DNA of 64,000 bases from Alphaproteobacteria bacterium. Its GTDB lineage: Bacteria > Pseudomonadota > Alphaproteobacteria > Rhodobacterales > Rhodobacteraceae. Below are positions 1 to 64,000 of this stretch, piece by piece. The notes under the pieces are model-generated. The model was not told the origin of the DNA. It saw only the letters and a program-made list of their open reading frames with translations, and ran no database searches. The stretch lies in the NCBI GenBank assembly GCA_024280735.1, contig JAJRPO010000014.1:1-64000 (forward strand), in the 5' to 3' direction. Every line of letters starts with the position of its first letter. Position 1 is the stretch's first letter. A program made the translations under genes and the position numbers.

Positions 1-83
1 CGTGGCACACCACGTGGTTTGTTCGGCAGTAGTGGCTTGATGTTATTGAATTGTTCTTGCGTTAACCAAAATGTCCCAGACAT
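1..83 (-). CDS. IS5-family transposase, N-terminal 27 residues (partial)
   Basis: The minus strand from an ATG at 83 reads MSGTFWLTQEQF followed by NNIKPLLPNKPRGVP, and runs off the window edge. The pattern W-L-T-x-E-Q-x(5)-L-P and then R-G-V-P-R is the usual N-terminus of IS5-family (IS427-like) transposases of Proteobacteria. A good Shine-Dalgarno, CAGGGAG, sits 6 to 7 bases before the ATG. The DDE catalytic core is outside the window, so activity cannot be judged. A longer overlapping frame at 43-324 is rejected in favour of this one. Confidence 0.65.
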   Translation of the reverse strand, partial: MSGTFWLTQEQFNNIKPLLPNKPRGVP

Positions 84-138
84 GAAATTCTCCCTGTTTC
101 ATACCTTGAATCACAATTCCGTTTATAGGTCTACGCCC
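1..138 (-). mobile_element. IS5-like insertion sequence, one end (continues past the left edge)
   Basis: The first 83 bases encode the start of a transposase on the minus strand. About 55 bp upstream of its ATG the sequence reads TAGGGCGTAGACC on the minus strand, a plausible terminal repeat start at about position 138 with a TA-type target. The other end lies outside the window, so neither the inverted repeat nor a target duplication can be confirmed. The outer bases TAGGGCGT are also the outer bases of the MITE at 39516-39926. The family call comes only from the transposase N-terminus. Confidence 0.6.
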
Positions 139-423
139 TAAAAACAATTCAGCCGATGAGACCCAAACGCCCATTTTGTTGACTGAATATTTGAAACTAA
201 TGTAATTTCTGCGGAACGCATGAATGGCAGCTATGTGACAGCTATCCCCGGTGTCGTGCCTCTGCAATTTGACAGCCATCTGCGAAAATCGAGATGAGCC
301 TGCAACCGCTTTGGAACGCGGCAAGGGCGACTTTCAAGGGGGCACCTTGTTCTGGTCACTCATAGTATCAAAAATGGGCTGTATAGCGCATTGTGAAATA
401 TAAATAACAGTGGTTTAGGTGAG
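139..423. other. Intergenic stretch without a recognisable gene
   Basis: About 285 bases lie between the IS end and tRNA-Tyr. There are short open frames on the minus strand, but none has a good ribosome binding site and a recognisable product. A minus-strand ATG near 362 with codons MSDQNKV closes after nine codons. This could be decayed coding sequence left by the nearby insertion. No terminator hairpin for the tRNA transcript was seen. Confidence 0.4.
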
Positions 424-507
424 TGGTGGGCGACCCTGGAATCGAACCAGGCATGAGTTTCCTCGGCGGAGTTACAGTCCACTGCCGCACCTTGCAGCAC
501 GTCGCCC
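424..507 (-). tRNA. tRNA-Tyr (anticodon GUA)
   Basis: The reverse complement folds as a class II tRNA. The acceptor stem GGGCGAC pairs with GTCGCCC. The anticodon stem GTGGA/TCCGC encloses the loop CTGTAAC with anticodon GTA. A long variable arm (GAG-GAAA-CTC) follows, and the T arm is CCTGG-TTCGATT-CCAGG. CCA is encoded at the 3' end, with A as discriminator base. The length is 84 nt including CCA. It lies divergently upstream of rlmB. Confidence 0.95.
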
Positions 508-635
508 AACTTGGCCCGAAATACCGAGGCTTTTGGAACCCGTCAACCGCAAACTCGCATGGGCGTGCGATTCATGGTCTTGTCAGGCTGGTCTGCCCGT
601 GCGAAATGGATTGCAGCATTAGGAAAGACATGTAA

Positions 636-1427
636 ATGGCACCCCGAAACTCCAAAAAACCCACCTGGGTTGTTGAAAAAGAACGCGAGCGGGCAGGGGC
701 GGGGCCGGGCAGTTTCTGGCTATTCGGCATCCATGCGGTCCGCGATGCACTGCTGAACCCGAAACGTGAAAAAAAACGCCTGATCTTGACCAAAAATGCC
801 GCCGACCGTTTGGCGGAGGCAATCACCGCGTCGGGCATCACGCCGGAAATCAAGGAAGCCCGCGAATTTGATGTGCCGCTGGACGCGCAATCTGTGCATC
901 AGGGGGCCGTGATGGAAGTAACGCCGCTTGATTGGGGCGGGCTGTCCGAGGTCTGTGCGCCTCGTGGTGAAAACCCGATTGTGTTGCTGCTGGATCGTGT
1001 CACGGATCCCCATAACGTCGGCGCGATTCTGCGCTCGGCCGAGGTATTCGGTGCCCGCGCTGTGATCGCGCCACAGCGCAATTCCGCGCCAGAAACCGGT
1101 GCGTTGGCCAAAACCGCCAGTGGTGCGCTGGAACGCCAACCCTACCTGCGCATCCAGAACCTCGCCACGTCCATGCGGGCCCTGCGCGAAATGGGCTATT
1201 TCATCATCGGCCTGGACGGCACGGCAGAGACAGACATAGACACTGAGCTAGCCAAATCCGCCCATATGCCGATAGCCTTGGCACTGGGGGCCGAGGGGCC
1301 GGGCCTGCGCAAACTGACACTGGACACCTGTGACATCATCGCCAAAATTCGGTTTGCAGCTGATTTCGGCTCGCTGAATGTGTCTAACGCAGCGGCGGTG
1401 GCGCTTTATTCTGCGGCGCGGCGCTAG
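636..1427 (+). CDS. rlmB: 23S rRNA (guanosine-2'-O)-methyltransferase RlmB, SpoU family
   Basis: This 263-residue SPOUT (TrmH/SpoU) enzyme should methylate the 2'-OH of G2251 (E. coli numbering) in the 23S rRNA peptidyl-transferase loop, using S-adenosylmethionine. An N-terminal substrate-binding domain (about 28-100) begins with the typical FGIHAV. The three SpoU motifs are present: motif 1 near 117-133 (DRVTDPHNVGAILRSAE, with the Asn and Arg), motif 2 near 213 (ALGAEGPGLR) and motif 3 near 246 (GSLNVSNAAAVALYS), which form the knotted SAM site. AGGAAAG precedes the ATG. The gene diverges from tRNA-Tyr. Its TAG stop lies in a CTAG that begins an 18 bp match to the MITE end at 39516. Confidence 0.95.
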   Translation: MAPRNSKKPTWVVEKERERAGAGPGSFWLFGIHAVRDALLNPKREKKRLILTKNAADRLAEAITASGITPEIKEAREFDVPLDAQSVHQGAVMEVTPLDWGGLSEVCAPRGENPIVLLLDRVTDPHNVGAILRSAEVFGARAVIAPQRNSAPETGALAKTASGALERQPYLRIQNLATSMRALREMGYFIIGLDGTAETDIDTELAKSAHMPIALALGAEGPGLRKLTLDTCDIIAKIRFAADFGSLNVSNAAAVALYSAARR

Positions 1428-1441
1428 GGCGTGTCATCCTT
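1424..1441 (+). repeat. 18 bp match to the MITE terminus (possible decayed end)
   Basis: CTAGGGCGTGTCATCCTT is identical to the left terminus of the MITE at 39516-39533. The CTAG, the presumed target duplication there, overlaps the stop codon of rlmB. No opposite end is found before the next gene at 1518, so this would be a solitary or decayed end. A chance match of 18 bases in 64 kb is unlikely. Confidence 0.5.
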
Positions 1442-1517
1442 AATCACAATCTGGCGAGGGGGCTTTTCATAAGTGCTGGCCCGTGGCTATTCTTTTGCCA
1501 ACCACAGGAGAAGCCCC

Positions 1518-1964
1518 ATGCCCCTCACCCGCCGTACCACACTCGCGCTGATCGGCGCGTCCTTGATTGCCAGCCCCGCTTTGGCGGGCAAATCGAAGGT
1601 GTTCGCGACCAACGGTATTGCCATCCAAGGCTATGATCCCGTTGCCTATTTCGATCTGCAAGGCCCAGTTGAGGGCAAACCTGCCCACGCCTCCAACTGG
1701 AACGGCACCAAATGGGTGTTTGCATCGGCCCAGAACAAAGCCCGCTTTGACGCGGACCCAACCGCTTTTGCCCCCCAATTCGGCGGCTACTGTGCCTATG
1801 CGGTGTCCAAAGGCGCGACGGCACCCACAGACCCAACCGCTTGGACAGTGTATCAGGGCAAAATGTACCTGAACTTCTCACCCGCCGTGCGCAACATTTG
1901 GCGCCAAGATGTTGCGGGTAATATCGCCAAAGCAGAGGGCAATTGGCCCGCGGTGTTAAAATAG
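1518..1964 (+). CDS. Exported YHS-domain protein
   Basis: This is a 148-residue protein from the ATG at 1518, chosen because ACAGGAG lies 7 to 8 bases upstream; an open frame extends back to 1473. The N-terminus (LTRRTTLALIGASLIASPALA) has a twin Arg followed by a hydrophobic segment and an Ala-x-Ala site, so Tat or Sec export is likely. The mature part carries a YHS-like pattern: GYDPVAYF, then W-x-FAS..N..F..DP..FAPQFGGYCAYA, then Y-x-GK-x-YLN. Such proteins are common in marine Proteobacteria and their function is mostly unknown; metal or haem binding has been proposed for the wider family. It appears to be a single-gene unit. Confidence 0.75.
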   Translation: MPLTRRTTLALIGASLIASPALAGKSKVFATNGIAIQGYDPVAYFDLQGPVEGKPAHASNWNGTKWVFASAQNKARFDADPTAFAPQFGGYCAYAVSKGATAPTDPTAWTVYQGKMYLNFSPAVRNIWRQDVAGNIAKAEGNWPAVLK

Positions 1965-1972
1965 TGTGTTTC

Positions 1973-2001
1973 TTCACATTAAATTTACATCCCCTTAATA
2001 T
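1973..2001 (+). promoter_or_regulatory. Candidate sigma70 promoter for a small transcript
   Basis: TTCACA at 1973-1978 and TAATAT at 1996-2001 are separated by exactly 17 bases. They lie just after the YHS gene and about 90 bases before a strong intrinsic terminator, so the expected transcript would start near 2008 and be about 110 nt. This is inference from consensus only. Confidence 0.45.
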
Positions 2002-2007
2002 ATTGGA

Positions 2008-2119
2008 AAAACGACCTACATAGTTTACCAGAGGCGGCCATATTGGAACATGCCACCTCACATTACTGTCCCTCGTTCCACAACTATAGCGCCCAAAGCA
2101 CGGCTTTGGGCGCTTTTTT
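2008..2119 (+). ncRNA. Candidate small RNA between promoter and terminator
   Basis: A good -35/-10 pair (1973-2001) is followed by about 110 bases without a convincing ORF, ending in the intrinsic terminator at 2089-2119. Inside, GGAAC near 2045 can pair with GTTCC near 2074, giving a second possible hairpin. It matches no RNA family that I recognise (not tmRNA, SRP, 6S or RNase P). The alternative is that the terminator simply ends the YHS mRNA. Confidence 0.35.
2089..2119 (+). terminator. Rho-independent terminator
   Basis: GCGCCCAAAG at 2089-2098 pairs with CTTTGGGCGC at 2104-2113 around a five-base loop, and six T follow at 2114-2119. It ends either the YHS gene transcript or the candidate small RNA. 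Confidence 0.9.
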
Positions 2120-2143
2120 CTTGCAGCGTTTTGGGTTATTGTA

Positions 2144-2160
2144 AAAGTACAGACTTGTAT
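2144..2160. promoter_or_regulatory. Candidate TetR operator upstream of the tetR gene
   Basis: AAAGTACAGACTTGTAT contains AAGTACA and CTTGT, which recur (as ACAAGTGTACTT, opposite orientation) at 2847-2858 upstream of the flavoprotein gene. The copies differ by a two-base spacer. Position 23 bases before the start codon fits autoregulation. This is inference. Confidence 0.35.
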
Positions 2161-2182
2161 TTGATCACCAAAAGGGCAGCCC

Positions 2183-2821
2183 GTGACCCAAAAAACACCC
2201 GCCAAAACCCGTGGCCCACAGCGCACGACCCGCCAAGACTGGATTGATGCTGCCATGGAAATCCTGATTTCCGAAGGTGTTGCACAGGTTAAGGTTTTGG
2301 TGCTGGCCGAACGCCTCAATTGTGCGCGTTCCAGTTTTTATTGGTATTTTGAAAACCGCAACGACCTGCTCGATAGCCTTTTGGATCATTGGCAGTCAAC
2401 CAATACGGCGGCCATCGTGGCACAGGCACAGCTGCCGGCGAAAACCATCAACGCAGCTTTGGCCAACGTGTTTAAATGCTGGGTGGACAAAGGGTTATTC
2501 GATTCCCGCCTCGATTTTGCTGTGCGCGAATGGGCGCGCCGCTCTGACACTGTGCGCCGCGCGCTGGATATTTCCGACGCGGCACGCCTTGATGCCCTTG
2601 CCGGAATGTTCGCCCGTTTTGGCTTTGCCGCTGGCGAATCCGCCGTGCGCGCCCGTATCGTCTATTTCACTCAAATTGGGTATTATGCGTTGGATGTGCG
2701 CGAAACATCCGAGCAACGCATGGCCCGTGCGGTGGATTATTTGTTTTGCATGACGGGGCAACATCCCACAGAGGCAGAAATTAGCGACCTTGCCGTAAAT
2801 GCTGGGTTGCACATCGATTAA
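2183..2821 (+). CDS. TetR/AcrR-family transcriptional regulator
   Basis: This is a 212-residue regulator starting at a GTG; GGGCAG lies upstream. Residues about 12-60 form a TetR-type helix-turn-helix: IDAAMEILISEGVAQVKV, then LAERLNCARSSFYWYFENR with the usual F/Y-x-x-Y-F recognition-helix pattern. The remainder is an alpha-helical ligand-binding and dimerisation domain. It lies 70 bp upstream of, and in the same direction as, the FAD/GcvT oxidoreductase gene, so regulation of methylated-amine catabolism is the natural guess. A similar short element occurs before both genes. The ligand is unknown. Confidence 0.85.
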   Translation: MTQKTPAKTRGPQRTTRQDWIDAAMEILISEGVAQVKVLVLAERLNCARSSFYWYFENRNDLLDSLLDHWQSTNTAAIVAQAQLPAKTINAALANVFKCWVDKGLFDSRLDFAVREWARRSDTVRRALDISDAARLDALAGMFARFGFAAGESAVRARIVYFTQIGYYALDVRETSEQRMARAVDYLFCMTGQHPTEAEISDLAVNAGLHID

Positions 2822-2846
2822 CCGCATGGTCAAGATATTTATGGAC

Positions 2847-2858
2847 ACAAGTGTACTT
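2847..2858. promoter_or_regulatory. Candidate TetR operator upstream of the flavoprotein gene
   Basis: ACAAGTGTACTT is a near-palindrome whose reverse complement, AAGTACACTTGT, resembles AAGTACAGACTTGT at 2145-2158. It lies about 35 bp before the start codon of the FAD/GcvT gene, where a repressor would block transcription. This is inference. Confidence 0.35.
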
Positions 2859-2894
2859 ATTTGGCATCCTGTTTAAACCAGACAGGAGGTTATG

Positions 2895-5297
2895 ATGAAA
2901 TCAACTTACAGAGCAGTGGTCATTGGCGGCGGCATCGTCGGCGCGTCGGTCCTCTATCATCTGGCGAAATTTGGCTGGTCAGAGGTCGCCCTGATCGAGC
3001 GGGCAGAGTTAACAGCCGGTTCCACTTGGCACGCCGCCGCTGGATTTCATGCCCTGAACGGCGATCCAAATATTGCCGCCCTGCAAGATTATACCATTAA
3101 CCTTTATAAAGAAATCGAGGCCGAGAGCGGCCAAGATGTCGGCCTGCACATGACCGGCGGCATCAATTTTGCCACAAACCCCGCCCGCTGGGAGGCGCTG
3201 AAGGCCGGTTGGGCCACATTTCAGGCAATCGGCGTTGAAACCGCGCGCTTGATGACGCAATCAGAAATCAGTGATCTGATGTGCGGCGTGATCAAAACCG
3301 ACGATATTCTGGGCGGCCTGTATGATTCGAATGAGGGGTATCTCGACCCAAACGGGGCCACTCACGCCTTTGCCAAAGCTGCCAAAATGCGCGGGGCTGA
3401 CATAATTCTGCGCAATCGCGTGCTGGAATTGAACCAGCGTGGCGATGGCACTTGGGATGTGATCACAGAACAGGGCACAATCCACACAGAGAACATTATT
3501 AACGCGGCAGGCCTGTGGGCAAAACAGGTGGGCTTGATGGCGGGGGTCGATCTGCCCGTCACCCCGATGGAGCATCATTATCTGATTACTGACAAAGTGA
3601 AATCGCTGGAAAACTTGCCCGGAGAATTGCCCGTCACGGTCGATCTCGACGGCTTTACCTATACCCGTCAAGAACGCGACGGGCTGTTGCTCGGCGTCTA
3701 TGAACAAAACCCGCAGCACTGGAATATGGATGGCGCGCCATGGGATTACGGCATGGATTTGATCCCGGAAAACCTCGATCGCATTGGCAAGGAGTTGGCC
3801 ATAGGCTTTGAGCGTTATCCAGAGTTGGAGCATGTCGGAATTAAGAAATGGGTTAACGGTGCTTTCACCTTCGCGCCGGACGGAAACCCGCTTGTTGGCC
3901 CCGTTGGCCCGCGCGGGTATTGGTTGGCTTGCGGGGTGATGGCGGGGTTCTCTCAGGGCGGTGGCGTTGGAAAGTCTCTGGCTGAATGGATGATCCATGG
4001 CGCGCCCGAAGCCGACATATACGGCATGGATGTTGCCCGCTTCGGCTTGCATCAATCGAACAAAGAGTACATTCGCCAAACCACCGCCCAATTCTACGCA
4101 CGCCGTTTTGTGATGACCTTCCCAAATGAACAATTGCCCGCGGGCCGCCCCCTCCGCACAGCAGGCGCATACAGGGATATGACTGATGCCGGTGCCCGAT
4201 GGGGAGTCGGCTGGGGGCTGGAAATCCCGCTCTATTTCGCCCCGACACCGGCGTTCACCGAACCCGGAACCCTGCGCCGTTCCACGGCCTTCCCGATTGT
4301 CGCGGCAGAATGCCAAGCCGTTGAAAATGCGACGGGCTTACTGGATATTTCCGGCTTCTCCCGTTATGAAATCTCCGGGGCAGGGGCGAAAGAATGGCTC
4401 AACAACCTGCTGGCCTGCAAGTTGCCTGCAGAAGGCCGCGTAAAGCTCGCGCCGATGCTGGCAGAGGATGGCCGCCTCAAGGGTGACCTTACCTGTTTTA
4501 ACTGGGGCGATGGGCGTTACTGGTTGATGGGATCCTACTATTTGCGCGCCTTCCACATGCGTTGGTTCAAGGATCATATGGCAAAAGACGTGCATATTTC
4601 CGATATTTCCGACGCCACAGTCGGCTTTTCACTCAACGGCCCCAAGGCCCGCGAAATACTGGAAACTGTGTCCGATACCGACTTGTCAAACCTGAAAATG
4701 ATGCAATGCCAAAACGCCGACATCGGCCTGTTCCGCGTTAAAATCGCACGCCTTTCCCTGTCCGGCGAGTTGGCCTATGAAATCAATTGCCAGTCCGGCG
4801 AACACGCGGAATTGCGCAAAACCTTAATGGCGGCGGGGGCAGATTTAGGCCTGCGCGAGGTTGGCTTTATGGCTATGATGTCGCTGCGGCTCGAGAAAAG
4901 CATCGGTATTTGGAACGGCGAATATACCCAAGGCTACACACCTGCCATGACCGGCCTTGACCGCTGGATCGCGTGGGATAAAGGCGATTTTATCGGCAAA
5001 GAGGCCGCCCAGATTGCGCCCCCACCAAAGCGCATCCTGACCATGATCGAAGTGGACGCCGATGACGCAGATTGCACAGGTTTTGAACCGGTCTGGCAGG
5101 GGGAAGGACGCGTCGGAATCACCACAACAGGTGGGTATGGCCATCGACTGCGCCGCAGTTTTGCGATGGCCCTGATCGACACAGCCCAAGCCGCCATTGG
5201 CACTGAATTACAGGTCCATGTTATGGGCGAACCACGCCCTGCCAAGGTGATCCCAATGTCGCCCTACGACCCGAAAGGCAATAAAATGCGGCTTTAG
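2895..5297 (+). CDS. Dimethylglycine/sarcosine dehydrogenase-like FAD protein with GcvT domain
   Basis: This protein of about 800 residues has two parts. The N-terminal DAO-type FAD oxidoreductase (about 1-370) has a Rossmann motif VVIGGGIVGASVLYHL and, near residue 43, GSTWHAAAG, whose His is the covalent FAD attachment site in mammalian dimethylglycine dehydrogenase. The C-terminal FAO/GcvT/GcvT_C part (about 420-800) binds tetrahydrofolate in this family and takes the methyl carbon as methylene-THF. Expected role: oxidative N-demethylation of dimethylglycine, sarcosine or a related N-methyl amine in the cytoplasm. AGGAGG at 2884-2889 is better spaced for the ATG at 2895 than for the one at 2892. 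The exact substrate cannot be read from sequence. A TetR gene precedes it. Confidence 0.85.
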   Translation: MKSTYRAVVIGGGIVGASVLYHLAKFGWSEVALIERAELTAGSTWHAAAGFHALNGDPNIAALQDYTINLYKEIEAESGQDVGLHMTGGINFATNPARWEALKAGWATFQAIGVETARLMTQSEISDLMCGVIKTDDILGGLYDSNEGYLDPNGATHAFAKAAKMRGADIILRNRVLELNQRGDGTWDVITEQGTIHTENIINAAGLWAKQVGLMAGVDLPVTPMEHHYLITDKVKSLENLPGELPVTVDLDGFTYTRQERDGLLLGVYEQNPQHWNMDGAPWDYGMDLIPENLDRIGKELAIGFERYPELEHVGIKKWVNGAFTFAPDGNPLVGPVGPRGYWLACGVMAGFSQGGGVGKSLAEWMIHGAPEADIYGMDVARFGLHQSNKEYIRQTTAQFYARRFVMTFPNEQLPAGRPLRTAGAYRDMTDAGARWGVGWGLEIPLYFAPTPAFTEPGTLRRSTAFPIVAAECQAVENATGLLDISGFSRYEISGAGAKEWLNNLLACKLPAEGRVKLAPMLAEDGRLKGDLTCFNWGDGRYWLMGSYYLRAFHMRWFKDHMAKDVHISDISDATVGFSLNGPKAREILETVSDTDLSNLKMMQCQNADIGLFRVKIARLSLSGELAYEINCQSGEHAELRKTLMAAGADLGLREVGFMAMMSLRLEKSIGIWNGEYTQGYTPAMTGLDRWIAWDKGDFIGKEAAQIAPPPKRILTMIEVDADDADCTGFEPVWQGEGRVGITTTGGYGHRLRRSFAMALIDTAQAAIGTELQVHVMGEPRPAKVIPMSPYDPKGNKMRL

Positions 5298-5346
5298 CGC
5301 GCTGTTAACCCCAATTCCCCTATACTTCCCCGATCAAACGCGATAG

Positions 5347-7197
5347 GTGCGGTCAGTTCGCCCCGTTCCTGACCAAAGTAAAGCCAAAATCGTGAAACAA
5401 GCCCTCGCAGACGCGCTGAAAAACCGTGGATATGACAAACTAACCCCCGTGCAGGAGGCCGTGACCGAGGCTGAACTTGGTGGCGCTGACCTGTTGGTGT
5501 CTGCTCAAACAGGCTCCGGTAAAACTGTCGGCTTTGGTTTGGCCATCGCGCCGACCCTGCTGGGCGAGGCCGAAAAATTCGACCGCGCAAGCGCGCCGCT
5601 GGCATTGGTCATCGCGCCAACCCGCGAGTTGGCCTTGCAAGTGAAACGTGAATTGGCGTGGCTCTATGCAAATACCGGTGCCGAAGTGGCGTCATGCGTT
5701 GGCGGCATGGACATGCGCGATGAACGTCGCGCCCTAACGCGTGGGGCGCATATTGTCGTTGCCACACCGGGCCGTTTGCGTGACCATATCATGCGCCGCT
5801 CCATCGATATGAGCGCGCTGCGCGCCGTTGTTCTGGATGAGGCCGACGAGATGCTCGACCTTGGTTTTCGCGAAGATTTGGAATTTATTCTTGGCGAAGC
5901 ACCGAAATCCCGCCGTACCCTAATGTTCTCCGCCACCGTACCCCGCTCGATTGCGAACCTGGCAAAAAGCTATCAAAACAATGCAGTACGGGTTTCGACG
6001 GTCGCCGAAAAATCACAACACACTGACATTAGCTATCGCGGCATGAATGTTTCAAACCGCGACGCCGAAAACGCGATCATCAACGTGCTGCGATATTACG
6101 AGGCCCCGAATGCGTTGGTTTTCGCCAATACGCGCGTGATGGTGAATAGGTTAACGACACGCCTGTCAAACCGTGGATTTTCCGTTGTGGCCCTGTCAGG
6201 CGAGTTGTCCCAGAATGAACGAACCCACGCTTTGCAAGCCATGCGTGATGGGCGTGCGCGGATTTGTGTGGCCACAGATGTGGCGGCGCGCGGCATCGAT
6301 TTGCCAAACCTCGATCTGGTGATTCACGCGGAATTACCAACAGGTCATGAGACCCTGCTGCACCGATCTGGGCGTACGGGCCGTGCAGGGCGCAAGGGCG
6401 TCAGCGTTCTGATTGTGCCACCAAAATCGCGGCGCAAGGCAGAACGCATTCTGAATTCTGCCAAAGTCACCGCCGAGTGGAGCGATGCGCCTTCTGCCGA
6501 CGACGTGCGCAGCCGCGACCAAGAACGCCTGATGGAAGATGCCACTTGGCAGCAAGAAATCGCCAAAAACGAATCTGCCGCCGTCGAAAAATTGACCGCT
6601 GCCTTCACGCCGGAACAACTCGCCGCCGCCTATTTGCGCCTTTACAACACCAATCACACCGCCCCCGAGGAACTCTCGGCCTCAAATGCAGATGGTCCAC
6701 CGAAGCCCCGTTCTGCCTTTGGCAAGAGCGTTTGGTTTTCCATATCCGGCGGCCGCAAAAACAAGGCCGAACCGCGCCGTTTGCTGCCGATGTTGTGTAA
6801 GGCAGGGGGCTTGGACAAAGAGGACATTGGCGCAATTCGTGTGCAAGACACTGAATCCTTTGTGGAAATTCGCCAAGCCAGCGTGAAAACTTTCCTGTCG
6901 TCTCTGGGTAAGAAATTGCGCCTAGAGGGCGGCATTGTTACCCAACTTGACAGCCCGCCGTCCATCGCGAACTCTCCGCGCCCCAAATTTGAGCCGCGCC
7001 AGAAAGATCGTAAGCCGTACAAGTCCAAGAACAAAGATACGGCCCCGATCCAATGGAACGACGATCCCAAGCCGCGCAAGAAAAAACCGAAGAAACCTGG
7101 CACACCGGCACCGACTCCTGTTGGTAAGGCAAATAGCAAAAAGAACAAGGCGCGTCGGGCCAAGGAAGCAGCGGCGGGCAAACCTGCCAAGAAATAG
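5347..7197 (+). CDS. DEAD-box RNA helicase with DbpA-like RNA-binding domain
   Basis: This is a 616-residue ATP-dependent RNA helicase. The RecA-like core has motif I AQTGSGKT (about 53-60), Ia PTRELA, Ib TPGR, II DEAD (about 165), III SAT, and VI HRSGRTGRAGRKG (about 339-351). After the core, residues about 460-530 resemble the DbpA RNA-binding domain (SISGGRKNKAEPRRLLPML, then IGAIRVQDTESFVEI), and a Lys/Arg/Pro-rich basic tail of about 65 residues follows. In DbpA this domain recognises 23S rRNA hairpin 92, so a role in 50S assembly is plausible. Start choice is weak: GTG at 5347 or GTG at 5392, neither with a clear Shine-Dalgarno. Confidence 0.9.
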   Translation: MRSVRPVPDQSKAKIVKQALADALKNRGYDKLTPVQEAVTEAELGGADLLVSAQTGSGKTVGFGLAIAPTLLGEAEKFDRASAPLALVIAPTRELALQVKRELAWLYANTGAEVASCVGGMDMRDERRALTRGAHIVVATPGRLRDHIMRRSIDMSALRAVVLDEADEMLDLGFREDLEFILGEAPKSRRTLMFSATVPRSIANLAKSYQNNAVRVSTVAEKSQHTDISYRGMNVSNRDAENAIINVLRYYEAPNALVFANTRVMVNRLTTRLSNRGFSVVALSGELSQNERTHALQAMRDGRARICVATDVAARGIDLPNLDLVIHAELPTGHETLLHRSGRTGRAGRKGVSVLIVPPKSRRKAERILNSAKVTAEWSDAPSADDVRSRDQERLMEDATWQQEIAKNESAAVEKLTAAFTPEQLAAAYLRLYNTNHTAPEELSASNADGPPKPRSAFGKSVWFSISGGRKNKAEPRRLLPMLCKAGGLDKEDIGAIRVQDTESFVEIRQASVKTFLSSLGKKLRLEGGIVTQLDSPPSIANSPRPKFEPRQKDRKPYKSKNKDTAPIQWNDDPKPRKKKPKKPGTPAPTPVGKANSKKNKARRAKEAAAGKPAKK

Positions 7198-7224
7198 CTG
7201 CCAAGCCATCGCGAAATGGGATAG

Positions 7225-8247
7225 ATGTCGACGCAAATGACCGCAAATGCAATAAATCGGCGGCTCAGCGTCGCCCCGATGATGGATTGGACGGATCGCC
7301 ATTGCCGCTATCTGCACCGTTTGCTGTCGCGCGAAACCTTGCTTTATACCGAAATGGTTACGGCCCCCGCGATAATTCACGGGGATCGTGATCGTCTGTT
7401 AAGCTTTGATCCGACCGAGCAGCCAGTGGCCTTGCAGCTCGGCGGCTCCGATCCGGATCAACTGGCCGAGGCTACAAAAATCGGCGTTGCATACGGTTAC
7501 GCTGAGGTTAATCTGAACATCGGCTGCCCCTCCGATAGGGTGCAATCCGGCCGTTTTGGCGCTTGTTTAATGCAAGAGCCGGAGCTGGTGGCGGACTGTG
7601 TTCAAGCCATGCGGGAGGCCACAGATAAGGCCGAAATCACCGTCAAATGCCGTATCGGCGTGGACAAACAAATTCCTGCGGAAATCCTGCCAGAGTTCCT
7701 GCAAACGGTATCGGTACGAGGCATAACTTCTTTCACTATTCATGCAAGGATGGCGTGGCTGGAGGGGTTAAGCCCGAAAGAAAATAGAGATATCCCACCT
7801 TTGGACTATGAATTGGTCCACCAAATGAAGACCATGTTTCCCCGGTTGGAAATCATCCTGAACGGTGGAATTGCAAGCCTTGACCAGGCGTTAGAACACC
7901 TAAATCGTGGCCTTGACGGGGTGATGATTGGCCGCGCAGCTTACCATCATCCGAGCCAAATTCTTGCAACCGTCGATCGTCGAATCTTCAACACCGGCAT
8001 TTATACAACCGCCGAACAGGCCATCACCGAAATGCTGCCCTATATCGAACGTCATTTGGCCGCTGGTGGTCGCTTGAACCAGATCACCCGCCACATGTTA
8101 GGCCTGTTTACCGGGCAACCGGGTGCCCGTATCTGGCGGCGGGTTTTGTCGGAAAAATCACACACCACTGGCGCTGGCCCTGAGGTGGTGCTAGAGGCGT
8201 TGACACATATCACCCGTTTTCAGGAAGCTGACCCATGCCCGAGCTGA
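7225..8247 (+). CDS. dusA: tRNA-dihydrouridine synthase A
   Basis: This 340-residue FMN-dependent TIM-barrel enzyme reduces uridines 20/20a in the D-loop of tRNA with NADPH. N-terminal VAPMMDWTDRHCR is the DusA signature. The catalytic Cys is in NIGCPSDRVQSGRFGACLM (Cys at about 101). FMN and tRNA contacts include KCRIGVD, IHARMAWLEGLSPKENR and, near 215, LNGGI. The length is typical of DusA. The gene overlaps the downstream exporter gene by 13 bp. Confidence 0.95.
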   Translation: MSTQMTANAINRRLSVAPMMDWTDRHCRYLHRLLSRETLLYTEMVTAPAIIHGDRDRLLSFDPTEQPVALQLGGSDPDQLAEATKIGVAYGYAEVNLNIGCPSDRVQSGRFGACLMQEPELVADCVQAMREATDKAEITVKCRIGVDKQIPAEILPEFLQTVSVRGITSFTIHARMAWLEGLSPKENRDIPPLDYELVHQMKTMFPRLEIILNGGIASLDQALEHLNRGLDGVMIGRAAYHHPSQILATVDRRIFNTGIYTTAEQAITEMLPYIERHLAAGGRLNQITRHMLGLFTGQPGARIWRRVLSEKSHTTGAGPEVVLEALTHITRFQEADPCPS

Positions 8248-9056
8248 TAACCGCTCTGCCAATGTTAATTTTGCTGGTCGTCATCGGTGCTTTTGCGGGC
8301 GTTATGGCCGGACTTTTGGGGGTTGGCGGCGGTATTATACTGGTGCCTGCGTTTTATTATGCTTTTTCCGGTCTCGGTTATGACAACGCGCAATTGATGC
8401 AGATTTGCCTTGCCACCTCACTGGCGACAATTATTTTCACCTCGATCCGCTCGGTCATGGCCCATAATAAAAAGGGCGCGGTAGATTGGGGCATTTTGCG
8501 TGGCTGGGCTATTGGAATAGCCATCGGCGCATTGATAGGCGTGTTTGCCGCCACCGGCCTGCGCAGCGCAACCCTCACCGGAATATTTGGCGTCCTTGGT
8601 ATTTGTGTCGGCCTTTACCTTGGCTTTGGCCGCGATAATTGGCGGCTTGGCAGCCAAATGCCAACAGGCATCAAGCGGGCAATCGCCAGCCCCGTTCTGG
8701 GTTTCATGTCTGTGTTGATGGGCATTGGCGGCGGTAGTTTTGGCGTCCCGTTAATGGCACTTTTCGCCGTTCCGATCCACCGCGCCGTGGCCACGGCCGC
8801 AGGTTTTGGCGTTATTATCGCCGTTCCCTCTGTTGCGGGGTTTCTCGTTGCCCAACCGCCCATTGAAAACCTGCCGCCCTATACCATCGGCTATGTTAAC
8901 ATGGTGGCCTTTCTGGTGGTGATCAGCATGACCCTGATGACCGCGCCGATTGGGGTGAAAATTGCCCATTCAATGGACCCTAAACCGTTGAAACGAGTGT
9001 TCGCATTTTTCCTGATTCTGGTGGCGCTGAACATGCTGAGAAAGACGCTATTCTAG
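8235..9056 (+). CDS. TauE/SafE-family membrane exporter or permease
   Basis: This is a 273-residue polytopic inner-membrane protein with about eight hydrophobic segments. The two TauE halves each carry the family Gly-rich signature: GVMAGLLGVGGGIILVPAF near 22 and SVLMGIGGGSFGVPLMALF near 157. Family members export sulfite, sulfoacetate or other organosulfur anions, but the substrate here is unknown. Overlap with the dusA end indicates translational coupling. It converges with the aspartic protease gene, overlapping it by four bases. Confidence 0.88.
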   Translation: MPELITALPMLILLVVIGAFAGVMAGLLGVGGGIILVPAFYYAFSGLGYDNAQLMQICLATSLATIIFTSIRSVMAHNKKGAVDWGILRGWAIGIAIGALIGVFAATGLRSATLTGIFGVLGICVGLYLGFGRDNWRLGSQMPTGIKRAIASPVLGFMSVLMGIGGGSFGVPLMALFAVPIHRAVATAAGFGVIIAVPSVAGFLVAQPPIENLPPYTIGYVNMVAFLVVISMTLMTAPIGVKIAHSMDPKPLKRVFAFFLILVALNMLRKTLF

Positions 9057-9745
9057 CGCCGCTGTCGCAATACCGCCGCATTATTCTTGAACACCACACT
9101 ATCAAGGCGTGACAGAAAGCTGCCGCCCAAAAGGTTGCTTTGGCTTTGACCCTTTGGCGCGACCGCAGCCGCAACATTGCGCAGGCTGATATTTCCCACC
9201 GCAAGTTCCGCCAGCGTCACAAGCGCAATTTCAAGCGATCCGGTTGCAGAAATCACAGGCTCATCGAATACAAGTTCGCCCATATCGATGCCGATATTTT
9301 GTGCTGTTTCCCAGGTTAACAAAACCAGCGTGGCACCGGTATCAACCAGCATATCTGCCGGTATCCCATTCACGCGGGCACGGGTGCGAAACAATCCCGC
9401 CTTGCCCTTAATGAAGTGGCTGTTAACTGACTCCGCAGAGGCCGCGGACAAGGTAACTGTTTGATTATTTGCCAAAATAGTTGATTTGCGCCACTCTGTC
9501 GAATACTCGACCAGCCCGAGCAGCAGAACAACAACCAGCCCCAAAGCCGCAATTTTTCCGCTGTTATCGGGTGTCGACCAACGGGCAGAGAACCGCCCAA
9601 ATAGCAGGCCAATCAGGAACAGCGCCGCGCCGCCGGACCAGATCAGATGGGTCTCTAGCACAATGTCCAGCAATTGCGTGTCCGGCCGTAAAAATACCGC
9701 CAACAAGACCACTGCTATCAGAATATGCAAAAAGCGCATCACCAT
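9053..9745 (-). CDS. Membrane-anchored retropepsin-like aspartic protease (TIGR02281 type)
   Basis: This is about 230 residues from an ATG at 9745 (an in-frame GTG lies at 9757). Three hydrophobic segments occupy the first ~95 residues. The rest is a single retroviral-type aspartic protease domain with the catalytic motif MLVDTGATLVLL and a C-terminal LLGGSFLSRLD. Families of this clan AA type (TIGR02281) are common in Alphaproteobacteria; their substrates are largely unknown, and a periplasmic dimer is likely. It is last in a minus-strand cluster with ccmI, ruvX and a DUF1289 gene. Confidence 0.85.
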   Translation of the reverse strand: MVMRFLHILIAVVLLAVFLRPDTQLLDIVLETHLIWSGGAALFLIGLLFGRFSARWSTPDNSGKIAALGLVVVLLLGLVEYSTEWRKSTILANNQTVTLSAASAESVNSHFIKGKAGLFRTRARVNGIPADMLVDTGATLVLLTWETAQNIGIDMGELVFDEPVISATGSLEIALVTLAELAVGNISLRNVAAAVAPKGQSQSNLLGGSFLSRLDSVVFKNNAAVLRQRR

Positions 9746-9778
9746 TCCACCACCCAAAGGCCCCCGCCTTAGGTCCTT

Positions 9779-10027
9779 TTAGGTAGGATTGTCGGCATTG
9801 TCACGCCTTACCCGCCGCCGCCCACCACGCCGTTTTCCGATCAGCTTGATCGCGCGCGCGGGAAGCTCTTGTTTTAGAGCGATACGCACTTCCCCATCCA
9901 TGGCGATCCAACGGCTGATTTCATCAATCGTGCGGTAACAACCGATGCAGATCTTGGCGTCGGGATGCATCACGCAAACCTTGACGCAAGGGCTGTCCGG
10001 TTCGTTTCGTTTCCAAATTTGTTCCAT
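9779..10027 (-). CDS. DUF1289-family small Cys-rich protein
   Basis: This 82-residue protein starts at the ATG at 10027, one base after the ruvX stop; an upstream extension would run into ruvX. It has the DUF1289 signature SPCVKVCVMHPDAKICIGC followed by YRTIDEISRW. The four Cys could bind a metal or Fe-S group. The C-terminus is very Arg-rich (GKRRGGRRRVRR), suggesting nucleic-acid contact. Function is unknown. It is probably co-transcribed with ruvX and ccmI. Confidence 0.85.
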   Translation of the reverse strand: MEQIWKRNEPDSPCVKVCVMHPDAKICIGCYRTIDEISRWIAMDGEVRIALKQELPARAIKLIGKRRGGRRRVRRDNADNPT

Positions 10028-10028
10028 A

Positions 10029-10511
10029 TTATCTGCCCGCCCGAATGTGTGACAACCGATCCAAAACCCCTTGCAGGATATAAGATGCCGCCACATGGTC
10101 AATCACACGTGCGCGTTTCGCCCGTGACGTATCCGCCTCCAGCAAGGCCCGCTCGGCTGCCACAGTGGACAGGCGTTCATCCCAAAGCAATATCGGAATG
10201 TCGCGCCGTGCCGTAAAATTGCGGGCAAACGCGCGGGTCGATTGGCAACGCGGCCCTTCAGACCCGTCCATATTGCGCGGCATTCCCAACACCAACCCGT
10301 GAATGTTGTTGTCGTCAATCAGTTGTTCTAGCCGAGTCGCATCCAAGCCGAATTTCTTGCGACGGATGGTTTCGCGTGGGGTCGCGATTGTGCGCAGGGC
10401 GTCGCAAATCGCAATACCGATGGTTTTTTCCCCCAGATCCATGCCCATCAGCGCTGTCATATCCGGCAGTTCTGCCAGATACTCCTTAACATCCTGATAA
10501 ACCCGGCTCAA
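10029..10511 (-). CDS. ruvX: RuvX/YqgF family putative Holliday junction resolvase
   Basis: This is a 160-residue RNase H-fold protein. It shows MGMDLGEKTIGIAICD (first catalytic Asp in DLGEKTIG), LVLGMPRNMDGSEGPR, and LLWDERLSTVAAERALLE, where the DERLST motif holds further acidic residues. YqgF proteins act in pre-16S rRNA 5'-end maturation and/or junction resolution. It overlaps the ccmI stop by four bases (ATGA). Confidence 0.93.
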   Translation of the reverse strand: MSRVYQDVKEYLAELPDMTALMGMDLGEKTIGIAICDALRTIATPRETIRRKKFGLDATRLEQLIDDNNIHGLVLGMPRNMDGSEGPRCQSTRAFARNFTARRDIPILLWDERLSTVAAERALLEADTSRAKRARVIDHVAASYILQGVLDRLSHIRAGR

Positions 10512-11716
10512 TTCGCCACTTCCGCCGCGCGCGCCGCCTCTCGCAGCAGGCGCAGCGCATCATCATTGCCCGCGAAATCCTCAACCGCCTCGTTCCAAAT
10601 CGCGCTGGCTTTGCCGGTCTCTCCCAGCACGCCATAAGCGCGGATCAGGCGGGCCCATTCCGTCGGGCTGCCGCCCTCCTGCGCCAATCGTTCCGACAGG
10701 CCGGCAACCATGCCGCGGATCATGTCTTGGCGGTCTTCCTCCGACATGCCTTGTGCTGATTGCACCTGTTCTGCCGTTGGCCCTGGCGCGTTGCGGTTGG
10801 CCAGTGAAATCCCTGCAGCCCGCGCAACCGTGCCGATTTGCGCCTGTATCAGCGGAATCCACGGCGCGTCATCCGGCCCTTCATCCAGCAAGCCCTGCCA
10901 CATGCGATACGCAATGTCTGGCCGCCCGTTCTGTGCCAGTGCCAGGCCGGAATAATACCGCGCCCGGTGCGATTTCGGGTCAATACGGATCGCTTTCGCC
11001 AGCGCGCTCTCTGCCTCGGGCGACACGTACCCCCCTGCTGCTACAACCATAATTTCAGCAAGATCGGTGTAATCCGATTCCGCCGCAGCTTCTCCCTGAA
11101 TATCCAGAACCCGTTGCTGCGCCAGCCGTGCGGCGGTAAAATTTCCCAACCGCGCCTCGTGATTAGCGAGCAGGCGGAACCCGTTCACATCATCTTGGCG
11201 GGTCGCCAGCACGTCACGCAGCTGTCCGACCAAGGCGATATATTCCGGTTGCCGCTCAATTTCAACTGGCGGCGCACTGGCCTCTGCGGCCTCTTGATCT
11301 GGCCTATTAGCGCGCGCAATCCGCGCCGCCTCTTTGCGTGCTTCCAGGGGGAGGTCCGGCAGGCCGGGAACCCCCAGACGGGTGTACAACCCGTAACTCC
11401 CGCCGGCCAATACTGCGACCAAAAGCGCCAGCAAAGCAAGGTTCAAACCCCGCCCGGCGCCGCGCGCTGCTATTTCTGACTGGCCGCGTTTATCCGCGGC
11501 CAAAATCCGCCGTGACACTTCAACGCGCACTGCCTCTGCATCCGCTTCAGGCAATGTGCCGCGCGCCACATCGCGCTCCACCTCGACCAACTGGTCTTTG
11601 TAAACTTGCAAATCCAGCTCGGCAGTCTTGGCCACAGCGGGGTTGGCGCGCATTACCACAGCCACAATCAGCGCCAAAGACACCAGAACCATCAAAGCAG
11701 CGAACAGCCAGAACAT
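10508..11716 (-). CDS. ccmI: c-type cytochrome biogenesis protein CcmI
   Basis: About 402 residues from the ATG at 11716, which has GGGGGAG upstream; a start at 11740 is also open. The N-terminus MFWLFAALMVLVSLALIVAVV is a membrane segment, followed by the conserved YKDQLVEVERDVARGTLPEAEA-like CcmI region, a second membrane segment near 95-115, and a periplasmic domain of TPR-like repeats. CcmI brings apocytochrome c to the CcmFH haem ligase. The other ccm genes are not in the window. Confidence 0.9.
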   Translation of the reverse strand: MFWLFAALMVLVSLALIVAVVMRANPAVAKTAELDLQVYKDQLVEVERDVARGTLPEADAEAVRVEVSRRILAADKRGQSEIAARGAGRGLNLALLALLVAVLAGGSYGLYTRLGVPGLPDLPLEARKEAARIARANRPDQEAAEASAPPVEIERQPEYIALVGQLRDVLATRQDDVNGFRLLANHEARLGNFTAARLAQQRVLDIQGEAAAESDYTDLAEIMVVAAGGYVSPEAESALAKAIRIDPKSHRARYYSGLALAQNGRPDIAYRMWQGLLDEGPDDAPWIPLIQAQIGTVARAAGISLANRNAPGPTAEQVQSAQGMSEEDRQDMIRGMVAGLSERLAQEGGSPTEWARLIRAYGVLGETGKASAIWNEAVEDFAGNDDALRLLREAARAAEVAN

Positions 11717-11951
11717 AGGGGGAGACTCCTGTTTTCTCAACTCGCAGTGATAATCTGCAATGGGCGGGGGTTAAACCCCCAATCCCGTTCTTGTGATGCG
11801 GCGAAAACGACGCAAATGTCGAAAAATCACGTGCAGGTGTCGTTTGATGAAATGGATGCAACGCGGATTCCCGTCAAATGTCGCAAAGCCATCGGATTCG
11901 CCCCGATTGGCCGTTATGATATTCGCAAAAACCTGACCGGAGCCGACACCA

Positions 11952-13199
11952 ATGAGACGCTATTCCGCCTTTGCAATCGCCCGCGAAGCCTTTCGTTTCC
12001 ACACTGGGTGGGAACGCGCTTGGGCGGCACCGGAACCGAAATCGGATTATGACGTGGTGATTGTCGGGGCCGGCGGTCACGGCCTCGCAACAGCCTATTA
12101 CCTTGGCAAAAACTTCGGTATTACCAATGTGGCGATCATCGAGAAGGGCTGGCTGGGGGGCGGTAACACCGGGCGCAATACCACCATTATCCGCAGCAAT
12201 TACCTGCAAGACCCCTCCGCGGCGATCTATGAAAAGGCCCGCTCGCTCTATGAAACTATGAGCCAAGACCTGAATTACAACGTGATGTTCTCGCCGCGCG
12301 GTGTGATGATGCTGGCGCAAACCGAACACGAAATTCGCGGTTACCAACGCACGGCGCATGCCAACGCACTGCAAGGCGTTTCAACCGAATTTATCAGCCC
12401 GGCGCGGGTCAAAGAACTCTGCCCGATTATTGAATTATCCGGTCCTCGCTATCCGGTCCTCGGCGCGCTTTGGCAACCGCGCGGCGGAACTGCGCGCCAC
12501 GACGCCGTAGCTTGGGGATATGCGCGCGCCTGTTCCGACATGGGCATGCACATCCTGCAACAAACTGAAGTCACCGCCATCCATCAATCCGGCGGGCAGG
12601 TCACAGGCGTCACCACCTCCAAAGGCGAAATCAACTGTAAGAAACTGGCAATCGTTGTGGCTGGCAACTCGGGCCATCTGGCAGATATGGCCGGTTTCCG
12701 TCTGCCAATGGAGAGCGCCGCTCTGCAAGCGTTGGTGTCAGAACCGATCAAGCCTTGCATGGATGTGGTCGTCATGGCCAACACAGTTCACGGCTATATG
12801 TCCCAATCGGACAAAGGCGAATTGGTCATTGGCGGCGGCGCAGACGGGTTCAACAACTACACCCAACGCGGATCCTTCCATCATGTTGAGGAAACCGTGC
12901 GCGCCTTGATTGAGACTTTCCCGATCATCTCACGCCTAAAAATGCTGCGCCAATGGGGCGGCATCGTCGATATGACAGGCGACCGCTCGCCGATCATTTC
13001 AAAAACTCCGCTCGGCAATTGTTTTATCGACGGCGGTTGGGGCACTGGCGGCTTTAAATCCATCCCCGGCAGCGGCTGGGCCATGGCGGAACTGGTTGCC
13101 AAAGGCGAACCGGGTGCCTTGGCAGCACCCTTCGGGCTGGACCGCTTCAAAGACGGCCGCTTTATTGATGAAAGCGTTGCGGCTGGGGTGGCTCACTGA
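11952..13199 (+). CDS. soxB: Sarcosine oxidase subunit beta
   Basis: This 415-residue subunit is the FAD half of heterotetrameric sarcosine oxidase (sarcosine + THF + O2 to glycine + methylene-THF + H2O2). It starts with the typical RRYSAFAIAREAF, then the dinucleotide motif VVIVGAGGHGLATAYYL near 36. GTARHDAVAWGYARA contains the His (about 183) matching the covalent FMN attachment residue of the bacterial enzyme. DGGWGTGGFKSIPGSGW is the C-terminal flavin-binding segment. Unusually, the next sox gene begins 911 bp later. Confidence 0.96.
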   Translation: MRRYSAFAIAREAFRFHTGWERAWAAPEPKSDYDVVIVGAGGHGLATAYYLGKNFGITNVAIIEKGWLGGGNTGRNTTIIRSNYLQDPSAAIYEKARSLYETMSQDLNYNVMFSPRGVMMLAQTEHEIRGYQRTAHANALQGVSTEFISPARVKELCPIIELSGPRYPVLGALWQPRGGTARHDAVAWGYARACSDMGMHILQQTEVTAIHQSGGQVTGVTTSKGEINCKKLAIVVAGNSGHLADMAGFRLPMESAALQALVSEPIKPCMDVVVMANTVHGYMSQSDKGELVIGGGADGFNNYTQRGSFHHVEETVRALIETFPIISRLKMLRQWGGIVDMTGDRSPIISKTPLGNCFIDGGWGTGGFKSIPGSGWAMAELVAKGEPGALAAPFGLDRFKDGRFIDESVAAGVAH

Positions 13200-13204
13200 T
13201 GGAA

Positions 13205-13444
13205 TTACGTTTCCATGCCTCCGGACCCCAATCCGCCGTTTTGGATGTGCGCAGTGCGATCCAATTCAGGAGTGCCTGTGTGCGGGCCATGCTTCTTGCT
13301 GGGAGCAAGTTCAAGGGCCTCGCGGCGTGTTTTGAGAATGTAGTAAATGGCGAATATAGCAAACGCAGCGAGTACAATAAAGGTGAAGATGTTTCCTGTT
13401 TGCATAGGGCTAATATAAACGGTTTCGTTCAAGAATTCAATCAT
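13205..13444 (-). CDS. Small single-span membrane protein, unknown function
   Basis: About 79 residues from an ATG at 13444; a TTG at 13477 and ATG at 13405 are alternatives, none with a strong ribosome site. One transmembrane segment (IFTFIVLAAFAIFAIYYIL) is followed by a charged cytoplasmic tail (KTRREALELAPSKKHG). It ends five bases from the soxB stop, convergent with it. No family is recognised. It sits in the gap that separates soxB from soxD. The neat stop-to-stop packing and codon use favour a real gene. Confidence 0.55.
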   Translation of the reverse strand: MIEFLNETVYISPMQTGNIFTFIVLAAFAIFAIYYILKTRREALELAPSKKHGPHTGTPELDRTAHIQNGGLGSGGMET

Positions 13445-13622
13445 GAGGTCCGTACATGTTAATCCCAACCTGCCCAAATTACGTTCAGCCTGAAGATTGC
13501 ACCGTTTTGCAACAAGATAATGCCGAAATAGTATTTCATTCCTCGCATGTATTGATCCTTGGGAGTATTAACTATTCTATAGCAGGGAAAGCGAATGTGT
13601 TCCGCACGTGCGAGGCCACCTC

Positions 13623-14033
13623 ATGACCATCCGCGGCCTAAACCACATCACCCTCGCCACAACCGATCTGCCGCGTGCTATCGCGTTCTACACCGATGCC
13701 CTCGGCCTGACCCTTGAGCATGAGTGGGCACAAGGTGCCTACCTGTCCGCCGGAAACCTCTGGCTTTGCCTTTCTGTTGAAGGCCACGTCAGCGACGTAA
13801 CCGATTACACCCATGTCGCCTTTGATGTCGCAGCAGATGATTTTGCCCTGACATGCACCCGCCTGACAAAACATGGCGCGAAGTCGTGGAAAACCAACCG
13901 CTCCGAGGGCGACAGCTTTTACTTCACCGATCCCGACGGTCACAAGTTGGAACTGCACGTCGGTGATCTGGCATCCAGACTGGCGCATATATCTAAACAA
14001 ACGGTTAAAGGATCGCAATCATGTGGACTTTAA
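13623..14033 (+). CDS. fosA: FosA-type fosfomycin thiol transferase (glyoxalase/VOC superfamily)
   Basis: This is 136 residues, the usual length for FosA, from an ATG at 13623 preceded by GCGAGG. Conserved features: [11 protein letters not shown] with the first metal His and the substrate Thr, [11 protein letters not shown] with the Trp and Cys of the active site, DYTHVAF with the second metal His, [13 protein letters not shown] forming the K+/phosphonate loop, and [14 protein letters not shown] with the metal Glu, followed by Arg. FosA opens the fosfomycin epoxide with glutathione, using Mn2+ and K+. All these positions appear intact, so activity is plausible. A chromosomal VOC relative with another substrate remains possible. 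It lies inside the sox locus. Confidence 0.8.
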
Positions 14034-14109
14034 CTGTTAACGCGCAATTGCGTACCAGTTGCGTACCCATTGCGCACCAGAAATCAGACCTCCCGAAAGG
14101 CGGCAAAAC

Positions 14110-14436
14110 ATGCTTTTGTTAACCTGTCCAAATTGCGGCATAGAGGCCGATGAAACCGAATTGCACCCCGGCGGCGAGGCTCACCTCACGCGCCACGGAG
14201 CAGGGGCCACTGATGACGATTTCGAGGGCTATTTGTTCCATCGCAAGAACCCCAAAGGCGTGCATTTTGAACGCTGGCGCCACGTCATGGGCTGCGGAAA
14301 ATGGTTCCACGCGGCCCGCTGCACGATGACGTTGGAAGTGTTCGGAACCTATTCAGCGCAGGTGTTTGAACCGCCTAAAGACCTGATTAAAAAGATCAAA
14401 ACGAAACGCCCCGATTGGGAAGGGTTTGTGAAATGA
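14110..14436 (+). CDS. soxD: Sarcosine oxidase subunit delta
   Basis: A 108-residue zinc-binding small subunit. It begins MLLLTCPNCGIEADETEL, the Cys-x-x-Cys start of the SoxD zinc site, and contains RHVMGCGKWFHAARCTMT with the further Cys residues. YLFHRKNPKG is also typical. The ATG at 14110 matches the family N-terminus; an upstream open frame to 14059 is not used. It overlaps soxA by four bases (ATGA). Confidence 0.95.
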   Translation: MLLLTCPNCGIEADETELHPGGEAHLTRHGAGATDDDFEGYLFHRKNPKGVHFERWRHVMGCGKWFHAARCTMTLEVFGTYSAQVFEPPKDLIKKIKTKRPDWEGFVK

Positions 14437-17400
14437 GCACACGTCTGCAAATTGGTGGCCGTCTGATCGACCGCAACCAGCCGATTGAGTTTAGCTGGAA
14501 CAACCGCAAACTGACCGGTTTCAAAGGCGACACGCTGGCCTCCGCGTTGCTGGCCAATGACCAGATGCTGGTGGGCCGATCGTTCAAATACCACCGTCCG
14601 CGCGGCATTGTTGCAGCAGGGCCAGAGGAGCCGAACGCGCTGGTGAATCTGGGCGAAGGTGGCCGTTTTGAGCCGAACCAGCGCGCAACAACTACCGAGT
14701 TGTTTCAAGGCCTTAGCGCCAAATCCCAGAACCATTGGCCAAGCCTTGAGTTCGATGTGGGTGCGGTGAACAAGGCCCTGTCGCGGGTTTTCCCAGCCGG
14801 TTTCTACTACAAAACTTTCATGTACCCGCGCGCCGCGTGGAAGCATGTTTTTGAGCCGATTATTCGCCATGCAGCGGGCCTTGGCAATGTGCCGAAAATC
14901 CCTGACGTCGACCGTTATGAATATTTTTACGTTTCAGTGGATATTCTGGTGGTAGGCGGCGGAATCGCTGGCCTCGCGGCGGCGCTTCAGGCGGGGCGGT
15001 CCGGTGCCAAGGTTTTACTGCTGGAACAGACCGCTGATTATGGCGGCCGCGCCCCCGTGGACGGGGTCGAGATTGAGGGGAGGCCTGTGCAAGACTGGAT
15101 TGACGACACCGTTAAGGCATTGAAAGTGCTTCATAATGTGTCGATGCGTTTGCGTACCATGGGCGCAGGGGTTTACGATCATGGCTATGCTACGGGGTAT
15201 GAGCGGATCACCGATCACGCCCCTGCCAGTGACCAGCCGCGCCACCGTTTGTGGCGGATCAGAACCAAACGGATTGTCACCGCGACGGGGGCGATTGAGC
15301 GACCGATCAGCTTTGCTGGCAACGATATACCGGGGGTGATGCTGGCGGGGTCCGTGCGCGATTTCATGGTCAATCAAGGCGTTAGCCTTGGCGACCGTGT
15401 GGTAATCGCGACGAATAACGATGATGCTTACCGCACGGCTATTGCGGTGAAGCAGATGGGGTTGGAAGTGCCGGTAATCATCGATGCCCGCCCCGAGGTT
15501 ACGGGTGACCTCCCTGAAAAAGCACGGCAAATGGGTATCCGCATCGCCACAGGCACGGGTATTTCCAGCGTTATTGGTGGCAAGCGGGTGAAATCTGTTG
15601 TCCTCTGCGCGCAGGCTGGTGAGGGCACAAAGACTGAGGAAATTCAATGTGATGTGGTTGCTATGTCCGGCGGCTGGTCGCCTGTGGTGCATCTTTGGTC
15701 CCATTGCGGCGGCAAGCTGAATTGGGATACGGAACAGGCAATGTTCCGCCCTGACTCAACACGCCCGCCAATGGGGGCGGATGGCGCAGGGTTTGTCCTT
15801 GTGACCGGCACTGCAAATGGCCATCTGGATGCGAGTTCGGTGTTGGCAGATGCGGTTGCCACCGGCAATCGCGCGGGCGAGGAGGCGGGCTTTACGCCCA
15901 CCGACGAGCCCGCCCCTGTAGCGATGCCCGAAAACCCGCAACCGATCCTGCCTGTTTGGTCGATGCCGCAAGGTCAGCATCATAAACTGGCCGCGAAAAC
16001 CTTTCTGGATTATCAGAATGACGTCAAGGTTTCCGACGTGCGCCTCGCTGCGCGCGAGGGGTACGAGAGCGTTGAACACACCAAACGCTACACAACTCTC
16101 GGCATGGCGACGGATCAGGGTAAGCTTAGTAATATCAATGGATTAGCTGTTCTTGCCGACAGCCTGAACGCGAAAATACCAGAAGTTGGCACCACCACAT
16201 TCCGCCCCCCATACCACCCGATTTCCTTCGGCGCGATTGCTGGCGAGGCACGCGGCGATATATTCAAAGTGCTGCGCGAAACCCCGATGCACAATTGGAT
16301 CGATCAAAACGGTGGCTTCTGGGAGCCGGTTGGTGATTGGCGTCGGCCCTATTGTTTTCAACAGGCGGGCGAGAATGTCAAAGACGCCGTGACCCGCGAG
16401 ATCAACCAGACCCGCAATGCAGTCAGCCTGCTTGATGCCTCGACCCTCGGTAAAATCATTGTCAAAGGGCCGGACGCGGGCAAGTTCCTCGACATGCTTT
16501 ACACCAATATGATGTCGAACTTGAAACCGGGTCGTTGCCGCTATGGTTTGATGTGCAGCGAAAATGGCTTCCTGTCAGACGATGGCGTTGTGGCGCGGAT
16601 CGACGAGGAAACCTTCCTGTGCCACACCACATCTGGCGGCTCTGACCGCATCCATGCTTGGATGGAAGAATGGCTGCAAACCGAGTGGTGGGACTGGAAA
16701 GTTTACACCGCAAACGTCACCGAACAATACGCGCAAATCGGTATTGTCGGCCCAAAAGCGCGGCAAGTTATTGAAAATATGGGCGTTGAGGGAATGGATG
16801 TCTCCGCAGAGGGCCTGACTTTCATGGGCTTTACTGAGGGTAAAATCGCAGGAATCACCGCGCGGCCTTTCCGAATTTCATTCTCTGGCGAACTGAGCTA
16901 CGAGATCGCCGTTCCCGCCGCCCAAGGCCAGGCCTTCTGGGATGCGGCCCTTAAAGCAGGCGCAGAATTTGGCATCACACCCTATGGCACCGAGGCCCTG
17001 CACGTGATGCGCGCCGAAAAAGGCTTCATCATGATTGGCGACGAGACCGACGGAACGGTGATCCCGCAGGACCTTGGCCTTAATTGGGCAATCTCCAAGA
17101 AGAAAGACGATTTTCTGGGCAAGCGCGCACAACAACGCCCTCATATGACAGACCCGAATCGCTGGAAACTGGTTGGTTTGGAAACGGTTGAGCCGGATGT
17201 CATCATTCCTGATGGCGCCTATGCGATTGATGGCACCTTGCAGGCCAATGGCATGAAAAACATGATAGGGCGGGTCACATCGACCTATTATTCCCCGACG
17301 CTGGACCGCTCGATTGCTATGGGGTTGGTTGAACACGGACCGGACCGTATGGGCGAGGTGATTACCTTCCCGCGGGTTGATGGCACCGAGATCAAGGCCA

Positions 17401-17453
17401 AGATCGTTGATCCGGTATTTTATGACAAAGAAGGGACACGTCAAAATGTCTAA
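14433..17453 (+). CDS. soxA: Sarcosine oxidase subunit alpha
   Basis: This 1006-residue subunit binds NAD+ and THF in the heterotetrameric enzyme. In order: an N-terminal 2Fe-2S-ferredoxin-like part (FKGDTLASALLANDQMLVGRS), an FAD/NAD-type oxidoreductase domain with DILVVGGGIAGLAAALQAGR near 170, and a C-terminal GcvT/folate-binding domain from about 605 (SFGAIAGEARGDIF) to the end, including LSYEIAVPAAQG and ALHVMRAEKGFIMIGDETDG. The length is standard. It overlaps soxD by four bases and soxG by eight. Confidence 0.96.
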   Translation: MSTRLQIGGRLIDRNQPIEFSWNNRKLTGFKGDTLASALLANDQMLVGRSFKYHRPRGIVAAGPEEPNALVNLGEGGRFEPNQRATTTELFQGLSAKSQNHWPSLEFDVGAVNKALSRVFPAGFYYKTFMYPRAAWKHVFEPIIRHAAGLGNVPKIPDVDRYEYFYVSVDILVVGGGIAGLAAALQAGRSGAKVLLLEQTADYGGRAPVDGVEIEGRPVQDWIDDTVKALKVLHNVSMRLRTMGAGVYDHGYATGYERITDHAPASDQPRHRLWRIRTKRIVTATGAIERPISFAGNDIPGVMLAGSVRDFMVNQGVSLGDRVVIATNNDDAYRTAIAVKQMGLEVPVIIDARPEVTGDLPEKARQMGIRIATGTGISSVIGGKRVKSVVLCAQAGEGTKTEEIQCDVVAMSGGWSPVVHLWSHCGGKLNWDTEQAMFRPDSTRPPMGADGAGFVLVTGTANGHLDASSVLADAVATGNRAGEEAGFTPTDEPAPVAMPENPQPILPVWSMPQGQHHKLAAKTFLDYQNDVKVSDVRLAAREGYESVEHTKRYTTLGMATDQGKLSNINGLAVLADSLNAKIPEVGTTTFRPPYHPISFGAIAGEARGDIFKVLRETPMHNWIDQNGGFWEPVGDWRRPYCFQQAGENVKDAVTREINQTRNAVSLLDASTLGKIIVKGPDAGKFLDMLYTNMMSNLKPGRCRYGLMCSENGFLSDDGVVARIDEETFLCHTTSGGSDRIHAWMEEWLQTEWWDWKVYTANVTEQYAQIGIVGPKARQVIENMGVEGMDVSAEGLTFMGFTEGKIAGITARPFRISFSGELSYEIAVPAAQGQAFWDAALKAGAEFGITPYGTEALHVMRAEKGFIMIGDETDGTVIPQDLGLNWAISKKKDDFLGKRAQQRPHMTDPNRWKLVGLETVEPDVIIPDGAYAIDGTLQANGMKNMIGRVTSTYYSPTLDRSIAMGLVEHGPDRMGEVITFPRVDGTEIKAKIVDPVFYDKEGTRQNV

Positions 17454-18012
17454 TGCTGTAAGTGTGTTGAACGGGGCGGAATTTTCAGGCTCGGTTAAAG
17501 TACAGGACGCGGGCCTAAAAGGCATGATTACCCTGCGCGGCGACCTAAGCAGTGCGAAAATGGCCAAGGCGGTAAAGGGCGCGGTTGGTCTGGCGATGCC
17601 GGACACGCGCGGGATCAAATCCGGTGCCAAAGGCGGCGTTGCTTGGATGTCATCCGATGAATTGATGCTGTTTTGTGATTATTCAGACGCCGAAGCCACC
17701 ATCAGCAAGCTGGAAAAATCCTTGGCGGGGGAGCATTTTCTAGCGGTAAACGTCTCTGACGCCCGCGCAAGTTTCACCCTGACAGGGGCGGGCGCGCGTG
17801 AAGTGATTGCCAAGGGCAGCCCGGCCGACCTGTCCGTTCAGGCCTTACAACCCGGCGAAATACGCCGATCTCGGTTGGGACAAGTGGCCGTGGCGTTTTG
17901 GCTGAGCGATGCGGAGACCCTGGAACTAGTTTGTTTCCGCTCTGTCGGCGGCTTTGTATATAAGTGGCTTTGCGTCGCTGCAGCGGAGAACAGCTTGCCG
18001 GAATTCCTCTAG
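17446..18012 (+). CDS. soxG: Sarcosine oxidase subunit gamma
   Basis: This 188-residue protein shares the GcvT-like fold of SoxG, with RGDLSSAKMAKAVKGAVG and RASFTLTGAGAREVIAKGSP resembling family segments and a C-terminal FRSVGGFVYKWLCVAAAE matching the typical FRSFAHYVWDLL-like end. The ATG at 17446 lies inside the soxA end. It completes a soxBDAG set. No clear intrinsic terminator follows. Confidence 0.9.
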   Translation: MSNAVSVLNGAEFSGSVKVQDAGLKGMITLRGDLSSAKMAKAVKGAVGLAMPDTRGIKSGAKGGVAWMSSDELMLFCDYSDAEATISKLEKSLAGEHFLAVNVSDARASFTLTGAGAREVIAKGSPADLSVQALQPGEIRRSRLGQVAVAFWLSDAETLELVCFRSVGGFVYKWLCVAAAENSLPEFL

Positions 18013-18232
18013 AATTGCGGCTAGCAGATTTAGACAAAACTGATTTCATTTTCGGCGCGCCCAATTCGGGCGGAAACAGGGCAGGCTGCCTCATTCTTTT
18101 AACATGATGTTTTATAACAATTAATTATACTAAAACTCTTGGTAACGACACCCAAATCAATATTCACGGCATAAAATCGCCCTGATATTAGTCCATATTC
18201 ATCTAAATACAGTCACATTCCTAAGTCATTGA

Positions 18233-18253
18233 TTGTTTCAGAAATCGAAACAA
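18233..18253. promoter_or_regulatory. Perfect 7 bp inverted repeat upstream of a lipoprotein gene
   Basis: TTGTTTC and GAAACAA flank AGAAATC, 28 bases before the lipoprotein start codon. It may be an operator or a small hairpin in the leader. No matching regulator was identified in the window. Confidence 0.35.
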
Positions 18254-18280
18254 ACTCTTTCGGGGCTGAGGAGATAGATC

Positions 18281-19096
18281 ATGATGAAAATAGTGAAAAT
18301 CGCAAGAATTGCCGGCCTGCTGGCCGTTGCAATCAGTACAAGCGCCTGTGTCAGCAGTGACCAGACATCGCAAAATGCAATCGAGACATCGCGTCCTTTT
18401 GTACTGGCCGAGCCGGTCAGTCAAAAACTGGATTTGCCCTATGAGCAAGTCGCACAATTGAATATTTCGCAATCGGGTGCCGCGCAGCTTTTGGCTATCA
18501 CGCAACCGACAGCTATCCTGCAACCAACTGCAATCGCGCAGTCCGCTGTTGCCGCGCAGCCAACAACCAATTTGGTGTCACGTAATGCGGCGCCGCTTGA
18601 TGGCCTGCTGTTAAAGCCCGCCAAACCGACCTACAGGGTCGCCCGTGTTTATGTGGACGTACCTGCGGAGCTGACGGTTTCCGAGGCAAATGTTTATGTT
18701 CCCAGAGCAGACATCGTTTGGCGTGAGGACCCGCTGGGCGATCGTAAAATGCAAATCAAAACCATCCTTGAGCAGGCGATTTTTTCCGGCGCAAACCAGA
18801 TCTCCGGCAATACCGATGTTATTATGAGTGTGCGGGTCAACCTGTTCCATGCGATCACCCAAAAAGCCCGTGATGTGGTTGGTGGCCGTCATAATGTTCA
18901 GTTTGACTATGTGCTACTGGACGCAGTGAGCGGACAGCCTGTGAGCGAAGTCAATTCCATTAACCTCAAGTTCAAGGCGCTCGGTGGGCGCAAGGCGCTG
19001 GTTGCCGAAATGCGCGGCGATACCCAGAAAGTGCGGATTTCACGCCATGTGGCCGCCGCGGTTTATGAACATCTGAAAGAATCAACCGCGCTTTAA
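18281..19096 (+). CDS. Predicted lipoprotein, DUF6778-like
   Basis: A 271-residue protein with an N-terminal lipoprotein signal: IARIAGLLAVAISTSAC, with the lipobox ending in Cys. GAGGAG sits seven bases before the ATG. Residues about 70-95 are a Gln/Pro/Thr/Ala low-complexity segment with repeated QPTAI. The C-terminal half (about 110-270) is a compact domain with YVDVPAELTVSEANVYVPRADIVWREDP, which resembles DUF6778 from memory. It is likely anchored in the outer or inner membrane facing the periplasm. Function is unknown. An intrinsic terminator follows at 19119. Confidence 0.65.
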   Translation: MMKIVKIARIAGLLAVAISTSACVSSDQTSQNAIETSRPFVLAEPVSQKLDLPYEQVAQLNISQSGAAQLLAITQPTAILQPTAIAQSAVAAQPTTNLVSRNAAPLDGLLLKPAKPTYRVARVYVDVPAELTVSEANVYVPRADIVWREDPLGDRKMQIKTILEQAIFSGANQISGNTDVIMSVRVNLFHAITQKARDVVGGRHNVQFDYVLLDAVSGQPVSEVNSINLKFKALGGRKALVAEMRGDTQKVRISRHVAAAVYEHLKESTAL

Positions 19097-19118
19097 CTGG
19101 TGCACAGTGCGCGCAAAT

Positions 19119-19144
19119 GGCGGCTCTTCGGGGCCGCCTTTTTT
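19119..19144 (+). terminator. Rho-independent terminator after the lipoprotein gene
   Basis: GGCGGC at 19119-19124 pairs with GCCGCC at 19133-19138 around TCTTCGGG, followed by a run of six T. It separates the lipoprotein gene from the methyltransferase gene. Confidence 0.88.
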
Positions 19145-19179
19145 CTTTTGATTTTGCGCAGGGCAGGGTAGGAGGGGCC

Positions 19180-20385
19180 ATGACAGATATATCTCCCAAT
19201 CCCCGCCCCCAAATTCGTCTCCGCTCCAACATGTCCCCAAAGCGATTGCGCTACGGCTTTCCTTGGGCTTATGAAAATGAGCTGATTTTGGATCGACGTA
19301 GCCGGAAAATTCCAGCGGGCACCGTGGTGGAACTCCAGTCGTATGACAAAGAACACCTGGCGGTTTGCGCGTTTAACCCGGAGTCCAAAATTGCTTGTCG
19401 GGTTCTGGACCGTGCCGTATCGGTGGAAATTGACAGCAATTGGCTGGAAAACCGATTGGCCGCTGCTTTGGCTTTGCGCGAAAAACTCTATGATTTGCCG
19501 TTTTACCGTCTGGTTCACGCCGAGGCAGACGGCTTGCCGGGCCTGATCATTGACCGATTTGACGATACCTTGGTTGTGCAACCTAATGCGGCTTGGATTG
19601 AACAACGGCTTGATATGTTGGTTGCAGCACTGAAAACGGTTACCGGTGCAAAAACCATCATCAAAAACGCCAGCAGCCGCGCCCGCGCGCTAGAAGGGCT
19701 GGACGAGGAAACCGTTGTTTTGTCAGGCGAAATTGACGCGCCATTGCCTGTTCAGATGAATGGTGCCACCTATCTGGCAGATGTGATGGGCGGGCAGAAA
19801 ACCGGCCTCTATTTTGATCAGCGCGACAATCATGCCTTTGTCGCGCGGGTTGCAAAGGGCGCAAGCGTTCTTGATGTTTTCAGCCATGTGGGTGGGTTTT
19901 CGCTGGCAGCATTGGCAGGCGGTGCAACATCTGCGCTGGCTGTGGATGGCTCGCAAGTTGCGCTGGATTTGGCGGCCCAAGGGGCTGCCGCCTCTGGATA
20001 TGAGGCGCAATTTGACACCCGCAAAGGCGATGCTTTTGCGGTGATGGCGGAATTGGCCGAGGCGGGGGAGCGGTTTGACATTGTGGTCTGTGATCCACCT
20101 GCATTTGCGCCCTCAAAACCAACGCTAGAGGCAGGGTTGCGCGCCTATGAACGCATCGCCCGACTGGGTGCGCGTCTGGTTGCGCCGAGCGGATATCTGG
20201 TGCTGTGCTCTTGTTCCCACGCCGCCGATCTGTCCCGTTTCCGCGAGGTCAGCCTGCGCGGTATCGGCCGTGCGGGGCGTCAAGGGCAGGTAATACACAC
20301 AGGTTTTGCCGGGCCAGACCATCCGGTACACCCCAATCTGGCTGAAACTGCCTATCTCAAAGCGATATTCTTGCGTTTAACATGA
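19180..20385 (+). CDS. Class I rRNA (cytosine-C5)-methyltransferase, RlmI-like
   Basis: About 401 residues from the ATG at 19180, which has GGAGGGG just upstream. An N-terminal PUA domain (about 10-85; IRLRSNMSPKRLRYGFPWAY) is followed by an EEHEA-like domain and a SAM-dependent methyltransferase. VLDVFSHVGGFSLAAL is motif I, FDIVVCDPPAFAPSK is motif IV (NPPY-like DPPAF) and VLCSCSHAADLSRF is the following strand. E. coli RlmI methylates C1962 of 23S rRNA. It overlaps the PIN gene by four bases. Confidence 0.88.
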   Translation: MTDISPNPRPQIRLRSNMSPKRLRYGFPWAYENELILDRRSRKIPAGTVVELQSYDKEHLAVCAFNPESKIACRVLDRAVSVEIDSNWLENRLAAALALREKLYDLPFYRLVHAEADGLPGLIIDRFDDTLVVQPNAAWIEQRLDMLVAALKTVTGAKTIIKNASSRARALEGLDEETVVLSGEIDAPLPVQMNGATYLADVMGGQKTGLYFDQRDNHAFVARVAKGASVLDVFSHVGGFSLAALAGGATSALAVDGSQVALDLAAQGAAASGYEAQFDTRKGDAFAVMAELAEAGERFDIVVCDPPAFAPSKPTLEAGLRAYERIARLGARLVAPSGYLVLCSCSHAADLSRFREVSLRGIGRAGRQGQVIHTGFAGPDHPVHPNLAETAYLKAIFLRLT

Positions 20386-20927
20386 CCCGAATCCTGCTGG
20401 ATGCCTGTGTGCTGTTCCCGTCTGTGCTGCGGGAATTGCTGATGGGGGCGGCGGGCGCGGGCCTGTTTGTACCACTCTGGTCCGAGCGGATATTAGAAGA
20501 ATGGCGCCGCGCCGCTGCGCGCAAAGACACGGCCACAGGTGCGATTGCGCAAACAGAGATTCTGCTGCTCAAGGCGCGTTGGCCGAACGCCATGGTGACC
20601 CTGCCAGACCAACTGCCCACCGACATTTTCCTGCCGGATCCTGATGATGTGCATGTTCTGACCGCTGCAATCAACGGGCAGGCCACAGAATTACTCACCG
20701 CCAATACGCGCGACTTTCCGGCTCGCGTCTTGGCGCAACACAACATCTTGCGCCGCCACCCTGACGAATTCCTTTTGGAACTGGCCCATAGCCATCCAAG
20801 GGAAATACGCCCCGTCGTTGATCACGTGATGCAAAACGCCGCAAAAATGCAAGATGCACCGCAAAATCAACGCGCGAAACTACGCAAAATTGGCCTGCCA
20901 CGGTTTGCCAAGCATCTGGCTATTTGA
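20382..20927 (+). CDS. PIN-domain protein (RSP_2648 type)
   Basis: This 181-residue protein begins MTRILLDACVLFPSVLRE with the first PIN Asp (about 7). The later conserved positions appear as ERILEEWRRA (Glu), LPDPDDVHVLTAAI (Asp pair) and LTANTRDFP. This is a family of larger PIN proteins found in Rhodobacterales. PIN domains are usually Mg2+-dependent ribonucleases and often toxins, but no antitoxin-like gene adjoins it. Its four-base overlap with the rRNA methyltransferase suggests an RNA-related housekeeping role. It converges with the BLUF-like gene, overlapping it by eight bases. Confidence 0.78.
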   Translation: MTRILLDACVLFPSVLRELLMGAAGAGLFVPLWSERILEEWRRAAARKDTATGAIAQTEILLLKARWPNAMVTLPDQLPTDIFLPDPDDVHVLTAAINGQATELLTANTRDFPARVLAQHNILRRHPDEFLLELAHSHPREIRPVVDHVMQNAAKMQDAPQNQRAKLRKIGLPRFAKHLAI

Positions 20928-21408
20928 CCGCCAGCAACCCGCGCGGTTCTTTGTTCCGGTTAAAATTCCGCACTTTGATACTGAACTGATCCATTTTCAC
21001 CGCGCGCCGTTTGCGTGAGGCGACCATCTGCAAAATCTGCACCGCTTCCACCACATCCAGATTAAAGAACTGCGCCTTTTTCAACGCCCCGTACACCCTT
21101 TTGAAATGCGGGTCATCTGCATTGGTCGCCCCAAAATACCACCGTGGAAAGCTGCGCTTTTCGCAGCGCAGCATGGCGCGCACCTTGATATCTTTGTGCA
21201 GGCTGGAATTGCCAATCCGCGCCATGGTATCCTCCAGCGTGTCCGGCTTACCCTCTACCACATGAAACAGACGCCCTTTATCGTGATATAGAAAGCTAGT
21301 GATCCCGCGCTCGCGATTGCGGATCACGGCGGTTTTCTGTAACGCGAGCAAAGCCAAAGGCCCAAAACTACCGGTGATCTGACTCTCGTAAACGGTCTGA
21401 ACAAACAT
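20920..21408 (-). CDS. BLUF-like domain protein lacking usual flavin residues
   Basis: 162 residues from an ATG at 21408 (GTG at 21417 also open), with AAAAGG upstream. Residues 1-95 follow the BLUF pattern: MFVQTVYESQI with Tyr, NRERGITSFLYHDKGRLFHVVEGK in place of the usual N-x-x-GITG-x-L-x(6)-F-x-Q-x-L-E-G, and SFPRWYFG for the end strand. The flavin-contacting Asn and the photoactive Gln appear replaced (Arg and His), although my alignment is by eye. A basic C-terminal extension follows. It may be a non-photoactive BLUF-fold sensor or adaptor. Confidence 0.6.
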   Translation of the reverse strand: MFVQTVYESQITGSFGPLALLALQKTAVIRNRERGITSFLYHDKGRLFHVVEGKPDTLEDTMARIGNSSLHKDIKVRAMLRCEKRSFPRWYFGATNADDPHFKRVYGALKKAQFFNLDVVEAVQILQMVASRKRRAVKMDQFSIKVRNFNRNKEPRGLLAVK

Positions 21409-21534
21409 GTTAAACACCTTTTTGCAACTGCCCCGCCTGCACCCTAAGACGAAACTCTAAAGGCCAAGTAAACACCCTTGTCTTTCTTTGTTCTTTTAAA
21501 TATCCGCGCCGCAGGCATCAAAACTCTTGCAATC

Positions 21535-22215
21535 TCACCCAGCCCACCGATCCTCCAATTTTTCAATCGCTGCAATCCGCTCAACCGTCTTGGGATGGCT
21601 GGTCAACCAGGCCAAAGGTTGCCCCGACAGCCCGGTCAAGCCCTCTAGTTTAACAAACAAAGACTTTTGCGCCGCTGTTCCGATCCCTGTCTTGGTCAGC
21701 AAGGCGGCCGCGTATTCATCCGCCTCATATTCGTCTTGCCGCGATAGTTTTGCCGCCAGCAGGGAGGCGGCAATATTTGCCAGATACACCCCAATCCCCG
21801 GAATAATCCGCCCGAGCACCATGCCAAGCGCCACCCGCACAGCATTTTGCCCCGAAAAATCAATCATCCGGCGGCGCGAATGACCCAGTGCCACATGGCC
21901 CAGCTCATGGGCGATGACGCTGGCCATCTCTGCGGCATTCACCTCACCCATCTTATATTTCGCCAAAAAACCACGGGTAATAAATATCCGCCCGTCGGGC
22001 GCGGCCAAACCGTTGACCGGATCAATATCATAGACAAACACCTTAACCTGCTCGATGTCGAGCGCGCGGGCCATACGGTCGGTTAGGGCCGCCAGCGTCG
22101 GGTCGGTTAGGGGCATCGATTTGGCGTCCAGCTCCGCTTTGGTACGCCAGACGGAAAAACGGTACATGACAAGGCCGTAGAGAATGGCCAGCAAGATGGG
22201 GGTAAGTTTCAACAT
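21535..22215 (-). CDS. M48-family zinc metalloprotease
   Basis: A 226-residue protein with an N-terminal membrane anchor (LTPILLAILYGLVMYRF). The zinc site is IAHELGHVALGH (His103, Glu104, His107), with the third ligand in DEYEADEYAAALL near 164. A hydrophobic segment between them (ALGMVLGRIIPGIGVYLANIAASLLA) is typical of HtpX/M48 proteins. SHPKTVERI near the end is also characteristic. It probably degrades misfolded membrane or envelope proteins. It follows the P450 gene by 38 bp on the same strand. Confidence 0.9.
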   Translation of the reverse strand: MLKLTPILLAILYGLVMYRFSVWRTKAELDAKSMPLTDPTLAALTDRMARALDIEQVKVFVYDIDPVNGLAAPDGRIFITRGFLAKYKMGEVNAAEMASVIAHELGHVALGHSRRRMIDFSGQNAVRVALGMVLGRIIPGIGVYLANIAASLLAAKLSRQDEYEADEYAAALLTKTGIGTAAQKSLFVKLEGLTGLSGQPLAWLTSHPKTVERIAAIEKLEDRWAG

Positions 22216-22253
22216 AAGTCAGATATGGGGTGAAAGGTGCCGGTTGGCAATGT

Positions 22254-23420
22254 TCAACCCCATTTACAATCAAGCGAGGTTAACCCGCGAAAGGCCCAGC
22301 CAGTGAATTCTGGGGCTGTGTCTTCGGTTAAACGCAAGTTGCTTAAGCGTTCAAACACTTTTGGCAAGGCAACCTCGGCGATCAGCGCGCGCGCCACGCC
22401 CGCGCCGGCGCAAAAATGCGGGCCAGCGCCAAAAGCAATCGAGGGTCGGGTGTCGCGGGTGATGTCAAACACTTCCGGCTTGTCAAAAAATGCCTCGTCG
22501 TGATTGGCAGAGCTGAACATAAAGAACACCCGCTCGTCCTTTTCAAAGGTCACCCCGCCAAATTCCGCGTCTTTGGCGATGCGGCGTGGCGACATGCCGA
22601 TGGGGGAAATCCAGCGGGCGTATTCCTCAAAGGCGTCGCGCCAACTGTGGGTCCCGTTAAGCACCAGCGCCAGTTGATCGGGGTGGTTCAGCAGCGCCCA
22701 AATGACGCCGGCAATGGCATCACGCGGTTCATTCTGGCCGCCAGAAATCGCCAGCTTGATATTGGCGCGGGTGGCAGCATCCGGCAGCCCTGCTTGCATC
22801 TGGATCGACAGCAGGCTGGTGTCGGGGTTTTCCTGCAATTCTGGAATGCGCGCATCAATGTGGCGATCAATCGAGGCAGTGCAATCATGGCAATGGGCCT
22901 CGATTGCCTTATCCCCTGTGTAGTTGGAAATGCCGTCAATCATACCCTGGCTGACGCGGTCCAGCTCTCGCGGGGCCATATTGGTCAGGCCGGTCACGGT
23001 TTTCAGGGCCTCGGCGGATAGCAGCAGGGCGAAATCTTTCACCAGATCGGCCTGTCCCATGGGCGCAAGGCCCTTCAGAAAATCGTCCGCTGCGGCGCGG
23101 AACGACTGTTGCCAATGATCCCGCACGGTGCGTGGTGACAGGGTGGGAAAGACGGCTTTACGTTGCTCCAGGTGCGGCGGGCCATCAAGGCGCATCATGT
23201 TTTTACCCATCAGCACCTCCATCAAACCGCCCGGCTGTTCCGAGGAGAAAACCCCGATATTTTTCTCGCACTCAAAGATTTCCGCGCGCCGGGTGAATAG
23301 GGTGGCCCCCAGTTGCGGCACATAAGCAATCGGGGCTTTGGCGCGCATTTTTTTCAGCGTCGGGTAGGGGTCGCGTTTGAACGCAGGGATGTCGATGTCA
23401 AATATCGGGGCGCTGGACAT
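22254..23420 (-). CDS. Cytochrome P450
   Basis: A 388-residue soluble bacterial P450. The haem-binding loop is FGAGPHFCAGAGVARALIAE with the thiolate ligand Cys337. The K-helix Glu-x-x-Arg lies in EEYARW. The I-helix reads ISGGQNEPRDAIAG: the acidic/Thr pair of the typical oxygen-activating A/G-G-x-D/E-T is replaced by Asn-Glu-Pro, a variant seen in some bacterial lineages. N-terminal membrane anchor is absent. The substrate cannot be inferred, and no ferredoxin or reductase gene is nearby. Confidence 0.92.
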   Translation of the reverse strand: MSSAPIFDIDIPAFKRDPYPTLKKMRAKAPIAYVPQLGATLFTRRAEIFECEKNIGVFSSEQPGGLMEVLMGKNMMRLDGPPHLEQRKAVFPTLSPRTVRDHWQQSFRAAADDFLKGLAPMGQADLVKDFALLLSAEALKTVTGLTNMAPRELDRVSQGMIDGISNYTGDKAIEAHCHDCTASIDRHIDARIPELQENPDTSLLSIQMQAGLPDAATRANIKLAISGGQNEPRDAIAGVIWALLNHPDQLALVLNGTHSWRDAFEEYARWISPIGMSPRRIAKDAEFGGVTFEKDERVFFMFSSANHDEAFFDKPEVFDITRDTRPSIAFGAGPHFCAGAGVARALIAEVALPKVFERLSNLRLTEDTAPEFTGWAFRGLTSLDCKWG

Positions 23421-23735
23421 GAGGCTCTCCTATGCGTCATTTTACGGTTCACCGTGCGCATGGTTAACGGGTTCTTTGCAGGAGTCGAGGTATATCATCC
23501 GCAGCGCTAAAATGTGGTTCATGGTTTTGAGAGTAATCGGTCTAACAATCCGTTCAAAACCAGCCAAACACCAAATCGATGAGGTGCAGGAGTAAAAACC
23601 CTGTTCGGCAAGAACACCGCAATCGGCGGGCCCGTCTTTCTTACGATCGATATTGCTTTCCCCTGCCAGCGTAATGCTGCTGCGGGGCAAAGCGCGTTCC
23701 TGTTAGGGGGTAAACAAGATGTGCTGTCTTACTAC
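23421..23735. other. Intergenic region upstream of the P450 gene
   Basis: 315 bases. The stretch adjoining the P450 start contains a GAGAGCC Shine-Dalgarno on the minus strand. A minus-strand frame at 23442-23690 has no recognisable domain or ribosome site and is not accepted as a gene. No clear terminator hairpin with a T-run was found. Confidence 0.4.
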
Positions 23736-23969
23736 CTACTGGCCCGAGTTTTTGCGCGCAGCTATCTTCCCAGCTACCTTTTCTTTCGCACGTCCAATTA
23801 CCCAGAAAACAATTAAAGCGGCGGAAATCAAAACAAACGCAAAGAGTATGCCAACAAAGGATTCCATCTCGCTAGGATTGTATCCCTTTGGTCCGGCGCT
23901 CAGCAAGCTGTACGTTTTAAAACCAATCGTTAGCAGGGCGACCCACCAGAACCATTTAAGTGTTTTCAT
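23736..23969 (-). CDS. Small two-span membrane protein coupled to the nuclease gene
   Basis: 77 residues from an ATG at 23969 that lies 14 bases inside the end of the upstream DUF559-type gene, indicating translational coupling. Two hydrophobic segments are visible ([18 protein letters not shown] and [22 protein letters not shown]), then a basic tail ([14 protein letters not shown]). No family is recognised. Its base composition is more AT-rich than the flanking genes, as in its partner. Confidence 0.65.
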
Positions 23970-24825
23970 CGTCAATCCGTATCCCATATTTTGCTGCCAA
24001 TTTATCGAACTTCGCTTTCAGCTCGGGGTCTGCATCTTTCTCTTCTTGAATGCGCCTAAGCCTCCCTTCATCTTTTTTCTCCAACTCGATCCGCTCTAGT
24101 TCCTTAGCTTTTTTGTACTCGCGCTCGACATAAGCGTTGGCCTTATCAAGACCATCGACTACGGTATTAGTAGCGTTTTTTACAGTGTTCGCGATCTGCG
24201 AAGGGCGGAAGCTATCTTTTATTTCCTGTAGCCTCAGCTCCTTCTTCTTGGCTTCCTCGGCCTGCCACTTTTGAGCTGTTTTAACCGCCTTGGCCCGCGC
24301 TACTCGAACTCTTTCAACCGCCTCTCTCGGGCTATACAGGGTGATTTTTGCGGGGATACGCAGAACCTCATATCCTGCACTCTTCATCGACGCATCCCGT
24401 ATGCAGTCTCGCTCAACGGCTTCAGGCGTAGAGTGGTAAGCGGCTCCGTCAACTTCAACAATCAAAATTTCATCCACTAAAAAATCAAGCCTATAACGAG
24501 ATACAGGAACCTGCATTTGTAGTTTCAGCCCACCTCCTGATAGAAAGCCTTTTTCCGGCTTTAAATCAAAAGCGGAAACCATTGCATCTAAGAATGCTGT
24601 CTCAGCTGGTGACTCACAGACATCGTGGAAACTTTCAAGCCATCCCTCATCTGCAACAGTAAGTGCCGTCAGCTTATCCTGCTGTGATGGTACCTCAGTG
24701 GTGGGATCTGTAATATCCGAGTAAATTGACCACGCGATGAGTGCGGCCAGTCCAAAACTAAGCGGAAAGACAAAGCCTATGAGAAAACAAACAATCGCCG
24801 CAATAACGCGGAAAGGGATATTCAT
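23956..24825 (-). CDS. Membrane-anchored DUF559-like PD-(D/E)XK endonuclease with coiled coil
   Basis: A 289-residue protein. Residues 1-35 form a membrane hairpin ([29 protein letters not shown]). Residues about 70-175 look like a DUF559/Vsr-type restriction-endonuclease fold: SPAETAFL (first Glu), [20 protein letters not shown] giving the D-x(n)-E-x-D catalytic set, [19 protein letters not shown], then GYEVLRI. Residues 185-280 are highly charged and predicted to be coiled coil. DUF559 proteins relate to very-short-patch repair nucleases. Membrane tethering with a long coiled coil is atypical. Lower GC than neighbours suggests transfer. Role unknown; phage defence or DNA processing are both possible. 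Confidence 0.65.
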
Positions 24826-25102
24826 GTATTTGTGCCTTCAGAACTTAATGTAGCGGTCAAATCTTGTTCGTAAATAAAAGCGAACACTTTTCCGTATATC
24901 GCGTGAATGGCGAGCCAGCAAGATAAGGAACCCGTACACTCCCGCCAAATCTACGTGAATAGAAATTCACTTGATTTGTTGGGCCGGGCCTCGCTGGCGC
25001 TCAGTGGGATGGCGTTGTGGCTTGTTGCGAGAATGTTAAATTTGCTGGGAGGCGGTTTAAGGGCAAGTCTGCCTTAAACACGCCATGACAATGGTAATTG
25101 GC
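24826..25102. other. Intergenic region with two inverted repeats
   Basis: Between the nuclease gene and the VWA gene, with no ORF accepted. GTGAAT-AGAA-ATTCAC is a perfect 6 bp inverted repeat near 24956-24971. GTTTAAGG at 25055-25062 pairs with CCTTAAAC at 25072-25079 and is extended by GCA/TGC, giving a compact hairpin. These could be an operator and a transcript end. Confidence 0.45.
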
Positions 25103-25175
25103 GATTCTCCTGAGCCTCAACCCCACGCCCCGCAAGGGCGGGGTCGCTGCGCGAGGGTTGACCCTCCGCAGAATC
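25103..25175. repeat. Nested long stem-loop downstream of the VWA operon
   Basis: Three nested complementary pairs share one axis: GATTCT (25103) with AGAATC (25170), TCAACCC (25117) with GGGTTGA (25155), and CCCCGC (25128) with GCGGGG (25138) around AAGG. GAGGGT/ACCCTC also form a local alternative. It lies 12 bases after the VWA stop codon and may stabilise the 3' end or be a REP-like element. No T-run follows. Confidence 0.5.
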
Positions 25176-25187
25176 ACCGTGCTGATT

Positions 25188-26372
25188 TTAGCGGCCCAAT
25201 TCTTTCATTGCGGCCTCGATGCCTTTGAGGGTCATCGGGTACATTTTATCGCTGAAAATCTCGCGGATCATTTCGATGCTTTGGGTGTATTGCCAGTATT
25301 GTTCTTTCACTGGATTGATCCAGACCGAGCCGGGCCATTGTTCTTGTGCGCGCAGCAGCCATGTCTGGCCGGTTTCCTCGTTCCAATGCTCATTTGCGCC
25401 GCCGCGATAGGCGACCTCGTAGGGGGACATGCTGGCGTCACCGACAAAAATACATTTGTAATCAGAGGCGTAGGTGCGCAGCACCTCCCATGTGGGTTGC
25501 TGTTCCTGCCAACGCCGCCCGTTGTCTTTCCACACGCCTTCATACAGGCAATTGTGGAAATAAAAGTATTCCATGTGCTTGAATTCGGTCCTCGCGGCGG
25601 AAAATAATTCCTCCACCAGCTTGATATAGGGGTCCATTGAGCCACCCACATCCAGAAACAGCAGAACTTTAATGGCGTTGCGTTTTTCCGGCCGTGTCAC
25701 CACATCAAGATAGCCGTGTTCCGCCGTGGCCTGAATGGTGCTTTCCAGATCCAGCTCGTCATCCGCGCCGGAGCGCGCCCATTTGCGCAGTCGTTTCAGG
25801 GCGACTTTGATGTTGCGGGTGCCCAGCTCAACGCTGTCATCCAGATTCTTGAACTCGCGCTTGTCCCAGACCTTGACCGCCCTTTGATGCCGGCTCTCGT
25901 TCTGGCCAATGCGCACGCCTTCGGGATTATAGCCATAGGCGCCAAACGGCGAGGTGCCCGCCGTGCCGATCCATTTATTGCCGCCTTGATGGCGTTCTTC
26001 CTGTTCTTTTAGCCGTTCTTTGAGGGTTTTCATCAGTTCGTCAAAGCCGCCCAGCGACTTGATTTCAGCCATTTCTTCGGGGCTTAGATGTTTTTCCGCC
26101 AGTTTGGTCAGCCAATCATCGGGCACATCAACGGCATTCAGGATGTCGTCAACCGTCAGCCCCTCCATGCCTTTGAAACACTCGGAGAATACGCGGTCGA
26201 ATTTATCCAGATTGCGTTCGTCTTTGACCATGGTGATGCGGGCGAGGTAATAAAACCCCTCCACGTCATAGATCACCAACCCGGTTTTCAGGGCTTCCAG
26301 AAAGGCCAGATATTCGCGCAGGGAAACCGGAATTCCGACCGAGCGCAGCATTTCAAAGAATCGTATAAACAT
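25188..26372 (-). CDS. VWA-domain protein, CoxE-like
   Basis: A 394-residue protein with MFIRFFEMLRSVGIPVSLREYLAFLEAL at the N-terminus, the usual start of CoxE-like VWA proteins. The von Willebrand A domain (about 210-394) has the metal-ion-dependent adhesion motif LFLDVGGSMDPYIK (D-x-G-x-S). These proteins work with MoxR AAA+ ATPases as metal-insertion or complex-assembly chaperones, and a moxR gene heads this minus-strand operon. Cytoplasmic. The client protein is not known. Confidence 0.9.
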   Translation of the reverse strand: MFIRFFEMLRSVGIPVSLREYLAFLEALKTGLVIYDVEGFYYLARITMVKDERNLDKFDRVFSECFKGMEGLTVDDILNAVDVPDDWLTKLAEKHLSPEEMAEIKSLGGFDELMKTLKERLKEQEERHQGGNKWIGTAGTSPFGAYGYNPEGVRIGQNESRHQRAVKVWDKREFKNLDDSVELGTRNIKVALKRLRKWARSGADDELDLESTIQATAEHGYLDVVTRPEKRNAIKVLLFLDVGGSMDPYIKLVEELFSAARTEFKHMEYFYFHNCLYEGVWKDNGRRWQEQQPTWEVLRTYASDYKCIFVGDASMSPYEVAYRGGANEHWNEETGQTWLLRAQEQWPGSVWINPVKEQYWQYTQSIEMIREIFSDKMYPMTLKGIEAAMKELGR

Positions 26373-26378
26373 GGCGGG

Positions 26379-26549
26379 TTAAAACCACCCCATCCAGCCG
26401 CCGACAACCCAAACCACCAGCACAATTAACGTGAAGGCCAATCCGTGTGCCGCGCCATATTGCGCCATGTCCATCTTATTGCCGCCGCTTTTCTTGGCAC
26501 GGACCGCACCGATGATGAAACCGGAGACAAAGGCGAAGAGTGTTAACAT
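26379..26549 (-). CDS. Small two-span membrane protein in the moxR-VWA operon
   Basis: 56 residues: MLTLFAFVSGFIIGAVRAKK, a short cytoplasmic loop, and a second hydrophobic span ending in GGWMGWF. An AGGATAA Shine-Dalgarno precedes the ATG at 26549. It fits tightly between the DUF2927 gene and the VWA gene, 13 and 7 bases away. It is not annotated by size-limited gene finders. No family recognised. Confidence 0.75.
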   Translation of the reverse strand: MLTLFAFVSGFIIGAVRAKKSGGNKMDMAQYGAAHGLAFTLIVLVVWVVGGWMGWF

Positions 26550-26561
26550 AGATTATCCTGA

Positions 26562-27938
26562 CTAAGCCGGCTTCCCGGGCTTGAGTTGTGCGATGATACG
26601 CAGCCTATCGGATATTTCGCCCTCGGGCACAATACCATAGCGCCCCCAACTTACTGCTTCGCGGCGCAGTGCCGCGGCGCTTGCCGGTTGGCCAAGCTGG
26701 GTCACGACCTCTGCTTTCATGGCCAGCAGGCTGAACAACAGCCGTCCGTTTTGCGCCTGGCGGGCGGCGGGCAGGGAGTCGTCGATGAATTGCAGGGCGG
26801 TGTCATAGCGTCCGGCGGATATGGACAGGGAGGCCATTTGCAAGGCTGCCTGCGCTGTGTGGATGTCGCCAGAGCCAAACAGGTCGTTGAAAATGGCATA
26901 GGCGCGGGCGAAATCGGCGGCGGCCAGTTCTGAATTGGCGCTGATACTCACCCGCGCCCGGGCAAAATAACTGAACCCGAGGCGGTGATCGGTGTAGCCC
27001 GCTGCTTTGGCAATCCGCAACGCCTTGTCAGCCGAGGCGATGCGGGCGCTGTCAGAACCTTTTGGCCCAAGGGCGGTCTCGATCGCCTTGATCCAGTCGC
27101 GTTGGGTTTGTTTCAGATTTTTAGGCGCCACCGTGTTGCCCACCGGATTAATCCGGTTCAACAGGCGCGGCAACACGGCCGCAACTTCGTGTTGGGCCAT
27201 GCCATTGCGGATTTCCGGCGCATAATAGGCCCGCAGGATCATCATGTCATAGGCGGTCAGAATGATATGGAAATTATCATCGTTATACACGCTGTCCGGC
27301 AGGCGATACAGGTCGTTGAGCGGCCCCAAAGCCTGCGCCAATTCTTCGTGCAGACAATCGCGGGTGTCTTGGGCGGAAATATCAAACGGCATAAAAATCA
27401 TCGCCCGTTCACGGCGCTGTAGGGAAGACCAATCGGTACGGCGATTAAAGCGGTTCTTGCGAAATTCTGCCCAGGAATTGATCCGTGGCACCACGATGCA
27501 GGCCGCACTGGGGGCCGCCCGTTGAAGCTCGCGTTTTGACATGGTTTCAATGATGATATTGGCGTTTTGCGCGTTGGAAATGCGGGAAATGTCCAAGTTT
27601 GCTTCTCGGCGCAGGCGGCCCAACAGCTGATCCAGATCGCGGCTGGCAACCGGTTTCGGCGGGTTGGCGAAAGCCACGGTTATCGGGCCTTCAAAGCGGG
27701 TCAGGCGCGGGATTGATTGGCCGCTTTCCAGACTAAACGTCAAGTCGAGGAATTCGTTGAAAATGTCGGTGTTTGACCTGCGAACCTCGCTGGGGGCGGG
27801 TTCCGCCGAAAAGGCCTTCATCGCGGGCCAATTCTGGCCACCGACAGCACGTTTGCTGACCTCGGTGTTTTGCGGCGATACACAGGCGGCCAGCGCCAGC
27901 GCACAGAGTGGGAGGAAAATCGACTTAATACTGGTCAT
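26562..27938 (-). CDS. DUF2927-family lipoprotein with TPR-like C-terminus
   Basis: A 458-residue protein. Its signal ends in ALALAAC (lipobox). The DUF2927 region (about 50-260) includes SRISNAQNANIIIE and CLHEELAQALGPLNDLYRLPD, where His-Glu-Glu resembles a metallopeptidase-like helix. The C-terminal 180 residues form TPR-like helical repeats (LGFSYFARARVSISANSE, then DIHTAQAALQMASL). It is probably periplasmic and membrane-anchored. It overlaps the GNAT gene by four bases and follows moxR. Confidence 0.82.
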   Translation of the reverse strand: MTSIKSIFLPLCALALAACVSPQNTEVSKRAVGGQNWPAMKAFSAEPAPSEVRRSNTDIFNEFLDLTFSLESGQSIPRLTRFEGPITVAFANPPKPVASRDLDQLLGRLRREANLDISRISNAQNANIIIETMSKRELQRAAPSAACIVVPRINSWAEFRKNRFNRRTDWSSLQRRERAMIFMPFDISAQDTRDCLHEELAQALGPLNDLYRLPDSVYNDDNFHIILTAYDMMILRAYYAPEIRNGMAQHEVAAVLPRLLNRINPVGNTVAPKNLKQTQRDWIKAIETALGPKGSDSARIASADKALRIAKAAGYTDHRLGFSYFARARVSISANSELAAADFARAYAIFNDLFGSGDIHTAQAALQMASLSISAGRYDTALQFIDDSLPAARQAQNGRLLFSLLAMKAEVVTQLGQPASAAALRREAVSWGRYGIVPEGEISDRLRIIAQLKPGKPA

Positions 27939-28306
27939 ACCTGATACTTTACAAAGGGGGTCAGGGTTGCGACATAATCATACAAGCGTCGCGCCTTTAC
28001 GTTACCATTATTTGTTAACCAATATACTGCGGCGGAATTGCGGCCCTTTGCGTGCGAAACTACGGCCTCGATCAATTTGGCCCCGCCGCCTGTGCCCCGA
28101 TTTTCCGATAACGCACCGATATCATTGAGATAACAGCGGTTTTCAATATCCCAAAAAGAGTGGCGACATAAATAACTATCCAAGCCGATTACCCTCCCTT
28201 TGTACGCGGAAATACTTGAAAGCATCGCCTTGAACGGGACCCCCATGCGCGCCCAAGCTGCCGCATAAACATCCGCGGCTGTTACTGGGCGCACTGTTGC
28301 TGTCAT
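27935..28306 (-). CDS. GNAT-family acetyltransferase, internally shortened
   Basis: 123 residues. The N-terminus MTATVRPVTAAD and the C-terminus (GGGAKLIEAVVSHAKG, VYWLTNNGN, ARRLYDYVA) match a common GNAT family, including the acetyl-CoA pyrophosphate loop ENRGTGGGAKL in place of the usual Q/R-x-x-G-x-G/A. Compared with family members of about 145-150 residues from memory, roughly 25 residues after position 12 appear missing (the first helices), and the core differs. ATGA overlaps at both ends keep the frame in the operon. It may be inactive or modified. Confidence 0.7.
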   Translation of the reverse strand: MTATVRPVTAADVYAAAWARMGVPFKAMLSSISAYKGRVIGLDSYLCRHSFWDIENRCYLNDIGALSENRGTGGGAKLIEAVVSHAKGRNSAAVYWLTNNGNVKARRLYDYVATLTPFVKYQV

Positions 28307-29142
28307 CTGTTTCCCCGCGCCATAAAGGCCAATCGCTCAAACAAATGTACATCCTGTTCGTTTTTCAACAATGCACCGTGCAACTTGGGCAGGGAGTTTT
28401 TCCCATCTCGCCGCATATCTGCCGCATCCAGATCCTCTACCAGCAGCAGTTTTAGCCAATCCAGAACCTCGGATGTAGACGGCTTTTTCTTCAATCCCGG
28501 TGTTTCGCGAATCTCGTAAAACTGGCTCAACGCCTCGCTGATTAACGAAGATTTGATGTCTGGAAAATGCACGTTGATGATCTGTTTCATCGTTTCAGCA
28601 TCAGGAAAGCGGATGTAATGAAAGAAACAGCGGCGCAGGAAGGCGTCGGGCAGTTCCTTTTCATTGTTCGAGGTAATAATCACAATCGGGCGCAGTTTGG
28701 CCTTTACGGTTTCGCCTGTCTCGTAGACGTGGAATTCCATCTTATCCAGTTCTTGCAACAGATCATTCGGGAACTCGATGTCTGCCTTATCGATTTCGTC
28801 GATCAGCAGAACCAGACGCTCGTCCGCTGTAAAGGCCTGCCAGAGTTTACCCTTTTTGATGTAGTTGCGCACATCGTTCACACGTTCGTCACCTAATTGG
28901 CTGTCGCGCAGGCGCGAAACCGCGTCATATTCATACAGGCCTTGCTGCGCCTTGGTGGTGGATTTGATGTTCCATTCCAATATCGGCAGGTTCAGCGCCG
29001 CCGCCACTTGCAGGGCCAACTCGGTTTTGCCGGTTCCCGGCTCGCCTTTGATCAACAACGGGCGTTCCAACGCAATTGCCGCGTTTACGGCCACTGTCAG
29101 ATCGTCTGTCGAGATATAGTCCTTGGTGCCTTCGAATTTCAT
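28303..29142 (-). CDS. MoxR-family AAA+ ATPase
   Basis: A 279-residue AAA+ ATPase. Walker A is GEPGTGKTE (about 37-45), Walker B is LLIDEIDKAD (about 112), sensor 1 lies in IVIITSNNEKELPDAFLRR, which includes the arginine finger, and sensor 2 follows in the lid. MoxR proteins act as chaperones with VWA partners; the VWA protein of this operon (25188-26372) is the likely partner. It diverges from dksA. Confidence 0.92.
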   Translation of the reverse strand: MKFEGTKDYISTDDLTVAVNAAIALERPLLIKGEPGTGKTELALQVAAALNLPILEWNIKSTTKAQQGLYEYDAVSRLRDSQLGDERVNDVRNYIKKGKLWQAFTADERLVLLIDEIDKADIEFPNDLLQELDKMEFHVYETGETVKAKLRPIVIITSNNEKELPDAFLRRCFFHYIRFPDAETMKQIINVHFPDIKSSLISEALSQFYEIRETPGLKKKPSTSEVLDWLKLLLVEDLDAADMRRDGKNSLPKLHGALLKNEQDVHLFERLAFMARGNR

Positions 29143-29239
29143 CGCGCGTCTTTTCCTTGTAGATTTGGCGGCAATCTAGCGCCCTGTTCACAAAGCATCA
29201 AGCGGGGGGTGACAAAGATTGAGAATCCGGTTAGACGCA

Positions 29240-29268
29240 CATTCAAAAGCAGGAAAACTGTTTATAAT
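29240..29268 (+). promoter_or_regulatory. Candidate dksA promoter
   Basis: TATAAT at 29263-29268 is a perfect -10 hexamer; 17 bases upstream lies CATTCA, a weak -35. It precedes the dksA ATG at 29292 by 23 bases. The divergent moxR gene starts at 29142. Confidence 0.5.
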
Positions 29269-29291
29269 AATCAATATAGTGAGGAATAAGA

Positions 29292-29711
29292 ATGAAAGCG
29301 GAGGTCATTCTGGAAGCCGAATATCGGCCCGCTGACGATGAACCGTTCATGAACGATCGTCAGTAAGAGTATTTTCGGAGCAAACTGATCGAGTGGAAAG
29401 AATCGCTGATGGCGGACACTCGTGATACCATCGAAGTGATGCAAGAAGGTACGCGCAACATCCCCGATGTGGCGGATCGCGCATCAGAGGAAACCGACCG
29501 TGCGCTGGAATTGCGCACACGGGATCGTCAGCGCAAACTGGTGTCAAAAATCGACCAGGCTTTGCGTCGCATCGAAGAAGGGTCTTACGGCTATTGCGAA
29601 TCTACGGGGGAGCCGATTTCGCTCAAACGTCTTGATGCACGGCCGATTGCGACCCTCTCTTTAGAAGCCCAAGAGAGCCATGAGCGTAAAGAAAAAGTGC
29701 ACCGCGATTAA
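29292..29711 (+). pseudogene. dksA: dksA with an in-frame TAA at codon 25 (RNA polymerase-binding DksA)
   Basis: The full reading frame is 140 codons, matching DksA length. Codons 1-24 read MKAEVILEAEYR, PADDEPFMNDRQ; codon 25 is TAA (29364-29366); codons 26 onward read EYFRSKLIEWKESL and continue to the normal end. Relatives have Leu at this place (QLEYF), so one base change TTA or TTG to TAA explains it. The rest is intact: coiled-coil tip PDVADRASEETD with both Asp, and the single-Cys YGYCESTGEPI site of alphaproteobacterial DksA. Restart at ATG 29409, with GGAAAG upstream, would give a 100-residue protein lacking the first ~39 residues. A sequencing error is possible. Confidence 0.85.
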
Positions 29712-29739
29712 CCGGTTCGCAGTGAATAACGAATAGTTA

Positions 29740-29771
29740 AAAACCGGCGTTCGTAGGAGCGTCGGTTTTTT
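29740..29771 (+). terminator. Rho-independent terminator after dksA
   Basis: AAAACCGGCG near 29740 pairs with CGTCGGTTTT near 29760 around TTCGTAGGAG, with a T-run of six at 29766-29771. The stem has one wobble position. Confidence 0.85.
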
Positions 29772-29788
29772 GTGTGAAAGGACCTAGC

Positions 29789-30964
29789 GTGTATTTATAC
29801 GGAAAAACCGCCGCAGTAATCGGTGCGGGCATTGGTGGGCTGGCCGCCGCACTGGCCTTGGCGAAACGGGGCGCAAAGGTGCAGGTCTTCGAGCAGGCAT
29901 CCCAGATGGCAGAGGTCGGCGCCGGCCTGCAAATCAGCGCCAACGGGGTGAAGGTGCTAACCGCGCTGGGGCTGAATATTGTCGCGGATAATCAGGGGAA
30001 TATGCCTGGACAGGTCGAATTATGCGATTACAAATCCGGTCGGGTCATCACCAAACTGCCCTTGAACCAAACGGCTGACGCGCCGTTCTTGCAACTCCAC
30101 CGCGCTGACTTACTGGCCACACTTGCGGCGGGCTGTTCGCGTGAACATGTGGGTATCCATCTTGGCCAGCAGGCAGAGGTTCTGGACACGGAAAACGGTG
30201 TGCTATCCGCCGCGCCAGACACCCATTTCGACATTGTCATTGCCGCTGACGGGGTGCGGTCTGCCTGCCGCGAGACCCATTTTGCTGGCGAAAAACCGAC
30301 TTTCACAGGTCAAGCCGCCTGGCGCGCATTGGTGCCTGCGGCTGATTTCCCCGCGTTCAAAGGGCAGGGGGGCACGCGGCTCTACCTCGGTCCTAACCGC
30401 CATCTGGTGATCTACCCGCTCAGGGATCGCTCCTTGATTAACATTGTTGCCGCCGAGGATCGCGCCGCGTGGACAGCCGAGGGTTGGAACCAACAGGATG
30501 CGGCGGCCTCGTTGCAAAGAGCATTTTCGGGATGGTGTCCCTACACCCGCGACCTGCTTGCTTGCGTTGTGGACCCTTTGTTATGGGGGCTGTTTGCCCA
30601 TCCGACGCTGTCGAAATGGTCACGGGGCCGCGTGGCGCTACTCGGCGATGCGGCCCATCCGATGTTGCCCTATATGGCGCAAGGCGCCTGTATGGGGCTG
30701 GAGGATGCGTGGGTTTTGGCGGCGGCACTGGATCACCGGGATGACGTGCCAACCGCGCTGCAAAGCTATGAACATTTGCGCAAGCCGCGCGCGACCAAGG
30801 TGCAGCAAACATCCTTTGGCAATTCAAAAATCTATCACGCGTCAAATCCATTGCTGCGGTTTGGGTTACATGCGGGCATGGGAATTGCGGGCAAGTTGGC
30901 ACCCGGCCTGCTGACGGATCGTTTTGACTGGATTTATCGGTTGGATGTGACGAAAGCGGCCTAA
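29789..30964 (+). CDS. FAD-dependent aromatic-ring monooxygenase (salicylate hydroxylase-like)
   Basis: 391 residues from GTG 29789, chosen for AAAGGA ten bases upstream. The N-terminal FAD motif AAVIGAGIGGLAAALALAK is followed by GAGLQISANG, the DG motif VIAADGVRSACR, and the GD motif ALLGDAAHPMLPYMAQGA near 290. Members include 3-hydroxybenzoate 6-hydroxylase and salicylate hydroxylase, which use NADH and O2. The substrate here is uncertain because no ring-cleavage gene is nearby. Confidence 0.88.
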   Translation: MYLYGKTAAVIGAGIGGLAAALALAKRGAKVQVFEQASQMAEVGAGLQISANGVKVLTALGLNIVADNQGNMPGQVELCDYKSGRVITKLPLNQTADAPFLQLHRADLLATLAAGCSREHVGIHLGQQAEVLDTENGVLSAAPDTHFDIVIAADGVRSACRETHFAGEKPTFTGQAAWRALVPAADFPAFKGQGGTRLYLGPNRHLVIYPLRDRSLINIVAAEDRAAWTAEGWNQQDAAASLQRAFSGWCPYTRDLLACVVDPLLWGLFAHPTLSKWSRGRVALLGDAAHPMLPYMAQGACMGLEDAWVLAAALDHRDDVPTALQSYEHLRKPRATKVQQTSFGNSKIYHASNPLLRFGLHAGMGIAGKLAPGLLTDRFDWIYRLDVTKAA

Positions 30965-31176
30965 AACTTATTCATCTTACCCATGCGGCGCACCATTTTG
31001 GTGGCTTGGCGGGCTTGCCTGATCTGCTGACGATTGCGCCGCTTTTGCTGGCGTTCCTCTTTGGTCATTGGCTGGTCAGCTTTGTCGCCCGCCAGCATAT
31101 CAATGCCTTTGTTAACGCCCTTGTTCATCACTTTGCGCAACACAATACGCATGAACATGTTGATGATCTGGTTCAT
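30961..31176 (-). CDS. Small basic protein, unknown function
   Basis: 71 residues from an ATG at 31176 with AGGAGC upstream. Composition is highly basic: MNQIINMFMRIVLRKVMNKG, then KEERQQKRRNRQQIRQARQATKMVRRMGKMNKF. It begins with a possible amphipathic helix, followed by a long charged helix. It converges with the monooxygenase gene, overlapping by four bases. No family recognised. Confidence 0.7.
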   Translation of the reverse strand: MNQIINMFMRIVLRKVMNKGVNKGIDMLAGDKADQPMTKEERQQKRRNRQQIRQARQATKMVRRMGKMNKF

Positions 31177-31253
31177 ATCCGCTCCTGTCAGCCGATTTTT
31201 CGGCCCTTGTTGCATTAGATATAGCGCAAATGTGGCGTTTTTTCAACCGGCCC

Positions 31254-31898
31254 CTAATCGAACATATCCTCTTGATCATCCGCCTCAAGGTCATCATCGC
31301 TTTTTTCAAGCGCCACGCCCGGTGGAGGCCGATTGTCCAGCAATCCAGCGTCGCGCAATTCGCGCACACCGGGCAGGTCGCGGGAACTCTCCAGACCAAA
31401 GTGATCCAGAAACACTTGCGTCACAATAAAGGTCACGGGCCGCCCGGGGGTCATGCGGCGGCGCCCCAGTTTGATCCACTCCAACTCCAGCAACATATCA
31501 AGCGTGCCACGCGATACGGATACGCCGCGAATTTCCTCGATCTCTGATCTGGTAACAGGTTGATGATACGCGATAATCGCCAATGTTTCGATTCCCGCAC
31601 GTGACAGTTTGCGGGTCTCCACGCTCTCGCGTTGCATCAAATACCCAAGGTCCGGCGCGGTGCGAAATGCCCAGCCATCACCAACCTTGACCACATGCAC
31701 CCCACGACCGGCGTAGCGTTTGCGCAAGTGTGCCAACGCCTCGGCTGCGTCGGAGCCATGTGGCATCCGGTTTTCAATTTGCAAGCGGCTTTGCGGTTCC
31801 ACACTGGCAAACAGGATCGCCTCAACCATGCGTTCCTGTTCCGCCATAAGGGGGGCCTCAAACAGGCTTTCGCTGATTTCCTCGGGAAAATCGCTCAT
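31254..31898 (-). CDS. scpB: Segregation and condensation protein B
   Basis: A 214-residue kite subunit of the SMC-ScpAB condensin complex. EAILFASVEPQSR and the two winged helices (IETLAIIAYHQPVTRSEIEEIRGV, then LGRRRMTPGRPVTFIVTQVFLDHFGL) are characteristic. A long acidic tail (DDDLEADDQEDMFD) ends the protein. It overlaps scpA by four bases. Confidence 0.93.
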   Translation of the reverse strand: MSDFPEEISESLFEAPLMAEQERMVEAILFASVEPQSRLQIENRMPHGSDAAEALAHLRKRYAGRGVHVVKVGDGWAFRTAPDLGYLMQRESVETRKLSRAGIETLAIIAYHQPVTRSEIEEIRGVSVSRGTLDMLLELEWIKLGRRRMTPGRPVTFIVTQVFLDHFGLESSRDLPGVRELRDAGLLDNRPPPGVALEKSDDDLEADDQEDMFD

Positions 31899-32689
31899 AA
31901 TTTCGCCCGCATTTGGAGCGGCGCAAAGGTTTCCTGCTGGCGGATTTCCAATTTACCTGCCTTCACCAACTCCAGTGCGGCGGCGAAAGTCGAGGCCGTG
32001 GCAGAGCGGCGCTGTTTTGGGTCATCTGACCACCCGTCAGGCAAAAACTGGCTGAGGTCGGACCATTCAATCGCGTGGCCAATCAGGCCTTTCATCCGGT
32101 CCAGCGCCTGTTCCATGGTGAAAATATTTTCGCGCTGCTGCATGTGCAGCGGTTCAAAATTATCCTTGGTCCGCAGGCGCGCGTAGGCCTGCATCAGGTC
32201 CAGAACCGTGGCTTTGTAATGGATCGTCTTTTTGATCGAGGTGTCCTCGGGGATGCCACGGGCAAAGAAATCACGCCCCAACTGGTCGCGCGCCATCAGT
32301 TTGGCGGCGACGCGGCGCATGCCTTCCAGCCGTTCCAACTGAAACGCCAGATGGGCAGCGAGTTCAGCACCCGACGGTCCTTCCTCATTTGGGTCAGGGG
32401 GCAGTAACAGGCGGGATTTCAAAAATGCCAGCCAGGCCGCCATCACCAGATAATCCGCCGCCAGCTCAATGCGCAGCTGCTTGGCTTCCTCGACAAATTT
32501 CAGGTATTGCACCGCGAGGGCCAGCACGGAAATCTTGCGCAGGTCAACCTTTTGGGTGCGCGCAAGGGTCAGCAGCAAATCGAGCGGCCCTTCATAACCA
32601 TCCACATCGATGACCAAAGCCTCTGCCTTGATCCGCTCGGCAGTGGATTGAAAGCCGCTCGCGTCTTCAGTGAAGGTATCTTCAGGCAT
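31895..32689 (-). CDS. scpA: Segregation and condensation protein A
   Basis: A 264-residue kleisin subunit that bridges the SMC heads. The N-terminal signature YEGPLDLLLTLARTQKVDL begins at residue 32, and the SMC-binding C-terminal winged helix includes RRSATASTFAAALELVKAGK. It overlaps the nagZ end by eight bases and scpB by four, forming a run nagZ-scpA-scpB. Confidence 0.93.
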   Translation of the reverse strand: MPEDTFTEDASGFQSTAERIKAEALVIDVDGYEGPLDLLLTLARTQKVDLRKISVLALAVQYLKFVEEAKQLRIELAADYLVMAAWLAFLKSRLLLPPDPNEEGPSGAELAAHLAFQLERLEGMRRVAAKLMARDQLGRDFFARGIPEDTSIKKTIHYKATVLDLMQAYARLRTKDNFEPLHMQQRENIFTMEQALDRMKGLIGHAIEWSDLSQFLPDGWSDDPKQRRSATASTFAAALELVKAGKLEIRQQETFAPLQMRAKL

Positions 32690-33674
32690 GGGTCAGGCTT
32701 TCCAACTCTGCCAGTGCAGCGGCCCGATCCATCGGGGCAGGCGGCAAACGCTGCGCCAAAGCACGATCCGCACGGGCCAAAGCCTTGCCATTTAATTCCG
32801 GCGTGGCGGCCAGTACCGCGTCCATCTCGAGCGGCAACCCGTTACAATGCAGCAGCATATCACAGCCCGCTGCGAGGGATTGTTCGGCGCGGCTGCCAAA
32901 ACTGCCGCCAAGCGCCTTCATCGACAGGTCATCCGTCATCAGCAGGCCATCAAACCCGATGTCGTCGCGAATGGTCTGGATGACCGGCGCCGAGAGGGTG
33001 GCGCATTTATCCGCATCAATGGCGCTGTAAATAATATGCGCAGTCATCGCCATTGGCAAGTCGGCAAGGGCTGCAAAGGGGGCGAAATCCGATCTGCGCA
33101 ATTCTGCCAGCGGTGTATCCACCCGTGGCAAATCATAATGACTGTCGAGCGGGGTACGCCCGTGGCCCGGAATGTGTTTGATGATCGGTAAAACGCCCTG
33201 CGCCAGCATGCCATCTGCCACCGCACGGCCCATTTTTGCCACTTGATCCGCGTCTCGGCCATAGCAGCGATTCAGGATAATCTCGTGGCTGGCATCCGTC
33301 GCCACATCAAGCATCGGGGCGCAATTCACATCGATACCGACATCCCGTAATTCTTGGGCGATCAGCTGGAACCGCAATTCCATCGCGCGGGCAGACCCTT
33401 TCACGCTGGCCACAAATTCCAGCGCCGGAGTCCATTCCTGCCAATGGGGCGCACGCAAACGCTGCACACGGCCCCCTTCTTGATCAATCAGGATTGGCGC
33501 ATCACGGCCCACGGTTTCACGCAGTTCGCCCGTCAGGGCGCGCAGTTGGTCCGGCGTTTCAATATTGCGGGCAAAGACAATGAATCCCCAGGGGTTCGCC
33601 GCGCGAAAATAGGCCTTCTCGGCGGCGGTCAAATACGGCCCGCTACAGCCCAATATGCAGGCCCGCGCCGCCAT
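32682..33674 (-). CDS. nagZ: Beta-N-acetylhexosaminidase NagZ (GH3)
   Basis: 330 residues from the ATG at 33674; an earlier ORF start lies inside the SPOR gene. It removes N-acetylglucosamine from anhydromuropeptides in peptidoglycan recycling. Features: NPWGFIVFARNIETPDQL, LIDQEGGRVQRL, the signature KHIPGHGRTPLDSHYDLP with the catalytic His-Asp pair, and LMTDDLSMKAL with the nucleophile Asp. It starts on the last base of the SPOR stop (TAATG). Confidence 0.93.
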   Translation of the reverse strand: MAARACILGCSGPYLTAAEKAYFRAANPWGFIVFARNIETPDQLRALTGELRETVGRDAPILIDQEGGRVQRLRAPHWQEWTPALEFVASVKGSARAMELRFQLIAQELRDVGIDVNCAPMLDVATDASHEIILNRCYGRDADQVAKMGRAVADGMLAQGVLPIIKHIPGHGRTPLDSHYDLPRVDTPLAELRRSDFAPFAALADLPMAMTAHIIYSAIDADKCATLSAPVIQTIRDDIGFDGLLMTDDLSMKALGGSFGSRAEQSLAAGCDMLLHCNGLPLEMDAVLAATPELNGKALARADRALAQRLPPAPMDRAAALAELESLTHA

Positions 33675-34546
33675 TATCGCGCCGTTACCGGAATGCAGGG
33701 CGTGCCACGTGCCAATAGGGCGGAACACAGGGTGCGACTCTCGTCTTTGTTATTGAAACCGACGGCGCGCAGGCGGAAGAATTTGCGCCCCCCGGATTCA
33801 GCCGCCTGTACCAGACGTTTCTTGCCTTCCAGCAAGTCCTCGTGTTTGGCAAACAGCTTGCCCCATTCGCGTTTTGCCAAGGCGCTGCTGTCATAGGCCC
33901 CGAGTTGCACAAGGCGGGTGCCAAGGGGGACAGAGTCTACAAATTCATATGCCGCGTCTGGCAGGGCAGCAACAGCGGGTCGTATTTCGGTCAAGCGCAG
34001 AATCAGGCCCTCTGGGCGCGATGCGGGGCGCAGGGATTTTGACGGTGAAAAACGGGTGCCAGACAGGATACGCGGCGTTGGTTCTGCCGCAATTGGTGCA
34101 GCTTGATCCTGCACGATAGCCTTGGCGATCACTTCTGCCGCGGTTTCTTGCGGTGCTTGCTGTTTTGGGGGCGCAACGGGGGTGACAAGATTTGCGCTGG
34201 CCAGATCTTCGCTGCTCAACGGCTCCGGCACCGGGGCCAAAGTTACCGTATCAGACGGGGCCGCAACGCCGCCCTCCGATTGCACGGAATTGACCGCCAA
34301 GCCCTGATGGCTGGCTTGATCGCCACCGGGGTTTTCCGCCTGTACCCGTGCCGGGCCTTCCATGGCGCGAATTATGGGAACCTCGTTCGGGTCGCGCGTT
34401 CCCAGTGAAAACGCCCAATAACCAAAGCCCGCAATAACCGCCAGAGAGGCCCCTGCAATGGCCCAATTCAGGGCCATGCGGATTATTCCCATGCCCGCCG
34501 CTGGGGGCGGGGCGGATTCGTGCTGTATCTGTTTCTTCTTTGCCAT
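33674..34546 (-). CDS. SPOR-domain membrane protein
   Basis: A 290-residue bitopic protein. A cytoplasmic Lys-rich start is followed by a transmembrane segment (IAGASLAVIAGFGYWAFSL, about 29-47), a Pro/Ala-rich linker, and a C-terminal SPOR domain (about 215-290; VQLGAYDSSALAKREWGKLF). SPOR domains bind denuded glycan strands at the division septum. It lies between argS and nagZ, as in many Rhodobacterales. Confidence 0.9.
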   Translation of the reverse strand: MAKKKQIQHESAPPPAAGMGIIRMALNWAIAGASLAVIAGFGYWAFSLGTRDPNEVPIIRAMEGPARVQAENPGGDQASHQGLAVNSVQSEGGVAAPSDTVTLAPVPEPLSSEDLASANLVTPVAPPKQQAPQETAAEVIAKAIVQDQAAPIAAEPTPRILSGTRFSPSKSLRPASRPEGLILRLTEIRPAVAALPDAAYEFVDSVPLGTRLVQLGAYDSSALAKREWGKLFAKHEDLLEGKKRLVQAAESGGRKFFRLRAVGFNNKDESRTLCSALLARGTPCIPVTAR

Positions 34547-34627
34547 CGGGTTCGCCTCTTACCAGCACACAATATCCTGCGTGCTTAACTGCTCCAACCC
34601 CAAAATAAGCGATTTATCTCGCTTTTA

Positions 34628-36370
34628 TTACATTTTATCCATCGGGGTCACGCCTAGAATACCAAGACCTGCCGAAAGTACAACCGCCACTGAACGGATC
34701 AGGGCAATCTTGGCATGGGATGCGGCAACATTGTCAGCCTGCCAAAACCGCTGATCGGGGCTGGTTTTGCCCAGATTGTGCAGGCTGTGGTATTCTGACG
34801 CCAGATCAAACAGGTAAAACGCAATCCGGTGCGGTTCGTGGTGTTTGGCGGCAAGTTCCAGCATGCGGGGCCATTCACCCAGCTTTTTGGCCAGCGCCAA
34901 CTCCGCGTCATGGCCCAGGTTTGCCAGATCGGCATCCAGCAAAACGGCGTCGCTGACATCGACACCGGCCTCGATTGCTTTGCGCATCACCGACGAAATC
35001 CGCGCATAAGCGTATTGCACATAGAACACAGGGTTGTCTTTGGACTGGTCCAGCACCTTGTCAAAATCAAAATCCAGCGGCGCGTCGTTTTTGCGGGTCA
35101 GCATGACAAAACGGGTCACATCCGGCCCCACCAGATCAATCACATCTTTCAGCGTCACAAAAGTACCCGCCCGCTTTGACATCTTGAACGGCTGGCCGTT
35201 TTTGAACAACCGCACCAGCTGCGTCAGCTTAATATCCAGCGGCACGGTGTTGCCGGACAAAGCCGCCACAATCGCCTTGAGCCGTTTGACATAACCGCCG
35301 TGATCTGCGCCAAAAACATTGATCAGCTCGTCGTAGCCGCGCAAAACCTTATCGTGGTGATAGGCAATATCAGGCGCGAAATAGGTCCAGCTGCCATCGG
35401 ATTTCTGCACAGGGCGGTCCTGATCATCGCCAAATTCGGTGGATTTAAACAGCGTTTGCTTGCGCGGCTTCCAATCATCCGGCATCTTGCCTTTGGGGGG
35501 ATCGGTATAGCCCTCGTAGATCAGGCCCTTGTCGTTTAGCGCTTGCAAACAAGCCTCGATCTTGCCGGTGCCATAGAGGGATTTTTCCGAAAAGAACCTG
35601 TCCATCTTGACGCCCAACAAGGCCAGATCGGCGCGGATTAATGCCATCATCGCGTCGGTGCCGAAATTGCGCAAATCATCCATCCAGACGTCTTCTGGCT
35701 GGTCGATATATTTGTCACCAACCTTGTCTTTCAGCGCCTTGCCCACCGGAATCAGATAATCGCCGGGGTAAACACCTTCCGGAAAGGAAACCTCCTGCCC
35801 GTGGGCCTCCAGATACCGCAGATAGACCGAACGAGCGAGGGTGTCGATCTGGCTGCCGCCGTCATTAATCACATATTCACGGGTGACAGCATAGCCTGCG
35901 AAATCCAGCAGACTGGCCAGCGCGTCACCAAAAACCGCTCCCCGTGTGTGGCCCACGTGCAGCGGGCCGGTCGGGTTGGCAGAGACAAATTCCACATTCA
36001 CCGATTTGCCGGAACCCATGGGCGAGCGGCCAAAATCTGTGCCCGCCCGCAGCACCTCAGGCAGGATCGCCAGCCACTGCGCCGGATCCAGCCGCAGGTT
36101 CAAAAATCCCGGTCCCGCCACATCAACAGCGGTAATTCGCGCATCGGCCACCAGCAATTCCGCCAACGCTTGCGCAATGTCGCGGGGTTTCATGCGGGCC
36201 TGCTTGGCCAAAACCATCGCCGCATTCGTCGCCATATCGCCGTGCATCGCGTCGCGCGGTGGTTCCACCGTGACATTGGAGAAATCCAGATCGCTGGGCA
36301 AACTGCCCGCTGCCTGCAAGGTCTGCAAGCTGTCGAGCACGAGGGTTTTGATGTCGGCAAAGAGGTTCAT
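34628..36370 (-). CDS. argS: Arginyl-tRNA synthetase
   Basis: A 580-residue class I synthetase. The HIGH motif is within PTGPLHVGHTRGAVFGDAL and the KMSKS-like motif in GQPFKMSKRAGTFVTL. The N-terminal Add-1 domain binds the tRNA D-loop and the C-terminal DALR domain (from about 455) binds the anticodon. It ends in ILGVTPMDKM. It heads the argS-SPOR-nagZ-scpA-scpB cluster. Confidence 0.97.
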   Translation of the reverse strand: MNLFADIKTLVLDSLQTLQAAGSLPSDLDFSNVTVEPPRDAMHGDMATNAAMVLAKQARMKPRDIAQALAELLVADARITAVDVAGPGFLNLRLDPAQWLAILPEVLRAGTDFGRSPMGSGKSVNVEFVSANPTGPLHVGHTRGAVFGDALASLLDFAGYAVTREYVINDGGSQIDTLARSVYLRYLEAHGQEVSFPEGVYPGDYLIPVGKALKDKVGDKYIDQPEDVWMDDLRNFGTDAMMALIRADLALLGVKMDRFFSEKSLYGTGKIEACLQALNDKGLIYEGYTDPPKGKMPDDWKPRKQTLFKSTEFGDDQDRPVQKSDGSWTYFAPDIAYHHDKVLRGYDELINVFGADHGGYVKRLKAIVAALSGNTVPLDIKLTQLVRLFKNGQPFKMSKRAGTFVTLKDVIDLVGPDVTRFVMLTRKNDAPLDFDFDKVLDQSKDNPVFYVQYAYARISSVMRKAIEAGVDVSDAVLLDADLANLGHDAELALAKKLGEWPRMLELAAKHHEPHRIAFYLFDLASEYHSLHNLGKTSPDQRFWQADNVAASHAKIALIRSVAVVLSAGLGILGVTPMDKM

Positions 36371-36558
36371 AGCGCTTCCACGGGTAAGGGTTATGCCGCA
36401 AATAACACGGGTACTTCGCGGCGTGAAGCGGTAAAACGGGTGTAAAGAGCCGTGTTAGGGTCCGGTGGCTGGTAATTATTACTTGTTATGTAAATTGTTG
36501 ATCAATATGCTTGCCGTGAACTTGGGTGAACAATAATCCTAAAATAGGAAATTCTAAA

Positions 36559-37953
36559 ATGGACATTACATTCTTTGGACCAGATAATAATTTCGTTGCA
36601 AAAGCGATATCTGGCGACTCCTTCAGTTTCAGTAACGTCAGCTCTACAGGCGTTACCATTACAAATGACATAACGGAGGCGGTGACAGTCATTTCGGGCA
36701 CCGGTTTAACCTTTAATTTCATCGCGGGCACTGTGGCAGGTGGCACCGTCGAAAAAGTGGTCTTCAAGCAAGGCGGATCAGCCGTGGCGAGGTTCGAGAA
36801 CTTTAGTTGGAGTGCCGTTGCCTTTGTTGATGCCACTGTTAACGCGCCAATTGGCGACACGTCGGGTTTCAACGCCTTGATTGCTTTGCAGCCGGTGAAT
36901 TTTTTCGGTAAAGCAGCAAGCGCTGGTTTTTCGGATGAGGGGCTGGGACTCAACTATACAACAGTATTTACAGCCGAAGGCACCAATTTTGCCGATACTT
37001 TGAACGGTGGTACACAAAATGACTCGATCAGTGGCCGGGGCGGCGATGATTATTTGGTCGGAAATGGCGGTAATGATAAATTGGTTGGTGCCGCGGGCAG
37101 TGATAACCTGATTGGTGGAAATGGTCGCGACAATCTAAAGGGCGGCATCGGCAACGATATTTTGTATGGCGGCAATGGCAATGACAAAATGGACGGTGGT
37201 GACGGCGGCGACGTGATGCTTGGCGTTAAGGGCAATGACAAAATGGATGGTGCCGGCGGCAGCGACGTGATGTTTGGCGGCAAAGGCAAAGACAAAATGA
37301 ATGGCGATGCCGGCAATGACACGCTGAACGGCGGTGCGGGCAGCGATCGGCTCGATGGCGGGGGCGGCGATGATACCCTGAATGGCGGCGGCGGTGCGGA
37401 TACCATTCTGGGCGGTTCCGGTGACGACAAAATGATTGGCGGCAAAGGCAATGATCTTATCATCGGTCAAGATGGCGAAGATTCCATTAATGGTGGCGGT
37501 GGCAAGGACGGGCTGAGTGGCGGCGAGGGGGCAGATGAAATATTTGGCGGCGCGGGCGATGATACGATTCTAGGCGATGACGGATTTGACGAGCTGTTCG
37601 GCGGTGGCGGCGCGGATATTCTGCATGGCGGATTTGGCATTGATACAATGACCGGTGGTGCGGGCGCTGACTCTTTTGTATTTGCAGAGGCAAGCGACAG
37701 CTTCCGGGGGGCCAATGCTGATAAGATCACCGATTTTCAGGCGGGTATTGACGAGATCGACCTGTCCGGGATGGTTGCCGGCGGTCTGACCTTTATTGGC
37801 AGCGCTGCATTCAGCAATGTGGCGGGGGAGGTCCGGGTTCTCGGCACCACAGATTCTAAAGTACTGATTGATGTGGATGGCAATGGTGTTGCTGATTCCC
37901 AGATTGATGTGCTGGGCGTGGTTGGGCTGATGGCGGATGACTTTGTACTGTAA
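36559..37953 (+). CDS. RTX calcium-binding repeat protein, predicted T1SS substrate
   Basis: 464 residues from an ATG at 36559 (TAGGAA upstream). Residues 1-140 are a beta-rich domain without a known family. From about 145 to 375 there are roughly 20 nonapeptide repeats G-G-x-G-x-D-x-U-x (GGNGNDKMD, GGAGSDRLD and similar), which fold as a parallel beta roll binding Ca2+. The end (ADKITDFQAGIDEIDLSGM) is typical of type I secreted proteins, whose signal is C-terminal; there is no N-terminal signal peptide. No secretion genes are nearby. The biological role is unknown. Confidence 0.85.
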   Translation: MDITFFGPDNNFVAKAISGDSFSFSNVSSTGVTITNDITEAVTVISGTGLTFNFIAGTVAGGTVEKVVFKQGGSAVARFENFSWSAVAFVDATVNAPIGDTSGFNALIALQPVNFFGKAASAGFSDEGLGLNYTTVFTAEGTNFADTLNGGTQNDSISGRGGDDYLVGNGGNDKLVGAAGSDNLIGGNGRDNLKGGIGNDILYGGNGNDKMDGGDGGDVMLGVKGNDKMDGAGGSDVMFGGKGKDKMNGDAGNDTLNGGAGSDRLDGGGGDDTLNGGGGADTILGGSGDDKMIGGKGNDLIIGQDGEDSINGGGGKDGLSGGEGADEIFGGAGDDTILGDDGFDELFGGGGADILHGGFGIDTMTGGAGADSFVFAEASDSFRGANADKITDFQAGIDEIDLSGMVAGGLTFIGSAAFSNVAGEVRVLGTTDSKVLIDVDGNGVADSQIDVLGVVGLMADDFVL

Positions 37954-37996
37954 CACTAAGAACTGTTTCAAGCTGTTGTGAAACTATAGGTTAAAT

Positions 37997-38025
37997 TGCC
38001 CCGCCGTCGAACTGGGCGGGGCAAG
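37997..38025. terminator. Strong hairpin between the convergent RTX genes
   Basis: TTGCCCCGCC at 37997-38006 pairs with GGCGGGGCAA (38016-38025) around GTCGAACTG. It sits between two convergent stop codons and may act on both strands, although no T-run follows. Confidence 0.6.
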
Positions 38026-38047
38026 GTTAAACTGGGCTAAATACCCC

Positions 38048-39238
38048 CTAAAGAAACAAAAAGTCGCTGTCGCTGAGGTTGGCCAGATCCTCGCCAAGGA
38101 TAACCACGCGCGATTCGCCAGAGAGATCAATTGCAACACCGCGTCCGGTGTCGCGCGCGATTGCCTCCACATCGGCAAAGCTGTCGATGCCCTCTACATC
38201 TATCACAATCACGTCGCCCTGATCGGCGTCAAAATCGCGGATCACATCGCGGCCTTTGGCACCTGCAAAGACAAAGTGATCTGCGCCTGAACCGCCTGTT
38301 AACTGGTCACGTCCAGCGCCTCCGGTTAACACATCGTCGCCATTGTCCCCAAACAGGCGATCCCGCCCGTTTCCGCCAAATAGTAAATCCTCGCCATTCT
38401 CGCCAAACAGAATGTCAGCACCGCGACCGCCTTTGATTTCGTCCCAGCCATCGCCCCCCAAAACAACATCGCGGCCGCGTCCGGTTGATACCAAATCATC
38501 CTCGTCCCCGCCAATAACCAAATCGCTGGCCGCTGTTCCCCTGTGGGTAATTGCGGCATTGATGTGGATCTCGGCGATTTGCGCGTTCGCTTGCGTGAAA
38601 TCGGCGGCCACGACATCAATCGGGTCGCCAAAAGCCCCTGTTCCGCCAAGGACGTTTTGATCCCCCTCACCCATAGGGTTGCCGCTGGAGCCGTTAAAAC
38701 CGGCGTGCAAGCGCACAACACCGTTTTCATCAACGCCGGTGTTTGGCCCTGTCTGGTTCAGGAAAGCGGCATCCAATTCGGTGTTCACCTCGGTTCCGGC
38801 GTCGTAAACATCGCTGCCCTGAAAAACCAGCGTTTGCGCCCCGAGAAAATTACCCGCGTCATCAAACAGCTTGAGCGCGGTGCCGTTGCCGACAAAGGCG
38901 TCGTTTGAGGGCAGGACCATGCCCGCCACACTGAAATACCCGTTGGTTTCGCCGTCAACCTCGATTGTTGCAGCCCCCCTTTCTTGTGGTGCAATTGGCC
39001 CGGCGGTCCCGGCGATCACCAAATTCTGGGCGTCACTGTCGGCGGCGGTCAATTCTGCGTTAATAGGGGTGAAGTTGCCGTCTTCGGCCAATGCTTCCAA
39101 ACCCGCGGATGCGGCGTTGTCGAGATCGAAAAGGTCAAAGCTGTTATCGTGAAAACCGGCCCAAAACGGGGTGGTAAAAGTGCCGCCGACGCTGGAGGTA
39201 TTATGCGCGACTACGCGAAGAGTGATTGGATCTGCCAT
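38048..39238 (-). CDS. Spondin_N-like domain fused to RTX repeats
   Basis: A 396-residue protein from an ATG with AGGAAAAAC upstream. Residues 1-200 resemble Spondin_N (LRVVAHNTSSVGGTFTTPFWAGFHDNSFD, then ASAGLEALAEDGNFTPIN), a beta-sandwich family mainly known from animal extracellular-matrix proteins and also found in bacteria. Residues about 240-330 hold 8 to 10 RTX repeats (GGRGADILFGENGEDLLFGG). It ends with a typical T1SS-substrate tail (GESRVVILGEDLANLSDSDFLFL). Adhesion or extracellular binding is plausible. It converges with the other RTX gene. Confidence 0.75.
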   Translation of the reverse strand: MADPITLRVVAHNTSSVGGTFTTPFWAGFHDNSFDLFDLDNAASAGLEALAEDGNFTPINAELTAADSDAQNLVIAGTAGPIAPQERGAATIEVDGETNGYFSVAGMVLPSNDAFVGNGTALKLFDDAGNFLGAQTLVFQGSDVYDAGTEVNTELDAAFLNQTGPNTGVDENGVVRLHAGFNGSSGNPMGEGDQNVLGGTGAFGDPIDVVAADFTQANAQIAEIHINAAITHRGTAASDLVIGGDEDDLVSTGRGRDVVLGGDGWDEIKGGRGADILFGENGEDLLFGGNGRDRLFGDNGDDVLTGGAGRDQLTGGSGADHFVFAGAKGRDVIRDFDADQGDVIVIDVEGIDSFADVEAIARDTGRGVAIDLSGESRVVILGEDLANLSDSDFLFL

Positions 39239-39353
39239 TTGTTTTTCCTGTTGTTTGAATCGTTTGGTTAGCGCAATTCATGATTGCAGCTGTGCTTTAA
39301 CAACGGTTTGGAAGAGGTTAAAAATCACTTTAACTCAAGCGAAAAAGAGCGCG

Positions 39354-39369
39354 TGTCATTCAGATGACA
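39354..39369. promoter_or_regulatory. Perfect inverted repeat upstream of the Spondin/RTX gene
   Basis: TGTCAT-TCAG-ATGACA lies 116 bp upstream of the Spondin/RTX start codon on the other side of the gene. It is a candidate operator, possibly for the AraC regulator nearby, but no second copy was seen. Confidence 0.35.
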
Positions 39370-39515
39370 AGAACTGTAATGTTTTCTTGGGAAGGAATGC
39401 AAAAGTGTTTGTGAACAGGGGGCTAGATATGCACCGAATTTTGGAATGCTGGCCAGGTCACGGAAACATCACCGATTTTCACGGCAAATTTTACAAATGT
39501 GAAGGGTGTTAGGCT

Positions 39516-39926
39516 CTAGGGCGTGTCATCCTTTCCCCCTTCGCACTGGCGCGCGCTTATTTTGCAGCCCGCGCCGTGACTTTGAGCGCAGCGATTGCGT
39601 AATCGACAGCGAAAAGTTGCAAGCGGGGTGCAAAATGAGCCGCGTCCCTTCGGGATTTCACAAAAATCCGCCACTTTAAGCGTTTCGACTTTGTGTTGAA
39701 ACGCCTTTTCCCGGTCTTTCGCTGACGCTCAAATAGGAATTGCGTTGTTTGATGAATTGACAAAAGTCGAAACGCTATAGGCCCAATTTCGCTTGAAAGG
39801 GGCAACCCTGTCTGCACTCAATTCCTTCTCAGCCAATGAAACCATTGGCCTGTCAGGCAGCGGAAGCAGAATTGACGGATTTTTGGCTGAAACCAGTGCG
39901 AAGGGGTAAAGGATGGCACGCCCTAG
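39516..39926. mobile_element. MITE with 30 bp terminal inverted repeats and CTAG target duplication
   Basis: The 403 bp body (39520-39922) has terminal repeats at 39520-39549 and 39893-39922 that match in inverted orientation at 28 of 30 positions, starting GGCGTG and containing TTCGCACTGG. Both ends are flanked by CTAG (39516-39519, 39923-39926), the target size and sequence of some IS5-group elements. A second inner pair, AGCGTTTCGACTTT (39679) and AAAGTCGAAACGCT (39763), is perfect. The minus-strand frame at 39557-39817 shows no transposase motif. The right CTAG supplies the TAG stop of the araC gene. Confidence 0.85.
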
Positions 39927-40744
39927 TTCTTGACCTGCGCCTGCCGGAAGGCCTTGGGTGTTTGGCCCAACTTGGCCGAGAACAGCCGCGTGAAATAGGC
40001 GGGGGAGGAAAAACCCAGATGATTGGAGATTTCCAGGATTTTGTGATCGGTATTCAGCAACATCATCCGCGCCTCGCCCAGCACCCGCTCTTGGATTAAA
40101 CGCGAGGCGGATTTACCGTTCACCTGTTGGCAAACACGGGTGAGATGGGTTGGTGTGACGCCCAGTTCCTTGGCATATTGTGACAGCGTGCGGGCGGAAC
40201 GGAAATCTTTCTCCAGCAGGTTCACAAACCCCTCCATCAAGCGCTGCGAGGCGTTTACTTTGGGGGATTTCTGGTGCTTTTGCGCCATACGGGCGACGTG
40301 AACCGACAACAGGCCAACAAGACATTCCACCGCCATATTGCGGCCCAAACCGTCGCCGCTGTATTCACTTGCCAAGCGATCAAAGCGATTGGCAATCTGT
40401 TTTTGATCCATCAAGTTGAGAATCGGCAAAAACACCGTGCGATTGGGCAGGCTGCTGCTGCTGGCCGGGTCTACGGCCACCACGATGCCAAAAACATTGC
40501 GGGAGAGTTCGAGTTTATGGGGCACATCATGGGGGATGAAAATTGCCGTATTGGGGCCAAAGCTGCGGGTTACGCCATTGATCATACAGCGCCCGTTGCC
40601 CTTGGAAATCCAGAAGAATTTATGCATTCCATTGCAGCTGTCAACCCGAAGTTCCGGTTGTGTCCCGCGTATGGTCCCAGCAAGTGAACCCACGAAAACC
40701 CGTTGAGGCTTGTCTTCCAGCAGAATCGGGAGGTCGGTGTCCAT
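39923..40744 (-). CDS. AraC-family transcriptional regulator
   Basis: A 273-residue regulator. The N-terminal part (about 1-150) is a cupin-like sensor domain; the C-terminal part (about 170-273) is the double HTH: LSQYAKELGVTPTHLTRVCQQ, then the signature ILEISNHLGFSSPAYFTRLFSAKLGQTPKAFR. The effector and targets are unknown. Its stop codon TAG lies in the CTAG of the adjacent MITE, so the C-terminus QVKN may have been altered by insertion. Confidence 0.92.
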   Translation of the reverse strand: MDTDLPILLEDKPQRVFVGSLAGTIRGTQPELRVDSCNGMHKFFWISKGNGRCMINGVTRSFGPNTAIFIPHDVPHKLELSRNVFGIVVAVDPASSSSLPNRTVFLPILNLMDQKQIANRFDRLASEYSGDGLGRNMAVECLVGLLSVHVARMAQKHQKSPKVNASQRLMEGFVNLLEKDFRSARTLSQYAKELGVTPTHLTRVCQQVNGKSASRLIQERVLGEARMMLLNTDHKILEISNHLGFSSPAYFTRLFSAKLGQTPKAFRQAQVKN

Positions 40745-40915
40745 GGTGTCCAGTTCGTTGTGCAGATGGGTATTGCTACACGATTGTTTGTGTGTGTCTA
40801 GAGCATTTTATTTTTTAAATGCGCCATTAACACCGCAATTCTTATGAGTGCGTCAGCAAAAAAACGGTGAATGGCGTTTCAACATAAGGTCGAGATGCGC
40901 CAAATAAATAATACC

Positions 40916-41863
40916 TTAAGGGCCAAATTGGGGCGTTTGGGCGGCTATTTCACGGATCAGTTCTTGGTTTTGACCGATGGTTTGGGCCGGAACGCGCTGC
41001 CAGCCCTTCATCCGGTTGCGAAACCAGGTCCGTTGGCGTTTGGCGTATTGGCGCGATTGCGCGCAGCCCTGTTCGGTGGCTTGTTCCAAAGTCATTTCAT
41101 CCTGCAAATAGGCAATCAATTCACGGGCGCCAATGGCCTGCATGGCGGGGAGGGCAGGGTTCCAGCCAGCATTTAGCACCGCGCGGGCTTCTTCCAATGC
41201 GCCGTTTTCCAGCATTTGGTGAAAACGGCGATCAATGCGGTCTGCCAGCCAATCACGGCCCGCATCCAGTACCAGAGTGGTCGCGTTGTCTTGGGGCACC
41301 AAGGCGGGCGGTGTTTGGCGATGCCAAGCGGCCAGACCGGTGCCGGTGGAGCGTAAAACCTCCCAGGCGCGCTGTACCCGCGCGGGGTTCAGGATGTCTA
41401 TTTGAGCATGGGTGTCGGGGTCGTATTCCAGCAGATCAGCCAGCATTTCAGCGGTGTTGCCGGATTCCCGCAAGTCATTGCCTTGATTGCGAATTTCCGC
41501 ATCAATCGGGGGGATTTCCGCCAACCCTTTGGTCAAAGCCGAGAAATACAATCCGGTGCCGCCGATGATGATCGGTCTTTGATTGTTCTCCTTGGCCACC
41601 GCCAGACAGGCCGCAACCTCGCGCAGCCAATGCCCCGTAGAATATTCCGCACCGCAAGCCACATGGCCATAAAGGAAATGCGGCGCACGGGCCAGTTCTG
41701 CCGTGTCCGGGCGGGCCGAAAGCACCTGCCAGCAGGCATACACTTGCAAGGCATCGGCGTTGATGATGATGCCCCCCGTGGCCGCAGCCAAGGCGAGCGC
41801 CAGCGCGGATTTTCCCGCCGCTGTCGGGCCTGCAATCAAGATGGGGTGCATTGGGTCGGACAT
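40916..41863 (-). CDS. miaA: tRNA dimethylallyltransferase
   Basis: A 315-residue enzyme transferring dimethylallyl to A37 of tRNAs that read UNN codons. The P-loop [14 protein letters not shown] is near 10, [14 protein letters not shown] follows, and [13 protein letters not shown] and the C-terminal [15 protein letters not shown] motif, which contacts tRNA, are clear. It diverges from pyrH with about 115 bp between starts. Confidence 0.95.
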
Positions 41864-41978
41864 CGAAGTTTTTTCTCGTTACTTTGCGCCTGCTTACCTT
41901 GAATGCACTGATTTTGCCATTGAAACAATCCAGCTTTTCAGACAGTTTACGGCGAATGCCACTTTACAGGAGTCGTAT

Positions 41979-42719
41979 ATGTCTGACGCCCCGCTTGCCC
42001 CCGAAAAACCGGCCTATAAACGGGTCATGTTGAAAATTTCCGGCGAGGCGCTGATGGGCGATCAAGGCTTTGGCCTGCATCCCCCGACGGTTGAACGCAT
42101 CGCGCGCGAACTCAAGTCGGTGCATGATCTGGGGGTCGAAATTTGTGTGGTAATTGGCGGCGGTAACATCTTTCGCGGTTTACAAGGCAGCGCGCAGGGC
42201 ATGGAACGCACCACGGCGGATTATATGGGCATGCTGGCAACCGTGATGAACGCGCTGGCAATGCAATCGGCGCTGGAGGCGCTGGATGTATTCACGCGGG
42301 TGATTTCTGCGATTCCGATGGATCAGGTTTGCGAGCCATATATTCGCCGTCGCGCCGTGCGTCACCTCGAGAAAAAGCGGATTTGCATTTTTGCGGCCGG
42401 CACTGGCAACCCGTATTTCACCACCGATACGGCGGCCACCCTGCGGGCCAATGAAATGTCCTGCGAGGCGATTTTCAAGGCGACGCAGGTAGACGGAATC
42501 TACGACAAAGACCCGAATGTTCACAGCGACGCCGTGCGCTATGACAAGGTCAGCTATAACGAGGTTCTGGCCAAGAACCTCAAGGTGATGGACGCCTCGG
42601 CGATTGCACTGGCGCGCGACAATAACAAACCCATCGTGGTGTTCAGCTTGGATGAACCCGGCGGTTTCGCTGGTATTTTGCGCGGCGAGGGGACATATAC
42701 CCTTGTAGGCGAATTTTAG
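41979..42719 (+). CDS. pyrH: UMP kinase
   Basis: A 246-residue amino-acid-kinase-fold enzyme that phosphorylates UMP to UDP. The ATG at 41979 has CAGGAG upstream; an open frame from 41703 is not used. Motifs: [43 protein letters not shown], and [13 protein letters not shown]. First gene in the long envelope operon; frr follows after 12 bp. Confidence 0.97.
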
Positions 42720-42731
42720 GGAGGCACGCAG

Positions 42732-43292
42732 ATGTCGGAAATAGAAATTGATATTGATGATCTGGAACGCCGGATGAACGGCGCCATGACTTCGTTGAAG
42801 GCGGATTTTGCGTCCCTGCGCACGGGGCGGGCCTCGGCCTCGATACTGGATACGATCATGGTGGATGCCTATGGGTCACAAATGCCGCTGAACCAATGTG
42901 GTACGGTGAATGTGCCGGAACCGCGTATGATTACCGTGACTGTATGGGACAAAGACCTGCTGATTGCTGTGGAAAAGGCGATCCGCAATTCCAACGTGGG
43001 GATCAATCCCGTGGGCGACGGCATGACATTGCGCCTGCCAATTCCCGAGTTGAACGAGGAGCGTCGGCTGGAACTTGCCAAAGTGGCCGGTGGTTTTGCC
43101 GAAAACGCCCGCATCGCTGTACGAAACGTGCGCCGTGATGGTATGGACCAGATCAAGAAGGCCAAGAACGACGGCATGGGCGAGGATGATCAGAAAATTT
43201 GGTCTGACGAAATTCAGGACATGACCAACAAGTCCATTGCCAACATCGACAAGGCTGTTGAGACCAAACAAGCAGAGATCATGCAGGTTTAA
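42732..43292 (+). CDS. frr: Ribosome recycling factor
   Basis: A 186-residue protein that, with EF-G, splits post-termination ribosomes. Typical segments are [38 protein letters not shown] and [25 protein letters not shown] precedes the ATG. Order pyrH-frr-uppS is widely conserved. Confidence 0.97.
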
Positions 43293-43315
43293 CCTGCGAG
43301 GCAGTAAGGCGAATA

Positions 43316-44044
43316 ATGTCGAAGCAATCCAGCGAAGATAAACCTGCGCGCCATGTGGCCATCGTTATGGATGGCAACGGGCGCTGGGCGACCGCGCGCG
43401 GGTTGGAACGCCTCAAGGGCCATGTCAAAGGTGTGGACCGGGTGCGTGAAATCGTCAAGGCGGCACCGGATTTTGGCATCGAGTATCTGACGATATTTGC
43501 CTTTTCCACCGAGAATTGGAAACGCTCCGCCCGCGAAGTCACCGGCCTGATGAAAATGTTCCGCCGCTATATCTTGGGCGAGGCCGAAACCATGATGCGC
43601 GATCAAGTGCGGGTTCGGTTCATCGGGGACCGCGCACCGCTGGATAAAAAGCTGCGCAGCTTGATGGATGAGTTGGAGATTTTAACCGCCAAGAATTCGC
43701 AGTTGAACCTGACTGTGGCGCTGAATTACGGTGGGCGTGATGAAATCACCCGCGCGGTTGGGCGTATGGCGCGGGCGGTGAAAATGGGCATGCTGGACCC
43801 CAGCGAGATCACCGAGGCGAAGATTTCCAATTTTCTGGATACGGCGGATATTCCCGACCCTGATTTGGTTATTCGCACCTCTGGCGAACACCGGACATCG
43901 AATTTTCTGCCTTGGCAGGCGGCTTATGCGGAATATGTGTTCCCTGAAACCGCTTGGCCCGATTTCACTGTGTCGGAACTGGTAAAAATGCTGAACCTCT
44001 ACAAGGATCGGGACCGCCGTTTCGGCGCGAGTGTGGCGAAATGA
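43316..44044 (+). CDS. uppS: Isoprenyl transferase (undecaprenyl diphosphate synthase)
   Basis: A 242-residue cis-prenyltransferase making the C55 lipid carrier for peptidoglycan and O-antigen. It shows HVAIVMDGNGRWATARG with the catalytic Asp, FAFSTENWKR, LNYGGRDEI, DLVIRTSGEHRTSNFLPWQ and FPETAWPDF. It overlaps cdsA by four bases. Confidence 0.96.
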   Translation: MSKQSSEDKPARHVAIVMDGNGRWATARGLERLKGHVKGVDRVREIVKAAPDFGIEYLTIFAFSTENWKRSAREVTGLMKMFRRYILGEAETMMRDQVRVRFIGDRAPLDKKLRSLMDELEILTAKNSQLNLTVALNYGGRDEITRAVGRMARAVKMGMLDPSEITEAKISNFLDTADIPDPDLVIRTSGEHRTSNFLPWQAAYAEYVFPETAWPDFTVSELVKMLNLYKDRDRRFGASVAK

Positions 44045-44811
44045 GTGCGGATTTCTCTGACCTGATGCCGCGTATCGCGTCGGCGATTGTGATGGTTGCG
44101 ATTGGGGCGGGGTCGCTCTGGATGGGCGGCGACGTCTTTGCGCTGGTGCTGATTATTTCCGCTGGCCTGATGGGCTGGGAGATGAGCCGGATGCACTGCG
44201 TCAACCCGCTGGTGCCGATGGTGTTCGGGCTGCTGCTGGCCGCTGTTACCTTGTGTTTCATGTTCCTGTCGCTGCCGTGGGTGATTGGCAGCGGAGTTAT
44301 AGCCGCAGGTGCGGCGCTAGTGGGCCATCAACGGCGCCCCTTGGCTGTTTTGCTCGTTGGTGTGGTGATTGTGCTGGCCTGTTCGGCGTTTCAGGAGATG
44401 CGAAGCGGTAGCAATGGTTTTGCGATTACCCTTTGGGTGATTTTGGTGGTGGTTGCCACGGATATTGGCGGCTATTTCGCGGGCAAGATGATTGGCGGGC
44501 CGAAAATCCTGCCGCGTATCAGCCCCAAGAAAACATGGTCCGGCACATTGGGCGGCTGGGTTTTGGCGGCAATTGTCGGTTACCTTTTCCATGTGTACGG
44601 CGTTGGGCCGTTGCTGTTGGTGGTGTATTCGATACTGTTGTCCATGGCCTCGCAAGCGGCTGACATGGTGGAATCGTCGATCAAACGGCGCGCGGAGGTC
44701 AAAGACAGTTCTAACCTGATTCCCGGCCATGGCGGCCTGTTAGATCGCTTTGACGGCTGGCTTGGGGCGGGCTTTCTTGCGGCGTTTGTTTTGCTTTTGG
44801 GCGCTGGATAA
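44041..44811 (+). CDS. cdsA: Phosphatidate cytidylyltransferase
   Basis: 256 residues from the ATG at 44041 (ATGA overlap with uppS); an upstream open frame is not used. An integral membrane enzyme that makes CDP-diacylglycerol from phosphatidate and CTP. The C-terminal signature region reads SPKKTWSGTLGGWVL and SNLIPGHGGLLDRFDG with the catalytic Asp. About eight hydrophobic helices. It shares one base with the dxr start (TAATG). Confidence 0.94.
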   Translation: MSADFSDLMPRIASAIVMVAIGAGSLWMGGDVFALVLIISAGLMGWEMSRMHCVNPLVPMVFGLLLAAVTLCFMFLSLPWVIGSGVIAAGAALVGHQRRPLAVLLVGVVIVLACSAFQEMRSGSNGFAITLWVILVVVATDIGGYFAGKMIGGPKILPRISPKKTWSGTLGGWVLAAIVGYLFHVYGVGPLLLVVYSILLSMASQAADMVESSIKRRAEVKDSSNLIPGHGGLLDRFDGWLGAGFLAAFVLLLGAG

Positions 44812-45965
44812 TGCGTCGCGTTTCGGTTTTTGGCGCTACGGGTTCGGTCGGTGTAAACACTGTCGATCTGCTGGCGCGCAGGCCGGATGACTTTCAGGTT
44901 GCCGTGCTGACAGGCGGGCGCAATATTACCTTGTTGGCACAACAGGCGCGCGATTTGCGGGCTGAAGTTGCCGTGACGGCCTACGATGAATTGCTAGCTG
45001 AGTTGCGCCATGCGCTTGCGGGCAGCGGTGTTCGGGTGATGGCGGGGCGGGGTGCCTTGCTAGAGGCCGCAACCATTCCCGCCGATTGGGTGATGCAGGC
45101 GGTTGTTGGTTTCGCGGGGCTAGAGATCAGCCTGAAGTTGGCCGAGCAAGGCGCAACCCTTGCGCTCGCCAATAAGGAAAGTCTGGTGTGTGGCGGGGCG
45201 TTATTGCAGCAGACCTGCGCCAAACACGGCACCCGATTGCTGCCTGTGGACAGTGAACATTCGGCGATTTACCAATGTATTGGCGGGCAGGACCGCGAGG
45301 TTGAGCGGATCATCCTGACGGCCTCTGGTGGGCCATTCCTGAATGCCTCGCGCGATGAAATGGAACGGGCAACGCCGGAACAGGCGGTCGCCCATCCCAA
45401 TTGGGATATGGGCCAGCGGATTTCCATCGACAGTGCATCGATGTTCAACAAAGCTATGGAAATGATCGAAACCTTTGTGCTGTTTGATGTAACCCCCAAA
45501 CAGATCGAGGTGATTATCCACCCGCAATCGATCATCCATTCGATGGTGGGTTTTACTGACGGCGCAATCATGGCGCACCTCGGCCCGCCGGACATGCGCG
45601 CGCCCATCGGTTTTGCCTTAAATTGGCCTGATCGCCATGATTTACCGCTGGAACGACTGGATTTCGGAAAGCTTGGTCAATTGACCTTTCACCCGCCCTG
45701 CACCGACCATTTTCCAGCGATACCGCTGGCGGAACGGGTTATGGAAATGGGCGGCCTGTCCGGCGCGGTATTCAACGCCGCCAAAGAACAGGCGCTGGAT
45801 TTGTTTTTGGCGCGCGAAATCGGATTTCTGGACATGGCGCGGATCGTTGAAACCGTGCTAGAGACAACACAAACGGGCGATGACCCGACACTTGATGCAA
45901 TCATTGCAGCTGACGCTGAGGCCCGTTCGCGGGCTTGTAGACTAGACAGGACAAAACATGTTTGA
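44811..45965 (+). CDS. dxr: 1-deoxy-D-xylulose 5-phosphate reductoisomerase
   Basis: A 384-residue MEP-pathway enzyme converting DXP to MEP with NADPH, the target of fosmidomycin. NADPH motif: VFGATGSVGVNTVDLL at the N-terminus. Catalytic/metal region: ANKESLVCGG, LPVDSEHSAIYQC, LTASGGPF and SMFNKAMEMIE. The length is normal. It overlaps rseP by eight bases. Confidence 0.97.
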   Translation: MRRVSVFGATGSVGVNTVDLLARRPDDFQVAVLTGGRNITLLAQQARDLRAEVAVTAYDELLAELRHALAGSGVRVMAGRGALLEAATIPADWVMQAVVGFAGLEISLKLAEQGATLALANKESLVCGGALLQQTCAKHGTRLLPVDSEHSAIYQCIGGQDREVERIILTASGGPFLNASRDEMERATPEQAVAHPNWDMGQRISIDSASMFNKAMEMIETFVLFDVTPKQIEVIIHPQSIIHSMVGFTDGAIMAHLGPPDMRAPIGFALNWPDRHDLPLERLDFGKLGQLTFHPPCTDHFPAIPLAERVMEMGGLSGAVFNAAKEQALDLFLAREIGFLDMARIVETVLETTQTGDDPTLDAIIAADAEARSRACRLDRTKHV

Positions 45966-47304
45966 TTTCCTCACCTATATTCCGCTGATTGGCGGTACGC
46001 TGGCGGTGATTGTGCCGTTTGTTATCGTGTTAAGTATCGTGATTTTCATCCATGAATTCGGCCATTACATCGTCGGGCGCTGGTGTGGTATCCACGCCGA
46101 AGCGTTTTCCATGGGCTTTGGTCCGGTGCTGTTCTCCTGGTATGACAAACGCGGCACAAAGTGGCAGATTTCGGCGCTGCCACTGGGCGGCTTTGTCAAG
46201 TTTCTGGGCGATGCGGATGGGGCGAGTGGGGTGGACCATGAGGTGTTGGAGAAGATGCCGCCGGAATTGCGGTCTAAAACCTTGCACGGGGCCAAGCTGT
46301 ATAAACGGGCGCTGACGGTGTTTGCTGGGCCAGCGGCGAATTTCCTGCTGTCGATTGTGATTTTTGCCGGCCTGACGATGAGCACGGGGATTGCCACCAA
46401 TGATCCGATTGTCGGAGAGTTGCACCAGTTTCCGGGCATCAAGAATGAATTGCAGACCGGCGATTTGGTCAAAGAAATCAACGGTGTTCAGATCACCACC
46501 CGCGAAGACATCCATGATTTCCTGTCTGAATCTGATCCAACGCTGACCACGACTTATGTGGTGGAGCGCGGCGGGAATACGCTGGAACTGGAAGGCCCCT
46601 ATCCGTGGTTGCCTATTGTGGCTGGCGTCAATCCTGTGACCCCCGCCGCTAAGGCTGGGATCAAAAAGGGCGACTTGATTGTTCAGGTCGGGGACACGGA
46701 AATTGTGTCTTTCCCGCAGTTGCAGGTGGTGATCCGCACCGCCAAGCAGGACGAGGTTCCAATTGTTGTGCAGCGCGGCGAAGAGCGGCTCGCATTGAAA
46801 ATCACCCCGCGCGAAATGCCTTATGAAAAAGAAGACGGTTCCTTTGGCACCCGCACGATGATCGGCATTGGCGGCACGGTTGCTTTTGGTCCCTATATCG
46901 AGAGTGTCGGGCCGATTGATGCGGTTTATTACGGTGCCTTGAACATGGCGGCAATTGTGGACGGTTGGGCGCGCACGATTTACCATCTGTTTGCCGGAAA
47001 TCTGGCGTTTAAAAACCTGCAAGGACCGGTGGGAATCGCCGTTGCCTCTGGTGATAGTGCGTCGCAAGGACCTGTGGAATTCATTTTTCTGATCGGATTT
47101 ATCTCAACTGCTATCGGCTTGATGAATCTGCTGCCGATTCCGGTTCTGGACGGCGGGCATCTGTTGTTTTTTGCCTATGAGGCTATCTTTCGCAGGCAGC
47201 CGAATCCCAAGGTATTACAAGTATTTATGGCCATTGGCCTGTCGATGCTGTTGCTGTTGATGGTTTTTGCCACCTTTAACGACGGTATGCGCCTTTTCTT
47301 CTAG
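45958..47304 (+). CDS. rseP: RIP metalloprotease RseP (S2P)
   Basis: A 448-residue intramembrane zinc protease. The active site FIHEFGHYIVGR has His32, Glu33 and His36; the third ligand is in LLPIPVLDGGHLLFF near 393. Two PDZ-like domains lie between (about 125-290). It cleaves anti-sigma factors such as RseA and cleans up signal peptides. No rpoE/rseA pair is visible here. Confidence 0.95.
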   Translation: MFDFLTYIPLIGGTLAVIVPFVIVLSIVIFIHEFGHYIVGRWCGIHAEAFSMGFGPVLFSWYDKRGTKWQISALPLGGFVKFLGDADGASGVDHEVLEKMPPELRSKTLHGAKLYKRALTVFAGPAANFLLSIVIFAGLTMSTGIATNDPIVGELHQFPGIKNELQTGDLVKEINGVQITTREDIHDFLSESDPTLTTTYVVERGGNTLELEGPYPWLPIVAGVNPVTPAAKAGIKKGDLIVQVGDTEIVSFPQLQVVIRTAKQDEVPIVVQRGEERLALKITPREMPYEKEDGSFGTRTMIGIGGTVAFGPYIESVGPIDAVYYGALNMAAIVDGWARTIYHLFAGNLAFKNLQGPVGIAVASGDSASQGPVEFIFLIGFISTAIGLMNLLPIPVLDGGHLLFFAYEAIFRRQPNPKVLQVFMAIGLSMLLLLMVFATFNDGMRLFF

Positions 47305-47372
47305 CCTCAGTTGGATTAAGAAAAGCATAGAAATAATAATACGCTGCTGGAACCTTGGGGGTTTAAGTCAAT

Positions 47373-49736
47373 ATGGTTGATTCACAGGTCGCTGTGCGAT
47401 TTAGGCATGGTCTCGGAAAATTCTGTTCTGTTTTGGCGCTCTCAACAGCTATGGTGGCGGTTCTTCCGGTTGCTTTCCCCGGCTCACAAGTTGCGCATGC
47501 GCAAACATCTGCGGTTTTCAGCCGGATAGATGTGGCGGGCAACCAACGCATTGCCGCAGATACGATTCGTACCATTGCCGGTATTCCTGCGGGTAAGCGG
47601 GTTTCCCCCGGTGCGATTAATGACGCGGTGCAAAACCTCTATAATTCCGGCCTGTTTGAAACGGTAGACGTGCGCCCTGAACGGGGCCGCCTGATTATCG
47701 AGGTTGCCGAGAATCCGACCATCAACCGAATTTCGATCGAGGGTAACAAACGCCTGAAAGACGAGGCGTTACTCTCGCTCATCGGTTCTATCCCGCGCCG
47801 CGCCTATTCGCCGGCGCAGGCAGAGGCTGACGTAGATGCGATTGCCGCCGCTTATGCACAGGCAGGGCGTTTGGCAGCAAGGATCAAACCAAAGATCATC
47901 AAACGCGCCGATAACCGTATTGATCTGGTTTTTGAAGTACGCGAAGGCCGCGTCGTTGAGGTGAACCGCATCGGCTTTACCGGCAACCGTGTCTATTCTG
48001 ACCGCCGTTTGCGGCGTGCCATTGAAACCAAACAGGCCGGAATTTTCCGCAAACTCATTCGCAAAGATACCTACATTCAGGATCGGATCGAATTCGACAA
48101 GCAAAAGCTGCGGGAATTTTACACCCGTCGCGGGTTTATTGATGCACGTGTATTGTCGTCCGGCGCCGATTTCGCCCGTGAACGGAATTCCTTTCTGCTG
48201 AACTTCAAAGTTCAAGAGGGACAGCAATACAAATTCGGTGAAATGACCGTTTCCAGCCTGGAACCGGATGTGAATATCGATCAGTATCAAAAAGCGCTGA
48301 AGATCAAGTCGGGCCGCCCGTTTGATCCGCGCAAGGTAGAAACCACGCTGGAACGGCTGGACATCATCGCTTATGATGCGGGTCTGCCATTTGTTCAGGC
48401 CGTACCGCGCATTACCCGCAATGATGAAACCCTTACAATCGACATCGAGTTTGAGCTGCAAAGAGGCGGGCGCACCTTTGTGGAACGGATCGACATTGAG
48501 GGTAACTCCACCACGCTGGATCGGGTGCTTCGCCGTCAGTTCAGGGTGATCGAGGGAGATCCTTTTAATCGCCGCGAAATCCGGCAAGCAACAGATCGCA
48601 TCCGTGCGTTGGGCTATTTCACCGAAGTACAAGTCGAGAGCCGCGAAGGGTCTGCCCCGGATCAGGCGATTATCGATGTGAATGTGGAGGAGAAGCCAAC
48701 GGGGACGCTGGGCTTTGGCCTTGGGCTGGGAACCGACGCTGGGCTGTCTGGTACGATTACATTGACCGAGGAGAATTTTCTTGGTCGCGGGCAGCATTTG
48801 GGCTTGTCTGTGACAACCTCGGCTGAAAACCGCACCTTCGATCTGAGCTTTAAAGAACCGGCTCTGTTTGACCGGGATCTATCCGCTGGTTTCAATCTGT
48901 TTTATCGGACCACGAACAGTGATTTCAATAGTTATGACACAGTGTCTGTCGGGTTTGAGCCAACGATTGGCTTCCCGCTTGGTAAAAACAGCCGGTTGGA
49001 ATTGTCTTACCGATTATCGAGCGACGAGATCAGTGCTGAGAATACTATTTCCCAGTTTATCCAAGATGAAACTGGCTCGCGGGTGACCAGTGCATTAGGG
49101 GTTCTTTACACCCTTGATCGTCGGAATTCTCCGGTGGATCCAACGGCTGGGTTTATCTTTAGTCTTGACCAGAAACTGGCAGTATTGGGTGGGGATCAAA
49201 ATTATTACCGCGCTGTCGCCAAAGCCAAAGCTTACCGTAGTTTTTTCAACGAAGAAGTTATCTTGTCAGCAGAGGTTGAGGGCGGTTTTATCAAAGGCCT
49301 TGGTGGGTCCTCCACGCGGGTTACGGAACGGTTCCACCTTGGCGGCAACAAGCTGCGCGGGTTTGAAGCCTTTGGTATTGGGCCACGGGATATGAACCCC
49401 GATGGCAGCGGCACAGCCTTCTCTGAGCCGCTTGGTGGTAACTTCTTTGCCGTCGCAAGGCTAGAGGCCAGTTTTCCAATCGGGCTGCCAGAAGAATACG
49501 GTATCCATGGCGGTTTGTTTTTTGACATCGGCAGTGTTTGGGGCTTGGATAGTACCACCTCATCTGCTGGAACATTGGTGGATGACAGCCGGCAAGTTCG
49601 CTCGGCAATCGGGGTTTCGATCTTTTGGAATACGGCCCTTGGCCCGCTGCGGTTTAACTTTGCCAAGCCGCTCGATTATGTAGCTGGCGTGGACAAAAGG
49701 CAAAGTTTCAACTTCACGATTGATACGCGATTCTGA
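47373..49736 (+). CDS. bamA: Outer membrane protein assembly factor BamA
   Basis: A 787-residue Omp85 protein. A long signal peptide ends AHAQTS at about residue 41. POTRA repeats span about 47-365 (FSRIDVAGNQRIAADTIR first), and a 16-stranded barrel with the VRSAIGVSIFWNTALGPLRFNFAKPL motif forms the rest; it ends in Phe (TIDTRF). It inserts beta-barrel proteins into the outer membrane. The Skp-like gene starts 3 bases after its stop. Confidence 0.97.
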   Translation: MVDSQVAVRFRHGLGKFCSVLALSTAMVAVLPVAFPGSQVAHAQTSAVFSRIDVAGNQRIAADTIRTIAGIPAGKRVSPGAINDAVQNLYNSGLFETVDVRPERGRLIIEVAENPTINRISIEGNKRLKDEALLSLIGSIPRRAYSPAQAEADVDAIAAAYAQAGRLAARIKPKIIKRADNRIDLVFEVREGRVVEVNRIGFTGNRVYSDRRLRRAIETKQAGIFRKLIRKDTYIQDRIEFDKQKLREFYTRRGFIDARVLSSGADFARERNSFLLNFKVQEGQQYKFGEMTVSSLEPDVNIDQYQKALKIKSGRPFDPRKVETTLERLDIIAYDAGLPFVQAVPRITRNDETLTIDIEFELQRGGRTFVERIDIEGNSTTLDRVLRRQFRVIEGDPFNRREIRQATDRIRALGYFTEVQVESREGSAPDQAIIDVNVEEKPTGTLGFGLGLGTDAGLSGTITLTEENFLGRGQHLGLSVTTSAENRTFDLSFKEPALFDRDLSAGFNLFYRTTNSDFNSYDTVSVGFEPTIGFPLGKNSRLELSYRLSSDEISAENTISQFIQDETGSRVTSALGVLYTLDRRNSPVDPTAGFIFSLDQKLAVLGGDQNYYRAVAKAKAYRSFFNEEVILSAEVEGGFIKGLGGSSTRVTERFHLGGNKLRGFEAFGIGPRDMNPDGSGTAFSEPLGGNFFAVARLEASFPIGLPEEYGIHGGLFFDIGSVWGLDSTTSSAGTLVDDSRQVRSAIGVSIFWNTALGPLRFNFAKPLDYVAGVDKRQSFNFTIDTRF

Positions 49737-49739
49737 TCC

Positions 49740-50297
49740 ATGGATTTGGCCCGCATTACTGCACTGTTGTTTGCCCTTTTCGGGCCAACAATGGCGTCGG
49801 CGCAACAATTTCCGGTTTTTCAAGAACAGCTGCCTGTTGCCAGCATCAATCGCGATAAATTATTTGCTGAATCCGCTTATGGCCGCGCGTTGCGGGCCAA
49901 AATGGCCATCCGTCAAAAACAACTGGTCGCTGAAAATGACAGGTTGTTGGCTGACCTGGAGCGAGAAGAGCGCGAGTTGACCGAATTGCGCAAGCAAACC
50001 ACTCCCATAGATTTTGCACCTTTGGCAGAGGCTTTTGACGTTAAAGCCAATAGAATTCGCCAACAGCAAAATGAAAAACTGCTGGCACTCAACAAACAGT
50101 TGGAAACGGCGCGATTTACCTTTTTCAGAAGCACCGAGATTGTCATTCGGAAGTTGATGTTTGAACGGGGCATTATCTATGTTCTGAACGAACAAGCGAT
50201 CCTGATGAGCACCGGCGAGGGAAATATCACTGGCGAAGTGATGAAACGGCTTGATGCTCTTTTTGACAGCGGCGCGCTGAGGGTAACCGGCGAATAA
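49740..50297 (+). CDS. OmpH/Skp-family periplasmic chaperone
   Basis: A 185-residue protein with a signal peptide (ITALLFALFGPTMASAQQ) and a long helical region rich in Lys, Glu, Gln and Arg (KMAIRQKQLVAENDRLLADL) typical of Skp tentacles, but with a shorter body than E. coli Skp. Its start lies three bases after the bamA stop. It would hold unfolded outer-membrane proteins for BamA. Confidence 0.85.
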   Translation: MDLARITALLFALFGPTMASAQQFPVFQEQLPVASINRDKLFAESAYGRALRAKMAIRQKQLVAENDRLLADLEREERELTELRKQTTPIDFAPLAEAFDVKANRIRQQQNEKLLALNKQLETARFTFFRSTEIVIRKLMFERGIIYVLNEQAILMSTGEGNITGEVMKRLDALFDSGALRVTGE

Positions 50298-50364
50298 CTC
50301 TCGACTTGCCACTGGACGGCCTAGTTGTTACGCACAATAGACTCAGATTTAGGGATGGCATTAC

Positions 50365-50841
50365 ATGGCTGACGGCAACGAAACACCGCAATTGTTTAGC
50401 GCGGATATTCAAGACATCAAACGGATGATCCCGCACCGGTATCCTTTCCTATTGGTGGATCGGGTGCGCGATATTGATCTGGGCAAAAGCGCCATTGGCA
50501 TTAAAAACGTCACCTATAACGAGCCGCATTTTCAGGGGCATTTCCCGTCTAGCCCGATTATGCCGGGTGTCACAATTGTCGAGGCGATGGCCCAGACTGC
50601 CGCTGTTTTGGTGGTGAAAACCATGGATATGATCGACAATGATATGTTGGTGTATTTCCTGTCGATTGACAAATGCAAGTTCCGTAAACCGGTAACCCCC
50701 GGTGATCAGCTGGAATTGCACGTGACGGTTATTCGAGGTCGCGGCAAGCTGTGGCGTTTTTCCGGTGTTGGCAAAGTGGATGGCAAAGTTGTGGCCGAGG
50801 CCGAGTTCAACGCGATGATGGTTCCCCCAGAGGATCAGTGA
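50365..50841 (+). CDS. fabZ: (3R)-hydroxyacyl-ACP dehydratase
   Basis: A 158-residue hot-dog enzyme of fatty-acid elongation. Signature: [10 protein letters not shown], then [30 protein letters not shown], with the catalytic His in [10 protein letters not shown] and Glu in IVEAMAQ. The gene order fabZ-lpxA is normal; a lpxD gene, common in front of fabZ elsewhere, is absent here. Confidence 0.95.
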
Positions 50842-50851
50842 GGTCGAGCGC

Positions 50852-51658
50852 ATGGCTATACATGAAACAGCACAGGTTCACCGCCTTGCCTCTGTCGAAG
50901 ACGGCGCGGTGGTTGGCGCAAATTGCATAATCGGCGCTTTCTCGGTTGTGGGGCCGGAGGTCACGCTCGGGGCAGGGGTGGAACTGAAATCACATGTGGT
51001 TGTCGAAGGTTGGACCACAGTTGGCGACGGCACGGTTATTTTCCCTTTCGCTTCGATTGGGCACATCCCGCAGGATTTGAAATTTGACGGGGAGCGCAGC
51101 AAGCTGGAAATCGGCGCGCGGAACCGGATTCGGGAACATGTGACGATGAACCCCGGCACCGATGCCGGCGGGGGCGTAACCCGTGTTGGGGATGATGGGT
51201 TGTTTATGATGGGGGTGCATGTGGGGCATGATTGCATCCTTGGCAATCGCATCATCATGGCCAATAACGCATCCCTTGGCGGCCATTGCAAAGTCGAGGA
51301 TCACGTGATCATCGGCGCGCTGGCAGGGGTGCATCAATTTTGCCGCCTTGGTCGTGGTGCGATGATTGGCGGGCTGGCGGCGGTTGTGGCCGACGTGATC
51401 CCTTACGGCACTGTGCAGGGAGAGCGGGCCTCGCTGGAGGGGTTGAACCTTGTCGGGCTGAAACGCGCGGGCATGAGCAAAAACGACATCAATGGATTGC
51501 GTCAGGTGTTTAAGCTGCTGTTTAACGGCAGCGGGTCACTGCGCGACCGCGCAGCGGCCTTGCAACAGGAATACGCCTCTAATGCGCTGGTGCAGGATGT
51601 GACGGGCTTTATCCTAGAGGATAGCAACCGCCATATTTCCGTGCCATCCGGCAGCTGA
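50852..51658 (+). CDS. lpxA: UDP-N-acetylglucosamine acyltransferase
   Basis: A 268-residue left-handed beta-helix trimer that starts lipid A synthesis by adding a 3-hydroxyacyl chain to UDP-GlcNAc. Hexapeptide repeats run from about residue 8 to 190. The catalytic His lies in MGVHVGHDCILGNRI. The C-terminal helices include GLNLVGLKRAGMSKNDI. Confidence 0.95.
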   Translation: MAIHETAQVHRLASVEDGAVVGANCIIGAFSVVGPEVTLGAGVELKSHVVVEGWTTVGDGTVIFPFASIGHIPQDLKFDGERSKLEIGARNRIREHVTMNPGTDAGGGVTRVGDDGLFMMGVHVGHDCILGNRIIMANNASLGGHCKVEDHVIIGALAGVHQFCRLGRGAMIGGLAAVVADVIPYGTVQGERASLEGLNLVGLKRAGMSKNDINGLRQVFKLLFNGSGSLRDRAAALQQEYASNALVQDVTGFILEDSNRHISVPSGS

Positions 51659-51663
51659 CTTTG

Positions 51664-52509
51664 ATGTTGCCCGCAAAATCAGTGCTGGCGATTGTCACGG
51701 GGGCGGGCGATTTACCCCGATTGCTGGCGGATGAATGTGTGCGGCGCGAGCAGCCGTATTTACTGGTGCTGTTTGGCGGGTTCTGTCCGGAGTGGGTTGG
51801 GGGGCGGCCCCAGGTTTCTGCGGCTTTTGAAAAGCCGGGAAAATTGTTCAAGGCTTTGAAATCTGCCGGATGCCGACATGTGGCCTTTGCGGGGGCAATG
51901 CAGCGCCCGTCGCTGAACCCGCTGCATTTTGACTGGAAGTTCCTGAAACTTGCGCCCACCTTATTGCCCGCACTCAAGAGCGGCGATGATGTGACGTTGC
52001 GGGTGATTACCGCGATTTTCGAGACTGAAAAAGTTGAGGTTGTGGCCCCCCATAGCCTGCTTGAAAGCCTTGTCGCCGGGGCGGGGGTGTTGGGGCGTGT
52101 GCAGCCCACAGCGGATGATCTGGCCGATATTGAACGCGCCTTTGCCATTGCGCGCGCTGTTGGGGCGCAGGATGTGGGGCAGGGGGCGGTTGTGGCGCAG
52201 GGGCTGTGTTTGGCGGTCGAGAGCATTCAGGGAACCGACGTGATGCTGGGCTTTGTGGCGCAGACCGGCGCGGGGTTTCGCCCTGATCCGCACGGGGCCA
52301 AAGGGGTGCTGTGCAAGGCGCCGAAGCCCGGGCAGGATTGGCGCGTGGATATGCCAGCGATTGGCCCGCAAACGTTTGAAAATGCAGGTAAAGCCGGGTT
52401 GAGCGGGGTTGCAGTTCAGGCGGGGGGCGTGTTGGTCCTCGGGTTGGAGGAAACCATCGCCAAAGCCGATGAATTGGGCCTGTTCCTGCTTGGGGACGCC
52501 GCGCCATGA
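51664..52509 (+). CDS. lpxI: UDP-2,3-diacylglucosamine pyrophosphatase LpxI
   Basis: 281 residues (a TTG three bases earlier is also possible). LpxI replaces LpxH in Alphaproteobacteria, hydrolysing UDP-diacylglucosamine to lipid X. Characteristic parts: LAIVTGAGDLPRLLADEC, AFAGAMQRPSLNPLHFD, TLLPALKSGDDVTLRVI, VGAQDVGQGAVVAQGLCLAVE and LCKAPKPGQDWRVDMPAIG. It overlaps lpxB by four bases. Confidence 0.94.
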   Translation: MLPAKSVLAIVTGAGDLPRLLADECVRREQPYLLVLFGGFCPEWVGGRPQVSAAFEKPGKLFKALKSAGCRHVAFAGAMQRPSLNPLHFDWKFLKLAPTLLPALKSGDDVTLRVITAIFETEKVEVVAPHSLLESLVAGAGVLGRVQPTADDLADIERAFAIARAVGAQDVGQGAVVAQGLCLAVESIQGTDVMLGFVAQTGAGFRPDPHGAKGVLCKAPKPGQDWRVDMPAIGPQTFENAGKAGLSGVAVQAGGVLVLGLEETIAKADELGLFLLGDAAP

Positions 52510-53678
52510 ACCGGCCTTTGCGCGTTTATATCATTGCGGGGGAACCCTCTGGCGATAAACTTGGCGCAGCCTTGATGGCGGGGCTTAAAGGCTTGCACAC
52601 CGTTGAGTTTAACGGTGTTGGCGGGCCTTTGATGATGGCGCAGGGGCTGGATAGCCTGTTTGATATGGCGGATCTGTCGGTGATGGGTTTGCTGGAAGTA
52701 CTGCCGCGTGTTCCGAAATTGCTGCGCCGTGTGAAACAGACCGTGGCGGCGGTGATTGCGGCGCGCCCCGATGTGCTGATTACCATCGACAGCCCTGATT
52801 TCTGCCTGCGGGTGGCGGGAAAGGTGCGCGCAGTGTTGCCGGACATTAAAGTAGCGCATTATGTGGCCCCCTCGGTTTGGGCTTGGCGGCCAGAGCGGGC
52901 GGCAAAAATGGCGCGCCATGTGGATCATGTGCTGGCCTTGTTACCGTTTGAGCCACCCTTGATGCAGGCGGCGGGGATGAGTTGTGATTTTGTCGGGCAT
53001 CCGGTGGTGGCGGAACCCGTGCCGAGTGGCGCTGAACAGAGTGCTATGGCGCAAGAGCTGGCGGTTGATCCTTTGTCTGAGCGGCTGATTTGCCTGCTGC
53101 CGGGATCGCGCATGGGCGAGGTTAAACGCTTGTTGCCGATTTATGCGCAGGTGGTGGCGCGGGTTTGTCAGAAAATGCCGGACGCGCGGTTTATTCTGCC
53201 GATGTCGGGTGGGGTCGCGTCTGAAGTCCGTGCCTTGACGGCAGGCTGGGCGCAACGCCCTGTGCTGCTGGACCCTGCCGGATATTCGCCGGAGCAAGGC
53301 GAGGCGCGCAAGCGGGCGGTGTTTCATTTGTGCGATGCGGCGCTGGCGACCTCTGGCACTGTGGCGCTGGAGTTGGCGGCGGCGGATTGTCCGATGGTGG
53401 TGGCCTATAAGGCGAATTACCTGACTACGCGGATGGTTAAAAAACTGGCGCAGATTGAGACGGCCAATCTGGTGAATATCGTGACGGACAGTCGTGTGGT
53501 GCCGGAGTTTTTGTTTGAGGATTGCACGGCTGAGAAAATAACGCCTGCATTGATGGCGGTTTTGGCGGATGGAAGGGCGCAGCAGGAGGCTTGTGCGCAA
53601 ACCCTTGTGGCCTTGGGGCGGGGCGGGGCGGACCCGGGTGTTCGGGCGGCGCGCTCGGTTTTGGAATTTATCGGTTGA
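52506..53678 (+). CDS. lpxB: Lipid-A-disaccharide synthase
   Basis: A 390-residue GT19 glycosyltransferase that condenses lipid X with UDP-diacylglucosamine. Features: IIAGEPSGDKLGAALM, ITIDSPDFCLRV, HYVAPSVWAWRPERA, ICLLPGSRMGEVKRLLPI, and LATSGTVALELAAADCPMVVAYK. The length is standard. It closes the envelope operon. Confidence 0.96.
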   Translation: MNRPLRVYIIAGEPSGDKLGAALMAGLKGLHTVEFNGVGGPLMMAQGLDSLFDMADLSVMGLLEVLPRVPKLLRRVKQTVAAVIAARPDVLITIDSPDFCLRVAGKVRAVLPDIKVAHYVAPSVWAWRPERAAKMARHVDHVLALLPFEPPLMQAAGMSCDFVGHPVVAEPVPSGAEQSAMAQELAVDPLSERLICLLPGSRMGEVKRLLPIYAQVVARVCQKMPDARFILPMSGGVASEVRALTAGWAQRPVLLDPAGYSPEQGEARKRAVFHLCDAALATSGTVALELAAADCPMVVAYKANYLTTRMVKKLAQIETANLVNIVTDSRVVPEFLFEDCTAEKITPALMAVLADGRAQQEACAQTLVALGRGGADPGVRAARSVLEFIG

Positions 53679-53751
53679 TGCGGGGGAAGGTTAGGGATTT
53701 TATGCGCTCCGCGCGGGGGATATTTAAAAGAACAAAGAAAGGCTTAGGGGT

Positions 53752-56535
53752 ATGATTTTGCGAGAGAGTTTGGAAACTGCACCTATTCCTTTTGCGGCTG
53801 ATTTGGCCGAGGATGTGTTGGCGGAAATGGCGCTTGAGGCGGGGCGGGCGCGTGATCTTGTGGCGGGCATGGCGGCGAGCAGCCCGTATTTGCGCGGGCT
53901 GTTGCTGCGTGAGGTTGCGTGGTTTGGCGCGGTTCTGGCACAGGAGCCGGACGCGGCATTTTTGGAGATACTTGCAGGGGTTGTGGCGGTCGAGCCGGAA
54001 GCGCTGGCGGTTGAATTGCGGGTGGCCAAACGGCGGGTGGCGCTGTTGTTGGCGGCCTGTGATCTGGGCGGGGTTTGGACGTTGGAGCAGGTGACGCGGG
54101 CGCTGACGGAATTTGCCGATTTTGCCACGCAGGCCGCGTTGCAATCACAGATCAGGCGGGAACAGCTGCGCGGCAAATTGCCCGGCGTTAGCGTTGAGGA
54201 TGTGGCGGATTGTGCCGGTATCGCGGTGCTGGCTATGGGCAAGATGGGGGCGTTCGAGCTGAATTATTCCTCGGACATTGATTTGATCGTTTTGTTTGAC
54301 GAGACCCGCCACACAGCTGAAAATTATTACGATGTGCGGGCGGGATTCCTGCGCGCCACCCGCAATATGGCCAAGATGTTGTCGGATATTACCACCGAGG
54401 GCTATGTGTTTCGCACGGATTTACGCTTGCGGCCCAATCCATCTGTCACGCCGATCTGTGTGCCGATGGATGGGGCAGAGGCCTATTACGAGAGTGAGGG
54501 GCGTACCTGGGAGCGGGCGGCGTTTATCAAGGCGCGGGTTTGTGCTGGCGATATTGCGGCTGGCGAGCGATTTCTAAAGCGAATAGGGCCGTTTATCTGG
54601 CGGCGGCATCTGGATTTTGTGGCCATTCAGGATGCCCATGACATGCGGTTGCGGATTCGCTCGCATAAGGGGTTGGGCGGCGCGATTGATGTGTTTGGCC
54701 ATGATCTGAAACTGGGGCGTGGCGGCATTCGCGAGATCGAGTTTTTCGCCCAGACCCAGCAATTGATTGCGGGTGGGCGTGATATTGATTTGCGTTCGTC
54801 GCGCACAGACGCGGCCTTGCGGGCGCTGGCAGTGAAAGGCTGGTTGCCCAAGGCTGTGGCAGAGCGGTTGATTGCAGCCTACCGCGCGCACCGCAATATC
54901 GAGCATCGCATTCAGATGGTGCGTGATGCGCAGACCCATAAGATGCCGAAGAATGTTGAGGATATGGATCGGCTGGCGCGGCTGTCTGGCTGGGCCGATA
55001 CTGCTGAATTCATTGAGGATATAAGGGCGCGGCTGGAGGCAGTTCATGCCACAACCGAGAGCTTTTTTGCGCCGGAGGAAGAGGCGGGAATGGTGCCTGA
55101 AGGTGCGGAATTATCCGCTGAAACGGTGCAAGTCATGGACAGCTGGGCGGGGTTGCCTGCCTTGCGATCGCCGCGTGCAGTGGCGATTTTTGATCGCTTG
55201 CGGCCGGAATTGATCCGCCGTTTGACGGCGACCACGCGGCCCGATGAAACGCTGGCACAGCTGGATGGATTTGTGCGGGGATTGCCTGCGGGCGTGCAGT
55301 TGTTTTCGATGTTTGAAGCCAACCCGCAAATTCTCGATCTGCTGATTGAAATTTGCGCCGCTGCCCCCAGTTTGGCGCAATATCTGTCGCGCAATACGGG
55401 TGTGTTTGATGCGGTGATCAGTGGCCGGTTTTTTGAGACTCTGCCGGATGCGGCGGGGATGTCGGCTTTGCTCGGCGAGGCTTTGCAGGGCGTTGATGAT
55501 TACGAGGATGGATTGAACAGCACACGGCGTTGGTTCAAAGAAATGCATTTTCGCATCGGGGTTTTGGTGTTGCGAGAGTTGGTGTCATTGGCTGAGGCAG
55601 AACGCGCCTATGCGGATCTGGCCGAGGCTGTGCTGGGATGTGTGTTGCCAATGGTGCAGCGTGATTTTGCCCGCCGCTATGGCGTTTTTGACGATCAGCA
55701 AATGGTGGTTTTGGCGATGGGTAAGTTGGGGTCACGGCAAATGACCGCGACGTCCGATCTGGATTTGATTGTGGTTTACAGCGCGACGGGGGATCAATCG
55801 GACGGGCGGCGCGGGCTGGCGCAGAGCGCCTATTTTTCGCGTCTTACCCAAGCGCTGATTACCGCGCTGACCTCGCCAATGGCGGAGGGAATGCTGTATG
55901 AGGTGGACATGCGATTGCGCCCGAGCGGGCGGGCAGGGACAGTTGCCACGTCCCTGTCGGGGTTTGAGAGTTACCAGTTTGAAAAGGCCTGGACCTGGGA
56001 GCATTTGGCCCTGACGCGCGGGCGGGTGATTGCCGGGAGCGCGGGGTTGGCCGTGCAGGTGGACGCTGTGCGCCGCGCTGTTTTGGCAGTTCCCCGCGCG
56101 GCGCAGGTGGTGAAAAATGATGTGATCGAGATGCGGCGCCGATTGGCGAGTGCCAAGGGGGGCGCCCTCGGGGATTGGGATGTCAAAGACCGCGCGGGCG
56201 GCATTCTGGATATTGAATTACTGGCGCAGATGTTTTGTTTGCTGGGAGATTTGGGGGGCACGGAGCCAAAACAGCAGCTGCTCGATGCGGTGTCCGAGAG
56301 TTGGATGGCTGAGGACGAAAGTCGCGCCTTGCGAGAGACGCACCGCTTGTTGTGTTCTTTTCAACAGGCGCATCGATTGTTGATGGATGGCAAGTTTGAT
56401 CCGGAGCGGCTGGGGCGTGAAGGTATGGCCTTTGTTGTGCGAATTACCGGGTTTGACACTGCGGACGCGCTGAAGTCGGAGATTTTGACCCAAACAGCTG
56501 CCGCCGAACAGATAATCTTGCGTAATCTGGCCTAA
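53752..56535 (+). CDS. glnE: Bifunctional glutamine synthetase adenylyltransferase/deadenylase
   Basis: A 927-residue two-domain enzyme. The N-terminal deadenylase has the nucleotidyltransferase-like motif FELNYSSDIDLIVLFD near 167, and the C-terminal adenylyltransferase has ATSDLDLIVVYSATG near 663. Central and C-terminal regulatory helices follow each. It tunes glutamine synthetase to nitrogen status through PII. The total length is typical. Confidence 0.96.
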   Translation: MILRESLETAPIPFAADLAEDVLAEMALEAGRARDLVAGMAASSPYLRGLLLREVAWFGAVLAQEPDAAFLEILAGVVAVEPEALAVELRVAKRRVALLLAACDLGGVWTLEQVTRALTEFADFATQAALQSQIRREQLRGKLPGVSVEDVADCAGIAVLAMGKMGAFELNYSSDIDLIVLFDETRHTAENYYDVRAGFLRATRNMAKMLSDITTEGYVFRTDLRLRPNPSVTPICVPMDGAEAYYESEGRTWERAAFIKARVCAGDIAAGERFLKRIGPFIWRRHLDFVAIQDAHDMRLRIRSHKGLGGAIDVFGHDLKLGRGGIREIEFFAQTQQLIAGGRDIDLRSSRTDAALRALAVKGWLPKAVAERLIAAYRAHRNIEHRIQMVRDAQTHKMPKNVEDMDRLARLSGWADTAEFIEDIRARLEAVHATTESFFAPEEEAGMVPEGAELSAETVQVMDSWAGLPALRSPRAVAIFDRLRPELIRRLTATTRPDETLAQLDGFVRGLPAGVQLFSMFEANPQILDLLIEICAAAPSLAQYLSRNTGVFDAVISGRFFETLPDAAGMSALLGEALQGVDDYEDGLNSTRRWFKEMHFRIGVLVLRELVSLAEAERAYADLAEAVLGCVLPMVQRDFARRYGVFDDQQMVVLAMGKLGSRQMTATSDLDLIVVYSATGDQSDGRRGLAQSAYFSRLTQALITALTSPMAEGMLYEVDMRLRPSGRAGTVATSLSGFESYQFEKAWTWEHLALTRGRVIAGSAGLAVQVDAVRRAVLAVPRAAQVVKNDVIEMRRRLASAKGGALGDWDVKDRAGGILDIELLAQMFCLLGDLGGTEPKQQLLDAVSESWMAEDESRALRETHRLLCSFQQAHRLLMDGKFDPERLGREGMAFVVRITGFDTADALKSEILTQTAAAEQIILRNLA

Positions 56536-56601
56536 AACAGGCGAAAACTGACTGTGTTTCAGTATTGAGCCGTGTAGGAGTGAGATGGGGAGGCTTTGGT
56601 C

Positions 56602-56877
56602 ATGGTTTTTAAGGGTAATCTGGATATTGATCCACGCGGGCTGATTTACGAGAGCTATCGCATTGAGGGAATCGTAACCGAGGAATGCCGCAGCGTGTTT
56701 CTGGATTGGGCGTTGGGGACACCAGCGGGAACCGATATGGCAGCCAATTTGAATGTTCTATTGGCGGAATACGGCGTTGCTGCGCCAGAGCATCCAATGA
56801 CGGCGATCTTGCGGGAAGGCTTGGCTAAATCGGCATTGCCACGGGGGCGGCGCGGCGGAGCAAAAGCGCGCCGCTAG
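56602..56877 (+). CDS. Conserved-looking small protein after glnE, unknown
   Basis: 91 residues starting at the ATG 56602 (GGGGAGGC upstream). It reads MVFKGNLDIDPRGLIYESYRI and contains CRSVFLDWALGTPAG and a basic end (GRRGGAKARR). No family is recognised. It lies 66 bp after glnE in the same direction and may be co-transcribed. Confidence 0.7.
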   Translation: MVFKGNLDIDPRGLIYESYRIEGIVTEECRSVFLDWALGTPAGTDMAANLNVLLAEYGVAAPEHPMTAILREGLAKSALPRGRRGGAKARR

Positions 56878-57261
56878 GGCCGCGGCCGCAAGTGTTTTCA
56901 GTTGTTATTCCCGCGTAGATTCGAGCGCTTGGCGGAATTCGGCAACAGTGGCGCGTAGAGTGTTAGTGGATCGAGTTCGAATCGAGCAGGTCGATGACGC
57001 GGTTTTTTACCGTCGCCCGATTTTGCGCGCAGTTGTGGAGTGACAAATGAACACCGTAAAAAACTGAGTAATAATATGACGATTGTAAACCCGCATAGAA
57101 ATGAGTCTAGAAAAATCTACCTTTAAGGGAATGGTAAGGGTCATCTTATAACAGTGTGCAAATACTTGGATGTTATGCCCATCTGACATCTTCCACGGGC
57201 GGCTGATTTCAGGGGTATTTTGGCGAATGCCAATAATGATCAGATGCCGCGCTGGGCAGCG
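56878..57261. other. Intergenic stretch after the small post-glnE gene
   Basis: No gene is supported. On the minus strand a short frame reads ARTRSTNTLRATV-like residues ending in AEFRQALESTRE and a stop, which could be the end of a decayed gene, but it has no start. A minus-strand frame at 57007-57189 is also rejected (low codon plausibility, no ribosome site). Confidence 0.35.
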
Positions 57262-57287
57262 TCCCGCACAAAGTAAACGGTGCGGGA
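57262..57287 (-). terminator. Hairpin downstream of the GNAT-like gene
   Basis: On the minus strand TCCCGCAC pairs with GTGCGGGA around a ten-base loop, about 33 bases after the stop of the GNAT-like gene. There is no T-run, so it is a weak terminator candidate. Confidence 0.45.
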
Positions 57288-57319
57288 GATGTTAACCGTG
57301 CTGCGGAAGGGCAGCTTTG

Positions 57320-58027
57320 TTAGGCGACCAGTTCTTGGACTGGAATATCCAAAATCCAATCAAGGTCATAGCGATCCATATAGATCATATAGCCCTTCAT
57401 CACGTCATCTGTTTTGGCGAAATGCCATTCCAGTGCGCCGGGTTCGGTGTGCATATAGCCTTCGCGCTCTGCCAGACCCTTGAAGGCGAACGGCTGTGGC
57501 ATGAAGGCGAACATATAGTCAGGCGACCAGGTCATCAGGGCTGAGGCCAGGGCGTAGCGGGCCAGGACGCTGGAAATACCGGTGCCGCGATAGCCATCTT
57601 CGCCACCTGCCAGCCAGACGTCACCGTGATAGCAAACTTTGCCACTGATGCGATGGGCTGCGGGGCCGGGTTTGTAATTCGAGGCGTCCATATCCAGCTC
57701 CATGCCTGTCGGCGGAAAGGACCGGAAATTCGCGCTCAGGTATTCAGCCAAACTCTGGTTTTGCATATCCAGCAGGCGCACTGCCTGGGTGTGGACCAGC
57801 ACACCTTTTTGATTGTAACCCACAATCCAGAAGCCTTTGCCCGGGCCCAGATCATGAAGATTGTGATTGAAAGGATTGCCCAATGGCTGGTGGGATCGTT
57901 CAGTTGCGACGATCTCTGCATACTCGGCAAAGTTGGTGCCGACGTGCAATGTGATGCCTTTATTGCGCACGATATTTGCAATCGTAGAGACGAATTGCGC
58001 CCCTGCGAATTTACTTTGATATGACAT
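57320..58027 (-). CDS. GNAT-fold-like protein of unknown function
   Basis: A 235-residue protein from an ATG with GGGAG six bases upstream. Residues about 134-170 (GEDGYRGTGISSVLARYALASALMTWSP) look like the GNAT motif A with Y-R-G-T-G-I, and the C-terminal strand pattern YMFAFMPQPFAFKGLAEREGYMHTEPGAL fits the GNAT end. Overall similarity to known acetyltransferases is low. No autoinducer-synthase hallmarks are certain. It follows a LysR-HTH gene by 44 bp and probably shares its transcript. Confidence 0.6.
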   Translation of the reverse strand: MSYQSKFAGAQFVSTIANIVRNKGITLHVGTNFAEYAEIVATERSHQPLGNPFNHNLHDLGPGKGFWIVGYNQKGVLVHTQAVRLLDMQNQSLAEYLSANFRSFPPTGMELDMDASNYKPGPAAHRISGKVCYHGDVWLAGGEDGYRGTGISSVLARYALASALMTWSPDYMFAFMPQPFAFKGLAEREGYMHTEPGALEWHFAKTDDVMKGYMIYMDRYDLDWILDIPVQELVA

Positions 58028-58071
58028 AGATTACTCCCGTGTTTGTGGTTAACACTTCGGTTATAACCTAT

Positions 58072-58971
58072 TTAGGAAGCTTTGGCCTCTAAAATTCCCT
58101 CCATAGGGTTTATGTTCATAATAAGGCTGGCAGGCATTGTTTTAATGGATTCTTCGGATAACCCAAAGATTTCAAGGTTGTGCGTGCGGTTGATCAATGT
58201 CGCCAAAACGGCTGATCCGTCCGGGAAGCGACATCCGAAAATCAACCTTTGGTAGCTAATTGGTGCATTTTCATTGTCTGGCCCCTTTGGAATTCGCGTA
58301 TGAATGTGGTCTAAACGGATAGATTGCGTGGTTGCGACCTCCTCAAAGGGCTGTGTGAGCAGGTTACCAAATCCGGGGCCGCCGGGCATGTTTCCGACGC
58401 CACGCCCGACGCTGGAGCGTTCCCATTCCCAGCCGTACCACGTGGCATAAGAGGACTGATTGCCCACTTCTACACAGACCCAACTCCCATGCAGCCAGCG
58501 AAAAACCATCATATAAGGGCGAATTGGGGCCAGCGCGTCACTTTCGATTTTGCCACGAGATTCTGCCCAACAGCTGAAGCCCTGTTTGAGAAGCTCAGGG
58601 CCATCGGACCAGAGCTTGTTCAAGGGATGCTGCTGCAAATGGTAATAAAACTCATCACCTTTATCGATGGAAATGTATGGTAAGCCGTTAATATGACCTG
58701 ATAAATTATTAGACCAAGCTTCGCCACGGGCCAATAACTCTTCTGCTTCGCGCAGCGAGTTCGCGCCTTTTTGAGTCAGCGCATACTGCCTGTCATCAAT
58801 CGAAAACAGCGCTCCCCCCATGCTTTCCTCGAGCATGGTGATATGACGGCGGACCGTTTGGCGGGTGCTGCCCAATTCCCTCACGGCCCGAGACAAATTT
58901 AATGTGCGCGCCATGGTAGTGAACGACCGCAACTGCTCAAACAATATCGACTGGCTTTGCTTGCGTGCCAT
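58072..58971 (-). CDS. LysR-type HTH protein with atypical C-terminal domain
   Basis: 299 residues from ATG 58971 (AGGGG upstream). Residues 4-66 are a LysR-type winged helix: SILFEQLRSFTTMARTLNLS, AVRELGSTRQTVRRHITMLE, GALFSIDDRQYALTQKG. The remainder lacks the LysR periplasmic-binding-like fold pattern and is rich in Trp/Gly (WYGWEWERSSVGRGVGNMPGG, then ASLIMNINPMEG). The protein may sense a non-classical ligand. It heads a two-gene unit with the GNAT-like gene. Confidence 0.75.
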   Translation of the reverse strand: MARKQSQSILFEQLRSFTTMARTLNLSRAVRELGSTRQTVRRHITMLEESMGGALFSIDDRQYALTQKGANSLREAEELLARGEAWSNNLSGHINGLPYISIDKGDEFYYHLQQHPLNKLWSDGPELLKQGFSCWAESRGKIESDALAPIRPYMMVFRWLHGSWVCVEVGNQSSYATWYGWEWERSSVGRGVGNMPGGPGFGNLLTQPFEEVATTQSIRLDHIHTRIPKGPDNENAPISYQRLIFGCRFPDGSAVLATLINRTHNLEIFGLSEESIKTMPASLIMNINPMEGILEAKAS

Positions 58972-59219
58972 GTAAACCCCTGTTTTAATGTCAGCGCACC
59001 AGAGCAAAATAGCCTGTGAGTGGCGCTGTCAAAGGCACATAAACGCAAAAGTTGAGGATATGCAAGATTTAACGGTCCAAATTGGAAATAAAAAGGTTAC
59101 ATCGGTAAATAGATCATACAGTGATGGTAAATTTAAACACGCCAAAAAGTTGTTTTTAACGAATTGAATGTACACCGCTAATCGTATTTCTTGGAAATTA
59201 GAAAATTCAGGGAGATAAT

Positions 59220-59573
59220 ATGACTCATCCGGTTGATTTACACGTTGGACGTCGCATGAAAGAGATGCGGGTGATTCGCGGTTTTACACAGGCTCAAGTT
59301 GCCTCGAACCTCGATCTATCGTTCCAGCAAATACAGAAATACGAGCTTGGCCGGAATCGAATTTCCGCCAGTAGGTTGTACGAGCTGGCGATGTTGCTGG
59401 ACGTATCGCCTGCCTATTTCTTTGGCGGCCTAGAGGGCGCACAAGAAGATGATACAGGGGCCATTGATTTGGAGACCGCGCGCGTCATGTCCGACTTGTC
59501 CCGGATCAAAAATGATCGGGTTAAGTCGCAACTCAACACCTTCATTCATGAACTTGCCAGGCAGAATGCCTGA
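59220..59573 (+). CDS. XRE-family HTH transcriptional regulator
   Basis: A 117-residue protein. Residues about 10-65 form an HTH_3 domain: VGRRMKEMRVIRGFTQAQVA, NLDLSFQQIQKYELGRNRIS, LYELAMLLDVSPAYFFGGLE. A short C-terminal helix follows. This resembles the RsrR/SinR-like Rhodobacterales regulators linked to repair or motility genes. Start supported by GGGAG five to six bases upstream. It diverges from the LysR-like unit. Confidence 0.88.
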   Translation: MTHPVDLHVGRRMKEMRVIRGFTQAQVASNLDLSFQQIQKYELGRNRISASRLYELAMLLDVSPAYFFGGLEGAQEDDTGAIDLETARVMSDLSRIKNDRVKSQLNTFIHELARQNA

Positions 59574-59686
59574 CAAAAGGATTAACTAGAGCGTTTCGAT
59601 CTATCGTTGAATCGCTTTAGTACGCACATGTTATGTGCAGGTAACCAGAGAACGCGGGGGCTGATGGGCAACCCGCGTTTTTCCGT

Positions 59687-61054
59687 TTACAGGGCCGCCA
59701 GTATTCGCGCCCAACTGCGCACGCCCTTGTGGAACGATTGCAGGTCGTATTTTTCGTTGGGGGAGTGGATATTGTCGTCATCTTGGCCGAATCCGATCAG
59801 CATAGACTGTGTTCCGACGATTTTCTGAAAATGCCCGGCAATTGGAATGGAACCGCCACAGCCCACATAAGCCGCCTCTTTTTGCCACTCGTCTGTCAGG
59901 GCGACCCGGGCCTTTTCAAAGGCAGGGTGATCGATTTCCATTGAGGAGGCACCCGACAGGCCGTGGCCGCTGAAGGCGATGTCACAATCGGCTGGCAGCT
60001 GCGCGCGCATGTGGGCGCGGAAGGCATCGCGGATTTTTTGCGGGTCTTGCTGGCCCACAAGGCGGAAGCTGATTTTTGCGGATGCTTTCGAGGGCAATAC
60101 GGTCTTGAAACCATCGCCCGTGTAGCCGCCCCAGATGCCGTTCACATCACAGGTGGGGCGCGACCAGATTTGTTCCAGCCCGCTGCGGCCTTTTTCGCCT
60201 GCGGGGTTTTGCAAGCCAACCTCGCCGAGGAAATTATCAGATTTGAAATCGAGCGACTGCCATTGCGCCGCCACCTGTTCCGGTAGCTCGGGCACGCCGT
60301 CATAAAATCCGTCGAGTGTGACCCGCCCGTTGTCGTCATGCAGGGCCGCCAAGGCCTTGTTCAGCACCCGAATCGGGTTCATTGCAATGCCGCCGTACAT
60401 GCCCGAATGCAGGTCGCGGCTGGGGCCGGTGATGGTGATTTCCTCGCCCACCAGCCCGCGCAACATGGTGACAATGCCCGGTGTGTCGGGCCGTGCCATG
60501 CCCGTGTCGCAGATCAGGGTCACGTCAGCGCGCAATTCGTCGGCGTTTTCCTTCATATAGGGTACCAGGGACGGTGAGCCGCTCTCCTCCTCGCCCTCAA
60601 AAAAGATCGAGACCTTGATTGGTAATTCGCCGGTCACCGCTTTCCACGCGCGGCAGGCCTCAACGAAAGTCATCAACTGGCCTTTGTCATCAGAGGACCC
60701 ACGGCCATGGATGACCTTGCCGTTCGGCGTGCCGATAATCTGCGGCTCGAACGGGGGCGTGTGCCACAGGTCGAGCGGGTCAACCGGCTGCACATCGTAA
60801 TGGCCGTAGAACATCACATGGGTGCCACTGCCGACCCCATGGGCCATAACCATGGGATGGCCCGTCGTCGGGCGTTTGCTGGCGTCAAAACCGATGGATT
60901 TCAGATCATCAACCAACCAGTCAGCAGCGGCATCACAGGCGTCGCTATAGGCGGGGTCGGTTGAAATACTTTCGATGCGCAGCAGGTCCATAAGGCGGTT
61001 GAGGGCGTTATCCTGGTCGGCGTCGATATGCGCAAGAACATTGTTGAGTGACAT
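59687..61054 (-). CDS. M20-family dipeptidase/peptidase
   Basis: 455 residues from ATG 61054. It is a zinc dipeptidase of the M20 (ArgE/DapE/CPG2) type: metal site MFYGHYDVQPVDPLDLW, the bridging Asp in GRGSSDDKGQLM, FFEGEEESGSP with the catalytic Glu, and VGCGGSIPIAGHF with the last His. A dimerisation domain lies between. Substrates are dipeptides or related amides; exact specificity is unknown. Confidence 0.92.
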   Translation of the reverse strand: MSLNNVLAHIDADQDNALNRLMDLLRIESISTDPAYSDACDAAADWLVDDLKSIGFDASKRPTTGHPMVMAHGVGSGTHVMFYGHYDVQPVDPLDLWHTPPFEPQIIGTPNGKVIHGRGSSDDKGQLMTFVEACRAWKAVTGELPIKVSIFFEGEEESGSPSLVPYMKENADELRADVTLICDTGMARPDTPGIVTMLRGLVGEEITITGPSRDLHSGMYGGIAMNPIRVLNKALAALHDDNGRVTLDGFYDGVPELPEQVAAQWQSLDFKSDNFLGEVGLQNPAGEKGRSGLEQIWSRPTCDVNGIWGGYTGDGFKTVLPSKASAKISFRLVGQQDPQKIRDAFRAHMRAQLPADCDIAFSGHGLSGASSMEIDHPAFEKARVALTDEWQKEAAYVGCGGSIPIAGHFQKIVGTQSMLIGFGQDDDNIHSPNEKYDLQSFHKGVRSWARILAAL

Positions 61055-61147
61055 TTTGCTTGTCTCCGGTGTTAGGTAGGTCACATAAAACTACACACGG
61101 TTTTGACGCAGAGTTAAAGGGGTTATCTTTAACAGGTGAAGAAGGGG

Positions 61148-62143
61148 ATGGTTTTGAAGCGATTTATCGGGATTTTGGGTTTAGGGGTTTTGGGGGCCGG
61201 CATGGCTGCCGCCGAACCGCCTGTTTTGTCTTTGCCGCTGGATTGCACATTGGGCGAGACCTGTTTTATCCAGCAATTCGTCGATCATGATAGCGGTCCT
61301 GACTCGGTTGATTTTGCCTGTGGAGCGGCGACGTATGATGGCCACAAAGGCACGGATATCCGCCTGCCCAGCGGGGCCGATATGGCGCGCGGGGTGGCTG
61401 TTTTGGCGGCGGCGGATGGTGTTGTTTTGGGGCGGCGCGACGGCATGGCCGATAGGCGGCTGCAAACAGCGAAGGATCGCGCGGCAATCAAGGGGCGCGA
61501 ATGCGGTAACGGGGTGCTGCTGGATCATGGGGATGGCTGGCGCACGCAGTATTGCCACATGAAACGCGGGTCCATACGGGTGCAAAAAGGCCAGACGGTT
61601 AAGCGCGGCACCGCTTTGGGTCTGGTCGGGCTGTCAGGCAATACGCAATTCCCGCATGTGCATTTGTCTGTTGAGAAAGATGAACAGGTTATTGACCCTT
61701 TTCAACCGCAAAAGGTTAACGAATGCGGGCCTATGGGCGCGGAAAACCTGTGGGGGGAGGGGTTTCCAGCGGATTTCACCTATCAACCGACACAAATTGT
61801 GCTGGCAGGATTCGCGGCGACAGCGGTGAAATATGACGCGGTTCTGGATGGAAAATATGTGGATTTGTCATCTTTGGCGCGGGACAAACCTTTGGTGGCT
61901 TATGGCTTGGCGATGAACCTGCGCAGGGGGGACCGGTTTCAAATTTTTTTGCAAGGCCCGTCCGGGATAATCACCCAAACTACCGGGAAACCTTTGGCCA
62001 AAAACAAGGCCCAGTGGATGAGTTTTGCCGGTAAAAAAGCCCCTTCTGGCGGCTGGCCAAAAGGGGCTTATCAATCACGGATTTCTGTGTTGCGTGCAGG
62101 CAAGGTACTGCATAGCCGCGCCTCTAATTACCAAATAAAATGA
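61148..62143 (+). CDS. M23-family metallopeptidase (LytM-type)
   Basis: 331 residues from ATG 61148 (a GTG at 61136 is also open). Signal peptide IGILGLGVLGAGMAAAEPP. The LytM zinc site has YDGHKGTDIRLP (His and Asp), TQYCHMKRGS, and FPHVHLSVEKD (H-x-H). It would cleave peptidoglycan cross-bridges, or act as an envelope-remodelling factor. The C-terminal 130 residues (VKYDAVLDGKYVDLSSL onward) are an extra beta domain. Confidence 0.9.
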   Translation: MVLKRFIGILGLGVLGAGMAAAEPPVLSLPLDCTLGETCFIQQFVDHDSGPDSVDFACGAATYDGHKGTDIRLPSGADMARGVAVLAAADGVVLGRRDGMADRRLQTAKDRAAIKGRECGNGVLLDHGDGWRTQYCHMKRGSIRVQKGQTVKRGTALGLVGLSGNTQFPHVHLSVEKDEQVIDPFQPQKVNECGPMGAENLWGEGFPADFTYQPTQIVLAGFAATAVKYDAVLDGKYVDLSSLARDKPLVAYGLAMNLRRGDRFQIFLQGPSGIITQTTGKPLAKNKAQWMSFAGKKAPSGGWPKGAYQSRISVLRAGKVLHSRASNYQIK

Positions 62144-62148
62144 AATGG

Positions 62149-62445
62149 TTACGCAATTTTGACGTTGCGTTTCAGGGCCAGTTTTGCCTCCGCCAGAACG
62201 GCGGTCAACACACGGATGTGGCGCTGCACACTATAGGAGGCATCGCCAGTTTTGCGCGCTGCCTCCAGGTTCTGCTCTTGCGACAACAGGCGGTCGACAA
62301 TTGCTGCGGGTGAGCATGTTTTTGACGTGCGTGTGATACGCGCCAAGTCGGTTTCGCGGTCGTAATCTGACAACCCTAGTCGCGCAGCGCGGACAAGGAT
62401 TTTTGGACGACGCAGATTTTCAAGCAGATTGATGATATTGAACAT
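62149..62445 (-). CDS. DUF6477-family protein
   Basis: A 98-residue helical protein: LLENLRRPKILVRAARLGLSDYDRETDLARI, then GDASYSVQRHIRVLTAVLAEAKL. These segments match DUF6477, a small family of Rhodobacterales. Function unknown. It converges with the M23 gene, stop six bases away, and diverges from the DUF6456 gene. Confidence 0.75.
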   Translation of the reverse strand: MFNIINLLENLRRPKILVRAARLGLSDYDRETDLARITRTSKTCSPAAIVDRLLSQEQNLEAARKTGDASYSVQRHIRVLTAVLAEAKLALKRNVKIA

Positions 62446-62537
62446 GATGGCTCTCCTTATGCGGGAAAGTATCCATGACTTCAGAGGGTGTTGCGCGAGT
62501 CTTGGATGCGGCGAACGGTGGATTTATGTTTGTTTAT

Positions 62538-62571
62538 CAATTGGAAACAATTGTTACCGAATGTGGGTAAC
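62538..62571. promoter_or_regulatory. Cluster of inverted repeats in the DUF6477/DUF6456 divergent region
   Basis: CAATTG-GAAA-CAATTG (62538-62553) is immediately followed by GTTACC (62553-62558) and GGTAAC (62566-62571), a perfect 6 bp inverted repeat with a seven-base loop. They lie between two divergent genes, so an operator controlling both is plausible. Confidence 0.4.
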
Positions 62572-62642
62572 TTTAACAGAATTTTCAATAAACAACCTTA
62601 GGTAGCTGCAATAGAGCTTGCACGAATCGGGGTGGATGACAG

Positions 62643-63773
62643 TTGGATAACCTGACAACAGGATTGACGGAACTAGCGCCGGAGCGGCCAGACAGCCACC
62701 ATGTGGCCGCGATGAGTTGCTATCTGGCGCATGTGGAGGGGCAGCAGAGCATCCGCTCGATTGCGGCGGCCAGAGACTTACATCCCTCAACCGTTATGCG
62801 GCGTATTCGCAAAATTGAACTGATGCGCGACGATCCTGTGGTTGACCAATATCTGGCGACTCTTTCCCCTCTCATGTCCCGAATTTCCCAGCATCCGAAA
62901 GGTGAGAATAACATGACCCCCCAGACCCAATCTATTGACACAGAAGAAGCAACGAAAAATAAGCGTGAAGAAATGCGTATCCTGCGGCGCATGTGTGAAA
63001 CCGGCGCGTTTATGGCGGTTTCACAGAATATGGCCAAAGCGGTTGTTATGCGCGTTACCGAGGCTGGCGGGCAAACCCGAACGGCAGTGACAAAGGCGGA
63101 AATGGCCGGGGCGTTGGTGCTGAAGGATTGGGCCCGTTGTACCAAGCCCGGGCTGATTTCCCGTTATGAGGTGACACCCGCCGGTCGTGCCGCGCTCAAA
63201 CGGGCGCTGGCACAGGACGAGGCGAAGAATATGGCGCATACGGGTTTCAGCGAAGCGCCATCGGTGTTTTCTGAACAACACAAGGAATGGGGCGAGCGGG
63301 TGGTTTCCGAAAAAGGAACCAGCAAGCCGCGCCGCCTGAGGGTTAATCTGCGCGAAAGCCCGCTGTCTGTTTTGGGGCGCAAAAAAGGCACGGACGGGCA
63401 ACCGTTTCTGGCGGGTGATTTGGTGGCGGCAGGCGAGCGGTTTCGCGAGGATTTCGAGCTGTCGCAGATTGGCCCCCGGGTGGCGCAGAATTGGGAGAAT
63501 TTTCTAACGCCGCGCGGGGGGGGGAGCGCCGGATCAGGCACCGGCGGGTTCACCTCGGCACATGACCGGTTCAGTTCTGCGCTAACGGCGCTTGGTCCGG
63601 GATTGGGGGACATCACCATGCGCTGTTGTTGTTTTCTCGAGGGGCTGGAAGTCGCCGAAAAACGCATGGGGTGGCCAGCACGTTCCGGCAAGATCGTGCT
63701 GCGGATTGCCTTGCAACGTCTTAGCGCGCATTACAGCGATGGCGCGGCGCCGAGCCTGCGCAAAATAGGTTAA
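62643..63773 (+). CDS. DUF6456 HTH-domain protein
   Basis: A 376-residue alphaproteobacterial protein. Near the N-terminus (about 35-70) there is a helix-turn-helix with [30 protein letters not shown]. The C-terminal half (about 210-376) is the DUF6456 domain: [35 protein letters not shown], then [45 protein letters not shown]. The start is a TTG with GGGGTGG upstream, since an in-frame TGA lies six bases before it. It may be a phage- or gene-transfer-related regulator by analogy, but this is not shown. It ends overlapping the tpiA stop by four bases. Confidence 0.75.
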
Positions 63774-64000
63774 AGTGCTGCGACGATCCGGCTGAAGTCG
63801 GCGGCCTTTAGCGAGGCACCGCCGACAAGGCCGCCGTCCACATTGGCAAGCGCGCCGATTTCGGTGGCGTTGTCTGGTTTCATCGAGCCGCCATAAAGTA
63901 TCCGCACCGCGTTGCCTGTGGCCTCGCCAAAGCGGGAAATCAATTGGGCGCGGATGAAATCATGGACTTCGCTGATTTCGTCTAAGGTCGGGGTCAGGCC
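63770..64000 (-). CDS. tpiA: Triosephosphate isomerase, C-terminal part (runs off the window)
   Basis: The minus strand, read from the window edge, encodes 76 residues: [20 protein letters not shown], then [15 protein letters not shown] and [22 protein letters not shown], ending at TAA. These are the phosphate-binding loops (YGGS and GGLVGGASL) of TIM. The catalytic Glu and Lys are upstream outside the window. Confidence 0.96.

Follow-up and report, generated by a model that had tools for sequence, protein, structure and literature searches.

DksA binds RNA polymerase and acts together with ppGpp. In the sections of PMC9239242 that deal with this protein family, DxxDxA is given as the motif of the DksA coiled-coil tip, and non-C4 DksA proteins, with RSP2654 of R. 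sphaeroides named in this class, are described as working like DksA. TraR is presented there as a 73-residue protein that has an N-terminal DxxDxA and inhibits transcription as DksA does, and we infer that it lacks the first helix of DksA. Short DksA/TraR-like proteins of the kind of RSP0166 and SMc00049 are said in the same sections not to work like DksA.

We analyzed a dksA locus in a 64 kb stretch of DNA (the window, to which all positions refer) from a Rhodobacteraceae-type bacterium, whose draft genome comprises 2.63 Mb in 88 contigs with a completeness of 70.93%. An initial annotation had described a dksA frame opening at ATG 29292 and interrupted by TAA at 29364–29366 as codon 25, and both are borne out by the sequence. 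The frame is otherwise intact, as claimed, since it stays open past codon 25 up to TAA 29709–29711 and comprises 139 codons including the in-frame stop, plus the terminator; with TAA at codon 25, however, it is not a full-length uninterrupted dksA. Its identity as DksA is also confirmed, as the translation read across the stop scores 146.2 bits against the TIGR02420 dksA profile (cut-off 115.5), and therefore the continuity of the frame is not due to chance. The features of the locus are:

29292..29711, plus strand: dksA reading frame, interrupted at codon 25 (translation, TIGR02420 profile)
29364..29366, plus strand: in-frame TAA, codon 25 (sequence, comparison with relatives)
29292..29363, plus strand: dksA codons 1–24, recognisable in relatives
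29409..29711, plus strand: hypothetical restart product of 100 residues from ATG 29409 (ORF, profile match)
29395..29400, plus strand: GGAAAG, a weak Shine-Dalgarno-like string over conserved Trp-Lys codons (sequence)
29466..29483, plus strand: intact DxxDxA coiled-coil tip motif, DVADRA (translation; motif as named in the sections of PMC9239242 on this family)

DVADRA corresponds to residues 59–64 of the frame, and all 22 relatives in the alignment share its three motif residues. The frame holds a single Cys in place of a C4 finger. Genes for a VWA/CoxE-type protein and an AAA-type ATPase lie near dksA (25188–26372 and 28303–29142, minus strand), both with open frames.

For comparison we tried 113 loci, 110 of which gave the frame by the motif used; the three missed by it (L059, L127 and L145) are open by another motif and were left out of the counts. 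Once the window and L036, where dksA is broken, had been set aside, the other 108 gave 103 distinct sequences. The initial annotation had expected Leu at codon 25, and Leu is indeed the commonest residue there, but the three nearest relatives carry Thr (G015 and G029) and Val (G010). The full distribution is L 40, V 26, T 24, Q 6, I 2, M 2, S 1, R 1 and A 1, so that the position is poorly conserved with a majority of 0.39, compared to mean majorities of 0.81 for codons 1–24, 0.77 for codons 26–39 and 0.92 for codons 40–139. As judged from these sequences, the ancestral codon 25 cannot be inferred from the relatives. At the DNA level the dksA region is matched in 30 of the 33 genomes of the genus, the window's own genome counted, the three others being 65–83% complete; the nearest relative is 82% identical over the region. 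No sister strain with a near-identical assembly was found among the 32 other genomes of the genus, and viral contigs gave no exact match.

To see the stop in the context of its assembly, the window was compared by tblastn with the ORFs of three congeners, which aligned 52.8 of the 64 kb in 59 segments, a few of them weak or antisense matches. Stops occur in five of the segments, but in four of these they precede the start codon of the window gene, leaving dksA as the only segment with an interior stop and the rest of the compared 52.8 kb clean. With one interior stop in 59 segments, there is no sign of an error-ridden assembly within the window. A wider survey covered the window and 388.9 kb more, altogether 453 kb of the source genome (G000), with ORFs from three congeners and from the first 1.6 Mb of a complete one (2.75 Mb) as references; its comparable part amounted to 205 segments and 200 kb, including some antisense shadows. 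Here 11 segments contain stops, namely dksA, three segments of the window whose stop precedes the start codon, and seven others, six of which, on five loci, were checked on six-frame ORFs. L195 holds a real interruption. L179 and L193 were rejected as interrupted genes as their stops precede the start codon, and so were L186 and both L187 segments, which are antisense to long ORFs; in L183 the stop lies three residues short of the alignment end. Lone interior stops are thus found in two of the 205 segments, and no frameshift was flagged in any of them.

The second lone stop is a TAG at codon 159 (about 34404) of an AraC/GlxA-type regulator with DJ-1/PfpI and HTH_18 domains (L195:13930–14949, corresponding to about 33930–34949 of contig C86 of G000). 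All eight homologous copies, from seven genomes, are open with a sense codon at this site, although an orthologue is likely only in G024, with 61% identity, compared to 33–40% for the remaining copies. Such a pattern, two lone stops and no frameshift, is compatible with substitution errors as well as with young alleles. dksA is open in 79 of the 80 named loci, and the broken one is L036 from Mangrovicoccus ximenensis T1lg56, where the dksA frame is lost at two undetermined bases (N; positions 5970 and 5982 of the locus); this locus has 13 Ns in 12.3 kb, and its break is most simply an assembly artefact.

The initial annotation had called the gene a pseudogene, but as a decayed gene it does not hold up: there is no nonsynonymous excess over the whole frame and no further lesion. 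Three-taxon arithmetic on NG86 counts assigns 6.5 nonsynonymous and 25 synonymous changes over the whole frame to the window branch, 11 and 25.5 to the relative G015, and 12.5 and 34 to the relative G010. By segment the window branch has 2 nonsynonymous and 2.5 synonymous changes in codons 1–24, 1.5 and 0.5 in codons 26–39, and 4 and 22.5 in codons 40–139. The first 39 codons together (3.5 and 3) carry too few changes for testing relaxation, and on these counts a relaxation confined to this 5' part of the gene is conceivable. Apart from the stop, residue 30 is the sole residue unseen among the 103 relatives. As there is no decay over the whole frame, the stop is therefore either very young or not real.

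The 5' end of dksA also shows a low synonymous divergence among the closest genomes. In codons 1–24 there are 2 synonymous differences in 14.3 sites between G000 and G015, 2 in 14.3 between G000 and G029 and 0 in 14.3 between G015 and G029, and in codons 40–139 about 0.65 per site (0.47 for G015 and G029). Fisher tests of this contrast gave 0.0007 for G000 and G015 and 0.0006 for G015 and G029, uncorrected for the number of genes looked at. The pooled 5' ends of other window genes reach 0.58–0.67 (29 genes chosen by hand, as far as they could be aligned). Against G029 none of eight other genes has a 5' end as low as that of dksA, and against G015 the gene at 32682, one of nine others, has 0.19 vs 0.14 for dksA, its 5' end overlapping a neighbour. 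Against G010 the value is 7 in 14.3 sites, which is not significant (0.24), with 8 of 26 other genes lower. The sequences thus point to a possible constraint at the dksA 5' end among the three closest genomes that is unseen against G010. An RNA structure behind codons 1–24 was rejected, as four stretches fold no better than shuffles (z = −0.34, 1.02, −0.82 and 1.03), and a search for known RNA elements in Rfam gave only two matches far under the gathering scores (E = 0.57 and 0.95).

A second dksA elsewhere in the genome, which had been raised along with the stop, was not found: no true copy turned up in the recovered part of this 71%-complete genome. The only other match is a 116-residue DksA/TraR-like protein on contig C86, which with 42 bits lies far under the TIGR02420 cut-off of 115.5 and was therefore rejected as a second dksA. 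It has a C4 finger, an intermediate length and no visible DxxDxA, and its one TAA looks like its own terminator because the ORF is intact. Within the family, dksA is found above the TIGR02420 cut-off in 378 of 394 genomes, and some dksA match in 341 of the 346 high-quality ones; among the family matches listed, that of the window is the only one with a stop. The five high-quality genomes without any match (G085, G115, G250, G264 and G365) remained without one when searched again with the window fragment, at E values of up to 0.1, and are possible genuine losses, and two others (G075 and G356) have only weak, paralogue-like matches. No remnants of dksA were seen in the 18 genomes without a clear copy, as seven have weak matches without interior stops and 11 have none. 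Because of the five high-quality genomes without a match, a real loss of dksA is believable in this lineage as well, and judging from the gene content such a loss would not be compensated by anything in the recovered genome. The ppGpp synthetase/hydrolase gene of the source genome is intact.

Taking these results together, we regard the TAA at codon 25 as a base-level artefact of the draft assembly with a probability of roughly 0.48; these are about even odds, judged and not computed, and give the artefact a slight lead over a real nonsense allele of recent origin. The TAA would have arisen from an error in sequencing or assembly, or from a minor variant that entered the consensus, the dominant population genome would be free of the stop, and the living population would make a normal DksA of 139 residues. 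We favour this because there is no decay over the whole frame, the draft is incomplete, dksA is near-universal and all named loci except L036 are open. No direct evidence speaks against it; counted against it are the otherwise clean contig, the fact that dksA can be lost, and the first 39 codons with their room for relaxation. A real, very recent nonsense mutation, with translation ending after 24 residues and dksA null or near-null, is a serious possibility that we hold only tentatively, and equally tentative is its consequence, a cell without DksA and hence without much of the ppGpp-dependent promoter control. The stop is after all present in the assembled sequence, no compensating dksA accompanies it, the family offers precedents for the absence of the gene, and a second regulator of the same genome also carries a lone stop. 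On the other hand, the frame as a whole gives no sign of relaxed selection, so that the mutation would have to be very young, the intact ppGpp synthetase/hydrolase gene speaks against it, and a second copy could lie in the roughly 29% of the genome that is missing.

If the stop is real, translation might also restart at ATG 29409 and give a 100-residue protein like a long TraR, which we consider improbable, as we do that such a product keeps the DxxDxA tip together with the second coiled-coil helix and the C-terminal domain. The GGAAAG proposed as a ribosome binding site is present at 29395–29400, 8 nt upstream of this ATG, and spells conserved Trp-Lys codons, of which Trp is invariant and Lys nearly so. 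With what we take to be the anti-Shine-Dalgarno sequence, its energy of −3.3 kcal/mol falls in the range of real starts, with 7 of 28 gene starts weaker, but of 237 internal ATGs 45% have an energy at least as favourable and the dksA start itself reaches −6.4, so that the value is an ordinary one. Met-40 is found in just 15 of the 103 relatives. The predicted product would keep the coiled-coil tip, as had been claimed, with DxxDxA at its residues 20–25, and this part alone scores 122 bits against TIGR02420, above the cut-off. A short TraR with an N-terminal DxxDxA, inhibiting transcription as DksA does according to the same sections of PMC9239242, offers an analogy, and codons 40–139 are the better conserved part on the window branch, though likewise in relatives. 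However, the fragment does not contain the complete DksA_N coiled-coil domain in a single product, as it covers positions 18–71 of 71 in this Pfam model whereas the full-length relative G015 covers 1–71. Its residue 5 aligns to residue 56 of E. coli DksA in the profile alignment, and the first long helix spans residues 22–56 in the model of the full-length relative, therefore a start at residue 40 would remove about half of it. The AF2 model of the fragment (24-row alignment; pLDDT 65.8, pTM 0.31) found no PDB structure at E ≤ 0.001, whereas that of the full-length relative (22 rows; pLDDT 67.2, pTM 0.54) matches DksA (5vsw and 1tjl, TM about 0.7); this contrast between predicted models is weak evidence because both have a pLDDT below 70. 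Against the TraR profile TIGR02419 the fragment reaches 25 bits (cut-off 59.7), and with its single Cys it is not a TraR. It is very improbable that the stop has left dksA as a leader of 24 codons followed by a restarted, TraR-like chromosomal DksA of 100 residues born by nonsense mutation; the first coiled-coil helix of such a protein would be missing its lower half, and the protein might, speculatively, be freed from some ppGpp-dependent control. Finally, decoding of TAA by a suppressor tRNA or a changed code, with a full-length protein being made, would suit a frame that is intact on both sides of the stop but is scarcely credible. The reassignment considered initially is disfavoured by the 27 tRNA genes found in this 71%-complete genome, none of which has a stop-reading anticodon, and by TAA being the terminator of 12 of the 29 window genes tallied, dksA included (three of the 29 have inexact end coordinates with no stop seen).

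The interruption of dksA by one stop codon, in a draft genome where the gene is otherwise sound, is a real observation with an ordinary explanation, either an artefact or a very young allele. If the stop is an artefact, it shows that in draft genomes an isolated stop within a conserved gene does not by itself justify a pseudogene call, a caution also illustrated by L036 with the same gene broken at undetermined bases in another genome of the family. If it is real, it would be a fresh loss of a near-universal regulator of the stringent response and a natural test of DksA loss in this lineage.

In comparison with the known systems, the window frame resembles DksA (TIGR02420; E. coli 1tjl/5vsw) in its profile score when read through the stop and in keeping DxxDxA, but differs in the in-frame TAA at codon 25. 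Its single Cys in place of a C4 finger is as in the non-C4 DksA proteins, the class of RSP2654 of R. sphaeroides, which is probably its orthologue. The 116-residue paralogue on C86 is similar to the short DksA/TraR-like proteins without DxxDxA, RSP0166 and SMc00049, a resemblance seen in its sequence by inspection and not by a tree, and is a gene separate from the window dksA. Like TraR (73 residues; F plasmid and phage homologues), the putative restart product would be without most of the first coiled-coil helix and would keep DxxDxA, but it would differ from TraR in its 100 residues, in having no C4 finger and in its origin from a chromosomal dksA locus.
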